NCBI GenBank assembly: GCA_039961635.1 | Contig: JABRWB010000013.1 | Location: 1 to 64,000, forward strand | DNA: 64,000 nucleotides | Reading direction: 5' to 3' | Source of the DNA: a bacterium | Lineage (GTDB): Bacteria; 4484-113; JAGGVC01 | Part shown: one piece after another, positions 1 to 64,000 of the stretch | Position numbering within the stretch: the stretch's first letter is position 1 | Layout of the letters: each line of letters begins with the position of its first letter | Position numbers and translations under genes: made by a program | Notes under the pieces: model-generated | Databases searched by the model: none | What the model was told of the DNA's origin: nothing | Seen by the model: the letters and a program-made list of their open reading frames with translations, nothing else

Positions 1-1437
1 CGGACGCGCACATTCGACCCGTCCGAAACCGGGCGCGCGCGTCCGGCGCCTCAGCGCGGTTACGAAGACAGTTACGACCAAGAGGCGGACGAAGTACAGC
101 CGGAAGGAATCACGCGCGAGTGGGGATTCACGGAGCCGGCGCCTTTCGTTCCGCCGAAGGACATGGGCGACGACGACGAGGCTGGAGCGGTGCGTGACGG
201 GATGGACGTTTCGGACGACCGATTCGAGCTGAAGGAGCGGATGGACTCGCGTGGCAGGAGCCAGGCGCCCGTCAGGCGCGGGGCGCCCGTGCCTCCGCAC
301 GTGATGCCGCAAAACGGCGACGCGATGCGCGGAGTGCTTGACATCCATCCGGACGGCACTTACGGTTTCGCCCGTCAGAAGGAATTCGGTTTCGGCAGCG
401 AGGACATCTATGTAAGCATCAGCCAGATAAAGAAATTCGGATTGCGCACGGGCGATATCGTCGAAGGAACGGTGCGCCCGCCGCGCGACCAGGAGCGCTA
501 CAAGAGCCTGGTAAAAATCGAAACGATAAACGGGAAATACCCGGAAGAAAACCGGCGGATAACAGCGTTCGAACATCTTGTGCCGATTTATCCCGACAAG
601 CGGTTGTTTTTGGAAATCGATCCGCACGAGATAAGCACCAGGCTGATAGATCTTTTTTCGCCGATAGGCCGCGGCCAGCGCTGCATCATCGTCGCGAAGC
701 CCAAGGCCGGCAAAACCGTGATGCTGAAGAAAATCGCGGCGGCGATCGCCAAAAACCACCCGGACATAGTTTTGATCGCGCTGCTCATAGACGAGCGCCC
801 GGAAGAAGTCACCGACTTCCAGCGCAGCGTGAAGGGGCTGGTAATTTCCAGCACGTTCGACGAGAAACCCGAAAGCCACATCCAGACCGCGGAGCTGTGC
901 ATCGAGTACGCGAAACGCCTCGTCGAGCAGGGCAAAGACGTGATGATACTTTTGGACAGCCTCACCAGGCTGGCGCGCGCGTACAACCTCACCTGCCCGC
1001 CTTCCGGAAAAACGCTGTCGGGCGGGCTCGACCCGAACTCGCTGTACAAACCCAAACGCTTCCTTGGTGCCGCTCGAAACATCGAAAACGGCGGCAGCCT
1101 TACGATCATCTCCAGCGCTTTGATCGAAACCGGCTCGCGCCTTGACGACATCATCTACGAGGAATTCAAGGGCACGGCCAACAGCGAAATCCATCTCGTC
1201 CGCGAGCTCGCCGACAAGCGCATCTTCCCGGCGCTCGACCTGATGAAGAGCGGTACGCGCCACGAGGAGCTGCTTTACGCGCCCGACGAAATGGACTGCC
1301 TGTGGCAGCTCCGCAAGATGATCGCCGAGATGGACGAGGCCGAGCGGATGAACCGGCTGATCAACAAGCTGATCAAGACCAAGAGCAACGTCGAGCTGCT
1401 TCTCCAGGTCCAGAAAGCGGTGGATTCCGGCTACTAG
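1..1437 (+). CDS. rho: Transcription termination factor Rho, 5' end cut by window
   Basis: Rho is the hexameric RNA helicase that terminates untranslated transcripts in the cytoplasm. The frame is open from base 1, so the real start lies upstream; the ATG at 163 is internal to a low-complexity charged N-terminal extension. From about base 316 comes the cold-shock-type RNA-binding domain (DGTYGFAR, DIYVSISQIKKFGLRTGD). The RecA-like ATPase core follows, with Walker A AKPKAGKT near 694, Walker B ILLDSLTRLARAYN near 949, and the Rho signatures IISSALIETGSRLDD and SGTRHEELL. The C-terminus ends LLLQVQKAVDSGY, as is usual for Rho. All core motifs look intact. The extension before the RNA-binding domain is longer than in E. 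coli Rho and rich in Asp, Glu, Arg and Pro. Identification is certain; only the N-terminal length is unknown. Confidence 0.97.
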   Translation, partial: RTRTFDPSETGRARPAPQRGYEDSYDQEADEVQPEGITREWGFTEPAPFVPPKDMGDDDEAGAVRDGMDVSDDRFELKERMDSRGRSQAPVRRGAPVPPHVMPQNGDAMRGVLDIHPDGTYGFARQKEFGFGSEDIYVSISQIKKFGLRTGDIVEGTVRPPRDQERYKSLVKIETINGKYPEENRRITAFEHLVPIYPDKRLFLEIDPHEISTRLIDLFSPIGRGQRCIIVAKPKAGKTVMLKKIAAAIAKNHPDIVLIALLIDERPEEVTDFQRSVKGLVISSTFDEKPESHIQTAELCIEYAKRLVEQGKDVMILLDSLTRLARAYNLTCPPSGKTLSGGLDPNSLYKPKRFLGAARNIENGGSLTIISSALIETGSRLDDIIYEEFKGTANSEIHLVRELADKRIFPALDLMKSGTRHEELLYAPDEMDCLWQLRKMIAEMDEAERMNRLINKLIKTKSNVELLLQVQKAVDSGY

Positions 1438-1444
1438 AAGCTAA

Positions 1445-1460
1445 CGCGCAAATTTGCGCG
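1445..1460. other. 16-bp perfect palindrome after rho
   Basis: CGCGCAAATTTGCGCG lies 7 bases after the rho stop codon. It could form a short hairpin at the 3' end of the rho mRNA or be a binding site. There is no following T-run, so it is not a canonical intrinsic terminator. Confidence 0.5.
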
Positions 1461-1592
1461 GCCCGCGGACTCCGGATTTCCTTTTGCGATGCTTATGGCG
1501 CGGCAGTTTCGCGCCCGGTAGCGGAGCCGCGGAAAATATGAATAACAAGCCGAATTCCCCGTCTTAATAACCGCCCGCAAGTCCTGTTTCAC

Positions 1593-1601
1593 TGATATAA
1601 T
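1593..1601 (+). promoter_or_regulatory. Extended -10 promoter upstream of lptD
   Basis: TGATATAAT matches an extended -10 element (TGnTATAAT). No -35 box is evident at the expected distance. The element ends 12 nt before the lptD ATG, so the transcript would have a leader of only a few bases. Confidence 0.6.
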
Positions 1602-1613
1602 GCGGGTTCTTTC

Positions 1614-4352
1614 ATGGGGAAAGAGCGGAGGTTCCTGGTCCGGCTCCTTATGGGCGCCGGGGTCGTCATGGCCGCGCACGCGCTCGCATTCGGGACGGGC
1701 GCACTTCCCGCATTCGCATCCGGCGACGCAATCGTGGTCGGCAAGCCCGCCCCGAAAGAGCCGAAAGTAAAGGAGCAGGAACTGGCGGAGGAGCCGCGGG
1801 AAACAAATCCGCCCAAGGAAGGCGAAAAGCCTAATGACGGAGCCACCGGGCAGTCAAAAGACTCCGGGACGGAAAAGCCGCTGGCGCCGAAGGATCTGCC
1901 TTCTGACGGCGGTCCGGCTCCGCCGCTGCCGACGGGAAAGGATGGGGAAGCCGCGGAAGGCGGGGAAGACAAGCGCCCCGAGCCGTCGTTTCCGATAAAG
2001 GAGGACTTCATCCACTTCAAAAGCGCGGAAAGCGTCAGCTACGACAAGGGGAGGAAGCTTCTCACGCTGACCGGCGACGTGGTGATCGAGGTGGAGGAAA
2101 CCACGGTGACCGCCGACCTTGTGGAGGTGGACGACAACTCAAAGCAGATATACGCGAAAGGCCACGTCGCGGTCTGGCAGGAAGACGACATCATCTTCGG
2201 CGACGAGCTGTTTTTGAATTACGAAAGCAAGTATTTCCGAATCACGAATCCCAGCGGAAACACGTCCAGCCCCGACATCAACGGCCGCGTTTACTTCGAG
2301 GGCAAAAACCTGGAGGGAACTTTCGAACGCTACGTCATAACCAAGGGTCGAATCACCACCTGCGAGCCGTTCTGCGGGAAGGACGAATACCACGTAACTT
2401 CGCGCAAGGTGATAATCAAGCCGAACAAGCTGATCATGATGGAGGAGAATTACGGGTACATCAAGGAAAACAAGATGTTCTACTGGCCGCTCATCGTGAT
2501 TCCGCTTAGGCGCGACCGGTACGAGCAGCGCCGCGGCCCGATCGAGCAGAATTACGGATACAACGCCCAGGAAGGTTGGTTCGCAAAGTACGCGTGGACG
2601 TACGACGTGACATACAAGGACGAGCTTCAGTACCCGCTCGTCGGCGTCGCCATCCTGGATTTGATGGAAAAAAAAGGGATACGAATCGGCCAAAAGCAGG
2701 ATTATCACATCAGCGACGTCGGCTCCGGAACATACTGGTGGGAATACCTGTTCAGCAACGAAAAGGTGACGCCGCGCACGACGTCGTCGCTGTTTCCCGG
2801 CGGCGTCGATCCCGCGGGGCCGTCGGCATTCGAGCAGTACCGCGCGCCGGCTCAATCAGGCGCGCAAGATTCCGGAAAAACCCCGGAGGATTACCGCTAC
2901 AAACTGGAGCAATCTTTCCATATAGGCAAGAAAACGACAGGCAGCTTCGGATTCGAGCGGCGCAACCAGTACACGCTGTACCGTTCACGCACCAACACCT
3001 TCAATTCACAGTTCTCGCTCTCGCGCACCGCGCCCGGATGGACCACCAATTTGACGCTTTCGCGCAACTGGACGGGCAGCTCGACATCAGGGACTGGGAC
3101 GACCACAACAGTTCGAGACACGCTCAACGCGACCGGCAACTTCCGCTCGCAGTTCAACATCGGCAAGGACGCGACCTGGTCGCTCACCCAGACATACTCG
3201 TCGAACAAGCAGACCGGGGGGGGGGCGGCCGACCAGGAAGGCACGTTTTCATCCGACATCAACTGGCGGCGCCCCAGGTACACCGTGACCTTGGGATGGA
3301 GGGAGGATATCGACTTCGACGACTCGGGATACCTGGGCGACCTGCGCCGGAACGTCAATCACGAAACGCCCAACATCGGAATAACCTTGGACAGGAAAAT
3401 CTGGGAGTCCGCGATTTCGGAAATCGGGAACATCAACCTCAATTTCGTGAACAAGCAGGCCGGAGCGCGAAACCAGCTTGACCAGATTTTTTACGGAAGC
3501 CTTCGCACGGATTATTCCAAACGCTACCAGCTGGACCGGTGGAATACGCTTTCCACCCAATTGAGGTTCGAGCAGAACGTGTACGACGACGGCAACGCGC
3601 TGTACATCTACAGCCCCAGCGTACAGTACGAATACAAACCCCGCCGCTGGTTCAACCTGCGGCTCGGCTGGACGCAGACCCAGCCGGAAGGACGGGCAAG
3701 CCCGGTCATACGGGGGGGGAGCAGCATCTCTTCCAACAACTTCACCGGTTCGTTTTCGCTGACCAACCACAAGACCTGGCGGACGGACGTCCGCACCGGA
3801 TTCGACTACAAGCGCAGCGTGTGGCAGAACCTGTCCATCCTCCAACAGTGGGATCCGAACGACAATTTCGGGATGACCCTCGAAACCGGATGGGACATCG
3901 AGTCCCGCTCGTTCATGACCGCGAACCAGCTCAAGACCAGCTATTACAGCGACAGCGGGAACTGGAACACGTTTGCGGACGTGCGTTTTTCACTGTCCAA
4001 AAACGGCACGGGCCGGCACAAAAAGAACGAGATGGCTTGGAATACGATACGCCTTTCGTACAACCGAAAATTCATCCGCAACTGGGATCTGCAGGTTCTG
4101 ACGGAGCAGACGCGCGGCCGCGACGAGCACCTGATCAGGCGGCTCGCGCTGCGCAAGACGAACTGCTGCACTACCATGCTGTTCGGCTACGATTCCTTCC
4201 GCAAGGAATATTACATGCAGGTGTTCATAAACGCATTCCCGGACAAGACCACATCGGCGCGTTTCGCGGACGACGAAATATTCTTTGACACGCCCGCGGA
4301 TTACCTGTTCAATCCCGGAACCTACACAAGCGGCTTGGGATACCAATATTAA
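1614..4352 (+). CDS. lptD: LPS-assembly outer-membrane protein LptD
   Basis: LptD is the outer-membrane beta-barrel that, with LptE, inserts lipopolysaccharide into the outer leaflet. The 912-residue product has an N-terminal signal sequence and then a Pro/Glu/Lys-rich linker of about 90 residues. The OstA/LptA-like jellyroll begins near residue 135 (LTLTGDVVIEVE, YAKGHVAVW). A long barrel of alternating aromatic and polar strands follows and ends in an aromatic residue. Cysteines at TTCEPFC near the jellyroll and an adjacent pair NCC near the C-terminus resemble the disulfide pattern of E. coli LptD, whose C-terminal pair is also adjacent. The start has no Shine-Dalgarno sequence but has an extended -10 just upstream. 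The linker between signal and jellyroll is the unusual part. It converges on pcm with an 8-bp gap. Confidence 0.9.
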   Translation: MGKERRFLVRLLMGAGVVMAAHALAFGTGALPAFASGDAIVVGKPAPKEPKVKEQELAEEPRETNPPKEGEKPNDGATGQSKDSGTEKPLAPKDLPSDGGPAPPLPTGKDGEAAEGGEDKRPEPSFPIKEDFIHFKSAESVSYDKGRKLLTLTGDVVIEVEETTVTADLVEVDDNSKQIYAKGHVAVWQEDDIIFGDELFLNYESKYFRITNPSGNTSSPDINGRVYFEGKNLEGTFERYVITKGRITTCEPFCGKDEYHVTSRKVIIKPNKLIMMEENYGYIKENKMFYWPLIVIPLRRDRYEQRRGPIEQNYGYNAQEGWFAKYAWTYDVTYKDELQYPLVGVAILDLMEKKGIRIGQKQDYHISDVGSGTYWWEYLFSNEKVTPRTTSSLFPGGVDPAGPSAFEQYRAPAQSGAQDSGKTPEDYRYKLEQSFHIGKKTTGSFGFERRNQYTLYRSRTNTFNSQFSLSRTAPGWTTNLTLSRNWTGSSTSGTGTTTTVRDTLNATGNFRSQFNIGKDATWSLTQTYSSNKQTGGGAADQEGTFSSDINWRRPRYTVTLGWREDIDFDDSGYLGDLRRNVNHETPNIGITLDRKIWESAISEIGNINLNFVNKQAGARNQLDQIFYGSLRTDYSKRYQLDRWNTLSTQLRFEQNVYDDGNALYIYSPSVQYEYKPRRWFNLRLGWTQTQPEGRASPVIRGGSSISSNNFTGSFSLTNHKTWRTDVRTGFDYKRSVWQNLSILQQWDPNDNFGMTLETGWDIESRSFMTANQLKTSYYSDSGNWNTFADVRFSLSKNGTGRHKKNEMAWNTIRLSYNRKFIRNWDLQVLTEQTRGRDEHLIRRLALRKTNCCTTMLFGYDSFRKEYYMQVFINAFPDKTTSARFADDEIFFDTPADYLFNPGTYTSGLGYQY

Positions 4353-4360
4353 CCGCGGCG

Positions 4361-5074
4361 CTACTCGTCGCCGCATTCGAATTCCGTCGCGAGCGGACTT
4401 TCGAACCCGTACCTGCCTATAAGCGGCACGAACGCGACCGGGGCGACGTATTCGGTCTTCAGCCCCCCTCCCTCAATCCTGCGCAGGCGCAGCAATTTCT
4501 GGTCGTGCCGCTCCCCCGTGGGTATCACAAGCCTGCCGCCCTGCGCTAGCTGCGAGGAAAGTGGCGCGGGCACATCGGGCGCCGCCGCGGTGACGATTAT
4601 GGCGTCGAAAGGCGCCATCGCGGGCCACCCCGAGCTACCGTCGCCGACGCGGAAGCGGATATTGCGGTAGCCCAACCGCGCGAGGGTCTGGCGGGCGCGC
4701 AGGGAAAGCTTCTGGATGCGTTCGATCGTAAAGACCTCGCCGGCGATCTCGGCCAAAATGGCGGTCTGATATCCGGAGCCCGTGCCTATTTCAAGAACGC
4801 GGTCGGTGCTTTTCAACTCAAGCAGCTGCGTCATCAACCCGACGATGTAAGGCTGGGAAATGGTCTGCGAAAGTCCAATCGGCAGCGCCTTGTCCGCGTA
4901 CGCAGAATGTTCGATTCGCTTGGGAACAAACAGCTCGCGGGGCACTTTTGCCATGGCCGCCAGAACGGACTCGTCGTCCACGCCGCGAAGCTGCAGATGG
5001 TCGCGCAACATCCGCGCCCTGTCCGCTGCGAAGCGTTCCGCTCCAAATACGTCCGCGCTGTCAGATTCGGTCAA
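4361..5074 (-). CDS. pcm: Protein-L-isoaspartate O-methyltransferase
   Basis: This enzyme uses S-adenosylmethionine to methylate isoaspartyl residues in damaged proteins and so starts their repair; it is cytoplasmic. The 237-residue product has the family hallmarks: VLAAMAKVPRELFVP near the N-terminus, ALPIGLSQTISQPYIVGLMT, and SAM-binding motif I VLEIGTGSGYQTAILAE. The C-terminal half has IIVTAAAPDVP and GGRLVIPTGE, as expected. The start used is TTG at 5074, because the conserved region starts within about 20 residues and no better upstream ATG is present. It lies 36 bp downstream of the ABC-F gene on the same strand and is probably cotranscribed with it. Confidence 0.93.
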   Translation of the reverse strand: MTESDSADVFGAERFAADRARMLRDHLQLRGVDDESVLAAMAKVPRELFVPKRIEHSAYADKALPIGLSQTISQPYIVGLMTQLLELKSTDRVLEIGTGSGYQTAILAEIAGEVFTIERIQKLSLRARQTLARLGYRNIRFRVGDGSSGWPAMAPFDAIIVTAAAPDVPAPLSSQLAQGGRLVIPTGERHDQKLLRLRRIEGGGLKTEYVAPVAFVPLIGRYGFESPLATEFECGDE

Positions 5075-5110
5075 TGCCTGCGCCCGCGGGCAACCGCCCG
5101 CCCGTCCATT

Positions 5111-7123
5111 TTACCCCCGCCGCTCGCCCGGCCGGACTCCGGCAAGGATTTCGCGGAGAGTCTCTTCCGCACCATCGAGTTCATCGTAAAGCAGGCCGAG
5201 TTCCTTTTCGATTTCGTCCATTCTTTTGGACACCGCGGCAAGCTTGTCGGCGCTTTTGGCGATTTCCGGCCTTTCCACGCTTGCCGCCAGCTCCGCATGC
5301 TCCAATTCGAGTTCTGAAATCTCCGATTCAATCGCCGCGACGCGCTTTTCCATCTGCTCCGCGCGCTTGCGAGCGTCAAGCTCCTTCGACCGCCGCGCCG
5401 GCCTTTTTTCGAAGGCGGGCAGCGGCTCGATTTCATCCTTTTCGGCCATGTAACTTCCGCGCTTTGTCTCCGCGGATTGCGCCGCGATTTCCTCCACCTT
5501 CGCCACGCCGCCGCGCGACGATTCGAGCCAATCGGAGTATCCGCCCTCGCACGGGAACACGCCTTCCGCGGTGAACGCGATCATCCGCGTGCACACGGCG
5601 TCCAGAAGCGCGCGGTCGTGGCTCACCATAATCACCGTCCCGGGAAAATCGGATAACGCCGCTTCGAGCATTTCGTAGCTCGGTATGTCGAAGTGGTTCG
5701 TCGGCTCGTCCAACAGCAGCAGGTTCGGCTTGGGGAAAAGCAATTTCGCCAGCGCCAGCCTGCGCTTCTCGCCGCCCGACAGGTTGCCGATTTTTTTCCC
5801 GACATCCTCGCCGCAGAAAAGGAATCTCGCAAGCGCCGATCGCGCCTGCGGAATGTCCAATCCGGATGCCGCGCGCAGGTACTCCTCGACGACGGTGTTT
5901 TCCGGATTCATGTCGCCCGATTCCTGCACCAGCATCGCGGGATGCACGTTTGCGCCATAAACGGCCCGTCCTTCGGTTGGTTTGACGCGCTTCGAAAGAA
6001 TCGAAAGCAGCGTCGTCTTTCCGCATCCGTTCGGCCCGATTATTCCTATCTTGTCGCCCCGCCGCGCGTCGAATGAAATCCCGCGCAGTATCCACGGCCC
6101 GTCTCCGTACCTGTGCGAGATGTTTTCCGCGGACAGCACCGCCTCGCCGCTTCGCCGCGCGTCGCCCAAGTCGAGCGAGAGCGTTCTCGCTTCGCGCACG
6201 CTTTCGATGCGCGAAAGCCGCGCGAGATGTTTCCGCCTGCCGCGCGCCTGGCGCGTGTTCTGACCCGCGATGTTGCGCCGGATGTATTCCTCGGTGCGCT
6301 CGATATATTCGCGCTGGGACTCGTACGCCTGCTTCTGGCGCTCGATTCGCAAAAGGCGTTCCCGCCTGAACGCGTCGTAGTTGCCGCGGTAAGTGAACAG
6401 CTTTTCCTGGTCTATCTCCCACACATACTGCGCGACCGCGTTCAGGAAAAACCTGTCGTGGCTGACGACAAGCACCGCGCATTCGCTGGACACGAGAAAA
6501 TCCTCAAGGAATTTGCGCCCGTCAAGGTCGAGGTGGTTGTTCGGCTCGTCCAGCAAAAGCAAATCGGGACGCTCCAATAAGAGCCGCGCGAGCTGGGCTT
6601 TCTGCTCCTGCCCGCCGGAAAGAACCGCAACCGGCTTGTCGAAATCCGCGTCCGCGAATCCGATGCCGTTGAGCACTCTTGCTATTGTGCGGTCTCGGTC
6701 GTAGCCGCCCATCACCGAGAAGCGATGCTCCGCACCGCCAAGCTTTGCAACAAGCGCCTCGCGCTCGGCTTCCGGGACATCGGGCCTTGCCAGCGCTTCC
6801 GAAAGCTCGCGGATGCGCAACGCGAGCTCGTCCACCTCGCGCATCGCCAGCTCCATCTCCTGCCACAGGGTGCGCGAATCTCCCGCCGCTTCCGCCATCG
6901 TCTCCTGGCGCAGGATGCCGAGTTTCAGGTCTCGCTTCTTTTCGATTCTGCCGAGGTCGAGGGAAATCTCGCCCGCGATCGCTCGAAGAAGCGAGGTTTT
7001 GCCGCTTCCGTTTGGGCCGACGAGGCCGACGCGCTGGCCGGGATGGACGGCGCACTCGATCCCGTCCAGCAGTATCGCGTCGCCGTAACCGAGCCGCCCT
7101 CGAACGATGGAAACAATGGACAC
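5111..7123 (-). CDS. ABC-F family ATP-binding protein (Uup/EttA-like)
   Basis: ABC-F proteins lack membrane domains and act on the ribosome in translation or antibiotic protection. The 670 residues contain two ABC domains: Walker A GPNGSGKTSLL with signature LSGGQEQK and Walker B LLLLDEPNNHLDL, then Walker A GPNGCGKTTLL with LSGGEKRR and LLLLDEPTNHFDI. An Arg/Lys-rich interdomain linker of the P-site-tRNA-interacting type lies between them. The C-terminus is a predicted coiled coil (about residues 575-660), as in Uup. The exact subfamily cannot be settled by eye. The GTG start at 7123 sits 6 nt from a perfect TATAAT, which suggests a leaderless transcript. Confidence 0.92.
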   Translation of the reverse strand: MSIVSIVRGRLGYGDAILLDGIECAVHPGQRVGLVGPNGSGKTSLLRAIAGEISLDLGRIEKKRDLKLGILRQETMAEAAGDSRTLWQEMELAMREVDELALRIRELSEALARPDVPEAEREALVAKLGGAEHRFSVMGGYDRDRTIARVLNGIGFADADFDKPVAVLSGGQEQKAQLARLLLERPDLLLLDEPNNHLDLDGRKFLEDFLVSSECAVLVVSHDRFFLNAVAQYVWEIDQEKLFTYRGNYDAFRRERLLRIERQKQAYESQREYIERTEEYIRRNIAGQNTRQARGRRKHLARLSRIESVREARTLSLDLGDARRSGEAVLSAENISHRYGDGPWILRGISFDARRGDKIGIIGPNGCGKTTLLSILSKRVKPTEGRAVYGANVHPAMLVQESGDMNPENTVVEEYLRAASGLDIPQARSALARFLFCGEDVGKKIGNLSGGEKRRLALAKLLFPKPNLLLLDEPTNHFDIPSYEMLEAALSDFPGTVIMVSHDRALLDAVCTRMIAFTAEGVFPCEGGYSDWLESSRGGVAKVEEIAAQSAETKRGSYMAEKDEIEPLPAFEKRPARRSKELDARKRAEQMEKRVAAIESEISELELEHAELAASVERPEIAKSADKLAAVSKRMDEIEKELGLLYDELDGAEETLREILAGVRPGERRG

Positions 7124-7129
7124 GTGGAA

Positions 7130-7135
7130 ATTATA
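7130..7135 (-). promoter_or_regulatory. -10 element for leaderless ABC-F transcript
   Basis: TATAAT on the minus strand is followed by six bases (TTCCAC) and then the GTG start. Transcription normally starts about 7 nt after the -10, which would place +1 on the start codon. No Shine-Dalgarno sequence is present. Confidence 0.65.
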
Positions 7136-7249
7136 GGTTAACGGCCGCCATTCAACTTCGGAATGTTACGGCGCAGCCAATGAAGGCGTGCAAAATTCCA
7201 CTGGATTTGAAGCACGCGGAAATTTGGAATATCGCCCTGCCGTATCAAT

Positions 7250-8239
7250 TCAAGCCTTGGCGTCCTTCCTCGCCCCGCTGTCCGTCACCCTGATGCGGTT
7301 TTTCATTTCCTTTTTGTCGGGAAACGTCGCCCAGTCAATTCCCCCTTCCATTATCACATCCAGTAACGTTCTGATGAACTCCTCTTGGGACAGTCCGGCG
7401 GCGCGGGCGCTTGAGAGTATCCAATCCGCCTGATCGCGGTAGATGTTGAGCACGGTGCGCTCGATGCTTCGCTCACGCGGCGCGGCTGGGCCTTCTCCTC
7501 CCTCCATCAACCGCCGGTACTCGCCGCGTGCGATCTCCCACTGATAGCGGGCCAGCCGCTCTATTTCGGGATGGCGGTCGGCCGCGGACACGGCGCGCGA
7601 GAACCAGACGACGGCCTGCTTGTAATCAGCAAGCTGCCTGTAAAGCTCCCCGATTATGAACGCGATGCCGCTCGCGCCGAACCGCGTCGTCTCCACGTAC
7701 TCGTTCTGGTAGCTGTCGAGGAACAGCGTCAGAGCCTCGGACTTGAATTCGTTTTCAACCTCGTATCCGCTGATCGCTCCCGACTCGCGCGCGACGCGCG
7801 CCATGTAACCGCCCCGCAGAGCCAGATTCGCGCGCTGGTAGATTTTAACTTCGCAGCATGCGTAAGTGACAAGCGCGTAGCGGAATGTGGCAACGCCTTC
7901 CGCCGCCGTGCGCGGACCGCAAAGCGAGCGCAAGCCCGCCGCTCCGGCCTCCTGCAGCCTTTCCCGCAGCATATCCGGATCGCGCACGACCAAATTCGCC
8001 CACTCGCGCGCTTCGCCCGAAAATCCGCACTGGGGACACACCGCAAGCTCGTAAAGCCATGGCACGGTTCCCTCGTAATGAATGAAAAAATCGGGTTCCC
8101 GCCTGACCACCCGGTACGCCCTGCTTCTAAGCTGCGTCGATTTGAAATCGCACCTGCAAAGCGGGCATCGAAGCTCTTTCAGCCAGAAGTCCTTTTCGTC
8201 TTCAATTTGCGGCCTATTTGCCAGTTCCTGAATGCTCAT
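7250..8239 (-). CDS. DUF2225 family protein with zinc ribbon and TPR-like helices
   Basis: The 329-residue product starts with a zinc-ribbon-like cysteine set: CPLC near residue 25, then CPQCGFSG about 45 residues later. Between them are the Asp-Phe-Phe and Pro-Trp-Leu-Tyr-Glu-Leu elements seen in DUF2225 proteins. The rest is helical and TPR-like, with YRQLADYKQAVVWFSRAVSAA as one repeat. The C-terminal segment (AGLSQEEFIRTLLDVIMEGG) is unassigned. The function of DUF2225 is not established. It overlaps the upstream gene by 26 bp, so the two are probably translated together. Confidence 0.75.
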   Translation of the reverse strand: MSIQELANRPQIEDEKDFWLKELRCPLCRCDFKSTQLRSRAYRVVRREPDFFIHYEGTVPWLYELAVCPQCGFSGEAREWANLVVRDPDMLRERLQEAGAAGLRSLCGPRTAAEGVATFRYALVTYACCEVKIYQRANLALRGGYMARVARESGAISGYEVENEFKSEALTLFLDSYQNEYVETTRFGASGIAFIIGELYRQLADYKQAVVWFSRAVSAADRHPEIERLARYQWEIARGEYRRLMEGGEGPAAPRERSIERTVLNIYRDQADWILSSARAAGLSQEEFIRTLLDVIMEGGIDWATFPDKKEMKNRIRVTDSGARKDAKA

Positions 8240-8687
8240 CCTTTTCCTCGCCTTTCGGCGGCGCGCGGCGGATGTTTTCCAAAAGCTCGTTCGCCTGCGC
8301 CCTTTCTTCGTAAATGTCCGCCAGCTCTTCCAGTTTTTTCCCCAGCAGGTCGAGCACTATCCGGTCTTCGACCCTGCCGTTCGCCCAAAGGTTGTATAGC
8401 CCGTCTCCGATTTCTCGTTTCGCTTCGGAAATTTTCCTGTCCAAGCCGTGTATCCTGATTTCGAGTTTGCCCTGCTCGTAAAGCTCGCCGCTCTTTTCCG
8501 CCACCTTGACGCTCAGCTTGCTTATCCCGCGAGCCACCTTGCCCGCCACCTTGCCCGCGGCGACCCCGATTTGGCCGGTCACTTTCACGGCCTTTTCGGA
8601 AAAGGACTCGTCCTTTGCCTGTGCACCCTGCTCCGCGGGCTGCCCCGATGCTTCCCCGGACGCGAATTCCTGTTTCTCATCAGACAT
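8214..8687 (-). CDS. Hypothetical coiled-coil protein
   Basis: The 157-residue product has no family I recognise. The first 30 residues are acidic and disordered. Residues 35-70 form an Ala/Gly/Val-rich amphipathic helix region (VAAGKVAGKVARGISKLS), followed by a charged coiled coil (KISEAKREIGDGLYNLW, LLGKKLEELADIYEERAQ). There is no signal peptide. The ATG at 8687 has GGAG at a suitable distance upstream. Its overlap with the DUF2225 gene suggests the two products act together, which is inference from layout only. Confidence 0.6.
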   Translation of the reverse strand: MSDEKQEFASGEASGQPAEQGAQAKDESFSEKAVKVTGQIGVAAGKVAGKVARGISKLSVKVAEKSGELYEQGKLEIRIHGLDRKISEAKREIGDGLYNLWANGRVEDRIVLDLLGKKLEELADIYEERAQANELLENIRRAPPKGEEKDEHSGTGK

Positions 8688-8742
8688 GCCTGCTTCTCCA
8701 GACTATGGATTTCGAGTAACGCTGGTATCCTGACGGAATTAA

Positions 8743-8751
8743 ATTATAACA
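8743..8751 (-). promoter_or_regulatory. Extended -10 promoter for the 8687-7250 gene pair
   Basis: The minus strand reads TGTTATAAT, a full extended -10 (TGnTATAAT). It would start transcription near 8736 and leave a leader of about 50 nt before the ATG at 8687, which has a GGAG ribosome-binding site. Confidence 0.6.
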
Positions 8752-8825
8752 GCCCCGCGGGGTTTTCGCCTTATGGAAGGAAAAAAGTTCTCCAAAGTAC
8801 AAACAGGTGCGGATGTCCCCCCAGC

Positions 8826-9314
8826 CTATCCGGCAACACTCAAACCGAAAAGATGCCTTTTGGCGTCGGATATTACGGTTTCATGGTCGAACGCCAGCTC
8901 CGGCAGCGCCGAAAGCGGAAACCAGCGCGCCTCGCCCGCATCGTCGCCCGCCTTGATTTGGGCCGATTTCTTATCCACAATCGTGTAGTACACCACACTC
9001 ACGACGCGGCACCGCGGATCCCTGCCCGGCTCGCCGTAAGTGCGGAATTGAACCAAATCGGCCGGCGAAAGCCCCGTTTCCTCAAATAGCTCCCGCCTGG
9101 CGGCCGCCTCCAGGCCTTCGGAAAGCTCGACGCCGCCTCCCGGAAGCGCCCAGCGCCCCTCGAACGGCGGAAACCGGCGCCGGATTAGCAGCACGTCGAA
9201 AAAATCGGCCAGCGCGGCGCCTTCGGGCGCACCATCGCCCCGCGAAAAGACAAGAATGTCCGCCGTTACCGCTATTTCCGGCCAAGCCGTGCCCGAAAGC
9301 TGTTCTTTTCCCAC
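8826..9314 (-). CDS. Nudix hydrolase
   Basis: Nudix enzymes hydrolyse nucleoside diphosphates linked to another moiety. The 162-residue product carries a complete Nudix box GGGVELSEGLEAAARRELFE followed by ETG (GX5EX7REUXEEXGU pattern). An upstream beta-strand region (DVLLIRRRFPPFEGRWALPG) is typical of ADP-ribose or NTP pyrophosphatases. Substrate cannot be told from sequence. The GTG start at 9314 lies 6 nt after an extended -10 and has no ribosome-binding site, so the message is probably leaderless. Confidence 0.9.
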   Translation of the reverse strand: MGKEQLSGTAWPEIAVTADILVFSRGDGAPEGAALADFFDVLLIRRRFPPFEGRWALPGGGVELSEGLEAAARRELFEETGLSPADLVQFRTYGEPGRDPRCRVVSVVYYTIVDKKSAQIKAGDDAGEARWFPLSALPELAFDHETVISDAKRHLFGLSVAG

Positions 9315-9320
9315 GGCAGA

Positions 9321-9329
9321 ATCTTAGCA
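9321..9329 (-). promoter_or_regulatory. Extended -10 for leaderless Nudix gene
   Basis: The minus strand reads TGCTAAGAT, then six bases, then the GTG start. This is the same arrangement as at pgeF, at 40133 and at 48115. Confidence 0.65.
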
Positions 9330-9405
9330 CGGACTGGCGCTGCCGGAATATTTGCGCGCGGACCCCATCCGGAGGGGTCGCGCAGGGATTGAAACAAGCC
9401 CGGAT

Positions 9406-9434
9406 AAAAAAAGTCCCCGGATATGAGTCCGGGG
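9406..9434 (-). terminator. Rho-independent terminator, with an alternative pairing
   Basis: On the minus strand a perfect 7-bp stem (CCCCGGA / TCCGGGG, 6-nt loop) is followed by seven T residues (plus-strand A-run 9406-9412). It would end transcripts arriving from the response-regulator gene at 9780. A third arm at 9443-9451 (TCCGGGGAC) pairs perfectly over 9 bp with 9413-9421, so two mutually exclusive hairpins are possible. Confidence 0.75.
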
Positions 9435-9779
9435 TAACCAACTCCGGGGACGTGTTCAAGCGTATCGCTGACCGGTTAGACACGAGTTCCCGGATTTTGT
9501 TCCAAAGTTCCGGGGTGAAAACAAAAAAACTCCAGACGCACCTGGGCGCGAATGAAAAACGGATCTGCCATCATGCCGCGACAGGACTAGTCAAGCGCCA
9601 AATCTGCAACCGGCCGGCGATGCGCCTTACATCCTATGGTTCGCGCAATCACCTGCAGGAATATCAACCCGGCAGGCGGGAAAGCCATGCTCTATCTTTT
9701 CCTGCCTGCTTGTGCCCATTGGATGCCGACAATTTACCAATAATTGCAATAATTTATAAATTCGGCAGCGGGAAAAGCG
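9435..9779. other. Non-coding gap, AT-rich next to response-regulator stop
   Basis: Apart from the third hairpin arm at 9443-9451 I see no gene. The last 50 bases before 9780 are AT-rich (AATAATTTATAAATT). An open frame on the plus strand crosses this area and runs into the response-regulator gene; its composition does not look coding. Confidence 0.5.
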
Positions 9780-11132
9780 CTACTTCGTCCCGAGCAACTC
9801 TTCAAGCTCCGAAAGGGTAATTCCCAGTGCCGCCGCAGCATTCACGGGATCGTATTGATAAAACTCGTACGCCAAAAGAGCCTGTTCGCGCTCCACATCG
9901 CGCAGCTTTTTGGGCTTGTAACCGGGCGGCAGCGGATGGCCGCCTGCAAGTATCTCGCGCAGGTACGGCGTAAGCGACGCTGTCGAAAGCTCCTCTCCCT
10001 TTTCGTTCGCGGCGCACGCGGCGATTATTGACCGAAGCTCGCTTCTGTTGCCGGGATAAAAATATCCCTTGAGCATTTCCATCAGCTCGGGCTGGATGCC
10101 GGAAAAAGGACGCCCAAGCCGGGCGGCTTCCTCCTCCAGGAAATGGCGGGCGAGCACCGGGATGTCGTCAGGCCGCTCACGCAAAGGGGGAATTCGGACG
10201 GTATTCGCATTCAGGTGGTAAAGCAAATCCTGCGAAAAGTCCGCGCCCTCCTCGCCCGAAAGATCGACTTCGGATGCGGCGATGAGACGGACGCTCGCTC
10301 GCCTTATTTCGGTGGAGCCGTCCCGGTAAAACGCGCCCGACTTGATAAGCCTGTTGAGCCGCACCTGCATGGGATGCGTCAACCTGTCCACGCAGTCCAG
10401 AAAAAGCGTCCCGCCCACCGCGGCCTCCACGAAACCGGCGCGCTCTTCCATACGCCCGCTCCAGTCCCGCGCCCGGCCGAAAAAGTGCTCGGAAAACCGC
10501 TCGGGATCGTACGCCGCGGCGTCCACCACGATGAACGGCCCCCCCCGGCGCCCGCTGATTGCGTGAATGGAATAGGCAAGAAGGTGCTTGCCCGTGCCGC
10601 GTTCGCCTTGGATGAAAATCGGCAAATCGCCCAGCGCCATCCGCTCCACCTCGTGCAGGATGCGTATCATCGAGGGGTCGAGCGTGGGGAATTCCGAAAA
10701 TTCCTGCTGGTGGGAAAGATCCTCGCGCTTGAGCTGCGAAGGAAGGCTGGAAATCGAGCTTTTTATCCCGCTTTGCTTGACCGCGCTGGCGAGGACTTCC
10801 AGCAGGGTTTCCTCGTCCACCGGCTTTGTCAGGTAATCGAAAGCGCCCTGCTTCATGGCCTTGACCGCCAGGTCCACGTCGCCAACGCCGGTGAGTATGA
10901 TGACGGGAACAGAAAGACCGCGCTCCGATATAAGCCGCATGATATCGAGGCCGCTCATGTAAGGCATGTCCATATCCAGAACCACCGCGTCGAATGGTTC
11001 GCGTTCGAGAATGGGAAGGACGCGGCGCGAGTCGTTTTCGACGGCGGCTTCGTATTCCTCGGTCTGCGCGAGGAAAACCATCAGATAATTCGTAACGGCG
11101 ACGTCATCGTCCACCACCAACACCCTGTGCAT
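9780..11132 (-). CDS. NtrC-family response regulator with degenerate AAA+ domain
   Basis: The order is receiver, AAA+ and Fis-type helix-turn-helix, as in sigma-54 activators (450 residues). The receiver is intact, with phospho-acceptor D53 (VVLDMDMPYMSG), LTG near 80 and K103. The AAA+ domain keeps Walker A GERGTGKH (176-183). The segment that should read GAFTGA is RARDWSGR (220-227), and Walker B reads GGTLFLDCVDRL, so the acidic residue after D246 is Cys. Family knowledge says GAFTGA contacts sigma-54 and the second Walker B acid supports ATP hydrolysis; both losses argue against sigma-54 activation. The C-terminal helix (VNAAAALGITLSELEELL) still looks DNA-binding. It overlaps the kinase stop by one base (TAATG), implying coupled translation. 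Confidence 0.88.
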   Translation of the reverse strand: MHRVLVVDDDVAVTNYLMVFLAQTEEYEAAVENDSRRVLPILEREPFDAVVLDMDMPYMSGLDIMRLISERGLSVPVIILTGVGDVDLAVKAMKQGAFDYLTKPVDEETLLEVLASAVKQSGIKSSISSLPSQLKREDLSHQQEFSEFPTLDPSMIRILHEVERMALGDLPIFIQGERGTGKHLLAYSIHAISGRRGGPFIVVDAAAYDPERFSEHFFGRARDWSGRMEERAGFVEAAVGGTLFLDCVDRLTHPMQVRLNRLIKSGAFYRDGSTEIRRASVRLIAASEVDLSGEEGADFSQDLLYHLNANTVRIPPLRERPDDIPVLARHFLEEEAARLGRPFSGIQPELMEMLKGYFYPGNRSELRSIIAACAANEKGEELSTASLTPYLREILAGGHPLPPGYKPKKLRDVEREQALLAYEFYQYDPVNAAAALGITLSELEELLGTK

Positions 11133-13192
11133 TACGCCGCACCCCCTTCGGATGCCCGTGCTCCCGTTTCCGCCTGGCTTTGCGCCGGAACCGAAACCGC
11201 GTCCGCGGCTTTTTTCCCGACCGGCAGCGTGACGGTGAACGTCGTTCCCTCGTCCACCTTGCTGGCCACATTTATAGTTCCTCCATGCTCCTCCACGATC
11301 CGGAAGACGATGGGCAATCCCAAGCCCGTACCCCCCTTCGCCCTTCGCGTGGTGAAGAAGGGGTCGAAAATATTTTTAAGCGTGCGCTCGCTCATTCCCT
11401 TGCCGTTGTCCGCGACTTTTATGACGACGTTTCCGCCCTCCGCGCGCGTGGACACCCTGATTACACCCCGTCTGTCATCCGGCATCGCCTGCGCCGCGTT
11501 CATTATCAGATTTATCATCACCTGTTCGAGCTTTTGAGCGTTTCCGGTCAGGACGGGCAATTCGGGCGCCAAGTCGAGCTCGATATCCGCGAACTTGTGC
11601 ACCTGGGTATGGACCAGGCGTGCGGATGCGTCTATCACCGTGTTCACGTCAACCATGTCGATTAAAAGCCCCTCGTCGCGGCGGGCGAATCCCTTCAATC
11701 CCTCGACGATTCCCTTGATTCGCTCGCTTCCGTGGGCCATGTCCGACACCAGCGTCATTATGTGTTCGCGAAAAAACGGATACTTGAGCCGGGCGATTTT
11801 GAGATCGGGATTTTTTTCATAGTGCGCGTCGACGATGGGAAGAATATCCTTCAGCGCCTGCTCGATTATTTTTATATTGCCGCGGATAAACTGGTTGGGA
11901 TTGTTTATTTCGTGGCCCACTCCGCTGACCAACTGGCCGAGAGACGCCAGCTTGTCGGCTTGCTGCAATTGAGTTTCGTAATGCTTCTGCCGCGTTATGT
12001 CGCGATAAAATTCGAATATTCCCTCCACCTCGTTTTGCTCGCTGAATATCGGAAGCGCGTGAACCTCGAAATACTCGTCTCCGTGCTTCATTTCCATTAC
12101 TATGGGCAGCTTGTCCGCGATTATTTTCGACAGGCGGCAATCCGGGCACGGAACGTCCGAATTGAAAAACGTTTTGTAGCATTTTTCGCCAGCCGCGACG
12201 TTTTCCCTGTTCGTCAGTACCACATTGCGCCGGCGGTCGATTATGGCCGCCTTGTCGGGGATGGCGCGCAATATCGTTTCCAGCCGCTTGGTGGATTCTT
12301 CGAACCCGCGAGTTACGTTCGCCAAATACGCGTCCACCGCGGCCAGCCTTTCGCGCTGCGCTTCGAGCTCCTCCGTGCGCGCGGCTATCTCCTCCTCCAG
12401 TTCGCGCAGCCGCCTTCTGAACTCCGCTTCTTCGCCCACCTTGCGCGTCAGAGTATCGCGATACTCCTTTCGCTCCAGCGCGACCGTGAGCATCCGGCCG
12501 ATCTCGTCCAGCATCTTTTGCTCTTCGGGCAAGTAGTCGTAAAAGTCGCTGTCGTAACCTACGCGAATTTCCCCTCTTTTTTGATTGCGAACTACAAGAT
12601 CAATTCTAAGAAATTCGGAGCTAATGGGTTTTTCGCCGTATTCAGCCCCCTGGTATACGGAGTAAACCATCACTCGTTCCGGATAGTGCATCCCGGGCGC
12701 GATATATTTTGGAAGCTCGCTGAAAAACTCCGTAACCGTCGCGGAATCCTCAATCCACTCGGCGATAGAATAAATGCAGCTCAATTCCTTGATTCGCTCT
12801 TCCTTTTCCCACTCCGCATACGCGGAAAGCCCCGCAATTTTCGTTCCGTAAAAAATGTATAAATCCCCCCGCTCGGTTGCGGACGCTCCGCAGCTTATCG
12901 TGAAGGACGCGCCCGGATCGTCATGCGAGGAAAAAACCAATCGCCCGCTTTTACCAGCCCTCGCGCGGCCCATGGCTTCCCGAATCGCCTCCACCCTGGT
13001 GTCCCAGGTTTCCGAGTTCGAGCCAGAGCGCAGCGCGTCGAGGTCGAGCGCGGCCGCGGCGGAGCGTCCGATTCCGCATTCGCGAAGAACAAGCGGACTC
13101 GCATGAATTATGCGCCCGTCACCGTCGACAATCAGAAGAAAGTCGAAGGTTTGCTCCAGGAGCTCGAATAAATCTCCGAGATGTACTTCCAT
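11132..13192 (-). CDS. Soluble PAS/GAF sensor histidine kinase
   Basis: The 686-residue protein has no membrane segment, so it senses a cytoplasmic signal. An N-terminal PAS-like domain (residues 8-115) is followed by a GAF-like region (140-245), a coiled coil (245-310) and a second PAS domain (310-405). That PAS carries the cysteine motif KCYKTF and PCPDC (C338, C349, C352), which may bind metal or react to redox. The HisKA box has the phospho-acceptor H427 (SGVGHEINNPNQF). The ATPase domain has an N box (NLIMNAAQAM) and G boxes (ADNGKGM, GGTGLGLPI). Its partner is the response regulator immediately downstream. The ATG at 13192 has no clear ribosome-binding site. The repeat element at 13199-13330 lies just upstream. 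Confidence 0.92.
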   Translation of the reverse strand: MEVHLGDLFELLEQTFDFLLIVDGDGRIIHASPLVLRECGIGRSAAAALDLDALRSGSNSETWDTRVEAIREAMGRARAGKSGRLVFSSHDDPGASFTISCGASATERGDLYIFYGTKIAGLSAYAEWEKEERIKELSCIYSIAEWIEDSATVTEFFSELPKYIAPGMHYPERVMVYSVYQGAEYGEKPISSEFLRIDLVVRNQKRGEIRVGYDSDFYDYLPEEQKMLDEIGRMLTVALERKEYRDTLTRKVGEEAEFRRRLRELEEEIAARTEELEAQRERLAAVDAYLANVTRGFEESTKRLETILRAIPDKAAIIDRRRNVVLTNRENVAAGEKCYKTFFNSDVPCPDCRLSKIIADKLPIVMEMKHGDEYFEVHALPIFSEQNEVEGIFEFYRDITRQKHYETQLQQADKLASLGQLVSGVGHEINNPNQFIRGNIKIIEQALKDILPIVDAHYEKNPDLKIARLKYPFFREHIMTLVSDMAHGSERIKGIVEGLKGFARRDEGLLIDMVDVNTVIDASARLVHTQVHKFADIELDLAPELPVLTGNAQKLEQVMINLIMNAAQAMPDDRRGVIRVSTRAEGGNVVIKVADNGKGMSERTLKNIFDPFFTTRRAKGGTGLGLPIVFRIVEEHGGTINVASKVDEGTTFTVTLPVGKKAADAVSVPAQSQAETGARASEGGAA

Positions 13193-13198
13193 AAAATC

Positions 13199-13330
13199 AG
13201 TTGCTTAGTTGCTTAGTTTTTTAGTTGTTTAGTTTTTTGGTTGAAAGACGGCTCCGGCATCCGGACTCAAGGCCGGACTCCAAACTATAAAACTAAATAA
13301 CTAAAGAACTAACGAACTAAATAACTTTTT
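13199..13330. repeat. Inverted array of degenerate 8-bp repeats (TTAGTTnn / AACTAAnn)
   Basis: The left arm (13199-13243) is about five copies of TTAGTTKY with 8-bp period. The right arm (13282-13330) is about six copies of AACTAAnn, the reverse complement. A 38-bp GC-rich centre (13244-13281) containing repeated CCGGACTC separates them. The arms can form a long AU-rich hairpin. It sits exactly between the stop of the large fusion gene (13330) and the kinase start (13192). Confidence 0.8.
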
Positions 13331-16300
13331 CAACTCCTTATCCTGAAACGCTCCAGGCCGACGTTATGGATTTCGCGCTTGTAACGCGCCGCCGCGGTGA
13401 GCGCGGGCGCGATCGGCGCGGGCTTAACCTGAACGTCGGCAACCACGAGTCGCCCCGCGCCGTCCCATTCCCGCTTGCCGTTCGTATTCCAGTAGAAATG
13501 CGAATACGGTGCGGAATTTGCGAACACGGCCGCACGCAGCTCGCCTGTTGCGTCCGACACAGCGCCGTAATTCAAACACATCCCCAGCCCGTTTGCAAGC
13601 AGCGCCAGGATTTCCCAGTTCTGCATCCCCGCGGGCGCTTTGACGGCGTCGTCGAAATGGACAAGCCTGCCCTCGTAAGAAATGCGCGTCCCCGCGCATT
13701 CAAGATAAGTCGACCCCGGCAGCGCGACGCTGGCAAATTCCGTCGTCTCGGTGGCTGCCCAGTCCAGCGCGACGGTGAACTCTATGTTGCGAAGCCATGA
13801 CGCGGTTTTGTCTTCGCGCATCGGATCCTCGCCAACGATGAGCGCGCCGCGGATTGAGCCGGATTCGAGCAGTTGCAGAAGCTCCGCGCGAGTACGCGCG
13901 CCGGCCAGCCCGTTCGCGCGCTTTTTGCCCGGGTGGAATGCCGGATCCGCGCCGGTTAATTCAACCGCCGCGCCGTTTGCGGACAAGTGCGGCAGTATCA
14001 GATCCGCCGCGACTCCCGCGCCGCGCAAAAGTATCGCAAGGTTCGCCAGTGCGGACATGTCGCCCGGCGCCTGGTCTTCCGCGCGGTCGGGACTGTGAAT
14101 TATCGCGACGTTGCGCGCGGATTTGAGCGCGAAAGCCGCGCGCTTGATTTTCCCCGCGTCCACTCCGGTTGCAAGCGAAATAGATTCGGGGCTGTAATCG
14201 TGCAGATCTGCCAAAAATTCGTCGCCGCCGGGAACGGCTTTGACCGTTTTCCTGTCGAAAAATCCGTCGTCCAGCAATACCTGGATCACGCCGTTCCAAA
14301 GCAGCGCGGCGCGGCCGCGCATCGGATCCAGCGCGACCTCGGCCATCACTTCGAGCGGATCGCGGCTTGAGTTCGCGACGACCAGTTTCGCGCCTCGCCT
14401 GACCGCCGCGATTACCTTTTCCGACAGTATCAGGTGGTCGCCTTCCAGATTCGTGTTGTTGCAGACAATCACGTCGGCCTTCTCCACCGCACTCCCGTCC
14501 GATGTGGACGCCGTGAATCCAAGCGAGCGGTCAAGCGCGCCGGAATCCACCCCCCCGGCGAGCGCGGCGAACGAACTTACGTTGTTCGTGCCCAATCCTT
14601 CGCGCGCGATTCGCGCGGCCAGATACATCACTTCGTTCGTCTGCTCCGGCGAAACGAAAACGGCGACCGATTGCGGGCCGTATTTTTCGGCGACGCCCTT
14701 CAGCCCTTCGACCGCGGCGGATATCGCCGCGGGCAGACCGGCTTCGATACTTCCGCCGTCCCTGCGAATTTTGGGCGACGTAATCCGAGCCTGTTTGATG
14801 AACAGCTCGTTGCCGAACCGGCCGTACTGGCACAGGTAATCCCCCGGGCGGCCGGACGGCTCGATGAAATACGCTCCCCCCCCGAATTTGCGCACCGTTA
14901 CAGGACAGGCGAGCGAGCAGAATCCGCAGTGCGACGCGACGTCTTCGGTCGCGAGGCTCGCCCTGCCAGGGAACGGGAATTTCGTGGTCAGCGCGCCGAC
15001 GGGGCATGTGTCTATGCAGTTTCCACAGGATACGCAGTTGGTGAGCACCAGCGGGTCGTTCATCGCGGGACGCATCTCGGTGCGGAATCCCCGCCCCACC
15101 AGTCCGAGCGCGGATATGGGAAGAATCTTTTCGCACGTGCGGATGCACCGCGCGCACAATATGCATTTGTTAGGGTCGTAATCTATGTACGGATGGCGGC
15201 TGTCCACCTTGTGCTTTCGCACCTGGCCGCGGAAGCGCTCCATGTCCACGCCGTACTCCTGGGAGTAAAGCCGCAGCTTGCAAGAATCGAACACGACGCA
15301 TCCGCAGGCAAGGCAGCGCGCGCACTCGTGCGCCGTGTCCTCCCATTCGTAGCCGGTCGCGACTTCCTCGAAGCTGCGCTCCCGGTCGGCCACTTCTATT
15401 TCGTGCATGTGGCGTCGGCGGCTTTCGGGTATTTCGCCGAGCTCGGTTTTTCCCGGCTTTTCCCAGAACGCCTTCGTCACGACAAACGGCTCAACCGGAG
15501 GCTTTTCGCCCGACAAGTACGCGTGAATCGCTTTGGCCGCCCGCTGGCCGTCGCGGATGGCGTCAATCACGACGGTCGGGCCGTCGTCCGCGACGTCTCC
15601 GCCCGCGTAAACGCCCGGAACGTTCGTTTCCATCGTTCTCGGATTGGATACGATCGTTCCCCATTTTGTCAGCTTTATCCCGTCGCCGTTGCCGCGTGCG
15701 ATTTCGCCGATCACCGGCTCCTGTCCGATCGCGGAAATCGCCAGGTCGCATGGAAGCTCGAACTCGCTGCCTTCCTGCGGCACGGGCCGCCTGCGGCCGG
15801 AGGAATCGGGCTCGCCCAGCTTCATCCGGATGCATTTAAGCGCCTTCAGCCTTCCGCCTTCGGACACTATTTCGACCGGCGCGGCAAGCTCCATTATTTC
15901 GATGCCTTCCTTCAGGCAGTCTTCGATTTCCAGTTTGTCCGCGGGCATTTCGGCCTTCGTGCGCCGGTATAGGATGATCACCTTGTCGGCGCCGAGCCGC
16001 CAGGAAACACGCGCGGCGTCCATCGCGGTGTTACCCCCCCCTACGACGACCACGGTTCCGGACAGTTCCGCCGGCTTTTCCGTGTTTTCGAGAAGAAAAT
16101 CCACTCCGCCGACAACGCCTATGGTCTCGTTCTCCCCGGGGATTCCCATTTCTTTTGCGCCCATCGCGCCCGCCGCGATGAACACCGCGTCGTGGCGCTT
16201 GCGCAGTTCTTCCAGCGTCACGTCCTTTCCCACGCGAACGCCGCATTCGATTTTTGCGCCGACGCGGCAAATGAACTCGATTTCGCGGTCGAGCACTTCC

Positions 16301-17043
16301 TTGGGCAACCTGTACTCCGGGATGCCGTAGCGCAGCATTCCGCCCGGCTTGGGCAGCGCTTCGTAAATCACGCTGTCGTATCCCTTGCGGCCGAGGAACC
16401 ATGCGGCCGTCAGCCCCGCCGGGCCGCTGCCCACTATCCCGACCGTTTTTCCCTTGGGCTCCTCGCGCTCCGGCTCGCCGTCGTACGCGCCCGGCTGATC
16501 GGTCACGAAACGTTTGATGAAGTTGATTCCCACCGGCTCGTCTATATCCACGCGGCGGCAGGCCACCTCGCACTTTCGCACGCACACGCGTCCGCAAATC
16601 GCGGGAAGCGGATTGGTCTCGCGCACGAGATCCACGGCCTTGCGGAACTCTCCCATCGCGGCGAGCGCAAGGTATCCCTGCGCGTTGACCCCCGCCGGGC
16701 AGCCGAGCATGCACGGCGACAGGCAGTCCGCGTAATGGTTCGAAACTAGAAGCTCCAGGCAAGTCCTGCGCGACGCGTTTATCCTTTCGCTCCGGGTGGT
16801 CACCTTCATCCCCGGCGCGACGCGCGTCGAGCATGACGGCTGCAGATTCGGCCTGCCTTCGATTTCCACCGTGCAGAGGAAACACGATGCGTACGGCTCC
16901 AGCTCCTTCGCGTGGCACAGCGTCGGTATCTCGTCAAGCTTGTAATCCTCTACGACTTCGAGGATGGTCTGGCCGGGCTCGGCCTCCACCTCGACTCCGT
17001 TGATTTCAAGCCTTATTTTTTCCGTTGCGGATTCCATTCTCAT
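13330..17043 (-). CDS. 2Fe-2S / GltD-like / 4Fe-4S / FdhA-NuoG-like fusion oxidoreductase
   Basis: This 1237-residue iron-sulfur flavoprotein is the catalytic core of a cytoplasmic NAD(P)-linked complex. In order it has a [2Fe-2S] ferredoxin domain (residues 5-80; TLCHAKE, CFLC), a GltD N-terminal Fe-S region (CLSPCMLGCPAG, CGRVCVRKCEVAC), a FAD domain (GIVGSGPAGLTAAW), a NAD(P) domain (VVVGGGNTAMDAAR), two [4Fe-4S] motifs (CILCARCIRTC, CVSCGNCIDTC) and a molybdopterin-oxidoreductase fold opening with CGFCSLAC and LCQYGRFG. The FdhA-type catalytic motif, normally ARLCH or ARLUH, reads AALAGG, so Cys/Sec and His are gone and formate dehydrogenase activity is unlikely. The ATG at 17043 overlaps the NuoF-like stop (ATGA). 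Open sequence further upstream is only antisense-like read-through of that gene. Confidence 0.88.
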   Translation of the reverse strand: MRMESATEKIRLEINGVEVEAEPGQTILEVVEDYKLDEIPTLCHAKELEPYASCFLCTVEIEGRPNLQPSCSTRVAPGMKVTTRSERINASRRTCLELLVSNHYADCLSPCMLGCPAGVNAQGYLALAAMGEFRKAVDLVRETNPLPAICGRVCVRKCEVACRRVDIDEPVGINFIKRFVTDQPGAYDGEPEREEPKGKTVGIVGSGPAGLTAAWFLGRKGYDSVIYEALPKPGGMLRYGIPEYRLPKEVLDREIEFICRVGAKIECGVRVGKDVTLEELRKRHDAVFIAAGAMGAKEMGIPGENETIGVVGGVDFLLENTEKPAELSGTVVVVGGGNTAMDAARVSWRLGADKVIILYRRTKAEMPADKLEIEDCLKEGIEIMELAAPVEIVSEGGRLKALKCIRMKLGEPDSSGRRRPVPQEGSEFELPCDLAISAIGQEPVIGEIARGNGDGIKLTKWGTIVSNPRTMETNVPGVYAGGDVADDGPTVVIDAIRDGQRAAKAIHAYLSGEKPPVEPFVVTKAFWEKPGKTELGEIPESRRRHMHEIEVADRERSFEEVATGYEWEDTAHECARCLACGCVVFDSCKLRLYSQEYGVDMERFRGQVRKHKVDSRHPYIDYDPNKCILCARCIRTCEKILPISALGLVGRGFRTEMRPAMNDPLVLTNCVSCGNCIDTCPVGALTTKFPFPGRASLATEDVASHCGFCSLACPVTVRKFGGGAYFIEPSGRPGDYLCQYGRFGNELFIKQARITSPKIRRDGGSIEAGLPAAISAAVEGLKGVAEKYGPQSVAVFVSPEQTNEVMYLAARIAREGLGTNNVSSFAALAGGVDSGALDRSLGFTASTSDGSAVEKADVIVCNNTNLEGDHLILSEKVIAAVRRGAKLVVANSSRDPLEVMAEVALDPMRGRAALLWNGVIQVLLDDGFFDRKTVKAVPGGDEFLADLHDYSPESISLATGVDAGKIKRAAFALKSARNVAIIHSPDRAEDQAPGDMSALANLAILLRGAGVAADLILPHLSANGAAVELTGADPAFHPGKKRANGLAGARTRAELLQLLESGSIRGALIVGEDPMREDKTASWLRNIEFTVALDWAATETTEFASVALPGSTYLECAGTRISYEGRLVHFDDAVKAPAGMQNWEILALLANGLGMCLNYGAVSDATGELRAAVFANSAPYSHFYWNTNGKREWDGAGRLVVADVQVKPAPIAPALTAAARYKREIHNVGLERFRIRS

Positions 17044-18818
17044 TCCTTGTATATCGCGTCGAACGTGCACACCGAGAAACACTTCCCGCAATGCACGCAC
17101 GCCTCCTGGTCTATGACGTGGACTTGTTTGTTTTCGCCCGCGATGCAAGGCACCGGGCAGTTCTTCGCGCAGATGGTGCATCCCGTGCACTTCTCCGCGT
17201 CTATGATGTAGCTGACGAGCAGCGCGCAGCTTTTTGCGGGGCATTTCTTGTCGTATATGTGCGCCTTGTACTCGTCCAAGTAATACTTGATCGTAGTGAG
17301 CACCGGGTTGGGCGCGGTCTGGCCGAGGCCGCACAGCGACGCCTCCTTTATCTGGCCGGCGAGAAGCTGCAGGTTGTCAATGTCTTCCGGCCTGCCTTCG
17401 CCCGCGACGATGCGCTCCAGGATTTCGAGCATCCGCAGCGTCCCGACGCGGCAGAACGTACACTTGCCGCACGATTCGTTCTGGGTGAATTCGAGGAAGA
17501 ACCGGGCGATCTCCACCATGCAGGTGCTGTCGTCCATCACGACCATTCCGCCCGATCCCATAATCGCGCCCGTCGCCGGAATGTTCTCGAAATCCACCGG
17601 CGTGTCCGCAAGCGATGCAGGGATGCAGCCGCCCGATGGGCCGCCCATCTGGACTGCCTTGAATTCCCGGCCGTCCTTTATCCCGCCGCCGATCTTGAAA
17701 ACGAGATCGCGGATGCTCATCCCCATCGGGACTTCCGCCAGCCCGCCATGCGCGACCTTGCCCGCGAGCGCGAACACCTTCGTACCGCGGCTCTTCTCTG
17801 TGCCGAACGCGGCGTACGCCTGCGCGCCGTTCATTAATATCCAAGGCACGTTGGCATAGGTTTCGACGTTGTTGTTGTTCGTGGGCTTTTTCCACAGCCC
17901 CTGCTCCGCAGGGAACGGCGGGCGGATGCGCGGCATCCCGCGCTGGCCTTCAATCGACGCGAACAGCGCGGTTTCCTCGCCGCACACGAACGCGCCCGCG
18001 CCCTGCTTTATCTTCACGTCGAAATCGAAACCGCTCGCGAGAATGTTTTTGCCCAGATATCCGGCCGCGCGCGCGTCGTCCAGCGCCTTGTACAGCCGCT
18101 TCAGCGCCAGCGGATACTCGGCGCGGCAGTAAATGTACCCGTGGTGCGCGCCTATCGCCTTGCCGCAGATGATCATCCCCTCGATGACGCTGTGCGGGTC
18201 GCCTTCAAGCACCGAGCGGTCCATGAACGCGCCTGGGTCGCCCTCGTCCGCGTTGCAAACGACGTACTTGTCCTCCCCCGGCTGCTTGGCGGCGAACGAC
18301 CACTTGAGTCCGGTCGGGAATCCCGCGCCGCCGCGGCCGCGCAGCCCGGATGCTTTAACTTCCTCGATTATCTCCGCGGGCTGCATTTCGAACAGCGCCT
18401 TTCGAAGCGCCCGGTAGCCGCCCGCGGATTCGTATTCCTCCAACGATTCGGGATCGATCGTCCCGCAATTTCGCAGGACGATCCTGTTCTGGAGCGCCAG
18501 GAATTCCTTTTCCGGCGCGTCCTCCGGTACGCCATTTTCCGTGCGATAAACCACATAGTCCGAAAGAACCTCGCCGCCCTTTACGTGGCGCTCGAAGATT
18601 TCGGCGGCGCGATCCGGCGTGACCTCGCCGTAGAAAATCCGCGTTCCGTTCTCGCGCACCTCGACAAGCGGCTCGCGATAGCACATGCCGATACAGCCGG
18701 TGATTCCGACCTCCGCGTGCCCCGCCATTTCGCCCGCAAGCGAACTAAGCTTTTCGTATGTATCGCGGGCGCCCGCGGACAATCCGCAGGTGCCCATTCC
18801 GACAAGGACTTTATACAC
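17040..18818 (-). CDS. NuoF/HydB-like NADH-binding flavoprotein
   Basis: NuoF-type subunits oxidise or reduce NAD with FMN and pass electrons through Fe-S centres. The 592-residue product starts with a thioredoxin-like [2Fe-2S] domain (residues 1-85, cysteines at 11, 42 and 46). The NuoF core follows, with the FMN/NADH motif GRGGAGFPTGLKW, GAGAFVCGEETAL and the [4Fe-4S] ligands ESCGKCTFCRVG plus CGLGQ. The C-terminus adds two ferredoxin clusters (CTGCTICAKNCPV, CVHCGKCFSVC). This layout is that of NAD-linked hydrogenase and formate dehydrogenase beta subunits (HydB/HndC type), not of complex I. The GTG start at 18818 has GGAG seven bases upstream. No hydrogenase subunit is in the window. Confidence 0.93.
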   Translation of the reverse strand: MYKVLVGMGTCGLSAGARDTYEKLSSLAGEMAGHAEVGITGCIGMCYREPLVEVRENGTRIFYGEVTPDRAAEIFERHVKGGEVLSDYVVYRTENGVPEDAPEKEFLALQNRIVLRNCGTIDPESLEEYESAGGYRALRKALFEMQPAEIIEEVKASGLRGRGGAGFPTGLKWSFAAKQPGEDKYVVCNADEGDPGAFMDRSVLEGDPHSVIEGMIICGKAIGAHHGYIYCRAEYPLALKRLYKALDDARAAGYLGKNILASGFDFDVKIKQGAGAFVCGEETALFASIEGQRGMPRIRPPFPAEQGLWKKPTNNNNVETYANVPWILMNGAQAYAAFGTEKSRGTKVFALAGKVAHGGLAEVPMGMSIRDLVFKIGGGIKDGREFKAVQMGGPSGGCIPASLADTPVDFENIPATGAIMGSGGMVVMDDSTCMVEIARFFLEFTQNESCGKCTFCRVGTLRMLEILERIVAGEGRPEDIDNLQLLAGQIKEASLCGLGQTAPNPVLTTIKYYLDEYKAHIYDKKCPAKSCALLVSYIIDAEKCTGCTICAKNCPVPCIAGENKQVHVIDQEACVHCGKCFSVCTFDAIYKE

Positions 18819-18839
18819 TGTTAATCTCCATCAAATTCG

Positions 18840-18931
18840 AGTTAGCAGTTGACAGCTCGGAGTTGACAGTTGCTTCGCGCATCTTCTGCCCTTGGTATTA
18901 ACTGTCAACTGTCAACTGTCCAACTGACAAC
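18840..18931. repeat. Hairpin element of 7-bp repeats (TTGACAG / CTGTCAA), copy A
   Basis: The left arm 18847-18872 contains TTGACAG units. The right arm 18899-18931 contains AACTGTC units, and a 26-bp spacer starts CTTCGCGCAT. The right arm lies inside the 3' end of the NuoE-like gene and encodes its last residues. Arms and spacer start match copy B at 19441-19527. Confidence 0.85.
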
Positions 18932-19422
18932 TTCGACGTTTCCGCAGCCGCCTTCTTTTCCCTGCGCTTGATGCCTCGCAGTATCTTGCGCACGGCTGCG
19001 GGCGTCAGCCTGCCGTGCGTTTCTTCGTCCACAACCATCACCGGCGCGAGCGAGCAGCACCCTATGCACGCGACCGAGAAAAACGTAAACAGTCCGTCCT
19101 CCGTCGTGCCGCCAACCTCCACGCCCAGCTCGTCGCCTATCACCTCCACAAGCGTTTTGGCGCCCGACACGTGGCACGCGGTGCCCACGCAGCAGCGGAT
19201 GACGTGCTTTCCCATCGGCTGCAGCCGGAACTGGCTGTAGAACGTGATGACGCCGTAGATCGTGCTCTCCGGGATGTTCGTCACCTCGGAGATGTACTTG
19301 ATCGCCCGCCGCGGGATGTATCCGAAGTGCTCCTGCGCGGACTGCAGAAGCGGTATCAGCTCGCCCGGCGCGCCGTCGTAGCGCCAGAGGCGGTAGCTAA
19401 ACTCTTCTTTGATTTCAGCCAT
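18898..19422 (-). CDS. NuoE-like [2Fe-2S] subunit
   Basis: NuoE-type subunits carry one [2Fe-2S] cluster and dock on the NuoF partner. The 174-residue product has the four expected ligands in two pairs, CCVGTACHVSGA and VACIGCCSLAP, after the helical region GYIPRRAIKYISEVT. The last ten residues (LSVGQLTVDS) are translated from the right arm of repeat copy A, so the element has provided the C-terminus and stop codon. The ATG at 19422 has only a weak GGA upstream. It heads the order NuoE, NuoF, fusion, with copy B upstream and copy A downstream. Confidence 0.92.
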   Translation of the reverse strand: MAEIKEEFSYRLWRYDGAPGELIPLLQSAQEHFGYIPRRAIKYISEVTNIPESTIYGVITFYSQFRLQPMGKHVIRCCVGTACHVSGAKTLVEVIGDELGVEVGGTTEDGLFTFFSVACIGCCSLAPVMVVDEETHGRLTPAAVRKILRGIKRREKKAAAETSKLSVGQLTVDS

Positions 19423-19440
19423 TTTAATTCCGTAAACAAT

Positions 19441-19527
19441 GAAGTTGACAGTTTGACAGTTGACAGTTGACAGTTGCTCCGCGCATAAGTCTTTTGGGTT
19501 TTAACTGTCAACTGTCCAACTGTTAAC
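19441..19527. repeat. Hairpin element of 7-bp repeats (TTGACAG / CTGTCAA), copy B
   Basis: The left arm 19443-19476 has four TTGACAG units. The right arm 19502-19527 has AACTGTC units. The 25-bp spacer starts CTCCGCGCAT, nearly the same as in copy A. It lies between the response-regulator stop (19548) and the NuoE-like start (19422). Confidence 0.85.
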
Positions 19528-19547
19528 TCTGATCTCCCTACTCCCTA

Positions 19548-20543
19548 TCACACATCCAGCAACTTGATGATCTTCGCTTCCTTCACCCGCAGGACGCCGT
19601 CTATCTGCTTGAGCTTTTCGATTATCTTCGGCGTCTTCCCGGCGGCGCCGCTGTCGGTAATCATCCCGACAAGCTTCGTCCCGCCGTCAATCACGTCGCA
19701 GAAGACGACCTCGTCCACGAAGAACACCGTCGTGAAAATCTGCTGGATAGCGTTCTTGTCTATGTCCACGATGATGTAGGACGTCGTCCCCTTCTTTTCC
19801 TTGATGCGCTGCTGCTTGGCTTCCTTGACCGCCTTCTGGTAGATTTCCACGAACTCGTGCACGTCGCGGTCAAGCTTGGGCCGCTCGACGCGGGACATCG
19901 ACGCGATTTCGACGCCCTTTATCGCGCGCACCTGGTCGAACAGCCTGCGCACCTTTTCTTCCGAATTCGCCTGCGCGAGCAGAATCAAATCCACGTCGCC
20001 GCGCACCGCGTCCACCGCCGCGATCCCTTCCAGCACGAACAACTCGTTGAAGATGTCCATGCTGCGTTCCGGGTCTGTGATGCGTATCGTCATATACGCG
20101 CTGATGCTCTCCCGCGCCGGCTCCGGCTCGATCCCCGCCGCGGCGGCGGGAGCTTCAAGCGTCGTCGCGCCCGGAGTGAGCTCGTTCAGCGCGGCGACAA
20201 GCTCCGAAATCTCGAACGGCTTGTCCAGATAACCCGTGTTGATTTCGGCCAGCGCCTTGCTTTTGAGCACCTCGTCGCCGAATCCGGTGATCACAAGAAC
20301 GGGCAGATCGGGATACTCGTTCTTGATCACCTTGAGAATCTTCAGCCCGTCAATGTCCGGCATGAAAATGTCGGTGACCAGGTAGTCGTAGCCGATTCCC
20401 TCGTCGCGCGCGTTCGAAAGCTCGTGTATGGCCGAAATTCCGTCCGGGCAGGCCGTGCAGGCGAAGCCCTCCTGTGTGAGGCCGAACGTCAGGTTGCGCC
20501 GGATCTCCGGCTCGTCGTCAATTATCAGAACACGCTTGGACAT
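19548..20543 (-). CDS. Response regulator with two C-terminal ACT/RAM-like domains
   Basis: The 331-residue protein has a canonical receiver (residues 1-122; DD at 9-10, phospho-acceptor D58 in YLVTDIFMPDIDG, TGF near 86, K108 in YLDKPF). After an Ala/Pro linker come two regions with the beta-alpha-beta pattern and spacing of Lrp/AsnC (RAM) or ACT ligand-binding domains: 149-222 (YMTIRITDPERSMDIFNEL) and 253-331 (TSYIIVDIDKNAIQQIF). They are joined by a basic helix (235-252). I see no helix-turn-helix, so output is probably by protein contact or ligand sensing. The start at 20543 has GAGG seven bases upstream. It lies upstream of the NuoEF cluster on the same strand. The domain call for the C-terminal half is inference. 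Confidence 0.75.
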   Translation of the reverse strand: MSKRVLIIDDEPEIRRNLTFGLTQEGFACTACPDGISAIHELSNARDEGIGYDYLVTDIFMPDIDGLKILKVIKNEYPDLPVLVITGFGDEVLKSKALAEINTGYLDKPFEISELVAALNELTPGATTLEAPAAAAGIEPEPARESISAYMTIRITDPERSMDIFNELFVLEGIAAVDAVRGDVDLILLAQANSEEKVRRLFDQVRAIKGVEIASMSRVERPKLDRDVHEFVEIYQKAVKEAKQQRIKEKKGTTSYIIVDIDKNAIQQIFTTVFFVDEVVFCDVIDGGTKLVGMITDSGAAGKTPKIIEKLKQIDGVLRVKEAKIIKLLDV

Positions 20544-20873
20544 GCGCTTACCTCGCTTTTGCCTCGCCGGATCGGCCGGCAAGGGTCTCAATCTTCGCGT
20601 GCGGGGCAATTCCGTCCCGCAGCGCAACCGCCGCGGAAGCCGGAGTCCCGCCGCCTCAACGGCGCCGGACAAAGCCCGAAACGGCTTCCCCCGTCGTCAA
20701 AATTGTATGGAAAGCCTTGTGCAAAACGCAACAAGGAAGCGCATTCGCGCGGGTTGATATAGGTTGCGCAAGGGCGCGGGAGGTTGAAAAACAATCAGCG
20801 AAATTAGAGAAAACCGCATCCGGAAAACACCGGCGTTATTTGCAAACTGCGATTGCACTTTCCGATGAAGCAA
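20544..20873. other. Intergenic region between nos operon end and redox block
   Basis: No gene is seen. On the minus strand TACAAT at 20702-20707 with TTGCGT 18 bp upstream is a weak promoter candidate for the response-regulator gene. I see no convincing terminator for the nos operon here. Confidence 0.35.
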
Positions 20874-21713
20874 TCACGCGTCCTGACGCGCGAGAAGCGC
20901 GGATGCCGCCGCGAGCGAAACCGCGGTCCACGCGGCCAGCGCCGCGCACAAAAGCGCCACGGCCGCGGCCGCGCCGTGAAGCGAGCGCACCAAAAGCGCG
21001 CCGGCCGCGCCGAACATCTCCTTGCCCGAAATCGCGAGTAGCGCGGCGACGCGGGTCGCATCCACCGGATTCAGAAAGACGCCCGCCAGCGCGGTGCGGT
21101 TTGCGTAGCCCTCCGGCAGCGCCAGCGAAATCCCGATGACCGCGAGATCGAACACGATGACCGAAACGAACCATGCGACAAGCACGGCCGCGTACGCGCG
21201 CGGGCCGCGCCCCGCCGCGACCGACAGCAGGCAGGCCAGCGCAATGAAAACGACGCCGATGGCAATGGTGAAAGCGACAAGAATCGCGTAAGCGGAGAAT
21301 CCGAAAAGGCCGGCTTTGATGGCGATGAATATTCCCGTGAATCCGAATCCCGCGAGCGCCGAGAGGATGTGCGCGACGGACAGCCCCGCCGCCTTGCCCA
21401 GTATTATTTCCGCCGCTGTAACCGGCTCGGTGAAAAGTCGGTCCGTCGAGCCGGCTTCGGACGAAAGGCTCTGCACCGCGAGAAGCATCGACGCGAGCGG
21501 AACGATGTAAAGCACCAGGTTGAGCAGGCTGACCGCGGTGCGGTCGAACTCCTGGAATCCCGCCTTTTCGACGACAGCGAGACCGAAGTAGCTGATCGCG
21601 AACGTGAGCGCGGCGAACACCGCGGCGTAAACCGCGGTCCACCTGTTGCGAAGGACGATGCGGAGTTCCTGGCGCGCGATAAGCGCGATCGTTTTTGCGC
21701 TGGCTTTATTCAT
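20874..21713 (-). CDS. nosY: NosY-type ABC transporter permease
   Basis: NosY is the membrane part of the NosDFY system that supports copper-sulfide cluster assembly in nitrous oxide reductase. The 279-residue product has about six hydrophobic segments, starting after TIALIARQELRIVLRNRW (a typical ABC-2 permease N-terminus). It includes SSEAGSTDRLFTEPV, the gate-helix region common to NosY. It overlaps nosL by 8 bp and is the last gene of the operon. Confidence 0.88.
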   Translation of the reverse strand: MNKASAKTIALIARQELRIVLRNRWTAVYAAVFAALTFAISYFGLAVVEKAGFQEFDRTAVSLLNLVLYIVPLASMLLAVQSLSSEAGSTDRLFTEPVTAAEIILGKAAGLSVAHILSALAGFGFTGIFIAIKAGLFGFSAYAILVAFTIAIGVVFIALACLLSVAAGRGPRAYAAVLVAWFVSVIVFDLAVIGISLALPEGYANRTALAGVFLNPVDATRVAALLAISGKEMFGAAGALLVRSLHGAAAAVALLCAALAAWTAVSLAAASALLARQDA

Positions 21714-22206
21714 CCTGCTTCACCTCCGGCGCGCTTGCCGCGGGATTCGCGGCGTCCGCCAGAATTCCATCCCATCCGGTTATCTGCGCGTTGGCGGCGT
21801 ATTCGCTTGCGGATGCGGCCTGCTGTGAGCCGAACGCGATTATCCCGAAGCTCATCGGCGTAGGAATTTTCGATGAGACTAGGTAAGTCGCGGCCTCGGC
21901 GTCCAGCCACTCGCCGGTCTGGAAATCCACGACGTAAATCGCGCTGCCGGGCTTTGCCCGTCCATCGCTGTACCAGCGCGCTAGGCAGCCGATGTCGTCG
22001 AAGTAACTCGCCACCCCGTCGGGCGAGACGGCTTCCGCGGCGAACTTGCGCTCGGTCACCGCCATCCGGCAGTGCGCGCATGCGTCTTCCGACAGGACGA
22101 TTTCGACCGGTTTTGGCTTCCCCCCCGCGCAGGACACGGCAAACGCGGCGACCGCCGCGGCCAGACCGAGCATCGCGAATTTCGCCGCTTCAGGCAGTCT
22201 AGCCAT
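21706..22206 (-). CDS. nosL: NosL copper-binding lipoprotein
   Basis: NosL is a membrane-anchored Cu(I) chaperone that supplies the NosDFY/NosZ system. The 166-residue product has a signal peptide ending in lipobox AVSC. It then has the NosL copper motif ACAHCRMAV near residue 45, followed by FAAEAVSPDGVASYFDDIGC and a conserved Trp-Tyr segment. A C-terminal Ala-rich tail is extra. It overlaps nosF by 8 bp and nosY by 8 bp, so translation is coupled. Confidence 0.9.
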   Translation of the reverse strand: MARLPEAAKFAMLGLAAAVAAFAVSCAGGKPKPVEIVLSEDACAHCRMAVTERKFAAEAVSPDGVASYFDDIGCLARWYSDGRAKPGSAIYVVDFQTGEWLDAEAATYLVSSKIPTPMSFGIIAFGSQQAASASEYAANAQITGWDGILADAANPAASAPEVKQDE

Positions 22207-23116
22207 TGTTCGCCCCCCGGACGTAATCTATGTAAACGTCTTCCAGCGACGGCTCCTCGGTCTCGAACCGGTTGACGATTCCGAGCGAGGAAAGCCGCTC
22301 CAGTATCGCGAGCCTGCGCTCGACCGGCGCGGTGATGAGCACCGCGTGCGAGTTGAGTTTCGCCTGGGTCGCGCCGCACTCCAGCGCTGCGGCCACATGC
22401 AGGTCGGACGGCTTGCCCACGTCCACGCGCAGCCGCGCGAAGTGCTGCAGCTTCGTCCTTAAATCGCCTATCGTCACCGATGCGACGGCCTTTCCGCCGA
22501 CGAGAATCACGACGCGGTCCGCAAGCTGTTCGACGTCGGAAAGAACGTGCGTCGAAATCAGAAGCGCCTTTCCCGCGTCGCGCCAGTTGCGCGCGACCCG
22601 CCGGAACGCGATCGCGGCTTCGGGATCGAGATTGGCCGTGGGCTCGTCAAGAAGCATCACCGGCGCGCCGGATACCGACGCGACCGCAAGCGAGAGTCGC
22701 TGGCGCATCCCGCCGGAATAGGTTCCGCACGGGCGCGTCGCTGCTTCGTTCGCGATTCCGGCTTCCGCGAGCGCGGCCGCGGCCGCGCTTTTGTCGCGCC
22801 CGCGCAACAGCGCATGAAACTCGACAATCTCAACCGCCGTAAGGTTAGCCGGAAACGCCGCGGTCTGGGGAAGAAACGCCAGATTCGACAGCGCGCGCTT
22901 TTTGTCGCGGCGCGGATTCGCTCCCATTATCCTCACGTCGCCCGAATCCGCGCCAAGCAGACCCGCGGCGCATTTTATCGTCGTTGACTTGCCGCTGCCG
23001 TTCGGCCCGAGAAGCACCACGCTTTCGCCGGGCGCGACCGAAAACGAAACGCCGTCCACCGCGCGCACCGCGCCGAACGACTTGACGATTCCCGATACTT
23101 CAACAGCGTTCATCAT
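22199..23116 (-). CDS. nosF: NosF-type ABC transporter ATPase
   Basis: NosF drives the NosDFY assembly transporter. The 305-residue product has Walker A GPNGSGKSTT, signature YSGGMRQRLSLA, Walker B VMLLDEPTANLDP and switch histidine STHVLSDVE. The C-terminal 80 residues are an extra domain typical of NosF. It overlaps nosD by 4 bp. Confidence 0.92.
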   Translation of the reverse strand: MMNAVEVSGIVKSFGAVRAVDGVSFSVAPGESVVLLGPNGSGKSTTIKCAAGLLGADSGDVRIMGANPRRDKKRALSNLAFLPQTAAFPANLTAVEIVEFHALLRGRDKSAAAAALAEAGIANEAATRPCGTYSGGMRQRLSLAVASVSGAPVMLLDEPTANLDPEAAIAFRRVARNWRDAGKALLISTHVLSDVEQLADRVVILVGGKAVASVTIGDLRTKLQHFARLRVDVGKPSDLHVAAALECGATQAKLNSHAVLITAPVERRLAILERLSSLGIVNRFETEEPSLEDVYIDYVRGANNG

Positions 23117-24504
23117 CGTCTCAGCCTCCAGGAAAGGAAGCCCGCTAACAGAAACGCAAGCCCGGAAAGCGCGGCGGGAATCCCCTTTTCCGCGGTCCGC
23201 GTTTCGTCCCGCCCCGCCGCGTCGAATTCCACCCCGCTGACCGGCCGCACCATAGGCGCGTCGTCGTACTGGTCGCTCGATTCGATCACGGGGAACGCGC
23301 GTTCAGCCAGCGCGAGCGCGTCCGCAGCAGCCCCCCCCAGGTAAATCCGAAGCAGCGGATGATTGCCTTCCAGATATTCGAACGCGTCCTGCAGCCTGTG
23401 CGGCACGTCGCCCGCGCCGTCGCCGTCCAAATCGTACGCGGGCGCGTCCGAATAAAAATTCCCCGCGCCCCCCGGCGACCAGTCCGCCTTCGCGCGTCCC
23501 ACGGTGTGCAATACGGCGAGATTGCCGACAAAGTCGTTTTTCGAAAATCCGTTTTCCAGAGAGCTTGCGAAAAGCTGCACCGCAACGTCGTTGTACGCGA
23601 CGAGGTTGGACGAAATCAAATTCCGATGCGAGTTGTCCATCAGGATGCCCGTTCCGTTGTTCACGACCGCGTTTTTCTCGGCCGTGCAGTCAAGGCAGTC
23701 CTTCAAAAGAATTCCAAACGAGTTGTGGCTTTTGCGGTTGTTGTAAATGTAATTCCCGGACAGCTCCACGCGCTCCGTGTACATGATCGCCACCCCCCCT
23801 GTGCTGTCTCGGAAAACGTTGTCGCGGAACGAATTCTCCCCGCAAAACATGTAATGAACGCCGTAGCGAAGCTCATAAAACTTGTTTTGGACCACCAAGT
23901 TTCGATCCGCGTGATCGAAATAAACTCCGTCCCGGACGTAGCTCACGTCGTTCCCGCGCACAATATTGTCCCGCGAGTCGAAAAGGTGTATCCCCGGGCC
24001 GCGACGCGATTCCTCGAATTCCTTTCGACCCACGACGACGTTGTTTTCGACCACTGAAAAATCCGAGCCGGCGAAATAAACGCCGAACAGGTTGCCGATT
24101 ATCCTGTTTCCGGCGACAACGGCCCTGTCGGCGCGGATGCCGACGCCGGCGTTGCTTTTCATCATATCCAGCCCCGAGCCGGATATCTCGAAGCCACTTA
24201 TCCTCACGCCGTCGGCCTTGATCAGGACAACCGTGCCCTTGCCCTCTCCGATGATTTTCGGCATTCCGGTTCCGGTTATCGAGAGCGCCTTGTCCACCAC
24301 AAGATTGCCGCGGTACTCGCCCGGCCCGACGGAAATCTCGTCGCCCGGCGCGGCCGCCGCAATCGCTTCCGCGATGGTCGAGAACCGCGCTCCCGCACCC
24401 ACCTCAAGAGTCGCGCCTTGCGCCGGAGAAACAGCGGGCGGGAGCGCCCATGCCAGCATGAGCGCCCCGCCCAGTCCCTTGAGGAGAACCTTTAGCTTTG
24501 CCAT
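23113..24504 (-). CDS. nosD: NosD periplasmic beta-helix protein
   Basis: NosD is the periplasmic part of NosDFY and is required for maturation of the NosZ CuZ site. The 463-residue product has an N-terminal signal sequence. A right-handed parallel beta-helix with repeated Asn-rich turns follows (VVENNVVVG, NRKSHNSFGILLKDCLDC, MDNSHRNLISSNLV). A C-terminal membrane anchor is preceded by Glu and followed by Arg-Leu-Arg-Arg. The call is supported by position between nosZ and nosF. Confidence 0.92.
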   Translation of the reverse strand: MAKLKVLLKGLGGALMLAWALPPAVSPAQGATLEVGAGARFSTIAEAIAAAAPGDEISVGPGEYRGNLVVDKALSITGTGMPKIIGEGKGTVVLIKADGVRISGFEISGSGLDMMKSNAGVGIRADRAVVAGNRIIGNLFGVYFAGSDFSVVENNVVVGRKEFEESRRGPGIHLFDSRDNIVRGNDVSYVRDGVYFDHADRNLVVQNKFYELRYGVHYMFCGENSFRDNVFRDSTGGVAIMYTERVELSGNYIYNNRKSHNSFGILLKDCLDCTAEKNAVVNNGTGILMDNSHRNLISSNLVAYNDVAVQLFASSLENGFSKNDFVGNLAVLHTVGRAKADWSPGGAGNFYSDAPAYDLDGDGAGDVPHRLQDAFEYLEGNHPLLRIYLGGAAADALALAERAFPVIESSDQYDDAPMVRPVSGVEFDAAGRDETRTAEKGIPAALSGLAFLLAGFLSWRLRR

Positions 24505-25170
24505 TCACGCACCCGGCGCGGCGGCCTTACGCTCGCGCCTTGCCCGTCGCCAAGCCATGAGCAGCGCAACCGCGAACGCGAGGAAAATCATGGCTCCGAA
24601 CGCGGCAAGCGCGTAGCTCCCCCCCCCGGGAAAACTCTCGACCCAGAAATTTGCCACCTTAACCCTGCCGTAAATAGGCGGAGTGAAGGGCTCAATCTTT
24701 ATCGGGGCTTCCGGCGATAAGTTGTGTCCGCACTGGTACAGCCTGTTGTAAAACGTCCACGCGGAAAACAACCCGAAGTAGGTGTAAAGAACGAAAATAT
24801 CCACCAGATCGCGCAGGTTTCCCAATACGAGCGCGCGCAGGATGACGATTACGAAAAATCCCACGGCGAACGGAAGCCACAGGAATTCGGAGAAGTCGCT
24901 TTCGAGAAGCGGCCGCATCCCGATATAGTGGTTGAGCGAGTTGATCTCCCGCAGATCGTCCCTCATTTCGGTTTTCTGACCTTCAAGATGGTTGATGTGA
25001 ATCGCCATCTTAAGCGGATCGGGATACTGGTTGCTCTCGAACGACATCGTCCAGAGAGGCTCCCGGAACACCCAGATCACCGAAAAAACGGATATAAACA
25101 GGATGACGCGCGCAACCCCCGCTATAGGTCTTTCCAAAAACTCCTGATACGCTTCCAGCCTGGTTTTCAC
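24505..25170 (-). CDS. NosB-like membrane protein of clade II nos clusters
   Basis: The product has about 221 residues and at least four hydrophobic segments (IAGVARVILFISVFSV, FLWLPFAVGFFVIVILRA, DIFVLYTYFGLFSAW, ALAAFGAMIFLAFAV). Clade II nos clusters such as that of Wolinella carry a membrane protein gene, nosB, directly after nosZ; the position here fits. I infer homology from place and topology rather than from a motif. The GTG start at 25170 was chosen because AAAGGA lies 11 bp upstream; GTG at 25179 is an alternative. The frame is open further upstream but there it only mirrors nosZ. The stop abuts the nosD start. Confidence 0.65.
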   Translation of the reverse strand: MKTRLEAYQEFLERPIAGVARVILFISVFSVIWVFREPLWTMSFESNQYPDPLKMAIHINHLEGQKTEMRDDLREINSLNHYIGMRPLLESDFSEFLWLPFAVGFFVIVILRALVLGNLRDLVDIFVLYTYFGLFSAWTFYNRLYQCGHNLSPEAPIKIEPFTPPIYGRVKVANFWVESFPGGGSYALAAFGAMIFLAFAVALLMAWRRARRERKAAAPGA

Positions 25171-25214
25171 CTGAATCACTTTCCTTTGAGCGGCATCGCC
25201 GCTGCCCCGCAGTG

Positions 25215-27092
25215 TTACTTGACCAGGAAATACCCCTGCATCTCCTGGTGAAGCGCCGAGCAGAAATTCGTGCAGTAGAACGGGAAAACGCCCTGCTTGT
25301 CCGCGGTGAACGTGACGTGCTTGGTTTCCCCCGGATCCACGACCAGGTTGATGTTGTAAAGGTTGATCGCGAATCCATGCAGCTCGTCCGTCGTCTGCTC
25401 GATGTTCGTCATGTGAATCTTGACGGTGTCGCCCTTGTTGACCTCGATCGCGGTCGGATACAAAGTCGAGCGCACCATCACCATCTTCACGTCCACGACG
25501 TTTCCGTTGCGCGTGATTCCCGCGTCCTTGATGTCCCAGACCGCCATCGGATCCTTGTTTTCTTCTTTTGGATACACCTCGATCGGCTTCAGAAGCTCCG
25601 CCGGGCATGCTTCCGCGTAGTGCGGCTCCGGCTCCGTGAACGCGTCGTAAAGCAGCTTCATCTTGTCGCCGGTGATGTCAATGAGCTGGCTCGATTCCGG
25701 CTGGCTGGGACCGACGTTCAAATGCCTTCCATGCGAAAGCTTGTTCAGAGCAACCACGTACTCGCCGTACGGCTTGCTTGAGTCGCCGCCCGGAACCATC
25801 AGGTGGCCGATGTTGTACGCGACGGGAATGGTATCGAGCACTTCGCCGGTTTTCGGATCCCACTTTGCGATGGCGCTGTCGATGAACAAGCTTGTGTATG
25901 CATATCCCTTGTCGTCGTACTGCGTGTGAAGCGGGCCTAGGCCGATCTGCACTTCGCGGTCGATTACCGCGTCATAGTCCAAAACCGGAATGCCGTCTTC
26001 TTCGCCGGTGAATTTTTTCGCCGCGATCGCGTCCTGCAGCTTCTGGAAGCTGTAAACCGTGGTTACCGCCTCCAGCTTGCCGCTAGTCACGAAATATGTG
26101 CCGTCCGGTCCGAAGTCCACGCCGTGCGGGCTTTTTGGAACGGGAACGAGGTAGCAAAGCCCGGGCACTTCTTTTGGATCCAATACCGGCACGCCGCCGA
26201 TGTCCTTCCCCTTGCCGGACGCGGCGGCCGCGGCCGCCTCGCGCCAGTTGACGACTATCGCGTAGTCGCGGTCGTTCGCTCCCGCCGTCTTTTCAAGCTC
26301 GCCGGTCGCGCGCTCGGAGTTGTAGCACGTCCACGCAACCCAGTCCGCCGACGGACCGCGCCCGGTGGAGCCTAGATCCCAGTTGAACGGGGGCGTAAGA
26401 ATCTGAAATCCGTTCGACATTTCGCCCGTGTTCGGATCGACCTTCAGGCAGCCGACGACGCCCTTGTAGCTTGACGCGTACTGATCAATGGACGCGTAGG
26501 TGCCGCGCGGCACCGGCACGCTGAATCTCGATGCGTAAGTCACGTATTCCGTGTTCGCAGTCACGAACGCGCTGCCGTGGTTTCCGGACAGGTTCGGAAT
26601 CGGGCCGAAAATCTGCTTGGTTTTGAAATCGCGCAGGTCAATCCTGGCGACGCGGTTGTTCGCGTTCTCGTTGATGAACAGCCAGCGGCCGTCGTATTCG
26701 CCGTTCGTCTTGGAAATGGACGGATGGTGGCAGTCGCCCCAGGTGTAACCGCCCAGCATCGCTTTGGATTCGTCGTCGAATCCGTATCCCGTCGCCGGAT
26801 AGGGCGTAAACACCGGAATCGTCGAAATATGCCTCATCGAGGGAATTCCCGCGACGTAGATGTTTCCGGAATGGCCGCCCGAATAAAACAGGTAATACTT
26901 GTCCAGGTCGCCCGGCGGAACGTATGTCGCGGACGCGGCGTCGCCCGCGCTTCCGGTCGTTATGCCGCGGCCGGCGCGTCCGCCTTCCTTGCCTCCCCCC
27001 CCTCCCTGACAAGCGAAGAGGAGGATTGCGACAAGCGCAACGGCTGCCGCCGTCCACCCCAAGCCGGCTTTGGAAAATACATGCTTAACCAT
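25215..27092 (-). CDS. nosZ: Nitrous oxide reductase NosZ, clade II type with lipoprotein-like signal
   Basis: NosZ reduces N2O to N2 in the periplasm. The 625-residue product keeps the seven CuZ histidines in context (GDCHHP, NHGSA, SPHGVD, GPLHTQ, NIGHLMV, PHYAEA). It also keeps the CuA site in the C-terminal cupredoxin domain (LHGFAINLYN, then CTNFCSALHQEM). The N-terminus lacks the twin-arginine motif of clade I and instead has a hydrophobic stretch ending LLFAC, a possible lipobox, followed by a Gly-rich linker. ATG 27092 was chosen because AGGAGG lies 8 bp upstream. It follows the cytochrome c gene by 19 bp. Confidence 0.96.
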   Translation of the reverse strand: MVKHVFSKAGLGWTAAAVALVAILLFACQGGGGGKEGGRAGRGITTGSAGDAASATYVPPGDLDKYYLFYSGGHSGNIYVAGIPSMRHISTIPVFTPYPATGYGFDDESKAMLGGYTWGDCHHPSISKTNGEYDGRWLFINENANNRVARIDLRDFKTKQIFGPIPNLSGNHGSAFVTANTEYVTYASRFSVPVPRGTYASIDQYASSYKGVVGCLKVDPNTGEMSNGFQILTPPFNWDLGSTGRGPSADWVAWTCYNSERATGELEKTAGANDRDYAIVVNWREAAAAAASGKGKDIGGVPVLDPKEVPGLCYLVPVPKSPHGVDFGPDGTYFVTSGKLEAVTTVYSFQKLQDAIAAKKFTGEEDGIPVLDYDAVIDREVQIGLGPLHTQYDDKGYAYTSLFIDSAIAKWDPKTGEVLDTIPVAYNIGHLMVPGGDSSKPYGEYVVALNKLSHGRHLNVGPSQPESSQLIDITGDKMKLLYDAFTEPEPHYAEACPAELLKPIEVYPKEENKDPMAVWDIKDAGITRNGNVVDVKMVMVRSTLYPTAIEVNKGDTVKIHMTNIEQTTDELHGFAINLYNINLVVDPGETKHVTFTADKQGVFPFYCTNFCSALHQEMQGYFLVK

Positions 27093-27111
27093 CTCCGTTA
27101 ACCTCCTGAAA

Positions 27112-28335
27112 TTAATTGCCGGGGGGCGCAATGGATTCGCCCTCCGGATTCAAACCTTTGTTAGCGGCCTTGGCCGCGACATGCTTTTCGTGGGCGACCT
27201 TCAAAAGCCTGATCGCCTCGCGCTTTTCATCGTCCGTTAGGACGATTTGCTTCGACAGGACAACCGACATCGTGCCGGTCGGATTCATCAGGAATTCGTC
27301 GAGCGTCACTCCGAATCTTCGCGGCGCGTCCTCGACGGCTATCGCCAGATCCGGGCCGATTTTCGTGGCCGATTCGATTCCCAAACTCGATACGTCGTGG
27401 CAGATGAAGCACGTTTTCTCGACAAAGAACTTTCCTTCGCCCTCACGCATCAGGCGCTCCTTTTCAGCTTCTTCAGGAGTGGCCTTGTCGCTTAGCTTCG
27501 CGCCCGGCAAAAGCTCGGCGGGAAGCGGCTCTTCCCTCCATGAAAGAAGCAAAAGCGACAGCGCCTGCGCGTCCTTCGAGTCGAATCCGAAGTCCGGCAT
27601 CACCGTGTCCGGCGAATAGCTCTTTGGATCCTGCAAGTGCCCCACCTGCCAGGCGAATACCGACGGAAACGTCGTAAGCCTCGAATAGTCGTATTGCTCG
27701 CCCGTCTTTTCACCGATTTTCGTCAGGTCGGGGCCGATTGTTCCACCGCGGCCGTTTATCGTGTGACACGCGCGGCAGCCCTTTGCGTTGACAAGTTCCT
27801 TCGCGCGGTTGATCAAATCCGCGCCTTCCGTTTTCTTGTCGTAGCGGTGGCACACGTTGCACTTCATTTGGACGAAGCCGTAAGGCTCGTCCATTCCGTA
27901 TTCCTCTGACAGCGTCGTATCGAGCAGCGGATCCTCCCAGTGCTCCACCCAGCCGTGGGCGTCGGGCAGCTCCGTTGCGAAACCCTGCCCGCCATGGCAC
28001 AGCGTGCATCCGAACTTTTCGATCGGATGATTTGCAAGCGGCTCCGGCGGATGAGTGCGGAACGGCTGGTCGGCTTCCTCCAAGCCCTTCCAAGTGACGC
28101 CCTGATGGCACGAGATGCAGCGGTCAACCCTGTTTGCGGATTTGACCCAGATTTGCTGGACTCCGCGGGGAACTGCGGCGGCCTTTTCCGGCCCCAGCTT
28201 GTCGGCAACAAGATTGCGAAACTGCACCTGATATTCAAGGTATCCCGGTGCGAAATCCAGATACACGACCCAGCCGAGTATCGCGAGCGATACCACCGCA
28301 AACAGCCATACGAAAACTATATCGCGCTTGAACAT
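27112..28335 (-). CDS. Membrane-anchored five-heme cytochrome c
   Basis: The 407-residue product has one N-terminal membrane anchor (IVFVWLFAVVSLAILGWVVY) and five CXXCH sites: CISCH, CTLCH, CNVCH, CRACH and CFICH. The heme regions are separated by about 40-150 residues, so the protein looks like fused mono- and diheme modules. By position it most likely takes electrons from the Rieske/cytochrome b pair just upstream and passes them to NosZ just downstream; this is inference. The gap to cytochrome b is 9 bp. Confidence 0.9.
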   Translation of the reverse strand: MFKRDIVFVWLFAVVSLAILGWVVYLDFAPGYLEYQVQFRNLVADKLGPEKAAAVPRGVQQIWVKSANRVDRCISCHQGVTWKGLEEADQPFRTHPPEPLANHPIEKFGCTLCHGGQGFATELPDAHGWVEHWEDPLLDTTLSEEYGMDEPYGFVQMKCNVCHRYDKKTEGADLINRAKELVNAKGCRACHTINGRGGTIGPDLTKIGEKTGEQYDYSRLTTFPSVFAWQVGHLQDPKSYSPDTVMPDFGFDSKDAQALSLLLLSWREEPLPAELLPGAKLSDKATPEEAEKERLMREGEGKFFVEKTCFICHDVSSLGIESATKIGPDLAIAVEDAPRRFGVTLDEFLMNPTGTMSVVLSKQIVLTDDEKREAIRLLKVAHEKHVAAKAANKGLNPEGESIAPPGN

Positions 28336-28344
28336 TTGCGACTC

Positions 28345-29694
28345 CTAAAACCTCGGAGGATGCACGGGCCAAGCTTCCCACGGCCAGAAGAAATGCCAGT
28401 AAGGCCCGCGCAGGTATGTGCCGACTACCGTGAGCACGATTACGAGAGCGCACACGGCTATGAAAACGGCGTTGTGGATTTTTCGCTCCGGATGGAACCA
28501 GACACCCGTCGCAGCCGCGCTCGAACGGTCCAAAAGCGGCTGGGCGATCCCCCAGAGCAGTAGGATTCCCGGCACCAGAATGCCGCCGATGAAAGCGCCG
28601 TTGACTGTGAACTTGCCGATATGAATCGTAGTAATCGTGACGAGCTCCTGCAGCCATAAGAAATACCAGGGCGCTTTCGCTGGATTTGGCGTAACGAAAG
28701 GATTCGCGGCTTCTTCCAACGGCGAGCCGAGAAGAACGGCGAAAAGCGAAGAGACAGCGAAAGTGAGGAGCCCGACGATCAGCAGCCTTTTGAGAAGGTT
28801 GGGTACTGACGAAACCTGGTGCTTGTCTTCGTCCACGAGCGCGGCCTCGACATGCGCGGTGCGCCCGGACGTGATTCCCAGAAGCGAGTAAGTCTTGGAT
28901 GTCGCCGGTTTCGCGTCCTGCGCCTTTTGATTCAGCGCCAGGTTGTCGTCGCACGCCAGCCCGCCGTCCTTGCGGATGCGCCACATATGCCACAGGAAAA
29001 GCATCGTCAGGAAAGCGGGAATGAAGAAGCAGTGCAAAACGTAAAACCTGATAAGAGTGTTTTGGCCGATTTCATGTCCGCCGAGGAGGAAAAACCGAAG
29101 CTGCTCGCCCACCAGCGGCGCGGCCTTTGCGATGTTCGTTCCCACCGTGATCGCCCAGTACGCAAGCTGATCCCAGGGCAGCAGGTATCCGGTGAAAGAA
29201 AGCAGAAGCGTCGAAAGCAGCATCGCGAGGCCGATCCACCAATTGAGCGGGCGGTTTTGGCGCGCGAAAAGCCCGTTCTTGTACGCCCCCGTGAGAAAGA
29301 CACGGACCATGTGCAGGAACACCACCGCCACCATCAGGTGAGCGGCGATCCTGTGAAGCGCGCGCAGATAACGTCCGAAGCTTATCGCGTACTCGATGTC
29401 CTTAACCGACTGGTACGCCCGCTCGACAGACGGTACGTAAAAAAACATCAGAATTACGCCTGTCAGGATTAGAATTAAAAAGAGGATCGCAGAGATCGTG
29501 CCCAGCCAGAACGAATAGCTCGTCGCGATCGAGCGCTTAGAAATCTTCGCCGGGAACCAGTGCAGGAAAAAGTTGGTGACGATGGCGTCGCCGGATTCAC
29601 GCTCCGAGCGGGGAGACCACGACCAGGTAAGATCTTCGGCGCTTGGAAGATTGATTTTTTTTCCGTTTCCGGGTTTGGTTTCTGTCGTTGCCAT
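28345..29694 (-). CDS. Cytochrome b of a bc-type quinol oxidoreductase
   Basis: The 449-residue membrane protein contains both cytochrome b halves. The N-terminal half has heme-ligand histidines in ALHRIAAHLMVAVVFLHMVR and in FYVLHCFFIPAFLTMLFLWH. The C-terminal half has the quinol-site region KAPWYFLWLQELV in place of PEWY. ATG 29694 is preceded by GGAG. The open frame upstream to 29940 is antisense to the Rieske gene and not part of the protein. With the Rieske and five-heme proteins it forms a menaquinol-oxidising branch. Confidence 0.93.
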   Translation of the reverse strand: MATTETKPGNGKKINLPSAEDLTWSWSPRSERESGDAIVTNFFLHWFPAKISKRSIATSYSFWLGTISAILFLILILTGVILMFFYVPSVERAYQSVKDIEYAISFGRYLRALHRIAAHLMVAVVFLHMVRVFLTGAYKNGLFARQNRPLNWWIGLAMLLSTLLLSFTGYLLPWDQLAYWAITVGTNIAKAAPLVGEQLRFFLLGGHEIGQNTLIRFYVLHCFFIPAFLTMLFLWHMWRIRKDGGLACDDNLALNQKAQDAKPATSKTYSLLGITSGRTAHVEAALVDEDKHQVSSVPNLLKRLLIVGLLTFAVSSLFAVLLGSPLEEAANPFVTPNPAKAPWYFLWLQELVTITTIHIGKFTVNGAFIGGILVPGILLLWGIAQPLLDRSSAAATGVWFHPERKIHNAVFIAVCALVIVLTVVGTYLRGPYWHFFWPWEAWPVHPPRF

Positions 29695-29702
29695 TTTTTC
29701 TC

Positions 29703-30233
29703 CTAAACCGTGAGCCGCCAGCCGCGGTCCGCAATCTGCGACATATCCACGACAAGCTGGCCGTCGTCCGGCGCGATCTCGATTTTGAAATAGGGGAGAG
29801 GGCGCGGCGCGGGCCCGGCATAGTTGACCCCGTCGGCGTGGTATTTGCTGCCGTGGCACGGGCATTGAAATTCGTAGTCGTTGCCCGGTTCCCCGCTTTT
29901 CAGCCGCACGAGCTGCACGGTGCAGCCCAGGTGCGTGCAAGTAGCGCCGATACAGTGAAAAGTGTTCTTGTCGCGAAATACGAAAAGGCGCTTATCCGCG
30001 ATAAACGTCGGCCCGTCCGTGAACTTGTCCAGCCCGCCGATTTTGAACCGCTGCGGCTCCTCGTAAAGCACGTTGGGAACGCACGAGCGCACCGACATGA
30101 TTACCGGGATTCCGAACGCGGCGGCCACGGCGGCAGCTCCCGCTGTGCCAAGAAACCTGCGGCGGCCGCTGGATTCACCCGATTCGGCTTTGCGCTCGCC
30201 GCCTGTTTCGGGCTTGATTTCACTTTTGCTCAT
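29703..30233 (-). CDS. Rieske [2Fe-2S] protein
   Basis: The 176-residue protein has a twin-arginine-like signal (GRRRFLGTAGAAAV) and both Rieske ligand boxes, CTHLGC and CPCHGSKYH. It is the electron acceptor for the quinol oxidised by the adjacent cytochrome b. It overlaps the upstream GltD-like gene by 14 bp and lies 8 bp from cytochrome b. Confidence 0.94.
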   Translation of the reverse strand: MSKSEIKPETGGERKAESGESSGRRRFLGTAGAAAVAAAFGIPVIMSVRSCVPNVLYEEPQRFKIGGLDKFTDGPTFIADKRLFVFRDKNTFHCIGATCTHLGCTVQLVRLKSGEPGNDYEFQCPCHGSKYHADGVNYAGPAPRPLPYFKIEIAPDDGQLVVDMSQIADRGWRLTV

Positions 30234-32121
30234 AGTAGAGCACCTCCATCGTCATCGCATCGGTCGGGCAGCGCACCGCGCAAAGCCCGCACCGGATGCA
30301 AACTTCGTCGTCTTTGATCATTGCGGACGCCGCAAGCCCGTTTGACGCGCCGCAAAGACGCCTCGCGGCTTCCAGCTCGTCCGGCGCAAGTTTGATGTCC
30401 TCAAGCGGAACCAACTTCAGGCAGTTTTCCGGGCACACGTCCACGCACCTGTTGCAAAGGACGCACTTCTCCGCGTCGTAAACCGTCTGGATGTGGCATT
30501 CAAGACAGCGGTCCGCCTGCTCGCGCGCCGTATGCTCGTCATATCCCGTTTCGACTTCGCTTATTCCCGTCCTGCGGCCGATATCCACGGAAGGGGGGGG
30601 GACGCGTTTTCTTCGGTCGTACTCCGCGCTGCGCTCGTACATCCGCGTCGGGATTTTCTCGAACCGGAACACGAATTCGCGCGGCCTGGGTTTTTTATCG
30701 ATGTATTCCGCAATCGAGCGCGCGGCCGTCTTGCCATTCGCGACCGCGTCGATCAGGTTGCGCGGGCCGAACGCCACGTCGCCGCCGGCGAACACCCCCG
30801 GCGCGGATGTGGCGAGCGTTTCCGGATCAACCTTTATGGTTCGCATCGGCGTCAGCTCTATGCCGTCGCCGTCGGCAATGAACGAGAGATCCGCCTGCTG
30901 TCCGATTGCGAGAATCACCAGGTCGGCCTCGGCGGACTCCGAAACGGTTTCGTCGTAAACCGGCGCGAACCGGCCTTCGTCGTCGTATGTGCGCTTGACG
31001 CCTATCAAATTGGCCTTGGCCACGCGGCCGTCGCCTTCGAAGCTCTTTATCCCGCGCTGCGGCAGGAATTTGATTCCTTCTTCCATCGCCTGCTCGAATT
31101 CCTCGCGCCCCTGCTCGCTTCTAGTTACGGGCATTTCGGCGTAGCTTTCTAGGCAGGCGAGCGTGACCTCCGCGCCCGCGCGCAGCGCGATCCGCGCCGC
31201 GTCCAGCGCCGCCGACATGTCTGACGATTCGGGCAAAGCCGCGTCGTCCGCCGCGGACGCGCGCAGCGCCATCCTGGCCGCGTCGAACGCGACGAACCCG
31301 CCGCCCAGCACCAGCACCTTTTCCGCTTTGGGCACGCGGTAGCCGTTGTTGATGTTGATCAGGTACTCGATCGCCCGCACGATTCCGTCCAGGTCGCTTC
31401 CGGGGCAGTTGAGCGCGCGGCCTTTCTGGACTCCGACGGCGATGAATACCGCCTCGTAGCCTTCCGCCTTGAGGGCCGCGATTCCGCGCTCCGCGGTCAG
31501 CGGCGAGTTGTATTTGATTTCGACGCCCAATTCTTCGATGGATGCGATTTCCTTGTCCAGCACGCCGCGCTGGAGCCTGAACTCGGGTATTCCGTGAAAC
31601 GCCATCCCGCCTGCTCGCCCGCTGGCCTCGAAAATCGTGACCGCGCAGCCCATCAGCGCGAGGTCGTGCGCGCACGCGAGGCCGGCCGGCCCCGCGCCTA
31701 TGACCGCGACCTTCCTTCCCTTGAGGCTTCCCGCGGCATCCGCCTTGAGCTTCGGCAGATGCCACGCGTACTTGTTTCCCGGCTCCTCCGCGCCTTTTTC
31801 CAGCTCGTGCAAAGTGCCGGGCGCGCGCGACTCCACGCCGAAGCGCTCGGTGACGAAACGCTTCAGCGCGCGTATGGAAACCGGCGCCCCGAACTTGCCT
31901 CTGCGGCACTTGTCCTCGCACGGCGCGGCGCAAATCCTTCCGCAAATGGACGCCAGCGGATTGGGGGAGCGCGCGGTGAGATACGCTTCCTCGAAGCGGC
32001 CATCGCGGATGAGCTGGACGTACTTGCCGCAGTCGGTAAGGACGGGGCAGCCGGTCTGGCACGGGATCCGACCGGCCATGTACTCGATGTCGGGAAGTCT
32101 GACGTCGTATTTGGCGCTCAT
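30220..32121 (-). CDS. GltD-like FAD/NAD(P) oxidoreductase with C-terminal ferredoxin
   Basis: The 633-residue cytoplasmic protein starts with the GltD-type Fe-S region (CQTGCPVLTDC, CGRICAAPCEDKC). It then has a FAD domain (VIGAGPAGLACAHDLA) and a NAD(P) domain (VLGGGFVAFDAARMA). It ends with two [4Fe-4S] motifs (CVLCNRCVDVCPENC, CIRCGLCAVRCPTDAM). Such proteins move electrons between NAD(P)H and ferredoxin or a membrane partner. Being second in the nos operon suggests it feeds the Rieske/b complex or the quinone pool. A nine-base C run sits in its C-terminal half, coding PPP. Its start overlaps the Rrf2 stop (ATGA). Confidence 0.88.
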   Translation of the reverse strand: MSAKYDVRLPDIEYMAGRIPCQTGCPVLTDCGKYVQLIRDGRFEEAYLTARSPNPLASICGRICAAPCEDKCRRGKFGAPVSIRALKRFVTERFGVESRAPGTLHELEKGAEEPGNKYAWHLPKLKADAAGSLKGRKVAVIGAGPAGLACAHDLALMGCAVTIFEASGRAGGMAFHGIPEFRLQRGVLDKEIASIEELGVEIKYNSPLTAERGIAALKAEGYEAVFIAVGVQKGRALNCPGSDLDGIVRAIEYLININNGYRVPKAEKVLVLGGGFVAFDAARMALRASAADDAALPESSDMSAALDAARIALRAGAEVTLACLESYAEMPVTRSEQGREEFEQAMEEGIKFLPQRGIKSFEGDGRVAKANLIGVKRTYDDEGRFAPVYDETVSESAEADLVILAIGQQADLSFIADGDGIELTPMRTIKVDPETLATSAPGVFAGGDVAFGPRNLIDAVANGKTAARSIAEYIDKKPRPREFVFRFEKIPTRMYERSAEYDRRKRVPPPSVDIGRRTGISEVETGYDEHTAREQADRCLECHIQTVYDAEKCVLCNRCVDVCPENCLKLVPLEDIKLAPDELEAARRLCGASNGLAASAMIKDDEVCIRCGLCAVRCPTDAMTMEVLYYEQK

Positions 32122-32585
32122 TGGCGGCCTCCCCCCCCGGCGGGCGCTGAAGCCCTTGCCGCGTACATGTTCTGGTAAAGCCCGATCAGGTCGGACAGCC
32201 TTGATTCGGAAAGCACGCTTCGCACCTTTTCAGTAAGATCGGAGACGAGCCTTCCCACGACGCATTTGGACGCGTCGCAGTGCGGGAAGGAGAGCGAGCA
32301 CACGTCCTCGGCCGCGATCGGCCCGTCTATGGATTCGAAAATTTCAAGAAGGGTGGTCGTTTTTGCATCCTTGCCCAGGAAGAACCCCCCCTTGGGGCCG
32401 CGGTGCGAGCGCACAAGCCCGGCCCGCGCCAGCCGCTGGAACACCTTGGCCAGGTGCGCGTGGGAAACGTCCAGCACTTTCGCGATTTCGACCGTCGTGA
32501 GCGGCCTGTCCGTGACCGCGGCCAGGAGCCCCAGCCCGTGGATGGCCAGCGAAGACGCTTCGGAAATTTTGAGTATTCCCGGCAA
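32118..32585 (-). CDS. Rrf2-family Fe-S transcriptional regulator (NsrR/IscR-like)
   Basis: The roughly 155-residue product has the Rrf2 winged helix (KISEASSLAIHGL, SHAHLAKVFQRLARAGLV, RGPKGGFFLG). Three cysteines at 96, 103 and 108 (VCSLSFPHCDASKC) would ligate an Fe-S cluster. NsrR uses such a cluster to sense NO, IscR to sense cluster supply. At the head of the nos operon an NO/redox sensor is the natural reading. TTG 32585 is preferred because GAGG lies about 9 bp upstream; TTG 32600 is an alternative. The final residues include a run of Gly from an 8-base C run on the plus strand. Confidence 0.88.
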   Translation of the reverse strand: MPGILKISEASSLAIHGLGLLAAVTDRPLTTVEIAKVLDVSHAHLAKVFQRLARAGLVRSHRGPKGGFFLGKDAKTTTLLEIFESIDGPIAAEDVCSLSFPHCDASKCVVGRLVSDLTEKVRSVLSESRLSDLIGLYQNMYAARASAPAGGGGRQ

Positions 32586-32612
32586 AGCCGCGCACCTCAA
32601 AAGCGGTAATCA

Positions 32613-32626
32613 GGTACTACAATACC
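32613..32626. promoter_or_regulatory. Imperfect palindrome over -10, candidate Rrf2 operator
   Basis: GGTACTACAATACC has inverted GGTA/TACC ends and overlaps the -10 of the nos operon promoter. A bound Rrf2 dimer there would block transcription of its own operon. This is inference from position and symmetry. Confidence 0.45.
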
Positions 32627-32647
32627 GAAATAGAAGGCGCCTGTCAA
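32619..32647 (-). promoter_or_regulatory. Sigma-70-type promoter of the nos operon
   Basis: On the minus strand TTGACA (plus coordinates 32642-32647) is followed by exactly 17 bp and TATTGT (32619-32624). The predicted start near 32612 leaves a leader of about 27 nt with GAGG before TTG 32585. This is the best consensus -35/-10 pair I found in the window. Confidence 0.75.
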
Positions 32648-32806
32648 GAACCGAATCCGGATTTCGGAAAAAATCAGGATAAGCGGATACCGGATAACCG
32701 CGGCGGCGGGCGGTAAATCGGCCGCCGAGCCGCATCAATGCTGGATGCCAGCCGGATTGTGACAGGTGTCACGAGTATGTCCGCGGAGATAAATTGAAAT
32801 ACCGCG

Positions 32807-32886
32807 AAGACACGAAGGCGCGATGACACAAAGACACGAAGGTGCGAAGGCGCGAAGGTGCCAAGACGCGAAGTCGCGAAGGCGCG
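32807..32886. repeat. Ten degenerate 8-bp tandem repeats (AAGRYRCG)
   Basis: Ten consecutive octamers read AAGACACG, AAGGCGCG, ATGACACA, AAGACACG, AAGGTGCG, AAGGCGCG, AAGGTGCC, AAGACGCG, AAGTCGCG and AAGGCGCG, all in register with no gaps. Confidence 0.9.
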
Positions 32887-32958
32887 TGGAGATTAAGGCA
32901 AGAAAGGATCAATGCTTATAGGAGGCCGGGCGCCTAGCGCGGCTACCGAAGATTAGAA

Positions 32959-33077
32959 GGAAGTGGGAAGAGGGAAGAGGGAAGCGGGAAGCGCGAGGAG
33001 GGAAGAGTGAGGAGGGAAGCGGGAAGCGCGAGGAGGGAAGTGGAAAAAGTGAAGAGTGAAAAGTGAAGCAGGAAGAA
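32959..33077. repeat. Seventeen degenerate 7-bp tandem repeats (GGAAGNG)
   Basis: Seventeen in-register heptamers of the GGAAGAG / GGAAGCG / CGAGGAG type. A higher-order block (two GGAAGCG then CGAGGAG) is repeated at 32980-33000 and 33015-33035. The last units drift to TGAAGAG and TGAAGCA. Confidence 0.9.
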
Positions 33078-33211
33078 CAGCAATGGAACCGCGGATTTCG
33101 GTTTGACCGTTTTATTTAAGGATACTGCGCCTTGCAGGCGTCCGCCGATTAATGCGATGCCGCGGCCGCGGAATCAAACCCTGTCGCGGCCGCAAAGGCG
33201 GCGCGGGTATG

Positions 33212-33247
33212 GCCGCCGCATCCGCCGCCGCATCCGCCGCCGCATCG
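33212..33247. repeat. Three 12-bp tandem repeats (GCCGCCGCATCC)
   Basis: Three direct copies, the last differing at its final base. No gene is supported around them. Confidence 0.8.
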
Positions 33248-33394
33248 GGCGCGGGTTCGGGCCGCCGGATGTATGCCGCACCTATGCCAAATTGCGCGAC
33301 GCGGCGAGCGAGAGCGGCGCGTTCTGGCGCGACGCGGTGAGATGCGGCAGGCAATTCCGGCATCCAATCCCGCCCCGCCTTGGCGCAAGCCGGA

Positions 33395-36300
33395 TTAAGA
33401 TGCGCTGTAATTCGTAATCGAGAACGGAATGGCAAACGGGTCGGCCGGATTCGGAATCCAGGTCTGTGGGGTTTGCCAGTACGCCCACTTGGCGACTCCG
33501 ACGTACCAGCGGCCGTTGTCTATGATGAATGGATTGACCTGTACTAGCGGGAATACCATCCAACCCATATCGTTTTCGTTGTAAATGACGGGCGGCTGGC
33601 CGACTCCGGGAAGCATTCCTGTAAAGTGGGGCGGCTCGGAATCCTGGATGTAAGGTTTGAGTGTTGAAACGCCGCCGTTGGGCGGCGGCGCGTAGGTGAG
33701 ACCGCCAAGAATGCGCTGAACCGGATTGCCCGGTAAACCGCCTTCTTCGTTGAAGAGTTGAACGCACGTGTCGTGATAGTCAAAGGATACGTTGTCGAAT
33801 TCCACATCCGGACCCAGATTGCTTGCCGCGATGAACAGCGTCGGGTCCTGCTTGACCGCCCAGTTGAACATCACACCGTTTGAGTCCGGATACTCGATTA
33901 CCGGCCAGGGCGAGTCCTGGTTGCCGTCGCGCTGGTCGTCGAAGACGATATCCGCATCGGCGATCGCAAACACCTCCGGCGCACTTGATGACGGTGCCGT
34001 TATCGTCGTTTTAACAAAGCTCGCCCCGCCGATTGGCTCGGCCGACCGCTCGTCGAAAACCGCGATGTAATAGGTTCCCATCGGAAGTTGTGTCGTGTCG
34101 AGTATGGTGCGGTTCCAGGTGCGAACGCTCCAGTCGGTGCAATAAATCAGTCCCGGATTGTCCACTTGCTCCTTGAGCTGCGTCGTCGCTACCCAAGTAG
34201 CGGGATTGTGCACGAAACTTCCCGTTTCCCAAACGTCGGAAGTGTAAACTCTCGTATGCGGTTCGGGTGGATCGTCAGTGTAGGGATCGAAATACCAGCA
34301 AATCCTGCCGTCGCTGTCCAGCGTGTTACGCACCCAGGCGGGATTCCCCTCGATGTAATTGGGGTACTTTGAAACGCGCGGATTTTCGGGGAATATCACT
34401 ATCCTGTGAGTTCCTTGATTGCCTTGGTTGTCGACGACAATCGGAACAATCCTCAACTTCATGTATTCGCCGGGCGGGGCCGGGCCTTCGAAATAAAGCA
34501 GCAAAGTTACCGTCGGTGTATCGCCGTCCGCGGGAGGATGATTGATGCTGCTTTTTCGACCGAGGCTATTTCCCGCCCGCATTCGAAACACGGCAGGGCC
34601 GCCGTCCGCGGCGACCACGAATGTCAGAACCTGCGCGGTTCCGTAAGTCAGATTCGGCTCGTCCTTAACCGCGAATTCACCCAGCGCAAGATTGTCGGGA
34701 TCCGCTCCTTCAACAAACGACACCGGCTCCGCAGGAGGATTAGGCCATTCCGGTTCCCAGAAATCGTCGGCAGCGATCAATTCGAAGGTCCGTCCCTCGG
34801 TTCCGCCGGTTCCCTCGTTCATGTTGCAGTAAAGCGAGACAACAGCGGTTCCGCCTTCCGAATACAGAACGGCAACGGGGTCTGTCCCCACGAGGAACGG
34901 GGCAAAAAAGTCCATGCCGATATCCGCGGTCAGGTTCATCGTCCGTCCTCCCGCGCCGCCGATGTTGATCGCCAGGTTCGCGGTGTAAGGATCGTCGGGT
35001 CCGGCATCGCCAACCACCGGGCTGCCCGTGCCGGATGCGAACACGAACTGCGGATGGCTGGAATTCCAGGCAATATCCGACAGCCACGCGTCGTCGAAAT
35101 GCTCCTCGCCCGGATGGAAAGTTTCCGGAGGCAAATACTGCTGCAATTCCGTATCGTATACGCTTACATCCGCGCCGGCAAGCTCGAACGTGTACGCGTA
35201 GTTTGCCGTGAAATCCAGAACGCCAAGCGGCTCGCCGTTTTCGTCAACAACTTCGCCGTCCGGCGTCAGATGAGCGGTAATATCCGGCGGAAATTCCGTG
35301 AACGAAATCTCGACCGTGAATCCTTCCAGAATGTCGGGCGGAATCGGATCGACCGTTATTTCCACCGTATCGTAAGCCTGCACGCCTATGTCGCTTGTTA
35401 CGCGGAGTTTCGCGGTGTATGCACCGTCCGCCGCATACTCATACTGCGCGGCCGCGCCGAAAGCGTCCCATGTCCCGTCGTCTGTGAAATCCCACGCGTA
35501 TTCGACGATCAAGCCCCCCCACGGATCGTACGACGCGGAGCCGTCGAAATTCACAGTCAGCGGCTCGTATCCGCCCGCCATATCGGTTTCGATAATCGCA
35601 ACTGGAACCTGCGGGGTAAGCTGCGCGCCAGGAACATTCGGCATCAAAAGCCCCAGGTTGATTATTCCGGTACCCAGCCCCAGCCCCGGATCGAGCGGCG
35701 TCACATACGTGCGAAGCATGTCCCGGATCGCGCTTGGCGCGCCGAATTCGTCAACCGCCCGCATCATCGCGACCGCTCCCGCGACATGCGCGCTGGCAAG
35801 CGCCGTGCCGGAAAGCTCCCGGTAATCGTCCGGCTGAGCGGTGTAAACCGAATGGCCCGGAGCGGATAAATCTACGAGGTTGCCGTGGTTCGATAATTCC
35901 GCTCCCCCGTTTTCCGAGTCGGTCGCGCCGACCGCGATTGTTTCGACATATGCGGCAGGAAAGTATTGCGACACATCCGCGCCGTCGTCGCCCACCGGGC
36001 ATATAACGGGAATGTTGTTTGCAACCGCGTACGCGATCGCATTCTCAACCACGACGCCCGGATTCCAGTTCACCGCCGCCGAGATATGGATTGCGTCCGC
36101 GTTGCGCGCGACAGCGTAATAAACCGCCTCGGCAAGGGACGCGGACGGAATGTACCATTCTCCGCCAAGTCCGCCGAAGCCGGTCTTCACGACAAGCAAA
36201 TCGGTGGCGAATGCGACGCCGCTCATCCCGTCCCTGTCCTGCGCGGCCGCGGCTATCGCGGCGACCGCGGTTCCATTCCCGTGCTCGTCTTCAATGAATC

Positions 36301-37660
36301 CGCTCAAATCGGGATCGCCGGGATCGTCCGGGATACCGTCGATGTAAACGCTTTCGGCATCAATCCGGCCAGTGAATTCGTGGCTGTCCGCATCTATTCC
36401 GGTATCGATCAGCGCAATCGACGCGCCGCTTCCGCCCACTCCCAGGCCGCCGCCGGCCCCGTACTCCCAACCGTCGTTCGCATGAATCCCATCTAGATTC
36501 CACTGCAATCCCGCGTCCGGCTCCGGATTCAAGTAGCTTGGCGCAGAGCCGGACATCGCCGGTGCCGCAAGCAGGTAGTTCGGCTGTGCTCCAACCGCAC
36601 CTGAAACCAAGTCCAATTTGGACAAATCGGCCGGCATTTCATCGACGTGGACAGTCGTCCGCAGCTGGAAGAAGTTTCCAGCCTGCGAACGGCGCACTAT
36701 CTCCACTCCTGCGCCTGTCGCGAGGATGCGCAACACGGCAACTTCGGCCGGAATTCCAGGCTCGAAAGCGACAAGTATTTCGTTTTTCAAGTACGGCGCC
36801 CCGCCGGGAGCGGAAGGAAACTCGATATTTTCGGTGATGTAGCCATCTTTCGACAGCGATGATGCCTTGTCGCATCTGATTATCAAATCCGAGCCGTCCG
36901 TCACTTCCAAACCGCCCGAAACGGGGAGCACCCGGTAGTACACCGGGACTTCGCCCGAGTATGCGGCGTCTTCGAATAGGTACGAATTCGGCCGTCCCTG
37001 CACTTCGATAACTTTTGTTTCGGGGAACACCAAGCTGGGATCGAATTCCGAGCCGCCCGCCACCGCCCACGGTCCGGAAGACGTATCGCCGCGGTAGACC
37101 GCGTATCCGTCCAGCGTCGAAAGGTAATTAACAGCGATGGGGGTGACATCCGAGACCGACACTTCGCCGTTGCCGTCGGTGTCGGCAGCCATGTCGAATC
37201 CGTCTTCGAGGCCGTCATTGCTTAAGCGCAGATAACGGAGCGCGATTGGTGTTATGTCGGCCACGCCCACTTCGCCGTCGCAGTTGGCGTCTCCCGTCAA
37301 ACGCGCTTCCCACAAAAGCGTAGGCCCGTCCGACCATCCGAAATATGACAGATTCTCGACCCGCACCGCTGAAGGCGATGCGGCGGAGGCGATCCTCGAC
37401 TGTCCGCGCGATTCGAGCTGCCGCACAAGCTCCGAGCGGAGCGACTCGAAAACCGCCTCGTCGGCGGCATCCGGGCGCGGGAAGGAGCGAACCTCATCCA
37501 GAATATCGACCAAAGTCCGGGTTTCCGCGGGAGGCGATGCACCGCCGGTCGATCCCGTGTTTAAAAAGCGGGACTTGCCTCGCGAGCAGCCCGGAGAAAC
37601 GAAAGCGAAAACAAAAATGAGAATCAGGGCATACTTGAGAATGAAAAAACGCGCGACCAT
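33395..37660 (-). CDS. Exported lipoprotein with dockerin-like pair, inactive-looking subtilase and PKD domains
   Basis: The 1421-residue product has a lipoprotein signal (VSPGC, C25), a segment VFESLRSELVRQLE (70-82) and two dockerin-like calcium loops with DITPIA/DVTPIA motifs (124-180). An S8 subtilase domain follows (about 385-650), then a PKD domain near 690-760 and long beta-rich C-terminal regions. In the subtilase, Asp (D419, ALIDTGID) and His (H460, HGNGTAVA) are present. The nucleophile motif reads GTALASAHVAG (A620 for Ser) and the oxyanion Asn is D558 (CPVGDDG). Catalysis is therefore doubtful and a binding role is plausible. The ATG has GGGAGGG upstream. The first 200 residues match the cytochrome at 40984. 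Confidence 0.85.
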   Translation of the reverse strand: MVARFFILKYALILIFVFAFVSPGCSRGKSRFLNTGSTGGASPPAETRTLVDILDEVRSFPRPDAADEAVFESLRSELVRQLESRGQSRIASAASPSAVRVENLSYFGWSDGPTLLWEARLTGDANCDGEVGVADITPIALRYLRLSNDGLEDGFDMAADTDGNGEVSVSDVTPIAVNYLSTLDGYAVYRGDTSSGPWAVAGGSEFDPSLVFPETKVIEVQGRPNSYLFEDAAYSGEVPVYYRVLPVSGGLEVTDGSDLIIRCDKASSLSKDGYITENIEFPSAPGGAPYLKNEILVAFEPGIPAEVAVLRILATGAGVEIVRRSQAGNFFQLRTTVHVDEMPADLSKLDLVSGAVGAQPNYLLAAPAMSGSAPSYLNPEPDAGLQWNLDGIHANDGWEYGAGGGLGVGGSGASIALIDTGIDADSHEFTGRIDAESVYIDGIPDDPGDPDLSGFIEDEHGNGTAVAAIAAAAQDRDGMSGVAFATDLLVVKTGFGGLGGEWYIPSASLAEAVYYAVARNADAIHISAAVNWNPGVVVENAIAYAVANNIPVICPVGDDGADVSQYFPAAYVETIAVGATDSENGGAELSNHGNLVDLSAPGHSVYTAQPDDYRELSGTALASAHVAGAVAMMRAVDEFGAPSAIRDMLRTYVTPLDPGLGLGTGIINLGLLMPNVPGAQLTPQVPVAIIETDMAGGYEPLTVNFDGSASYDPWGGLIVEYAWDFTDDGTWDAFGAAAQYEYAADGAYTAKLRVTSDIGVQAYDTVEITVDPIPPDILEGFTVEISFTEFPPDITAHLTPDGEVVDENGEPLGVLDFTANYAYTFELAGADVSVYDTELQQYLPPETFHPGEEHFDDAWLSDIAWNSSHPQFVFASGTGSPVVGDAGPDDPYTANLAINIGGAGGRTMNLTADIGMDFFAPFLVGTDPVAVLYSEGGTAVVSLYCNMNEGTGGTEGRTFELIAADDFWEPEWPNPPAEPVSFVEGADPDNLALGEFAVKDEPNLTYGTAQVLTFVVAADGGPAVFRMRAGNSLGRKSSINHPPADGDTPTVTLLLYFEGPAPPGEYMKLRIVPIVVDNQGNQGTHRIVIFPENPRVSKYPNYIEGNPAWVRNTLDSDGRICWYFDPYTDDPPEPHTRVYTSDVWETGSFVHNPATWVATTQLKEQVDNPGLIYCTDWSVRTWNRTILDTTQLPMGTYYIAVFDERSAEPIGGASFVKTTITAPSSSAPEVFAIADADIVFDDQRDGNQDSPWPVIEYPDSNGVMFNWAVKQDPTLFIAASNLGPDVEFDNVSFDYHDTCVQLFNEEGGLPGNPVQRILGGLTYAPPPNGGVSTLKPYIQDSEPPHFTGMLPGVGQPPVIYNENDMGWMVFPLVQVNPFIIDNGRWYVGVAKWAYWQTPQTWIPNPADPFAIPFSITNYSAS

Positions 37661-37864
37661 TTGAACCCTCCCTCATGCGGTGCGCAAACTGCACAGGATA
37701 TACACATTCAAGCCTCCCGCGCCATGCGGCGCCGAACACTCGATGCTCCCGTATCAACGCGGCCGGTTTGGGGCCCTTGGGGGAAGAGGCTGCCTAATTC
37801 AATCGTCGAAATCAAATAAAATTAGTCCGTCAGGAACTCCTGCGGCAAGTCCCCTTCCGGAATG

Positions 37865-37892
37865 ATTATACCCCGGTAAGCGGCCTTGGCAA
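37865..37892 (-). promoter_or_regulatory. Promoter with long leader for the subtilase-like gene
   Basis: TTGCCA (plus 37887-37892), 16-bp spacer and TATAAT (37865-37870) face the subtilase-like gene. The start near 37858 gives a leader of about 200 nt before the ATG at 37660, longer than others in this window. Confidence 0.6.
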
Positions 37893-37953
37893 CAACCGGG
37901 AAGGATTTCGGAGTATTTCTGTTTTCCGCGCGGTGATGCGCACCCGCCCCCGA

Positions 37954-37962
37954 TGCTAAAAT
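37954..37962 (+). promoter_or_regulatory. Extended -10 for leaderless pgeF
   Basis: TGCTAAAAT is followed by six bases and the GTG start codon at 37969. No ribosome-binding site is present. Confidence 0.65.
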
Positions 37963-37968
37963 CCCCGC

Positions 37969-38922
37969 GTGGCTGCGGGCGGCGTTTCCCTTCTCGAATT
38001 CGAAATATTCCGGCAATTCGCCGGGCGGATGCGCGCGGCGGTGACGACGCGCGCGGGGGGCGCGAGCGGAGGGAATTACGCTTCGCTGAATATGGGATTC
38101 CTGTCGGGCGACGAGCCGGAGCGCGTTATCGAAAACCGCAGGCGGGCGCTCTTGGCGTTTTTGGCCGGAACCCGCGGCGGATTTACGTTCCAATCGGCAG
38201 GGCGCGCAGGATACCCCCCGCCCACCGGCGATTACTCAATCGGGGCGATAACCGCGACCGGATACTCCGCAACCCATGGGGGGGGGACAGACCCGCTTTC
38301 CCGCTGGACCGGCGCAAAACAGGTGCACGGCACGGAAGTATTCGTCGCATACGCATCGCACGCGGGGAGCGGCGCGCTGTCGTCCGTCTCCGGAGAACCC
38401 GGCGGGCCGCTGGCGGAGGCCGACGCGATATGCACGGATTCGCGGGGACTGGTGCTCACAATCCAGGTGGCGGACTGCGTGCCGGTCGTCGTTTTCGACG
38501 AAGCGAACGGCGCGATCGGCGTCGCTCACTGCGGATGGCGCGGCGCGGCGGCGCGCGTGCTGGACAAATTGCTCGAAACCATGGGGGGGGAGTACGGAAC
38601 GCTCGCGAAAAACGTTTTTGCGGGAATCGGCCCGGGGATCTGCGGCGGATGCATGGAGGTCGGCGGCGAGGTCGCCTCGCGCTTCCTAGGCAGGGAATAC
38701 GAGGGCTACCGCATCGTGTGGAACTCTCCGGAGGGGGGGAGGGAGAAATACCGCCTGAACCTGCCGGGGGCGCTGCACGCGCAGCTCACCGGCTCGGGCG
38801 TGCCGCACGCGAACATCGAAACGATGGTGAAGTGCAGCGTGGAGTCGCCGGAGCTTTTGTACAGCTACCGGCGCGACGGCGCGAAGTGCGGCAGGAACGC
38901 GCTTTTCGCGATGCTTTGCTGA
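37969..38922 (+). CDS. pgeF: PgeF/YfiH family protein (multicopper-like purine/peptidoglycan-editing enzyme)
   Basis: YfiH-family proteins have purine nucleoside phosphorylase or laccase-like activity and in E. coli act in peptidoglycan-precursor editing. The 317-residue product has KQVHGTEVFVAY, the metal/active-site motif VADCVPVVVFDEANGAIG and the signature HCGWRGAAARVL. The C-terminus ends in the usual YRRDGAKCGRNALFAML. It is longer than the common 240-270 residues because of Gly-rich insertions near 85-110 and 210, coded around G runs of 7-9 bases (38278-38286, 38583-38590). The GTG start is set by the promoter spacing. Confidence 0.9.
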   Translation: MAAGGVSLLEFEIFRQFAGRMRAAVTTRAGGASGGNYASLNMGFLSGDEPERVIENRRRALLAFLAGTRGGFTFQSAGRAGYPPPTGDYSIGAITATGYSATHGGGTDPLSRWTGAKQVHGTEVFVAYASHAGSGALSSVSGEPGGPLAEADAICTDSRGLVLTIQVADCVPVVVFDEANGAIGVAHCGWRGAAARVLDKLLETMGGEYGTLAKNVFAGIGPGICGGCMEVGGEVASRFLGREYEGYRIVWNSPEGGREKYRLNLPGALHAQLTGSGVPHANIETMVKCSVESPELLYSYRRDGAKCGRNALFAMLC

Positions 38923-38925
38923 TCA

Positions 38926-39177
38926 TCAATGCGTCGGTGTGGCGAGGTTTACTTCGAAGCCGAACCAGACCGAAAGGCAGTAAATCGCGTCTTCGCCGAA
39001 TATCACGAGCAATCCGATTCCGAGAAACAGGCAGACGATTCCCGTGGTCAGCTTGGCGCGCTTGTCCTCCTCGTAAATCGCGTCCTTGGAAGTTATCAGG
39101 TCGTACACGGCGTAAATCCCGGCGGCGACTCCCGCCAGCGCGCCCAAAAACCCCAGAAGCATCGATCCGTCCACCAT
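38926..39177 (-). CDS. Small two-helix membrane protein
   Basis: About 83 residues with two hydrophobic segments (MLLGFLGALAGVAAGIYAVY, GIVCLFLGIGLLVIFG) flanking a charged loop (SKDAIYEEDKRAKLTT). No family is recognised. The start at 39177 is chosen because hydrophobic sequence begins there and GGGGA lies upstream; upstream frame is Arg-rich and unlike a protein. It converges on pgeF with a 3-bp gap. Confidence 0.55.
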   Translation of the reverse strand: MVDGSMLLGFLGALAGVAAGIYAVYDLITSKDAIYEEDKRAKLTTGIVCLFLGIGLLVIFGEDAIYCLSVWFGFEVNLATPTH

Positions 39178-39244
39178 CCGAATCCCCGGGCGGCGAATCG
39201 CCGCCGCGCAATTTCCAGGCCAATCGGAAAGAACGGCGATTATA

Positions 39245-39694
39245 TCATTTATGTACAGGCGCAGCTTTGTTGCGGAACGTGTCCGCGACGTCGCGGGCGA
39301 CGCAGACATAGAGGAACCAGATTCCGAACGGCAGCGCCGGGCCGGGAAGCATCAGGACGCCGATGACGATCGCGTTGATCCGCGCCCAGTTGCGCCCGCG
39401 CCAGAGGAACCAGCCGTTCAGCGCGATGAGGATAGAAAACAACGCGATGACCGCGACGATAACCGGGACGGCCCAGGCGACGCTCGCGGCAAGCTCGGCG
39501 CGCAGCTCCGACGGCGGGATTTCGGGCAACGTCGGCGCGGCGATTTCGACGGCCTTCCCGATTGCGAAATCCATGAACCACTTGACCTTGAAGGCCATAT
39601 ACAGGTTCGCGGCGGCGACGAATAGGTGCGCGACCGCGACCGCGCGCACCTGGGCCGTCCATGCGCCGAACGGGCGGTTATTACCATCGGACAC
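39245..39694 (-). CDS. Small integral membrane protein with GWFLWR motif
   Basis: About 149 residues and three to four hydrophobic segments. After the second is GWFLWRGRNWARI, and the end is FGIWFLYVCVARDV. GTG 39694 has AAGGGGGT six bases upstream, which makes it a better start than the GTG far upstream. It overlaps the next gene by 14 bp. GWFLWR also occurs in the neighbour at 39681-40133, so the two may be distant paralogues. No function is known. Confidence 0.6.
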   Translation of the reverse strand: MSDGNNRPFGAWTAQVRAVAVAHLFVAAANLYMAFKVKWFMDFAIGKAVEIAAPTLPEIPPSELRAELAASVAWAVPVIVAVIALFSILIALNGWFLWRGRNWARINAIVIGVLMLPGPALPFGIWFLYVCVARDVADTFRNKAAPVHK

Positions 39695-40133
39695 GGTAGT
39701 ACCCCCTTCTGCGCCTTCTGAACAGCCTTTCGAGTCCGAAAACGTAAGTGCCGATTCCGCCGGGAACGTAGACGCGGGCGAACATCGGGGGGAGGGTGAC
39801 GGCAATCGTCAAAAGCGCCAGCACGACGCCCATCATGTTCATCTGGAACGCCCCGAAAAGGCCGATGATTATCGAGATGAGCGCGACCGAGCCGCGGTAG
39901 TTGTCGTCCAGCCGCCAGAGGAACCAGCCGATGATGCCGTCGAATACCGCGCCGGCCAAAGCCCACAGCCCGCCGACGGTGCCGACGAATCCCGAAACGA
40001 ATCCGCCGCCGAGGCCGAGGAGCGAAAGAAGTGAGAATCCGATGGAGCGGAAAAAGCCGAACAGGACAAGGAACGCCGCGGACAAAAACCACAGCGCGGC
40101 GACGAACCTGACGACGTATCGAAGAAACCGCAT
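39681..40133 (-). CDS. Hypothetical membrane protein with GWFLWR motif
   Basis: 150 residues with four predicted membrane segments, Gly-rich near 40-55, then DGIIGWFLWRLDDNYRG. The C-terminus is Arg-rich (RLFRRRRRGYYRVRW) and so probably cytoplasmic. It is the first gene of a two-gene unit with 39245-39694. The ATG lies 7 nt from an extended -10, so it is probably translated from a leaderless message. Confidence 0.6.
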   Translation of the reverse strand: MRFLRYVVRFVAALWFLSAAFLVLFGFFRSIGFSLLSLLGLGGGFVSGFVGTVGGLWALAGAVFDGIIGWFLWRLDDNYRGSVALISIIIGLFGAFQMNMMGVVLALLTIAVTLPPMFARVYVPGGIGTYVFGLERLFRRRRRGYYRVRW

Positions 40134-40140
40134 CGGGGGG

Positions 40141-40149
40141 AGTATAGCA
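40141..40149 (-). promoter_or_regulatory. Extended -10 for leaderless membrane-protein pair
   Basis: The minus strand reads TGCTATACT, then seven bases, then ATG at 40133. Confidence 0.65.
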
Positions 40150-40162
40150 ATTCCCAGGGGAG

Positions 40163-40180
40163 CGCGGCGTTTACGCCGCG
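40163..40180. other. Perfect 7-bp GC hairpin between macro-domain gene and membrane pair
   Basis: CGCGGCG-TTTA-CGCCGCG lies 40 bp past the macro-domain stop. There is no T-run on either side, so an intrinsic terminator is not supported. It may slow or block read-through. Confidence 0.4.
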
Positions 40181-40220
40181 AAATATAAGTTTCGCACCCA
40201 GGAATGGGCGCTGTACGACT

Positions 40221-40757
40221 TCAGTTTTTCAATTCCATCTTTTCAAGCGCCGCAGCAAAATCCCGGTACACATCCTCCCCCCACAGGACGAACTCAACGA
40301 GCTTGGGATAATCGTGCGACGCAAGATGCGCCGCGGCCGCGGCGAGCATGATTTCCGCGCATTCGCGCACCGGAAATCCGCCCACGCCCGTGCCGAGCGC
40401 CGGGAAGCTCACGCTTTCGATTTCCCGCTCCGCGCATCGCAGAAGCGCGTTGCGCGTGGCGGCTTCGATCAGCGCCGCGTCGGTGCGCAAGTCCTGGCCC
40501 ATCGCCGCCGCGTGAATCACGAACCGTTGCGGCAGCGCGCCCGCGCCGGTGACGACGGCCTCGCCGACCGGAATCGGCCCGAGGCGCATCGCCTCGTCCT
40601 CGATAACCTGTCCGCCCCTGCGCTTGATCGCGCCCGCGACGCCCGAGCCCATCCAAAGATGGTTGTTCGCCGCGTTGACGATTGCGACGGTGTCGCGCGA
40701 TGTTATGTCGCCGGAGACGACGCGGATGCGCTTGGAGTTGATTGAGCGATCGAGCAT
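40221..40757 (-). CDS. Macro-domain ADP-ribose-binding protein
   Basis: Macro domains bind or hydrolyse ADP-ribose derivatives. The roughly 178-residue product starts with VSGDITSRDTVAIVNAANN, then MGSGVAGAIKRRGG, VITGAG-like VVTGAGALP and FPALGTGVGGFP, all hallmarks of the MacroD/YmdB type. ATG 40757 is chosen because the domain begins right after it and a -10 (TAAGAT) lies 8 bases upstream. Whether it deacetylates O-acetyl-ADP-ribose or removes protein ADP-ribose cannot be told. Confidence 0.9.
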   Translation of the reverse strand: MLDRSINSKRIRVVSGDITSRDTVAIVNAANNHLWMGSGVAGAIKRRGGQVIEDEAMRLGPIPVGEAVVTGAGALPQRFVIHAAAMGQDLRTDAALIEAATRNALLRCAEREIESVSFPALGTGVGGFPVRECAEIMLAAAAAHLASHDYPKLVEFVLWGEDVYRDFAAALEKMELKN

Positions 40758-40765
40758 GAGGGGGT

Positions 40766-40771
40766 ATCTTA
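40766..40771 (-). promoter_or_regulatory. -10 element for macro-domain gene
   Basis: TAAGAT on the minus strand is 8 bases before the ATG at 40757, with no ribosome-binding site between. It is another short-leader start. Confidence 0.45.
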
Positions 40772-40920
40772 GCGCGGGGAGACAAAATTGTTGCCAGCTT
40801 GAAGTTCCTGGCAATAACGATCCTGTTGCGGCCGACCGGCCGTTCATTGTACGTCCCTTCACAATCTTGGGATTTCGCTTTTCCCCCGGCTATATTTGTG
40901 ACCCGCTTCACTTTAAAGGA

Positions 40921-40926
40921 TAAAAT
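40921..40926 (+). promoter_or_regulatory. Candidate -10 for multiheme cytochrome
   Basis: TAAAAT about 57 bp before the start, with TGTGAC 18 bp upstream as a poor -35. A second candidate TATATT lies at about 40891. Confidence 0.35.
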
Positions 40927-40983
40927 CGGTACCGGTTTACCAGTTTACATCGGGGATTCCTCCGTTACATCAAGGAGATGGAT

Positions 40984-43290
40984 ATGCGAGCAAATGGTTT
41001 GGCGTCTCTCGCTTTTATAGTTGTCTTAGTTTCCGCCCTTTTGGCCGCTTGCGGCAAGGGGGGCGGCAGGCTAGATTCCGGCGGAGACCCGGCGGCGCCC
41101 GCGCCGCGCTTCGAGTCGCTCGAGGTCGCGGTCGGCGAAATCGAAGGCTATCCGGTTCCGGACGGCGTCGATCCCGCGGTTTTCGACTCGCTTAAGGCCG
41201 AGCTTGTCAGGCAGCTCGAGGAGCTGTCACAGGGCACGGGCAGGATTATCGCCGCCGCGCCGACCGGCCAGAACGGCCGCGTTACCGACCTTGCGGTAGA
41301 CCCGATATCGGGCAACGCGTCCTGGACATACGTCAACACCGGAGATTACGACGCGAACGGCGAAGTGGGCGTTGCGGACATTACTCCGATAGCGCTCAAC
41401 TTTCAGGCGGACGCGGACGACGGCCAGGGCGACGATGCGAAGGAGTCCTGGGTCGACGGCGACGGGAACGGCGAGGTGGGCGTTTCGGACATCACTCCCA
41501 TCGCGCTGAACTTTCTCTCCATGGTTGCGAGCTACCGGATCGTCACATCGGATTCGGTGACCGGCCCTTGGACGGAGCTGGCGACCGTCCCGTTCGGCGA
41601 CAGGCTTGAGGGATACCCGGTGCGGTTCGACGTCGAGCTTTTGACCGCGCCGAACAGGTACATCGCGGTCGTTCCGTACGACGCCGAGGGAGTCGCTGGC
41701 GAAACGAGCGCGCCGCTGGATACGACGCTCGATCCGGGCGATCCGATTGTTTCGGTGGAGGTGACTCCGCCCGCGCCGATGGTCGGAGATACCCTTACCG
41801 TAACGGTCACCGCGACCGACCCGGACGGCGGAGCGCTCACCTATGATTATTCGGACGACAGCGAGTACTACGGCGAGTTCGCGGGCACCGGCGCAAGCGT
41901 GACCTGGAGCGCGGCTTACAATGGAGACTACCTGATTTTAGTCACCGTTTCGGACGACAACGGCGGCGAAAACTCGGTCCCCACGCCGGTATCGGTCGGA
42001 ATCACGCTGCCCGAGCCCGCGGCGGGATACGTGGGCAGCTCGACCTGCCTCGGATGCCACGGCGGTTCGATAGACGCCGGGCTGTATGAGCAGCACCGCC
42101 ACCGCCACAAGCTGAATCCGCCGACGTCCGAATTCATCGGGCCTTGGTGGACGGGAACGCAGACGGTTAGCAAGGACGGCGCGACCGCCGATATCACTAT
42201 GCTTGAAAACGGCGGCGTGTACGAAGCCGAAATGGGCGGAGTTACGTTCCCGATCCATCGCGCGATGGGGTGGGGAATCGACAAGTGGAAGCAGCGCTAC
42301 ACCGTGAAGAACGGCAACTCGATTTACATCCTGCCAATCCAATACAACGTCACACCGGCCGCCTGGGCGGGCGCGGGCTACAACCTGGCGGACTGGGCGG
42401 ACACGGGCGGGCTGTTGATGAACGGGCCGTTCGGCCTCGGCGCCGGGAGAGCCGCGTCGTTCGACCGCCGGTGCACCGGATGCCACACAACCGGCGCGAC
42501 CACGATATTCAACGACGTAACAGGCGAATGGCTGGCGGCATGGAAGGAAGACAACATCCATTGCGAAGCATGCCACGGCCCCGGTGCCGCGCACGCGGCC
42601 AGCATGAACAAGGCGGACATCATCCATCCGGCGAACGATCTTGATTTCGCGCGCGAGGTCGAAGTGTGCGGAAGCTGCCATGGGCGCGGCGAATCAACCG
42701 GAACTCTCGGCACCAAAAAGATGGGCTACCCGTTCAAGGACGGAGAGGGCATATTCCAGCCCGGCGACACGCTTTCGGAATTTTACACGCAGACTACCGA
42801 TCCGAAGGAATTCTGGAACGACGGAGCGGACACCGCATCGAGCCATTCGCTGGGCCACCACCAGCAGTACAACGATTACCTGCAGAGCAGGCACTACGAG
42901 CTGCAGATGGCATGCACGACCTGCCACAATCCGCACGTCCCCGACGCGCCGTTCGAGAACTCGAATTGCACGAGCTGCCACGCGAACCTTGCGAACGAAA
43001 CGAACTTCGTTAACCATTCGCACCACTCGTCGTCAGTCCCGAAGTGCATCGACTGCCATATGCCTTTAATTGCCAAAAGCGCGATCGCCTACGACGTGCG
43101 CGCACACACGTTCGACATCATCTCCCCGCAGCAGTCGAAGGACATGCTGGACGGCGGTGCGACGGCGATAATTCCGAACAGCTGCATGAACGGAAGCTGT
43201 CACGGAGGAAACGCCGCGCTCACCGATCCGGTGGCCGTGGGCAACAAGCTGGCCGACTTCGAAAACTGGTGGCCCGGATTCGGAGGTTAG
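40984..43290 (+). CDS. Lipoprotein multiheme cytochrome c with dockerin-like module
   Basis: The 768-residue product has lipobox LLAAC, then VFDSLKAELVRQLE, two dockerin-like calcium loops with the shared motif DITPIALNF, and an Ig-like domain (about 255-345). The C-terminal half is a multiheme cytochrome (cytochrome c554-like) with seven CXXCH sites: CLGCH, CTGCH, CEACH, CGSCH, CTTCH, CTSCH and CIDCH. One CX4CH site, CMNGSCH, is near the end. The start at 40984 is favoured because AAGGAG lies six bases upstream; ATG 40978 touches it. A surface electron-transfer role is inferred from anchor plus hemes. The N-terminal 200 residues match the subtilase-like protein at 33395. Confidence 0.88.
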   Translation: MRANGLASLAFIVVLVSALLAACGKGGGRLDSGGDPAAPAPRFESLEVAVGEIEGYPVPDGVDPAVFDSLKAELVRQLEELSQGTGRIIAAAPTGQNGRVTDLAVDPISGNASWTYVNTGDYDANGEVGVADITPIALNFQADADDGQGDDAKESWVDGDGNGEVGVSDITPIALNFLSMVASYRIVTSDSVTGPWTELATVPFGDRLEGYPVRFDVELLTAPNRYIAVVPYDAEGVAGETSAPLDTTLDPGDPIVSVEVTPPAPMVGDTLTVTVTATDPDGGALTYDYSDDSEYYGEFAGTGASVTWSAAYNGDYLILVTVSDDNGGENSVPTPVSVGITLPEPAAGYVGSSTCLGCHGGSIDAGLYEQHRHRHKLNPPTSEFIGPWWTGTQTVSKDGATADITMLENGGVYEAEMGGVTFPIHRAMGWGIDKWKQRYTVKNGNSIYILPIQYNVTPAAWAGAGYNLADWADTGGLLMNGPFGLGAGRAASFDRRCTGCHTTGATTIFNDVTGEWLAAWKEDNIHCEACHGPGAAHAASMNKADIIHPANDLDFAREVEVCGSCHGRGESTGTLGTKKMGYPFKDGEGIFQPGDTLSEFYTQTTDPKEFWNDGADTASSHSLGHHQQYNDYLQSRHYELQMACTTCHNPHVPDAPFENSNCTSCHANLANETNFVNHSHHSSSVPKCIDCHMPLIAKSAIAYDVRAHTFDIISPQQSKDMLDGGATAIIPNSCMNGSCHGGNAALTDPVAVGNKLADFENWWPGFGG

Positions 43291-43330
43291 CGGAAAGGCG
43301 AAGGGTTAAATATCAGGAATAAATAAACAA

Positions 43331-43357
43331 AAGGCGGCGGCAACGCCGCCTTTTTTT
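43331..43357. terminator. Bidirectional intrinsic terminator
   Basis: A perfect 9-bp stem AAGGCGGCG / CGCCGCCTT with GCAA loop is followed by seven T residues on the plus strand and preceded by an A-rich run for the other strand. It serves the cytochrome gene (plus) and folD (minus), which converge here. Confidence 0.92.
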
Positions 43358-43378
43358 GTTTGCTTCGGTGCGGGATCC

Positions 43379-44362
43379 CTACACCGCCTTGCTTCCCATC
43401 CCCGCGCCCGCGGCAAGCCATGCCTGGACGGTGTTCGAAAGAAGCATCGCGATAGTCATCGGCCCAACGCCGCCGGGGACGGGGGTTATGGCAGACGCGA
43501 TCTGTCCGACAGCCGCGAAATCCACGTCGCCGACAAGCTTCATCGCAGTGGCGTCCCCGCCGCCATCGGACTTTTTCCCGGAATCCTGCGTTTCACAACC
43601 AGCCGCATTATCCGGAGAAACCGCACCGGCCTCGCCTTCCGGAGCATCCGCCGCCTCTGCCTCGACGAAGTTTATCCCGACGTCGATCACGACCGCGCCC
43701 GGCTTGACGCAGCGGGCATCGATAATCCCCGCCTTGCCGATGGCCGAGACAAGCACGTCCGCCGCGCGGCACACGTGCGCGAGGCCGCGCGTCCGGGAGT
43801 GCGCGAGCGTCACCGTCGCATGCCTTTCCAGCATCATCGCTGCGAGCGGTTTGCCGACGAGGTTCGAGCGTCCGACAATCACGACGTCCGCGCCTTCGAG
43901 CGCTATCTTGTAGTAGTCCAGTATCCGCATCACGCCGGCGGGCGTGCAGGGCCGCAAGCCCGGCCGTCCCGTCCACAGCAGCCCCTGCGAGTGCGGCGTC
44001 AGCCCGTCCACGTCTTTCGCAGCGGCAACCGCCGCCAGCGCGCGGTCCGTGCTTACATGCTTCGGCAGCGGAGTCTGGACGATTATTCCGTGCACGCGCG
44101 GATCGGCGTTCAATTTCGCGATCAGCGCGTGCAGGTCGGTTTCGGTTGTCGCCTCCGGCAGCCTGTGAATCTCGCCCCGGATGCCCGTTTTCGCCGCGTA
44201 CTTTTCCTTGTTGTTGACGTACGTCGTGGATGCGGGATTGTCGCCGAGCTGGATCACCGCAAGCCCCGGCGCGCCCAGCCGGGCAGAATTCGCGGCGATT
44301 TTTTCCTTCAGCTCCGCAATAACGGCCTTCCGGACGACCTGGCCGTCGAGAATTTTAGCCAC
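43379..44362 (-). CDS. folD: FolD methylenetetrahydrofolate dehydrogenase/cyclohydrolase with insert
   Basis: FolD interconverts methylene-, methenyl- and formyl-tetrahydrofolate with NADP. The 327-residue product has the active-site region TYVNNKEKYAAKTGI, VQTPLPKHV, DVDGLTPHSQG, and the nucleotide site VGRSNLVGKPLAAM. It ends PVPGGVGPMTIAMLLSNT. Between VIDVGINFVE and KLVGDVDF is an insert of about 40 residues, acidic then Gly/Ser/Lys-rich, where most FolD proteins have about 5. GTG 44362 overlaps the upstream gene by 8 bp and has GAGG upstream. Confidence 0.95.
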   Translation of the reverse strand: MAKILDGQVVRKAVIAELKEKIAANSARLGAPGLAVIQLGDNPASTTYVNNKEKYAAKTGIRGEIHRLPEATTETDLHALIAKLNADPRVHGIIVQTPLPKHVSTDRALAAVAAAKDVDGLTPHSQGLLWTGRPGLRPCTPAGVMRILDYYKIALEGADVVIVGRSNLVGKPLAAMMLERHATVTLAHSRTRGLAHVCRAADVLVSAIGKAGIIDARCVKPGAVVIDVGINFVEAEAADAPEGEAGAVSPDNAAGCETQDSGKKSDGGGDATAMKLVGDVDFAAVGQIASAITPVPGGVGPMTIAMLLSNTVQAWLAAGAGMGSKAV

Positions 44363-45833
44363 CGACCACCTCGCCGAATCGTTTTTTCAAGTCGGGCTCG
44401 CCGTATTTCTCTATCGGATAGGACGATTCCCTTTCTTCGATTCTCTCGGGACTGAAGTTGAGCATTTCGACAAGGTACGAAAGATCGGGCTTGGGCATCT
44501 CCCAAAGCTCGTCCTCCAGCTCCTTCATCCGGCCGGTTTCGCCCTGCAGGAACGCGATTTCCCACCGGATAAGCAACAGCTTCGCCCTGTAGTGCGGCGC
44601 TATTTTGAACTTGGCCAGGTAGCCGTCAAGCATTCCCGCCGCGTCCCTGCCGCGCCCGTCGCGGACCAAAAGCCGCGCCTTGTGCGCGATCAGGTTCGGA
44701 TGGTACTTGTCCAGTTCCTCAAGCTTTTTCAAATACGCGAAATATTCCCCGCGCGCGTTCATCGAATCCAGCAGGTCGCAGATGTAAGAAACGTACTCGG
44801 ATTTGAATTCAGGGGGAGCGCCGCGGAGCGCGTTGTCGATTCCCGCAAGGTCGCCCCACGATTCGGTCAGCGCGTAGCTTGCGGCCAGCATCACCATGTT
44901 GTCCGCGGTGGTCGTCCGACCCCGCGCCCTTATCTGGAGGATGCAGTCGCGGAAGTTGCCGGTGAAAAACGAATACCGCGCGTCGTCGTAGTTCGGCGTG
45001 ACGAACGCGCCTTTGGACACCACCTTTTGCATTTCCAGGCTTTCAATCTCCCGCGTGACGAGAATCAGGTTGCGCCTGCTTATTGAAATGCCGGGCCCGC
45101 CCATGCTGACGACTCGGTCCAGCGTCTCGCGCGCGCTTTTCAGGTCGCCGCGCTCGTACTGCGAAACCGCCTGGTTGTTAAGCCGCGCGCTCACGTCCGT
45201 CGCAGCGCCCGGAAGCCTTGTGATGTGCGGCTGCAGGTTGTATGTGTTTGCGATAGAGTCGTACGCGAGCATGAAATATACGGACTTGACCGGCCTGATC
45301 TGCGGATCGTTGTTGATAATGTTCGGCCAGCGCTGTATCAAAAGTATCAGGCCGTCGTCTACGAAATCCAGGCTTAGATTTTCGACGAGCTTCAGAGAGA
45401 AAAGCGGCGCGGGTCTTCGGCTGGTCAGCGGGAAAATTTCGAGATTGACGTACTCCTTCCCAGCCGCCGTTTCGGGCGAGGCGACGATGAGGTGCTGTCC
45501 GCGGTCGAGTGTGAACGTCACGTTCAGCCTTCTAAGCGCTTCGGGCGGATACTGCCGCTCGAATACTTCGACAATGTCCTTGCCCTTTATGTCCACCACC
45601 TTCAAGTAGCCAGAAAGCTCCGTAGTCACCGCGGCCGCATAGCGCCCGTCCTTTTTCGTTATCTCGTTGTACCGGCTCGGAAAGATGTCGCCGATCGTCA
45701 TGTTCGGATAATACTTGATAAGCATTTCCCGCGCGTACGCGACCGCGGGATCTTCGCCGCCGCGTTGGGCGAGCGCGGGCGCGGCGGAAAGAACCAGCAC
45801 CGAAAACGATATCGCCAAAAGGCAACGGCTCAT
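44355..45833 (-). CDS. Exported hypothetical protein with helical repeats
   Basis: The 492-residue product has a clear signal peptide (ISFSVLVLSAAPALAQ). The first half is a beta-rich, propeller-like region (LIVASPETAAGKEYVN, IQRWPNIINNDP). The second half is helical and TPR-like (QYERGDLKSARETLDRVV, LLIRWEIAFLQGETGRM). No family is recognised. It lies 25 bp after PBP1A with GGAGGG before the ATG and overlaps folD, so it belongs to a three-gene unit; a periplasmic role near the cell-wall synthase is possible but unproven. Confidence 0.65.
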   Translation of the reverse strand: MSRCLLAISFSVLVLSAAPALAQRGGEDPAVAYAREMLIKYYPNMTIGDIFPSRYNEITKKDGRYAAAVTTELSGYLKVVDIKGKDIVEVFERQYPPEALRRLNVTFTLDRGQHLIVASPETAAGKEYVNLEIFPLTSRRPAPLFSLKLVENLSLDFVDDGLILLIQRWPNIINNDPQIRPVKSVYFMLAYDSIANTYNLQPHITRLPGAATDVSARLNNQAVSQYERGDLKSARETLDRVVSMGGPGISISRRNLILVTREIESLEMQKVVSKGAFVTPNYDDARYSFFTGNFRDCILQIRARGRTTTADNMVMLAASYALTESWGDLAGIDNALRGAPPEFKSEYVSYICDLLDSMNARGEYFAYLKKLEELDKYHPNLIAHKARLLVRDGRGRDAAGMLDGYLAKFKIAPHYRAKLLLIRWEIAFLQGETGRMKELEDELWEMPKPDLSYLVEMLNFSPERIEERESSYPIEKYGEPDLKKRFGEVVGG

Positions 45834-45858
45834 CTTTCCCTCCGACTTGCTTGGTGCA

Positions 45859-47967
45859 TCATTCGCCTCGCTGCTTGGGAGGACGCGGCTTTATAGGCGC
45901 CGAGCCGCCGGGCGGAACTTCCTTTACGCCGGGCGCCGTAACGACGACCGAGCTTCCCTCCGCGTGCGCCTCCGTTGTTTCCGAAACAGCTCCCCTGGAC
46001 GCGAATCCGGGTATCGCTTTGCCGCTCCATCCCGCCGGCACCGGAAAATCTTTCTTCGCGAGCTTCTTTCTTTCGATTACGGCCTTGTTGAAGAGATTCC
46101 AGATGCGCGCCGGCATCTGACCGCCGAACATCCGCCGCATGCGCGAATGGTCGTCGTTTCCCGCCCATACCGCGGTGCAGTAGTAAGGCGTGTACCCGAT
46201 GTACATGGCGTCGCGGTGCTCGTCGGTCGTGCCGGTCTTGCCCGCGTTCGGCATTATGTCCCCCAGGTAGGCCACCGCGCGGCCGGTGCCGCTGGTGTTG
46301 ACCATCTTCATCATCTGGACCATCGTGTACGCGGTGTTTTCGGTAAGAGCGCGGCGGCTGCGCGCGTCGACGCGGCCGCGGTTGTCCTCAAGGATGTTGC
46401 CGTGGTAATCCATCACGTAAAGAATCGGCGTAGGCGCGATGTACATCCCCATCTGCGGAAAAGTGGCGAAAGCCGCGGCCATCTCCAGAGGGATCACCTC
46501 GCTTGCACCGAGCGTCAAACCGAGGTAGGGCTGAAGGTTCGTCGTCAGCCCCATATCCCGCGCCGTGCGGATCACGCGTTCCGGGCCGAGCTGGTTTATC
46601 AGCCAGACCGACGCGACGTTCTTGCTTTTTATCAACCCCCAGGCGAGGGGTATTTCGCCAGAGTTGGAGCCGTCCGAGTTTTTGGGCGAATAATACCTGT
46701 TTCCGCCCATCGGATACTTGGCGGGATTGTCGTTTATCCAGTCGGAGGGCTGCCAGCCTTCTTCCAGCGCGGTTGCATAGGTGAACGGCTTGAACGCGCT
46801 CCCAGGCTGGCGGTACGCTTGGGTGGCGCGGTTGAAAACGCTTTTGCCTTCATCCACGCCGTAGTTTTTGCCGCCCACGATCGCGGCGATGTATCCTGTG
46901 TCCACCTCCACGCATGCCAAAGCCGCCTGATGGACGTTCCGCGATGCTTCGAACTCTTCCAACCCCTTGGCCACCGCTTCGTCGGCGCACTGCTGGACGA
47001 TCGGATCGAGCGTGGTCACGACGGTCATCCCGCGGCGCAGAACTTGATCCTCGCCGTAGGTGCGGTACAGGAATTCGCGGACGTAGCTTGTGAACCACGG
47101 AAACTTCAATTGGTCAGGCGGTCTCGGCTCGGCAAGTTTGAGCGGCTCCTTTAGCGCGTTTTCAATTTCCTCTTGGGAAATCGAGGAAAGGTCAAGCGGC
47201 TTGCCGCGCTTTTCGAATTCCCTTTTCGATCGCGCGAGGTTGCGCAAAACCTTGTCCCGGCGGCTCTTGGCCTGTTCGGGGTTGTTGAACGGATTGAGGT
47301 CGGTCGGCGCGGCGGGCAGGCCGGAAATGAGCGCGCACTCCGCGAGCGTCAGCTCGTCAAGCTCCTTTCCGAAATAAGTCTCGGCCGCGGCGGATACGCC
47401 GTACGCGCCCGCACCGAAGAAGATGTAATTCATGTAGTACTCGAATATCTGCTCTTTAGTGAACTGATGTTCGAGCGCCTGCGCGAGAACAAGTTCCTGC
47501 ACCTTGCGGTTGATCGTCTTCTGGTACTTGAGCTGCGGGATATATACGTTGCGTACGAGCTGCTGGGTGATCGTCGACGCGCCTTCCTTGATTCCGCCCG
47601 CCTTGAGGTTGACGTATATCGCGCGGGCGATCGCCCAGATGTCGTAGCCCTTGTGGTGGTAAAAATTCGCGTCCTCGGTGGCGAGAACGCACAGTTTCAG
47701 TTTTTCCGGAATTTCTTCGAGGGGAACGTAGCTGCGGTTCTGGACGTAAATGTTGCCCAGCAGAGTCCCTTCGCCCGTCTCCGGGTTGTAGTCGTTTGCG
47801 TATATCTTAGTGGTCTGGTCGGTCTTCGGCGGCTCGGTGCCAAGGATGCTTCCCTGGGTGGCCTGGATTTCGCGCACCAGGTTGTACAGCCGCAGCAGGT
47901 AGCCGGCAAGCACCGCCAGCGCCAGGACGACGAGCGCAAAAACCGTGTTTCTTACGATTCTAAGCAT
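45859..47967 (-). CDS. Penicillin-binding protein 1A, bifunctional
   Basis: Class A PBPs polymerise and cross-link peptidoglycan. The 702-residue product has one membrane anchor (VFALVVLALAVLAGYLL). The GT51 glycosyltransferase domain has catalytic EDANFYHHKG and STITQQLVRNVYI. The transpeptidase domain has GSAFK (nucleophile Ser), SKN in IKSKNVASVW, and KTGT. The C-terminal tail is Pro/Lys-rich. All catalytic motifs are present. It is first of the operon PBP1A, exported protein, folD. Confidence 0.95.
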   Translation of the reverse strand: MLRIVRNTVFALVVLALAVLAGYLLRLYNLVREIQATQGSILGTEPPKTDQTTKIYANDYNPETGEGTLLGNIYVQNRSYVPLEEIPEKLKLCVLATEDANFYHHKGYDIWAIARAIYVNLKAGGIKEGASTITQQLVRNVYIPQLKYQKTINRKVQELVLAQALEHQFTKEQIFEYYMNYIFFGAGAYGVSAAAETYFGKELDELTLAECALISGLPAAPTDLNPFNNPEQAKSRRDKVLRNLARSKREFEKRGKPLDLSSISQEEIENALKEPLKLAEPRPPDQLKFPWFTSYVREFLYRTYGEDQVLRRGMTVVTTLDPIVQQCADEAVAKGLEEFEASRNVHQAALACVEVDTGYIAAIVGGKNYGVDEGKSVFNRATQAYRQPGSAFKPFTYATALEEGWQPSDWINDNPAKYPMGGNRYYSPKNSDGSNSGEIPLAWGLIKSKNVASVWLINQLGPERVIRTARDMGLTTNLQPYLGLTLGASEVIPLEMAAAFATFPQMGMYIAPTPILYVMDYHGNILEDNRGRVDARSRRALTENTAYTMVQMMKMVNTSGTGRAVAYLGDIMPNAGKTGTTDEHRDAMYIGYTPYYCTAVWAGNDDHSRMRRMFGGQMPARIWNLFNKAVIERKKLAKKDFPVPAGWSGKAIPGFASRGAVSETTEAHAEGSSVVVTAPGVKEVPPGGSAPIKPRPPKQRGE

Positions 47968-48100
47968 GCGAAACGCGCCGGAACGCCTTCTACCGGCCCC
48001 AAAAGTGTATCACAGGCGGCTCTTTCGCTCATTATCATGCGGTCTTCATATGACTTCCGGACGACGCGCCGCGTTCAAATTCCGCAGCAATGCCCCCAAG

Positions 48101-48108
48101 TGTAAAAT
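48101..48108 (+). promoter_or_regulatory. -10 for leaderless hypothetical gene
   Basis: TGTAAAAT then six bases and GTG at 48115. No ribosome-binding site is present. Confidence 0.6.
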
Positions 48109-48114
48109 GACGGC

Positions 48115-48951
48115 GTGGCAGCCAAATCCTATCCGCGCTGGGCGCTCGCGGCGTTTGCGGCCGCAATCGTTGTCGTCGCCGTGTCGTTCGCGTTTGTATT
48201 CAGGGAAACCGTCGTTCGCTCCCGAATGACGGTCGAGGACGTTCCAGAAAAAAAGGCGCCCGCCCGGCCGCCTGCCGCGGCGTTCAATCCGTTCCCCGCC
48301 GATTTGCGCGGACCGATTCCCGAAAAACCGCCCGCCGAAACCGATTATGCGAAGCTTGTGGAGTTGGAGGAGGGACTGAAAACGCTTGAGTATCCGTCCG
48401 CGTTTTTCCTTTACGACGCGCTGTGCAAAACCGTGCCCGAAACGTCGGTGAAGGCGGGCGCTCCGCTGCCTTCGTCGGTGCGCCAGCTTGCAAAAGCGGG
48501 ATTCCTGCCATTTTCGCCGCCGGACGCCGCGATGGAAAAAATAGACGAAGTGCTCGCCGTGCGCGGATGGATCGCCGCGGACGGTGGCGGGACTGAATCC
48601 CCCGTTTCCAACTGGAGCGACGCGGAGCGGACTATGTACATGCGCGCGCTGATCGGAAGCGCGGCGCTTGACGCGGTTTCCGCGGGGGCGCGCGCGTCCG
48701 GCGCGCTCAAAGACGCGGGAGCTGCGGGCGCGGACGCCCTGATCGCGCTTTCCGCGCCGGGATTCGCGGCGCGCGCGGACGTTTTCGAAAAGTGGTTCGG
48801 CGCGCCCAACCCCGCGTTCTGGGTAAATCCATTCACCGGCGGCGAAATGAAAAACGTCCCGCCGAGCGAGCCGGAGGAAGCCAAAAAGGGCAACTTTTTC
48901 GCCGAAACGCTTCCCGACGGGAGCGTGCGGCTGCGGTTTTACATCAGGTAA
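48115..48951 (+). CDS. Hypothetical protein with N-terminal membrane anchor
   Basis: The 278-residue product has a single N-terminal hydrophobic helix (ALAAFAAAIVVVAVSFAFVF) and then a Pro-rich stretch. The rest is Ala-rich and helical, with a C-terminal part resembling a small beta domain (FWVNPFTGGEMKNV, LPDGSVRLRFYI). The phrase VNPFTGGEMKNV resembles pseudopilin-like C-termini, but the N-terminus lacks a prepilin cleavage site. I do not assign a function. The GTG start is set by the -10 spacing. Confidence 0.6.
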   Translation: MAAKSYPRWALAAFAAAIVVVAVSFAFVFRETVVRSRMTVEDVPEKKAPARPPAAAFNPFPADLRGPIPEKPPAETDYAKLVELEEGLKTLEYPSAFFLYDALCKTVPETSVKAGAPLPSSVRQLAKAGFLPFSPPDAAMEKIDEVLAVRGWIAADGGGTESPVSNWSDAERTMYMRALIGSAALDAVSAGARASGALKDAGAAGADALIALSAPGFAARADVFEKWFGAPNPAFWVNPFTGGEMKNVPPSEPEEAKKGNFFAETLPDGSVRLRFYIR

Positions 48952-49061
48952 CCGGCGTTTCCGTCAAACGTTACTCCGGCACTTCAAGCCGCAATCAAGC
49001 GGGCGCCCGAAAATAAGCGCAGCAACCGTCCAAAAAAAGCATCGCGCCTCCGCAACCGCTG

Positions 49062-49070
49062 TGTTACTAT
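49062..49070 (+). promoter_or_regulatory. Extended -10 upstream of gltX
   Basis: TGTTACTAT is an extended -10 with start near 49077, giving a leader of about 19 nt to ATG 49096. No clear ribosome-binding site lies between. Confidence 0.5.
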
Positions 49071-49095
49071 TCGGATTCGCATTTTCTGATTGCAT

Positions 49096-50559
49096 ATGTT
49101 CGACGTTCCTGAAAATCTTCGAGTTAGATTCGCGCCCAGCCCGACCGGCTACCTTCACATCGGCGGGGCGCGCACCGCGCTTTTCAACTGGCTTTTGGCG
49201 CGCCGGTACCGCGGCAAATTCGTCCTTCGAATCGAGGATACCGACGAGCTTCGCTCGACCGACGAATCAACCGGCGGAATCCTGCAGGGCTTGCGCTGGC
49301 TCGGTCTGAACTGGGACGAAGGGCCGGAAGTGGGCGGGCCGCACGCGCCATATATTCAAAGCGAGCGGAAGGCGATGCATCTTGAATACGCGAGGCGGCT
49401 GGTGGAAGCGGGCGCGGCCTACTTCGACCGCAAGACGCCGCCTCCAGCGCCCGGCGAAAAGCCGGAGCCGCAAATCAAAATAGACCGGAGGGCGTACGAT
49501 CCGGAGAGCAGGTCACTTCCGCCCGCGGCGCAGCTGGAGATGTTCGACGCCGGCGCGGAATTTCCGCTGCGCATAAAATGCCCGCACGGGAAGGCGGAAT
49601 TCCGCGACGCGGTGCGCGGATCGGTTGTCGTTGATTACGACGATGTGGGGGACATCGTCATTCTCAAGCGCAACCGCGGCCCGGTGTACAACTTCACGGT
49701 CGTCGTGGACGACGCGGAGATGAAGATAAATTTCGTGCTGCGCGGCGAGGATCACATTTCCAACACGCCAAAGCAACTGGCGATTTACGGACTTCTCGAA
49801 ATCGAGCCGCCAGCGTTCTGCCACGTACCCTTGATTCTGGGCGAGGACAAGAAGCGGCTGTCCAAGCGGCATGGCGCGACCGACGTTCTCGAATACAAGG
49901 CGCAGGGATACCTGCCGGACGCGATGATCAACTTCCTCGCGCTCATCGGATGGAATCCCGGAGACGACCGCGAAATCATGAGCCGCGACGAGCTTGTCGC
50001 CGCGTTTTCGATTGACGGGCTGGGCGCGTCAAGCGGCGTTTACAACGCCAAAAAGCTGGACAACTTCCAGGGCGTACACGTGCGCAGCACAAGCCCGGAA
50101 GACATCGCGAGGCTGCTCGTTCCGTTCGTTCCCGAAACGTACAGGCGCGAAAGCGCGCGATACCACAAGGTTGTCGAGCTTCTGCACGACAGAATCGTCA
50201 AGTTTTCCGAAGCAGCGGAGCTCATGCGGTACTTTTTCGAAGAGCCGAAATACAACGACGCGGCCGTGAAGAAGTTCTTGACCGACAATCCCGACTGGCC
50301 GAGGCTTGCGCCGCTTGTTTTGGATGAGCTCAAGTCCGCGGAGCCTTTTACCGCGGAGCAGCTTGAGCCGCGGTTCAGGCTGCTCTGCACAAGGCTGTCC
50401 CTGGGCATGGCCGCCGTGCTGCAACCGGTGCGCGTCGCGGTGACGGGAGACAAATTCAGCCCAGGGATGTTTGAAACTCTGGAGCTCCTGGGGCGCGAAA
50501 CGGCCATCGAACGCGTCGGGAAATTCGCCGCGCAAAAGCCCGGAGGAACAAAAAAATGA
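49096..50559 (+). CDS. gltX: Glutamyl-tRNA synthetase
   Basis: This class I synthetase charges tRNA-Glu. The 487-residue product has the HIGH region PSPTGYLHIGGARTALFNW and the KMSKS-type loop DKKRLSKRHGA. The C-terminal anticodon-binding helices are of normal length. The internal Pro-rich stretch PPPAPGEKPEP near residue 115 is a lineage-specific loop. ATG 49096 is preferred over the in-frame TTG at 49090. It is followed by a gene overlapping its stop (ATGA). Confidence 0.96.
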   Translation: MFDVPENLRVRFAPSPTGYLHIGGARTALFNWLLARRYRGKFVLRIEDTDELRSTDESTGGILQGLRWLGLNWDEGPEVGGPHAPYIQSERKAMHLEYARRLVEAGAAYFDRKTPPPAPGEKPEPQIKIDRRAYDPESRSLPPAAQLEMFDAGAEFPLRIKCPHGKAEFRDAVRGSVVVDYDDVGDIVILKRNRGPVYNFTVVVDDAEMKINFVLRGEDHISNTPKQLAIYGLLEIEPPAFCHVPLILGEDKKRLSKRHGATDVLEYKAQGYLPDAMINFLALIGWNPGDDREIMSRDELVAAFSIDGLGASSGVYNAKKLDNFQGVHVRSTSPEDIARLLVPFVPETYRRESARYHKVVELLHDRIVKFSEAAELMRYFFEEPKYNDAAVKKFLTDNPDWPRLAPLVLDELKSAEPFTAEQLEPRFRLLCTRLSLGMAAVLQPVRVAVTGDKFSPGMFETLELLGRETAIERVGKFAAQKPGGTKK

Positions 50560-51320
50560 CGATGCGCGCAATCCCGGCGCTGGTCATTGTGGTTCTCCTT
50601 TCGCTTTCGGCGGGCGTTTTTTCGCAAGAGAAAGACAAGGTTTGGACGCCTTCATCCTCCGAATCGTACTTCCGGGCCTTGCTGTTTCAAGCCCAGCATT
50701 CGGAAGCGAATTACTGGAAGCTGACCGCGGAAGGCGGACTGGAAATAGACCGCAGGGCGAGCCTAGAATCCGCAATCGAAGCATGGATGATAATCTGGCA
50801 GTGCTACGGATACGATCCCGCGGTGGACAAAATCAGAGAGCTGTCCGCGCTTGAGCCCAAACCGGAGCGCCATGTCGGATTTTCGCCCGACCTCACGATC
50901 GAGGCGGACGCGACGTTGATGGACTTGAAAAATCCCAGGTTCGCGGACTACTCGTTTTTCCTGGTGCGCATCACCGACCGCCATTTCGAGACGCTGGAAG
51001 TGAAAAACGGCGCCGTGGCCATCTTGGACTCCGGCGGCAGGTGGCACTATCCGGAGCCGATTGTCGAATCGCATCCGCTGTATCAATCGCTGCGCAAGCT
51101 TGCGTCAACATACGACAGCGAAAGAAACATCGGCGCCGGCATCACGTTCACGTTCAAACAAGTGTTTGGAGCGCGGGGGTTGACATCCGATAAGATTCGT
51201 TTAATATGGGTCGAGACGGGCCGCGGATCGGTGGTGATTCCGTTCCTCGAAACATTAACCAGCTCGAAAGACCTCGGCCCACTGGTGGAAAGGGTAAAGG
51301 CGGCGGAAGGCGCCGGATAA
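50556..51320 (+). CDS. Exported hypothetical protein
   Basis: 254 residues with a signal peptide (ALVIVVLLSLSAGVFSQ) and then a mixed alpha/beta domain. DYSFFLVRITDRHFETLEVK and GITFTFKQVFG look like an Ig-like or surface beta-sandwich, but no family is recognised. The ATG at 50556 overlaps the gltX stop; ATG 50562 is possible. It is probably cotranscribed with gltX and lies 50 bp before dnaE. Confidence 0.6.
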   Translation: MTMRAIPALVIVVLLSLSAGVFSQEKDKVWTPSSSESYFRALLFQAQHSEANYWKLTAEGGLEIDRRASLESAIEAWMIIWQCYGYDPAVDKIRELSALEPKPERHVGFSPDLTIEADATLMDLKNPRFADYSFFLVRITDRHFETLEVKNGAVAILDSGGRWHYPEPIVESHPLYQSLRKLASTYDSERNIGAGITFTFKQVFGARGLTSDKIRLIWVETGRGSVVIPFLETLTSSKDLGPLVERVKAAEGAG

Positions 51321-51372
51321 AGAAATAGATTAACGGATTCGGGACTTTGCCCCGGCGGTCCCGTGTGATTTG

Positions 51373-54300
51373 ATGAAGCCTTTCGTTCACCTGCACAATC
51401 ACAGCGAATACAGCCTCCTGGACGGCATCGCCCCGATGCGCGCCATCGTCGAGCGCGTGCGCGAGCTTGGAATGGACAGCTACGCGCTGACCGACCACGG
51501 AGTGATGTACGGCGTCATTCCGTTTTTCGAGGCCTGCAGGGACGCGGGAATTAAACCCATAATCGGCTGCGAGGTATATCTGGCGAAGCGCGGCCTATTG
51601 GACAAAGATCCGAAGCTCGACCGTCACAGCTATCACCTCACACTTCTCGCGAAAAACCTGGACGGCTACCGCAACCTGATGCGGCTGGTGTCGCTCGCAC
51701 ACTGCAAGGGGATGTTCTACAAGCCGCGCGTCGACAAGGAAGCTCTTTCGGCGCACCGCGACGGGCTGATTTGCCTGTCTGGATGCTTGAACGGTCCGGT
51801 GGCGGGCGCGTTTCTGACAGACGGCGAAGCCGCGGCGCGCAAGGAGCTGGAGGATCTTGCCTCGATATTCGATTCGGATTTCTACGTCGAAATTCAGCGC
51901 CACGGAATCGAAGAGCAGGACCGCGCGCGCGATTACCTAATCGACAAGGCGCGCGCGATGGGGCTTCCGCTTGTGGCGACGAACGACTGCCACTATGTGA
52001 ACAAGAACGACGCCGACGCGCACGACATCGCGCTTTGCATCGGGACGAAGGCGAAGCTGGCGGACGCGGACAGACTGCGCTACGACGTGCCCGAGTTCTA
52101 TATAAAAAGCACCGAGGAAATGGCGGAGCTGTTTTCCGCGGTGCCGGAGGCGCTCGAAATTGCGACGGAGATCGCCAGTCGCTGCAATTTGGAGCTGCCG
52201 CTCGGCAAGGTCGTCTTTCCCGCGTTCGACATCCCCGAAGGAAGAAAGGAAAAGACGCATGCCGAGCTTCTGCGCGCGCTGGTTTACGAGGGCGCGGCGA
52301 AACGGTACGGCGAGCCCGTGCCGAAACACATCTGCGACCGGCTGGACAACGAGCTTGCGGTAATCGAGGAAACGGGATATTCGACCTATTTCCTTATTGT
52401 CTGGGACTTCATCCGGTTCGCGCGCTCGAAGAACATCGCGGTCGGGCCGGGCCGCGGCTCCGGCGCGGGTAGCTGCGTCGCGTACTGCCTGGAAATCACC
52501 GACGTAGACCCCATCCGATTCAACCTGCTTTTCGAGCGGTTTTTGAACAAAGACCGCGTGAGCCTGCCCGACTTCGACATCGACTTCTGCATGGAGCGCC
52601 GCGACGAAGTCATCGAATACGTAAAGGAAAAATACGGCAGGGACAACGTCGCGCAAATAGTCACGTTCAACCACCTGAAGGCGAAGGCCGTGATAAAGGC
52701 CGTGGGGCGCGTCATGGATCTTCCGTTCCAGTACGTGAACGAGGTGACCAAAAAAATCCCGTGGGGGCTGAACGTCACGATCGAGGACGCGATAAAGGAC
52801 AGCCCCGACCTCGTCAAGATGATGGAAGACGACCCGCTTGTGAAGAAAATGGTCGAGGACGCGTCGAAGCTTGAAGGCCTCGCGTCGCATCCCGGAGTGC
52901 ACGCCGCGGGCATCGTCATCGCGTACGGCAAGCTTGAGGATTTCGTCCCGGTGCAGATGTCGAACGAGACCGAGCTGCGCGTCGCGCAGTACGACCTCTC
53001 CGTAATCGAGAAGGCCGGCCTTGTAAAGATGGACTTCCTCGGCCTGCGCACGCTCACGATGCTGGAGGAAGCGGTAAACCTCGTCCGGGAATTCGAGGGA
53101 GTCGAGATCGACCTTCGCAAGCTGCCGCTGGACGACGAGAAAACGTACCGCCTGTTCCAGAAGGGCGACACCGTCGGGGTGTTCCAATTCGAGCGGGCGG
53201 CGGTGCGGCGCATCCTGCGCGAATCGCTTCCGGCGACTATAGAAGATATATCGACCATCAACGGCCTCAACCGCCCCGGCCCGAGCGCGTATACGAAGCA
53301 ATACATCCAAAACCGGCGCAATCCGGAAAACGCGCAGTACGTCATTCCCGAAATCAAGGAAGTTCTGGATGAGACCGCGGGCATCGTCATCTACCAGGAA
53401 CAGGTGATGGAGGCGGCGCGGCGGCTGGCGGGATTTTCGCTGGGCCAGGCCGACATCCTGCGCTGGGCGATGGGCAAGAAAAAGCACTCCGTCATGGAGG
53501 AGCAGAAGGCCAAGTTCATCGCGGGTGCAACCGCAAACGGGCTGTCCACGAAAAAGGCCGAAGAGTATTTCCATTTAATCGAAACCTTCGCGGGCTATGG
53601 ATTCAACAAGTGCCACAGCCTGCCTTACTCGGTCGTTTCGTATTACACGGCGTATTTGAAGGCGCATTACCCGCGCCACTTCATCACCGCACTCATCAAC
53701 AGCTTTCTCGGCTCCGCCGAATTCACCTCGAAATACATCAGGGAAGCGCAGCGGATGGGGATCGCAATCCTTCCGCCCGACGTGAACGCAAGCGAAGGCA
53801 AGTTCCGGCCGGAAGGCGACGGCATACGCTTCGGCCTCGCGGGAATCAAGGGAGTCGGCAAGTCCGCCATTGGCGCGATAGTGACCGAACGCGCCAAAAA
53901 GCCGTTCGCCAGCATCGCCGATTTCATATTCCGCGTGGACACGCGCGCGGTGACGCGCGCGGTGATTGAGGCGCTGATCAAAGCCGGCGCGCTGGACGCA
54001 TTCGATCCGGACCGCGGCAAGCTTCTTTCAGACCTCGATCGCCTCTGCGACCGCAGCAACGATCCGCGCCAGGCTGGCCTGTTCGGGGATGCGGAACCGG
54101 TCGACATCGTCAGCCCGATCATCCGCACCACTTTCACGAAAGCGGAAATTTCGGAGCTGGAGCGCGAGGTGCTTGGCGTGTACCTTTCCGGTCATCCGCT
54201 TGAGGGATGCCCCGTGCTGGAAGACCCCAACCTGATGAGCCCTTCGTCGTTCCTCGAATGGCTGGGCGACAACCTTGAAGTCGTCGGCCGCCAGCACACA

Positions 54301-54945
54301 ATCGAAATCGGCGGCGTGCTTTCCGAAATAAACCAGATGAGCACCAAGGACGGCCGTCCGTTCGCCCGCGCCAAACTTATAGACACCGAAGGCTCGATAG
54401 GCATACTCGTTTTCAACAAACAGCTGGGGAAGGTGCGCGACTTTCTGGTGGAGCGCAATCAAGTCGTAGTCAAGGGCCAAGTCAAGCTGGACGATTACAA
54501 CATGGAGGACGAGAACGACATCGAGGCTTTGCTTGCTGGGGCCGTCGTGATGGTTGCGGATATGAAGCCATACGAAAGCAGGCCGGGCGCGGCGGGCAAC
54601 GGAAACGGCGATATTGACCTCGAATACGGGGAGGCCGGCGAGCCGCCGAATCCCGTTCCGGACGACTCAAACGGCCATGCGCCGGTCGAGCGGAGAATCG
54701 CGCGGCTCGTGGGGGGCGATCCGGACGGAGCGATCGTGATCGAGTATCCCGTTGAAGCCCTGAAAATCGCGGATTTTCACGAGTTTACGGAAGACCTGAC
54801 CCGGGGCGGCGGCCACAGCAAGATAGTCATCAGGATTATGCGGGGCGATACCGCGATCAGGGAGCTTCCCATGCCCGGCCACGTGCGCGCGGACAGGCGC
54901 AGAATCGAGCAGTTGGAGCGCAAGTACAGGTTCAGGACAAAATAG
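51373..54945 (+). CDS. dnaE: DNA polymerase III alpha subunit
   Basis: DnaE is the replicative polymerase. The 1190-residue product starts with a PHP domain (FVHLHNHSEYSLLDG, ALTDHGVMYG). It has the polymerase catalytic motif LPDFDIDF and GPGRGSGAGSCVAYCL, and the HhH region (IKGVGKSAIGAIV). An OB-fold follows (EIGGVLSEINQMSTKDG). A disordered linker near residue 1075 (RPGAAGNGNGD) precedes the tail. ATG 51373 is the natural start; TTG 51370 is adjacent. A GGGAC/GTCCC inverted repeat lies just upstream (51344-51362). Confidence 0.97.
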   Translation: MKPFVHLHNHSEYSLLDGIAPMRAIVERVRELGMDSYALTDHGVMYGVIPFFEACRDAGIKPIIGCEVYLAKRGLLDKDPKLDRHSYHLTLLAKNLDGYRNLMRLVSLAHCKGMFYKPRVDKEALSAHRDGLICLSGCLNGPVAGAFLTDGEAAARKELEDLASIFDSDFYVEIQRHGIEEQDRARDYLIDKARAMGLPLVATNDCHYVNKNDADAHDIALCIGTKAKLADADRLRYDVPEFYIKSTEEMAELFSAVPEALEIATEIASRCNLELPLGKVVFPAFDIPEGRKEKTHAELLRALVYEGAAKRYGEPVPKHICDRLDNELAVIEETGYSTYFLIVWDFIRFARSKNIAVGPGRGSGAGSCVAYCLEITDVDPIRFNLLFERFLNKDRVSLPDFDIDFCMERRDEVIEYVKEKYGRDNVAQIVTFNHLKAKAVIKAVGRVMDLPFQYVNEVTKKIPWGLNVTIEDAIKDSPDLVKMMEDDPLVKKMVEDASKLEGLASHPGVHAAGIVIAYGKLEDFVPVQMSNETELRVAQYDLSVIEKAGLVKMDFLGLRTLTMLEEAVNLVREFEGVEIDLRKLPLDDEKTYRLFQKGDTVGVFQFERAAVRRILRESLPATIEDISTINGLNRPGPSAYTKQYIQNRRNPENAQYVIPEIKEVLDETAGIVIYQEQVMEAARRLAGFSLGQADILRWAMGKKKHSVMEEQKAKFIAGATANGLSTKKAEEYFHLIETFAGYGFNKCHSLPYSVVSYYTAYLKAHYPRHFITALINSFLGSAEFTSKYIREAQRMGIAILPPDVNASEGKFRPEGDGIRFGLAGIKGVGKSAIGAIVTERAKKPFASIADFIFRVDTRAVTRAVIEALIKAGALDAFDPDRGKLLSDLDRLCDRSNDPRQAGLFGDAEPVDIVSPIIRTTFTKAEISELEREVLGVYLSGHPLEGCPVLEDPNLMSPSSFLEWLGDNLEVVGRQHTIEIGGVLSEINQMSTKDGRPFARAKLIDTEGSIGILVFNKQLGKVRDFLVERNQVVVKGQVKLDDYNMEDENDIEALLAGAVVMVADMKPYESRPGAAGNGNGDIDLEYGEAGEPPNPVPDDSNGHAPVERRIARLVGGDPDGAIVIEYPVEALKIADFHEFTEDLTRGGGHSKIVIRIMRGDTAIRELPMPGHVRADRRRIEQLERKYRFRTK

Positions 54946-54958
54946 GCGAAAAGACCCG

Positions 54959-55306
54959 CTACACCCTCGCCATTCCTTCGGCGCCGAGAAGCTCCGCCAT
55001 GTCGTCGTGAATCGGGATAATCCGGTTCAGAAACGTGATGTCGAAAATGTTGCGCACCGGCGGCGGAACGTTGGAAATGCGCATCTCGAGTCCGTTCTTC
55101 GCGAGAAGCTTCTTGCCGAGAATCAACGTGGATATGCCTTTCGAATCAATGAATTCAAGCTCTCGCAGATTGAGAATCAGGTTCTTGTTGCACTTCTGAA
55201 GGATGTTTATAAACAGCTGGTAGAAGTGATCGTTGTTGACCGCGGTGATCGAACCTGCCACGAAGCAGATCTGCCACTTGTCATGCTCTTCGATTCTTAG
55301 ATGCAT
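54959..55306 (-). CDS. STAS-domain protein, anti-sigma-factor antagonist type
   Basis: STAS proteins of the SpoIIAA/RsbV type bind anti-sigma kinases and are switched by Ser phosphorylation. The roughly 115-residue product has LILNLRELEFIDSKGISTLI, where the Ser after Asp matches the phosphorylated position, and the beta-alpha core continues as expected. No anti-sigma kinase or PP2C phosphatase gene is nearby. ATG 55306 is chosen because a TATAAT at 55335-55340 would start transcription downstream of the alternative GTG at 55333. Confidence 0.85.
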   Translation of the reverse strand: MHLRIEEHDKWQICFVAGSITAVNNDHFYQLFINILQKCNKNLILNLRELEFIDSKGISTLILGKKLLAKNGLEMRISNVPPPVRNIFDITFLNRIIPIHDDMAELLGAEGMARV

Positions 55307-55334
55307 ATCAAACGCCGCCGTTTGAATCGGCACG

Positions 55335-55340
55335 ATTATA
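55335..55340 (-). promoter_or_regulatory. -10 for STAS gene
   Basis: TATAAT on the minus strand, 11 bp past the glycosyltransferase stop, would start transcription near 55328 and leave a leader of about 22 nt before ATG 55306. Confidence 0.5.
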
Positions 55341-55350
55341 CCCTACCGCG

Positions 55351-56688
55351 TCAATCCTGATTTTGGCGATGCGCCACGACTTTTACAATTCCGCGCATCG
55401 CGCGGTAAATCGTTTCCGCGAAACCGCCGGGCGCCGGGCCTTTCCGCAATGAACGCGGCGGCGGCGTGTTCCTCGCCAACTCCAACGCCTGCTCCAGCCT
55501 CGGAAGCACGGTCTCCCACGAATACGACAGCCTAAGTCCCGCCACCGCGGCGCGGTAGTTTTCGCCCCACGCGGCGTCCATCGCGCGGCCCAAAACCCAC
55601 GCGACGTTTTCAGGCTCCAGATTGGTTATCGGCAGCGCCGCGCCGGATTCAATGAGCATTTCGGAAACAACGCCGCCGATGCTCGTCGCAACGGGCACTT
55701 CCGCCGACGCGAAATCGAGCAGCCGCGTCCTGTAAGACAGCTCCGTTTCGAGACCTTGCGGATGAAGGTGCACTCCCAGCGCAGCCCGCTTTAGAACATG
55801 AAAGCGTTGTCTGTGCGGAAGCCACCCGGATACCAAAAGCTCGTCGCCGAGCCCCAACTCCGCGCGAAGCCGCGGAACGCGCGCCGCGGAATTCGATGTC
55901 GCACCGCGGTGTCCCGGATGATCCGCACCCAGCACGACCAGCCCCGCGTCCCTTCCTTCTTTCCTCAGGATTGCGAGCGCGCGGATTACAGGTTCGACGA
56001 GCGTCCATGAATACAGGCCGCCGTTTGTCATCAGCCATTTGCGCCCGGGCGCGGAGTCCATCTTGCGCGCCAGTTCGACGACGTCGTCTGCAAGCCCGGC
56101 GTCGGGGGAAAGTTCGCAGGCGTCCATTCCGTTCGGAAGCTCGACGACGGGAGGCGGGTCGGGGCAGTCCGCGTGCCAGACGTCCGCGGCGGACAACCAG
56201 CCGGTCCAGAAGAGCCGCTGCGAGGGCGACGCGACAAGATACGCGCTCGCGCGCGACGCAACCGCGGCGAAATCACGCGCGAATTCGCGCTCCCACGCGC
56301 GCCGTTTCAGCTCCGGCATTCCCGCGTGGACGTGCCTGTTTTCGAGCATGAAAGGGCATATCAGGTCATGGACGAGCGGGCCGCGGAACGCCTGCAATCC
56401 GGGCAATCCGCGGCGCGCCAGCGTGCCCGCGATTACCGCATCGAATTCGGAATGGAGCGAAAAGAACCGCTCCGGCGCGCGAACCGTGAATCCGTCGTAG
56501 TTGCCCGAGCCGCACCGCGCGAACAATTCCGCGATTATTCCGCTGTCGCGCAGGTGCCGCGCAAATCTCCAAAATCTGATGCCGCCCGCGCCCATCCGAT
56601 CTCCGATCGTTTCGTCGCAGACGAGGGCTATTCGTTTCAGTTCGCCGGGCAACCGCGCATCCCCAAGGCCAGGATTGGCCGCAGCCAT
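55351..56688 (-). CDS. Glycosyltransferase family 4-like protein
   Basis: The 445-residue product has a GT-B fold layout. The N-terminal domain begins RIALVCDETIGDRMGAGGIR, the middle has VVELPNGMDACEL, and the C-terminal domain has LVVLGADHPGHR, LVSGWLPHRQR and LLDFASAEVPVATSIGG, typical of the sugar-nucleotide site of GT4 enzymes. The classical EX7E motif is only partly recognisable (ETELSYRTRLLDFA). Substrate is unknown; cell-surface glycan is likely. Start at the ATG 56688; the conserved region starts within 20 residues. Confidence 0.8.
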   Translation of the reverse strand: MAAANPGLGDARLPGELKRIALVCDETIGDRMGAGGIRFWRFARHLRDSGIIAELFARCGSGNYDGFTVRAPERFFSLHSEFDAVIAGTLARRGLPGLQAFRGPLVHDLICPFMLENRHVHAGMPELKRRAWEREFARDFAAVASRASAYLVASPSQRLFWTGWLSAADVWHADCPDPPPVVELPNGMDACELSPDAGLADDVVELARKMDSAPGRKWLMTNGGLYSWTLVEPVIRALAILRKEGRDAGLVVLGADHPGHRGATSNSAARVPRLRAELGLGDELLVSGWLPHRQRFHVLKRAALGVHLHPQGLETELSYRTRLLDFASAEVPVATSIGGVVSEMLIESGAALPITNLEPENVAWVLGRAMDAAWGENYRAAVAGLRLSYSWETVLPRLEQALELARNTPPPRSLRKGPAPGGFAETIYRAMRGIVKVVAHRQNQD

Positions 56689-56713
56689 TCTACAGGATTC
56701 CGCCGCCCCGCCG

Positions 56714-56744
56714 AAAAAAAAACGCCCCCGTAAATCCGGGGGCG
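56714..56744 (-). terminator. Rho-independent terminator of the HtrA-like cluster
   Basis: On the minus strand an 8-bp perfect stem (CGCCCCCG / CGGGGGCG, 6-nt loop) is followed by nine T residues. It lies 25 bp past the stop of the last protease-like gene and 26 bp upstream of the glycosyltransferase start. Confidence 0.93.
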
Positions 56745-56760
56745 CAAATTTCGAAATTTG
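56745..56760. other. 16-bp perfect palindrome next to terminator
   Basis: CAAATTTCGAAATTTG abuts the terminator stem and precedes the stop codon at 56769 by 8 bp. It resembles the AAATTT-centred palindrome after rho. Confidence 0.45.
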
Positions 56761-56768
56761 AGGATTCG

Positions 56769-57887
56769 CTAGATGTAGTAGATGTAAGAAATCTGCCGTT
56801 CTTCAGGAGCGTTTCCGACTTCGAGCGCGATTTTTTGAATGGCGTTCCGGCGCAGGACGTGGAAAGTTACCACCTGGCCTTCCTTGCAGTTCAGAATGAG
56901 TTTTTCAAGCTGGCCCACCGATTTGATCAGGATTTCGTTGCCGGGGGTGGGCTCGAACTTGATAATCAAGTCGCCTTTTACCAAACCGAACTCGAACGCG
57001 GGGCTCAAACCGTCAACTTCCTGAATCAGCACTCCGACATCCCAGAACTCGTCCGGAAGGTCGAAATACATCCTGATGTCGTCGCCCATCTCCTGCCAGC
57101 GGCCGAACACCTGGTCTATCCTTGCGAAAGGCAGTATTCCGATGTACGGCTTGAACGGACGCTCGCCCGTGGCGATCATCTCCCGGGCGAATTTCATAAC
57201 CAAGTCGGACGGCAGGAAGAAGTTGATGTTCGCCGCGTCGCCGCGAACCGCGCCGACGTTCGAGTGGAATCCGATCATTTCGCCTTTCCAGTTGAAAATC
57301 GGAGCCCCTTGGTTGCCGTCGTTGATCGCGCAATCCGCCTGGATCATCTGCGGGACCAATGCAAGCGAAGTGGTGCGGTAATCACGCTTGGCGCTGACTA
57401 TCCCGTAGGTGACCGTGCCTGTGTAGCCCGCGGAATTGCCTACGCATATAGCACTGTCGCCCTGCGCGACGGTGGCCGGATTGCCCACTGCAATCGGACG
57501 AAGCTTCAGCCCCGTGGGATTCACCTTCAGCAGCGCCAGATCGTAAACCTTGTCCTTGACGATTATCTCGCCGTCGCGCTGGGTGCCGTCGTTGAAAGTC
57601 ACCCTAACCAGGTTGGCGTCGCTCACCACGTATTCCTTGCAAAGGATATGCCCCTTGGTGTCGAGAATGATGCCCGTCCCGATTACGGTGGAAATCGCCT
57701 GCTGGCGCGCTGCGCCGAAAAAGCGCAGTTGAGTGTTCACCACGTTCAGCGCTTCGATGGAAACCAAGGAAGGCGCGACCTTCTTCGCCACGGTTTCGGC
57801 AACGAATTCGCGATCCGAAAACTGCGCGAACGCCGCCGCGGAAAAGGCCAACAAAAAAGCAATCGTCAGTAACGCTGTCTTACGCAT
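56769..57887 (-). CDS. HtrA-like PDZ protein with degenerate triad (pseudoprotease B)
   Basis: The 372-residue exported protein (signal LTIAFLLAFSAAAFAQ) has an S1C trypsin-like fold and a C-terminal PDZ domain (from about 275; SPAFEFGLVKGDLI). At the catalytic positions, His of TNxHVV is Tyr (CKEYVV, Y86), Asp is kept (YDLALLKV, D116) and Ser of GNSGGP is Gln (GNQGAP, Q193). With His and Ser gone it cannot work as a serine protease; binding of substrates or of the neighbours is plausible. It is last in the cluster, 16 bp after the active paralogue. Confidence 0.9.
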   Translation of the reverse strand: MRKTALLTIAFLLAFSAAAFAQFSDREFVAETVAKKVAPSLVSIEALNVVNTQLRFFGAARQQAISTVIGTGIILDTKGHILCKEYVVSDANLVRVTFNDGTQRDGEIIVKDKVYDLALLKVNPTGLKLRPIAVGNPATVAQGDSAICVGNSAGYTGTVTYGIVSAKRDYRTTSLALVPQMIQADCAINDGNQGAPIFNWKGEMIGFHSNVGAVRGDAANINFFLPSDLVMKFAREMIATGERPFKPYIGILPFARIDQVFGRWQEMGDDIRMYFDLPDEFWDVGVLIQEVDGLSPAFEFGLVKGDLIIKFEPTPGNEILIKSVGQLEKLILNCKEGQVVTFHVLRRNAIQKIALEVGNAPEERQISYIYYI

Positions 57888-57903
57888 ATCAGCCTCCCTT
57901 CAC

Positions 57904-59094
57904 CTACACTGAAAACTCGGAATCGTAGTTACGCTTCACGTCCGTTTTAACCTTTATTCTGCTGGTTGTCTCGCCGCGCCTGACGGTGAATTCAATTTCC
58001 TCATCTATCGCGCGTTCGAGAATGTAAACCCTCAAATCTTCCGGCGTTTTAAACTTCATTCCGTTGACCTGGAGTATCTCGTCATTCTTCTTGAATCCCG
58101 CGATGTCCGCGGGCGAGCCCGAGCGCACGCCGAAGACGACGATTTTGTCCTTCGGCCTGTAACGCTCGATGAACTCCGTATACTGGTCTGGATTCCAAAC
58201 GCTCCGCGGGAAGCAGATGTCAAGGCCGATCCACGGCCTTGTCTGATGCCTGATAACCGGCTGGTCAGGCGTTGACTTGAGGATGCTGTAGTAGAACTCC
58301 TTCGCCAGACTGATGGGAATCGCCCAGTTGTGACCCTGGGAGTATGCGCCGCTGCCTCCGAAGAAATTAATTCCGATTACCTCGCCTTTCGAATTGAAAA
58401 GCGGGCCGCCGGAATTGCCGCCCGCGATCGCGGCCTGCAGCCTTATCGCGTAGGTGAAGTTGGTGCCGTACTGGTTGCCGAGCCACAGCACGCCCGATCC
58501 CTGGCTTGTGTTGTAAAGGATCAGCGGAAATTCCATGCTGGTGTCCTTGCCCGCCACGACCCTCACCGTCGCGGATTGTTTCAGACCGAAATTGCCGAGG
58601 GGATCGCTTGGATCCACGTTCAACTGGGTCTGGTCGCCCGGCTGGCCCATCGCAAGCGCAAGCTCTCCCGGAACAACGCTGTCGCTGTCTCCGAGCGGGA
58701 CGGGGTGGATCTTCTCGGGCGGGCATCCTTCGAGGATGCCGATCGCTATGTCGAGGCCGGGATCCACGCCGATCAGGTTGCCCCGGTAAGTCGTGTCATC
58801 CCACAGCGTCACCGATGCGAACGCCGCTCCCTGAAGGACGTGCACGTTGGTCATGAAGTGGCCTTCCTTGCTGATGATGAAGCCGCTTCCGATGCTGCCG
58901 CCCGAAGTTGGAATGACGGATGTGACGGATGCGGGGCTGATCGCCACCACGCCGCGTTTGACCTTTTCGATTATCGCGCTCACGCTTGTCGGGTCTTTTG
59001 AAATCGGCGCGGCAAACGACGGCGCGGCGCACAGCGCAAGAAACGCCGCCGTACCCAATACCGCAAAAGCCTTAATCTCCGGCAATCGCATCAC
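57904..59094 (-). CDS. HtrA-like serine protease, triad intact (paralogue 2)
   Basis: The 396-residue exported protease has signal LGTAAFLALCAAPSFAA, triad H85 (MTNVHVL), D115 (GLDIAIG) and S228 (GGNSGGPLF), and a PDZ domain from about 320 (SGSPADIAGFKKNDEIL). It ends KVKTDVKRNYDSEFSV, identical to the end of the next gene upstream, which shows recent tandem duplication. It is longer in the 180-220 loop (MEFPLILYNTSQGSG) than common HtrA. Periplasmic quality control is the expected role. Confidence 0.92.
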   Translation of the reverse strand: MMRLPEIKAFAVLGTAAFLALCAAPSFAAPISKDPTSVSAIIEKVKRGVVAISPASVTSVIPTSGGSIGSGFIISKEGHFMTNVHVLQGAAFASVTLWDDTTYRGNLIGVDPGLDIAIGILEGCPPEKIHPVPLGDSDSVVPGELALAMGQPGDQTQLNVDPSDPLGNFGLKQSATVRVVAGKDTSMEFPLILYNTSQGSGVLWLGNQYGTNFTYAIRLQAAIAGGNSGGPLFNSKGEVIGINFFGGSGAYSQGHNWAIPISLAKEFYYSILKSTPDQPVIRHQTRPWIGLDICFPRSVWNPDQYTEFIERYRPKDKIVVFGVRSGSPADIAGFKKNDEILQVNGMKFKTPEDLRVYILERAIDEEIEFTVRRGETTSRIKVKTDVKRNYDSEFSV

Positions 59095-59109
59095 TTAACC
59101 TCCAAAACA

Positions 59110-60318
59110 CTAAACGGAAAACTCCGAGTCGTAGTTGCGTTTGACGTCGGTTTTCACCGTAATCCTGCTTGTGGTTTCACCGCGCTTGACGGTGAAAACC
59201 AATTGCTCGTCAATCGCTCTTTCCATCACGTAAATCCTCAAATCCTCGGGCGATTCGAACTTAATCCCGTTGACCTGCAAAATCTCGTCATTCTTTTGGA
59301 AGCCCGCGGCATCCGCGGGCGAATCCTTGCGCACCCCGTACACGATTATTTTGCCCTTGGGTCTGTACCGCTCTCTGAACTCGATGTATTGCGCCGGAGT
59401 GCGCACACTGCTGGGAAACACGATGTCCAATCCGAGCCACGGCCTAGCCTGATGCCGGATGAACGGCCTGTCGGGGCTGGAATCCGCAATGCTGTAATAA
59501 AACTCCTTGGCCAGGTTGATCGGGATCGCCCAGTTGGAGCCCTGACTGACCTCGGTCGAGCCCCCGAGGAAGTTGATTCCGATCACTTCGCCCTTGGAAT
59601 TGAACAGCGGCCCCCCGGAATTGCCTCCCGCAATCGGAGTCTGCATTCGGAGCGAGTATGTGAAATTCGTTCCGTACTGCGTTCCGAAGTTAGCCCCGTA
59701 ATTGACCAGGTAATAGTGGGCCGTTTCCGAACACTGGAGCGGGAATTCCATGCTCGTGTCCTTGCCCGCCACAACCCTGACGGTCGCGGACTGCTTCAGA
59801 CCGAAGTTGCCGAACGGATCGCTCGGATCCACGTTCATCTGGGTCTGGTCTCCCGGCTGGCCCATCGCAAGCGCAAGCTCGCCGGGCTTCACCGCATCGC
59901 TGTCGCCAAGCGGCACGGGAAAGATCTTTTCCTTGGGGCAGCCTTCGAGAATGCCTATCGCGACATCGATTCCCGGATCGACCGCGATGAGGTTTCCCCG
60001 GTACGTCGTGTTGTCCCAAAGCGTCACGGCGGCGAACGCGGCGCCCTGAAGCACGTGCACGTTGGTCATGAAGTGGCCTTCCTTGCTGATGATGAAGCCG
60101 CTTCCGATTGAGCCGCCGGTTCCTTGGATCACTTCCGTCACTTCGGTCGGCGCGATGGCCACCACGCCGCGTTTCACCTTTTCGATGATAGCCGCGACGC
60201 TGGTAGGGTCGGTGGTTTTTGCGGCCGCCGCCGCAGCGCCGGCGAACGCGCATTCAATCAGCGCCGCGGCGAGCGCCGCAAGCGCCGATCTCCCGAACAA
60301 ATTTGCTCTGCCAAACAT
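59110..60318 (-). CDS. HtrA-like serine protease, triad intact (paralogue 1)
   Basis: The 402-residue exported protease has an Ala-rich signal and triad H88 (MTNVHVL), D118 (GIDVAIG) and S234 (GGNSGGPLF). A PDZ domain starts near 325 (KDSPADAAGFQKNDEIL). It is highly similar to the gene 15 bp downstream through most of its length, differing mainly in the signal and in the loop 190-215 (SETAHYYLVNYGANF). The loop difference next to the active site suggests the two have different substrates. Confidence 0.92.
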   Translation of the reverse strand: MFGRANLFGRSALAALAAALIECAFAGAAAAAAKTTDPTSVAAIIEKVKRGVVAIAPTEVTEVIQGTGGSIGSGFIISKEGHFMTNVHVLQGAAFAAVTLWDNTTYRGNLIAVDPGIDVAIGILEGCPKEKIFPVPLGDSDAVKPGELALAMGQPGDQTQMNVDPSDPFGNFGLKQSATVRVVAGKDTSMEFPLQCSETAHYYLVNYGANFGTQYGTNFTYSLRMQTPIAGGNSGGPLFNSKGEVIGINFLGGSTEVSQGSNWAIPINLAKEFYYSIADSSPDRPFIRHQARPWLGLDIVFPSSVRTPAQYIEFRERYRPKGKIIVYGVRKDSPADAAGFQKNDEILQVNGIKFESPEDLRIYVMERAIDEQLVFTVKRGETTSRITVKTDVKRNYDSEFSV

Positions 60319-60502
60319 TTAGATCATCCCCTAGGCCATAAGCACCGGAATCTCACAAAAACGCCCGAAGGATACAAGTACGGCACGCGACCGGTAGCCG
60401 CTATGACCATCGCGGCATGGTTATGTTCCCGCCGGGGTGTCTCCCGGACAAAAACTCGATATTCAACGTACAACCGCGGCAAAGCGGCAAATTCGCGTTG
60501 GT
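60319..60502. other. Gap between pseudoprotease A and the active pair
   Basis: This 184-bp gap is the only sizeable one in the cluster. It holds a GC inverted repeat (CCGG...CCGG near 60440) but no T-run and no strong promoter that I can see. Either a separate promoter for the last three genes or plain read-through is possible. Confidence 0.4.
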
Positions 60503-61654
60503 TTACGGATGCCCCGGCGGCAGTCCGCCGCGGGAAGATGAAGCTGCGGGCTTTTCGGAAGCCTCTTCCAAACTTTCCGGCGTGGGAAGTATCGTGACCA
60601 GCGTTTCGTGCTTGCGCACGCCGCCGCCTTCCTTACGCCAATAAACAACCTTGACCTGCTGGCCGATCTCGAATCTGCGCTTCATGATCGTGAATTCGAT
60701 CAGGTAATCGAATCTTTTGCCGTTGACCGTTTCCACGACGTCGCCGGCCTGGAGACCGGCCAGGTCGGCCGGACTGGCGGGCTCCACATATGTCACGAAC
60801 AGGCCGTCGGTGAAACCGAGCTTGTACGGCGCCTTGTGAAATCCGTTGATCACGTCTATGTTTTCCGAGCGCTCTATCAGGTCGGCGCCGAACCAGGCGA
60901 CGCGCTCGTCGCCCGCGATTATCTTGTCCGCAACCCGAAGCACCTCGTCAATGGGAACCGCAAGGTTCAGGTTGATGCCGGACGTGCCGTAAACCATCCC
61001 GAAAATGTTGCCGTTGACGTCCGCAAGCGCGCCGCCCGTAAAAGTCAGCTCGAAGTTTGCGTCGAACTGAATGAACTCTTCGGTCGGGATATCGCTTCCG
61101 ATGGTGCGCTTGCGTATCGCGCTGACCACGCCCTCGGTCGCGAAAGTATCCTTCGCGTTCAACGAGCGGCCCACAACCGCCGCGGGCATACCCAGCCTGA
61201 TTTTGTCCGAAGGTAGGAAGCTGGGCTGGGGCAGCTTCAGATTGCCAGGTATCTCAAGTTCGAGAACGGCGACGTGGAAAGTCGAGTTTTCTCCCAGAAG
61301 CTTGGCCGGGAACGAGCGCCCGTCGGACAACTCCACCCTGCCAAACTCCATGTACTCGGTGATATCGTCGCATGTCAGAACGTACTTGCCCTTGTACAGA
61401 ATACCGGAGCCGTAAAGCCCGTAAGTAGGGCGCGCGCCGCGAAAAGCATCGTAATAGAGGTAATCGCTGCTGGTCCGCGGCTTGTCGAACCTGGTTTCAA
61501 CCGACACGACAACGGGCGCAAGTTTTTCGGCGGCGCCGTGCACCGCCTTCACAAGATCCCACTTGTCCGTCGCGCCGCTTTGGGCAAAGGCCGCACCTGC
61601 GCAAAAGCTCATAAACAGCGCCGAAAACAGCGCACAGCTCCAAACTCTGCACAT
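60503..61654 (-). CDS. HtrA-like PDZ protein with degenerate triad (pseudoprotease A)
   Basis: The 383-residue exported protein (signal LFSALFMSFCAGAAFAQ) keeps the trypsin-like fold and a PDZ domain (from about 270; ASPADLAGLQAGDVVETV). All three catalytic positions differ: His is Asp (LTCDDIT, D97), Asp is His (FHVAVLEL, H127), Ser is Thr (FTGGALAD, T206). The Pro/Ser-rich tail is extra. It is first of the protease-like genes, 24 bp after proS. A regulatory or substrate-binding role with the active pair is inferred. Confidence 0.88.
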   Translation of the reverse strand: MCRVWSCALFSALFMSFCAGAAFAQSGATDKWDLVKAVHGAAEKLAPVVVSVETRFDKPRTSSDYLYYDAFRGARPTYGLYGSGILYKGKYVLTCDDITEYMEFGRVELSDGRSFPAKLLGENSTFHVAVLELEIPGNLKLPQPSFLPSDKIRLGMPAAVVGRSLNAKDTFATEGVVSAIRKRTIGSDIPTEEFIQFDANFELTFTGGALADVNGNIFGMVYGTSGINLNLAVPIDEVLRVADKIIAGDERVAWFGADLIERSENIDVINGFHKAPYKLGFTDGLFVTYVEPASPADLAGLQAGDVVETVNGKRFDYLIEFTIMKRRFEIGQQVKVVYWRKEGGGVRKHETLVTILPTPESLEEASEKPAASSSRGGLPPGHP

Positions 61655-61678
61655 ACCGTATACCTCCCGTGGAGGAAC

Positions 61679-63157
61679 CTAGTAGCTCTGGGCGAAGACC
61701 GCGCGCCTGCGCGCGGGCCTGCCGCTCCAAAAGCATTCCATATTAGCACTTTCGACCGGGTCAAGCAACACGCGGAGAGTGGCGGAAGTTCTTTCTTTAA
61801 TCTCGATTTCCTCCGCCGCGCCGCCTCCCCAATTTACCAGTGCAAATCCCTTGTTTCCGCAGACGACATCCTCGAATTCCTCCCGGCTGGACACCGGAAT
61901 CGTTCGAGCCGAAAGGTCCGCCGCGCTGGCCTGCCGGAGCTTGGCCTGCGCTTCTTCCAGCCGATTGACGAACTCGTCGGGGTTGAAGTTCAAATCGTCG
62001 AAATTGACAGGAATGAAGCCCTTCTCGCCCGTCACCCGCTCGACAACCTTTACCGATTCGTTCTCGACGTCTTTGGGGCCCACCTCGATGCGCAGGGGCA
62101 CGCCCATCATCTCGTACTGATTGAACTTCCATCCGGGCGACTGCTGCTCGCTTGCGTCCAGCTTCACCCGGAGCCGCTTTCCGAACGCCTCGACCCTGCC
62201 GAGCGCCTTGGCCAGCATCTCCGCTTTTTCAAGCACCAGCGCCTTCGTCTTTTCGAATATAATCGGAACGATCACCACCTGTATCGGCGCGACCTTCGGC
62301 GGCAGCCGCAGCCCCGCGTCGTCGCCGTGCATCATGATGAGTCCGCCAACGATGCGCGTGGAAATCCCCCACGAGGTCTGCCAGACGTATTTCTCGACGT
62401 TGTCGTCGTCCAGGAACTTGATGTCGAAGCCCTTGGCGAAGTGCTGGCCGAGGTCGTGGGACGTCCCGCTTTGCAGCGCCTTTCCGTCGGGCATCATCGC
62501 CTCGATCGTGTAGGTCGTGTCAGCGCCGGGGAACTTCTCGCTGTCGCTCTTCGGCCCAGCCAGCACGGCCATCGCCAAATCCTCTTCCGCGAACGCTTTG
62601 TACACGCCGAGCATCTTCAGCGCTTCTTCCTGCGCTTCCTCATGCGTGCGGTGCGCGGTGTGGCCTTCCTGCCAGTGGAATTCGGTCGTCCGCAGGAACG
62701 GTTTGGTCTTCTTCTCCCAGCGCACGATGTTCGCCCACTGGTTGATAAGCACGGGCAGGTCGCGGTAGCTGTTTATCCATTTCGAGTACATGTGGCAGAT
62801 TATCGCTTCGCTGGTGGGCCGGATTGCGAGCTTCTCGGACAGCTCCTCGTCGCCGCCGACCGTCACCCAGGCGACCTGGGGCGCGAACCCCTCCACGTGC
62901 TCGGCTTCCTTCTTGAGAAAGCTCTCCGGGATGAGAAGCGGGAACTGCGCGTTCTCATGGCCGGTCGCGATTATCCGGGCGTTCAGGTGTTCCTTCACGC
63001 TCTCCCAGATCGCCCAGCCGTACGGGCGGATGACCATGCATCCCTTTACGGGCGCGTAGTCCGCGAGTCCGCATCCGAGCACGACGTCCACGTACCACTC
63101 GGACAGGTTCTCGCTTCGTTTGGTGATGAACTTTTTCTCTTCTTGCTGCTTGGCCAC
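61679..63157 (-). CDS. proS: Prolyl-tRNA synthetase, archaeal/eukaryote type
   Basis: The 492-residue class II synthetase lacks the INS editing domain of bacterial-type ProRS and has the short archaeal-type layout. The N-terminal part has SEWYVDVVLG and VIRPYGWAIWE, motif 2 is in FLRTTEFHWQEGHTAH, and motif 3 is near LIMMHGDDAGLRLPP. A C-terminal zinc-like domain ends with the family terminal FAQSY. Only two Cys of the usual four remain there (VCGN, ECFWS). GTG 63157 has GGAG six bases upstream. It is probably cotranscribed with the HtrA-like cluster (24-bp gap). Confidence 0.95.
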   Translation of the reverse strand: MAKQQEEKKFITKRSENLSEWYVDVVLGCGLADYAPVKGCMVIRPYGWAIWESVKEHLNARIIATGHENAQFPLLIPESFLKKEAEHVEGFAPQVAWVTVGGDEELSEKLAIRPTSEAIICHMYSKWINSYRDLPVLINQWANIVRWEKKTKPFLRTTEFHWQEGHTAHRTHEEAQEEALKMLGVYKAFAEEDLAMAVLAGPKSDSEKFPGADTTYTIEAMMPDGKALQSGTSHDLGQHFAKGFDIKFLDDDNVEKYVWQTSWGISTRIVGGLIMMHGDDAGLRLPPKVAPIQVVIVPIIFEKTKALVLEKAEMLAKALGRVEAFGKRLRVKLDASEQQSPGWKFNQYEMMGVPLRIEVGPKDVENESVKVVERVTGEKGFIPVNFDDLNFNPDEFVNRLEEAQAKLRQASAADLSARTIPVSSREEFEDVVCGNKGFALVNWGGGAAEEIEIKERTSATLRVLLDPVESANMECFWSGRPARRRAVFAQSY

Positions 63158-63221
63158 TAATAGCTCCGGAAAACGAAAGACCCCCGCGCCGCGGGAATGT
63201 TCCGCGGAGACCGGGGCGAAT

Positions 63222-63227
63222 ACTATA
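63222..63227 (-). promoter_or_regulatory. -10 for proS
   Basis: TATAGT on the minus strand would start transcription near 63215. The leader of about 57 nt contains a GC-rich inverted repeat (CGCGGAA / TTCCCGCG). There is no T-box sequence. Confidence 0.45.
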
Positions 63228-63309
63228 CCCAACGCGGGCGGAAAAGGGCAAAGATTTTCCTGCGGGCAGCGACCGGAATTCCTTCGATGCGCCGCTCGAA
63301 CCTCCAAAA

Positions 63310-63318
63310 TGGTAAAAT
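63310..63318 (+). promoter_or_regulatory. Extended -10 for comF-like gene
   Basis: TGGTAAAAT lies 10 bases before ATG 63329. It is divergent from the proS promoter with about 85 bp between. Confidence 0.5.
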
Positions 63319-63328
63319 CCAAGCGAGG

Positions 63329-63931
63329 ATGCCGCTTAGAATGAATCCAATCGAGTTGAGGGGGCCATGGGCCCACGGATGGGCGTTGGACTTGCACACG
63401 GTTAGGAGCATCCCGCTCGGCATGGACGAATGGGGGCGCGAACATTTCGAAACCACGCGCACCGAAATCGGCGAGGCGCTTTACAGGCTGAAATACCGTA
63501 ACGACCGGACTCAAGTAGAGCCGCTGGCGGAGGCGATTGCAGGTTTTATAAGGAAGCAAAAACCGCTTTCGGACTTGGCAGCGATAATTCCGGTGCCGAG
63601 GTCCGACATTGCGCAGTCGTTCCGGCCGGTGGAGCTTGTCGCGAACGCGGTCGGCAAAATGACGAATCTGCCGGTTCCGAAAAATTATTTGACAAAAACA
63701 AAAAAAACCACTCCGCTGAAAAACATTGACGAAAGAATCAGGCGGAGAACGGAGCTGAAGGACGCGTTCAAGGTTGCGGACAGCCGCTTCGCGGACTCGC
63801 ACGTACTGATTCTCGACGATCTTTTCCGGTCGGGCGAAACCCTTCGCGCGATCGCGAGCATGCTCAAGTCCGCAAAAGCCGCGGGCAAAATATCCGTACT
63901 GACCGCCACGGCCACGAGGTCGAAGCGCTGA
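63329..63931 (+). CDS. ComF-like phosphoribosyltransferase
   Basis: The 200-residue product has the PRTase signature VLILDDLFRSGETLRA near 160 and IIPVPRSDIAQSFRPVEL near 85, as in ComF proteins. An N-terminal zinc finger is absent. ComF acts in DNA uptake; its partner dprA overlaps the stop here. ATG 63329 or 63341 may be the start; GAGG lies 12 bp before 63341, and the promoter is 10 bp before 63329. Confidence 0.8.
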   Translation: MPLRMNPIELRGPWAHGWALDLHTVRSIPLGMDEWGREHFETTRTEIGEALYRLKYRNDRTQVEPLAEAIAGFIRKQKPLSDLAAIIPVPRSDIAQSFRPVELVANAVGKMTNLPVPKNYLTKTKKTTPLKNIDERIRRRTELKDAFKVADSRFADSHVLILDDLFRSGETLRAIASMLKSAKAAGKISVLTATATRSKR

Positions 63932-64000
63932 TGACGGGCGAAGAAAGGGCTTGGCTCAAAATAGCAGCGGTTCGCGGCGTGGGCGACAAAAAACTTTGGA
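63931..64000 (+). CDS. dprA: DNA-processing protein DprA, 3' end cut by window
   Basis: The ATG at 63931 overlaps the comF-like stop by one base (TGATG). The 23 visible residues read ERAWLKIAAVRGVGDKKLW, matching the N-terminal helix-hairpin-helix of DprA/Smf proteins. DprA loads RecA on incoming single-stranded DNA. The link with comF supports the call. The frame is open to the end of the window. Confidence 0.75.
   Translation, partial: MTGEERAWLKIAAVRGVGDKKLW

Follow-up and report, generated by a model that had tools for sequence, protein, structure and literature searches.

In the textbook view, bacterial HtrA proteases are homo-oligomers whose single type of chain both senses and cleaves. 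The locus considered here, a tandem run of four HtrA-like genes in a 64,000-nucleotide stretch of bacterial DNA (contig JABRWB010000013.1, positions 1 to 64,000; the window), raises the question of why proteins that have lost the catalytic triad should be encoded, and kept, on either side of members that retain it. The initial annotation was correct in placing four HtrA genes in a row behind proS, on four minus-strand open reading frames whose coordinates were confirmed, and in every triad residue that it assigned to the four proteins, here called A, B, C and D (Table 1).

The intergenic gaps from proS through A, B and C to D are, in order, 24, 184, 15 and 16 bp, which together with the strong terminator-like site after D is consistent with a single proS-A-B-C-D transcript. 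The hairpin and its T8 run are the likely end of the operon, and co-transcription of the five genes is read from the spacing. Beyond the operon lie STAS-like and glycosyltransferase-like genes (window 54959-56688), identified by eye and present in the window and G001 only. Pfam Trypsin_2 is matched by all four HtrA-like proteins (52.2, 85.2, 88.5 and 79.5 bits; cut-off 27.6), and each carries a C-terminal PDZ domain (PDZ_2 or PDZ_6) over the curated cut-off, in agreement with the fold and PDZ first attributed to them. The nearest solved structures to A, B, C and D are HtrA proteases. The AlphaFold model of D has the HtrA fold, with Deg1 (3qo6) as its best PDB match (E 1e-24), and the predicted structure of C also matches Deg1 (E 7.6e-25), the models used here being of moderate confidence (mean pLDDT 72 and 69); the fold of A is assigned from its sequence only. 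Hydrophobic N-termini with A-x-A or A-Q ends suggest that all four proteins are exported. B and C are about 75% identical, and the identical last residues noted for them at the outset extend over 15 positions, ending SEFSV. Two more HtrA genes, both with intact triads, are found elsewhere in the 2.78 Mb source genome.

Table 1. Features of the HtrA cluster; positions refer to the window unless a locus is named.
Feature	Position	Strand	Remarks
proS (prolyl-tRNA synthetase)	61679..63148	-	first gene of the run
A, dead HtrA, 383 aa, trypsin fold and PDZ	60503..61654	-	D97/H127/T206 at the His/Asp/Ser positions
B, active-type HtrA copy 1, 402 aa	59110..60318	-	H88/D118/S234
Expanded LD/L3 activation-loop region of B, 81 residues	59617..59862	-	loop names by homology
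C-terminal -FSV of B	59113..59121	-	family-wide -FS[VLI] in the window's phylum
C, active-type HtrA copy 2, 396 aa	57904..59094	-	H85/D115/S228; lineage-specific duplicate of B
Expanded LD/L3 activation-loop region of C, 78 residues	58411..58647	-	loop names by homology
C-terminal -FSV of C	57907..57915	-	family-wide -FS[VLI] in the window's phylum
D, dead HtrA, 372 aa	56769..57887	-	Y86/D116/Q193
C-terminal -YYI of D	56772..56780	-	family -[YF]F or -[YF]I in the window's phylum
Terminator-like hairpin, 9 bp (8 G-C), then T8	56722..56745	-	directly after D
Low-complexity protein upstream of A	L087 13203-14093; L095 9628-10593; L096 8486-9418		

The state of the triads was compared in an alignment of 75 HtrAs, including 28 control HtrAs that all carry His-Asp/Glu-Ser (28/28). 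The triad His-Asp-Ser is intact in every cluster-borne B protein (15/15), and the catalytic His and Ser are missing from A in 12/12 clusters and from D in 12/12. At the three triad positions A has D/H/T, F/K/M, I/D/T, F/K/Y, F/D/T, S/D/D, R/G/D or T/S/Q, and D has Y/D/Q, D/D/T, A/G/E, R/G/E, N/G/E, T/G/E, Y/E/Y, G/D/Y, S/N/E or R/D/E. It could be argued that A, or D, still cleaves by means of a rebuilt or swapped triad, since Asp, His and Thr occupy the three positions in the A protein of the window and the same letters recur in G001. This swapped arrangement is confined to its own family, however; the His and Asp are not conserved in other A proteins (F/K/M, F/K/Y, I/D/T, S/D/D, R/G/D, T/S/Q), the glycine of the oxyanion hole is gone from 8/8 A proteins of the window's phylum (Thr in the window), and neither A nor D has a His conserved at 80% or more in the family alignments. 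Alternative residues that rebuild the triad, which the initial annotation had named as a way in which its reading could fail, were thus not found, and the family alignments lead to rejection of a catalytic A or D, a very improbable reading.

A search of related genomes for the same gene order, as first proposed, recovered A-B-D in 12 clusters from two phyla. Ten genomes of the window's phylum were compared, the named records being metagenome bins, and proS is followed by A, B and D in all eight that have this proS, with the order A-B-B-D in G007. The remaining two, G003 and G009, are both incomplete and do not have this proS; in G003 an A gene is truncated by the end of its contig (L067 1-730) and has no proS directly upstream, and the setting of its cluster may differ from the proS neighbourhood. 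Apart from one A fragment at a contig edge, A and D were not seen without B. Four genomes have additional B-type genes at sites apart from A and D, arranged as tandem arrays of 3 (L041 8091-12158), 2 (L046 6526-9114), 2 (L044 7683-10351) and 1 (L040 9503-10738), with Glu in place of the triad Asp in three array members, and some relatives of B may therefore work without A and D.

Tandem HtrAs came to light in G118 and G254 when 289 genomes from across Bacteria were scanned with family models, and in the four genomes sampled from this second phylum (G118, G254, G289 and G290) the order is again A-B-D (4/4), with B doubled in G118, which rules out an oddity of a single phylum. The flanking genes there do not include proS and are gpmI-like and acyl-CoA-dehydrogenase-like, as identified by eye from their N-termini. 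A low-complexity protein of about 300 aa lies directly upstream of A in three of the four genomes (Table 1). The D reading frame of G289 (L095 5716-6654; 312 aa) lacks an N-terminus and is full-length in the sister G290, so that a frameshift or an assembly error is possible. In a further search of 385 genomes, A members scored at least 444 bits and the best non-member 215. Queried with C alone, 84,980 species yielded no relatives; queried with the A-family alignment, they yielded loci of the window's phylum only, the patterns being too specific for the second phylum. PLSDB plasmids gave generic HtrAs only.

In the tree each of A, B and D is a single clade that spans both phyla (bootstrap/SH-aLRT 100/99, 99/95 and 100/99, respectively), and either the three lineages predate the split of the phyla or the whole cluster has been transferred, two origins between which the tree does not choose. 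The order A-B(-B)-D is kept in 12/12 clusters amid differing flanking genes, and its conservation together with that of the triad state excludes chance. The absence of the dead members from relatives, also raised at the outset as a possible sign of recent decay, is not what the genomes contain, with A and D present in every one of the 12 clusters. That A and D might be dying duplicates has nothing in its favour beyond the lost triads, and their intact frames, the age of their clades and their rates of substitution all oppose it: in two close species pairs dN/dS is 0.076 and 0.090 for A and 0.064 and 0.072 for D, level with B (0.083 and 0.096) and proS (0.088 and 0.107). Purifying selection on the dead genes is as strong as on B and proS. 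Recent decay is refuted by dN/dS and the trees, and its probability is negligible; A and D instead lost catalysis anciently and have been kept by selection since. As judged from these sequences, the A-B-D module is one active-type HtrA with two anciently dead, retained paralogues.

The ratio of active to dead members was at first taken to be 1:1. This is so in 3/12 clusters, the window among them, and fails as a general design, in that 9/12 clusters have one active and two dead genes. Duplication of the active gene took place three times independently, in the lineages of the window, G007 and G118, and one active to two dead is for that reason considered the usual ratio. Sequestration is a common role of pseudoenzymes, and with two dead genes for each active one in most clusters it may be asked whether the dead proteins act as inhibitors or decoys, holding activity low by sequestering the substrates of B or by poisoning B trimers. 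This explanation is improbable, in view of the two distinct and separately conserved dead families, which suggest different jobs, and of the remodelled activation loops of B.

The activation-loop region of B is doubled in size. From the Gly that precedes LD to the catalytic-Ser position, a stretch that by homology holds loops LD and L3, B has 73-88 residues (23/23); the corresponding lengths are 44-46 (A), 43-49 (D) and 41-56 (controls), and among these groups the enlargement is confined to B. HtrA1 passes activation from one monomer to its neighbour by coupling of L3 in the first to LD in the second (PMC5666011).

The C-terminal ends are a second candidate point of contact, typical PDZ ligands being short hydrophobic C-termini. 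In the window's phylum B ends in -FS[VLI] (18/18) and D in -[YF]F or -[YF]I (8/8, the end for G006 being taken from its next contig); in the second phylum the ends are -TY (5/5) and -[GS]I (4/4). They are kept within each phylum despite variable preceding residues. A proteins share no common C-terminal end in either phylum. DegS structures with YQF and YRF peptides are present in the PDB, and the last ten residues of the D model are disordered (pLDDT <50). It could also be that each tail motif packs against the protein that bears it. In the window's phylum a canonical HtrA paralogue (L002, L038, L049, L050) likewise has a conserved hydrophobic tail, -[DG][IV]I, and such tails are therefore not unique to the A-B-D module.

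Taken together, co-occurrence, order and selection strongly suggest a partnership, and the reading preferred here, with a probability of about 0.5, is that the dead paralogues assist B without catalysis, by sensing, by recruiting or by activating it, either within mixed oligomers or through the docking of tails into PDZ domains. The products of the module would then be co-expressed, exported and at work jointly as one regulated protease, with the dead paralogues in physical contact with B. Through their own PDZ domains they would sense or recruit ligands, and they would switch B on or off. The most likely route would be mixed oligomers with an L3-to-LD relay between HtrA subunits, in which B, with its enlarged LD/L3 region, would be the subunit adapted to receive the signal; by another route B and D would dock their conserved C-terminal tails into partner PDZ domains. 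A stricter form can be advanced only tentatively, namely an obligate three-part hetero-oligomer of two pseudoprotease subunits and one protease, joined by tail-PDZ docking and the expanded LD/L3 loops, in which sensing and substrate selection would fall to the dead subunits and cleavage to the live one.

DegP, DegQ, DegS and HhoA resemble the cluster in their trypsin-like domain with PDZ and N-terminal export signal, with B keeping the triad, but they are single, self-sufficient homo-oligomeric products with no dead partners and with short LD/L3 loops; membership of DegP/DegQ (TIGR02037) was rejected at 125, 151, 153 and 191 bits against a curated subfamily score of 416. The early assumption that HtrA proteins form only homo-oligomers does not hold, as the Arabidopsis paralogues Deg5 and Deg8 form hetero-oligomers at 1:1 (PMC4877387, PMC3640471), although, unlike in the A-B-D set, both triads are intact and Deg5 has no PDZ. 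Inactive cyanobacterial Deg genes (Nostoc, Anabaena) encode HtrA homologues with mutated protease domains, but these are reported as isolated divergent genes and not as a conserved dead-active-dead set (PMC4877387). No description of such a set was found in a literature search outside which most subscription journals lay. The initial annotation went too far, however, in holding that nothing similar had been described. The closest precedent is MamE/MamO, where, likewise, an active protease of HtrA type is encoded together with a pseudoprotease paralogue; MamO, with its degenerate triad, is needed non-catalytically for MamE-dependent proteolysis and activates MamE (PMC4794232). MamO differs in its di-His metal site and its TauE-like transporter domain, and in being one dead member per active one. 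The present cluster lies outside any magnetosome island and has dead members of two families, both of which carry a PDZ domain and lack a conserved His; against a cut-off of 800 bits, NCBIfam NF040961 (MamO) gave 38 at most, and membership was rejected.

The MamE/MamO pair also bears on how far gene pairing can be read, because no physical interaction between the two had been detected (PMC4794232), and pairing is therefore no proof of hetero-oligomers. A and D might accordingly be repurposed, independent periplasmic proteins, such as chaperones, ligand or metal binders, or scaffolds, that share an operon with B and neither mix with nor regulate it. The residues of their pseudo-active sites vary freely, as expected if only fold and PDZ matter, and MamO itself has a second, metal-binding role (PMC4794232). 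A MamO-type di-His metal site is nonetheless unlikely in A or D, as judged from the lack of a His conserved at 80% or more in the family alignments, and strict co-occurrence and order in 12 clusters of two phyla with different flanks weigh against unrelated tasks. Independent roles are on balance unlikely, if less so than decoys, and dead paralogues that serve B remain the preferred account.

The A-B-D module adds a clear case of pseudoproteases held by selection over very long times. If the stricter, three-part reading is true, the split of sensing and cutting between subunits would be a division of labour not found described for bacterial HtrA proteases in the literature searched. Questions about individual subunits have so far rested mainly on engineered variants and on the MamE/MamO pair, and with live and dead subunits separated in a conserved natural set, sensing, recruiting and cutting could each be traced to a particular subunit by genetically defined tests.
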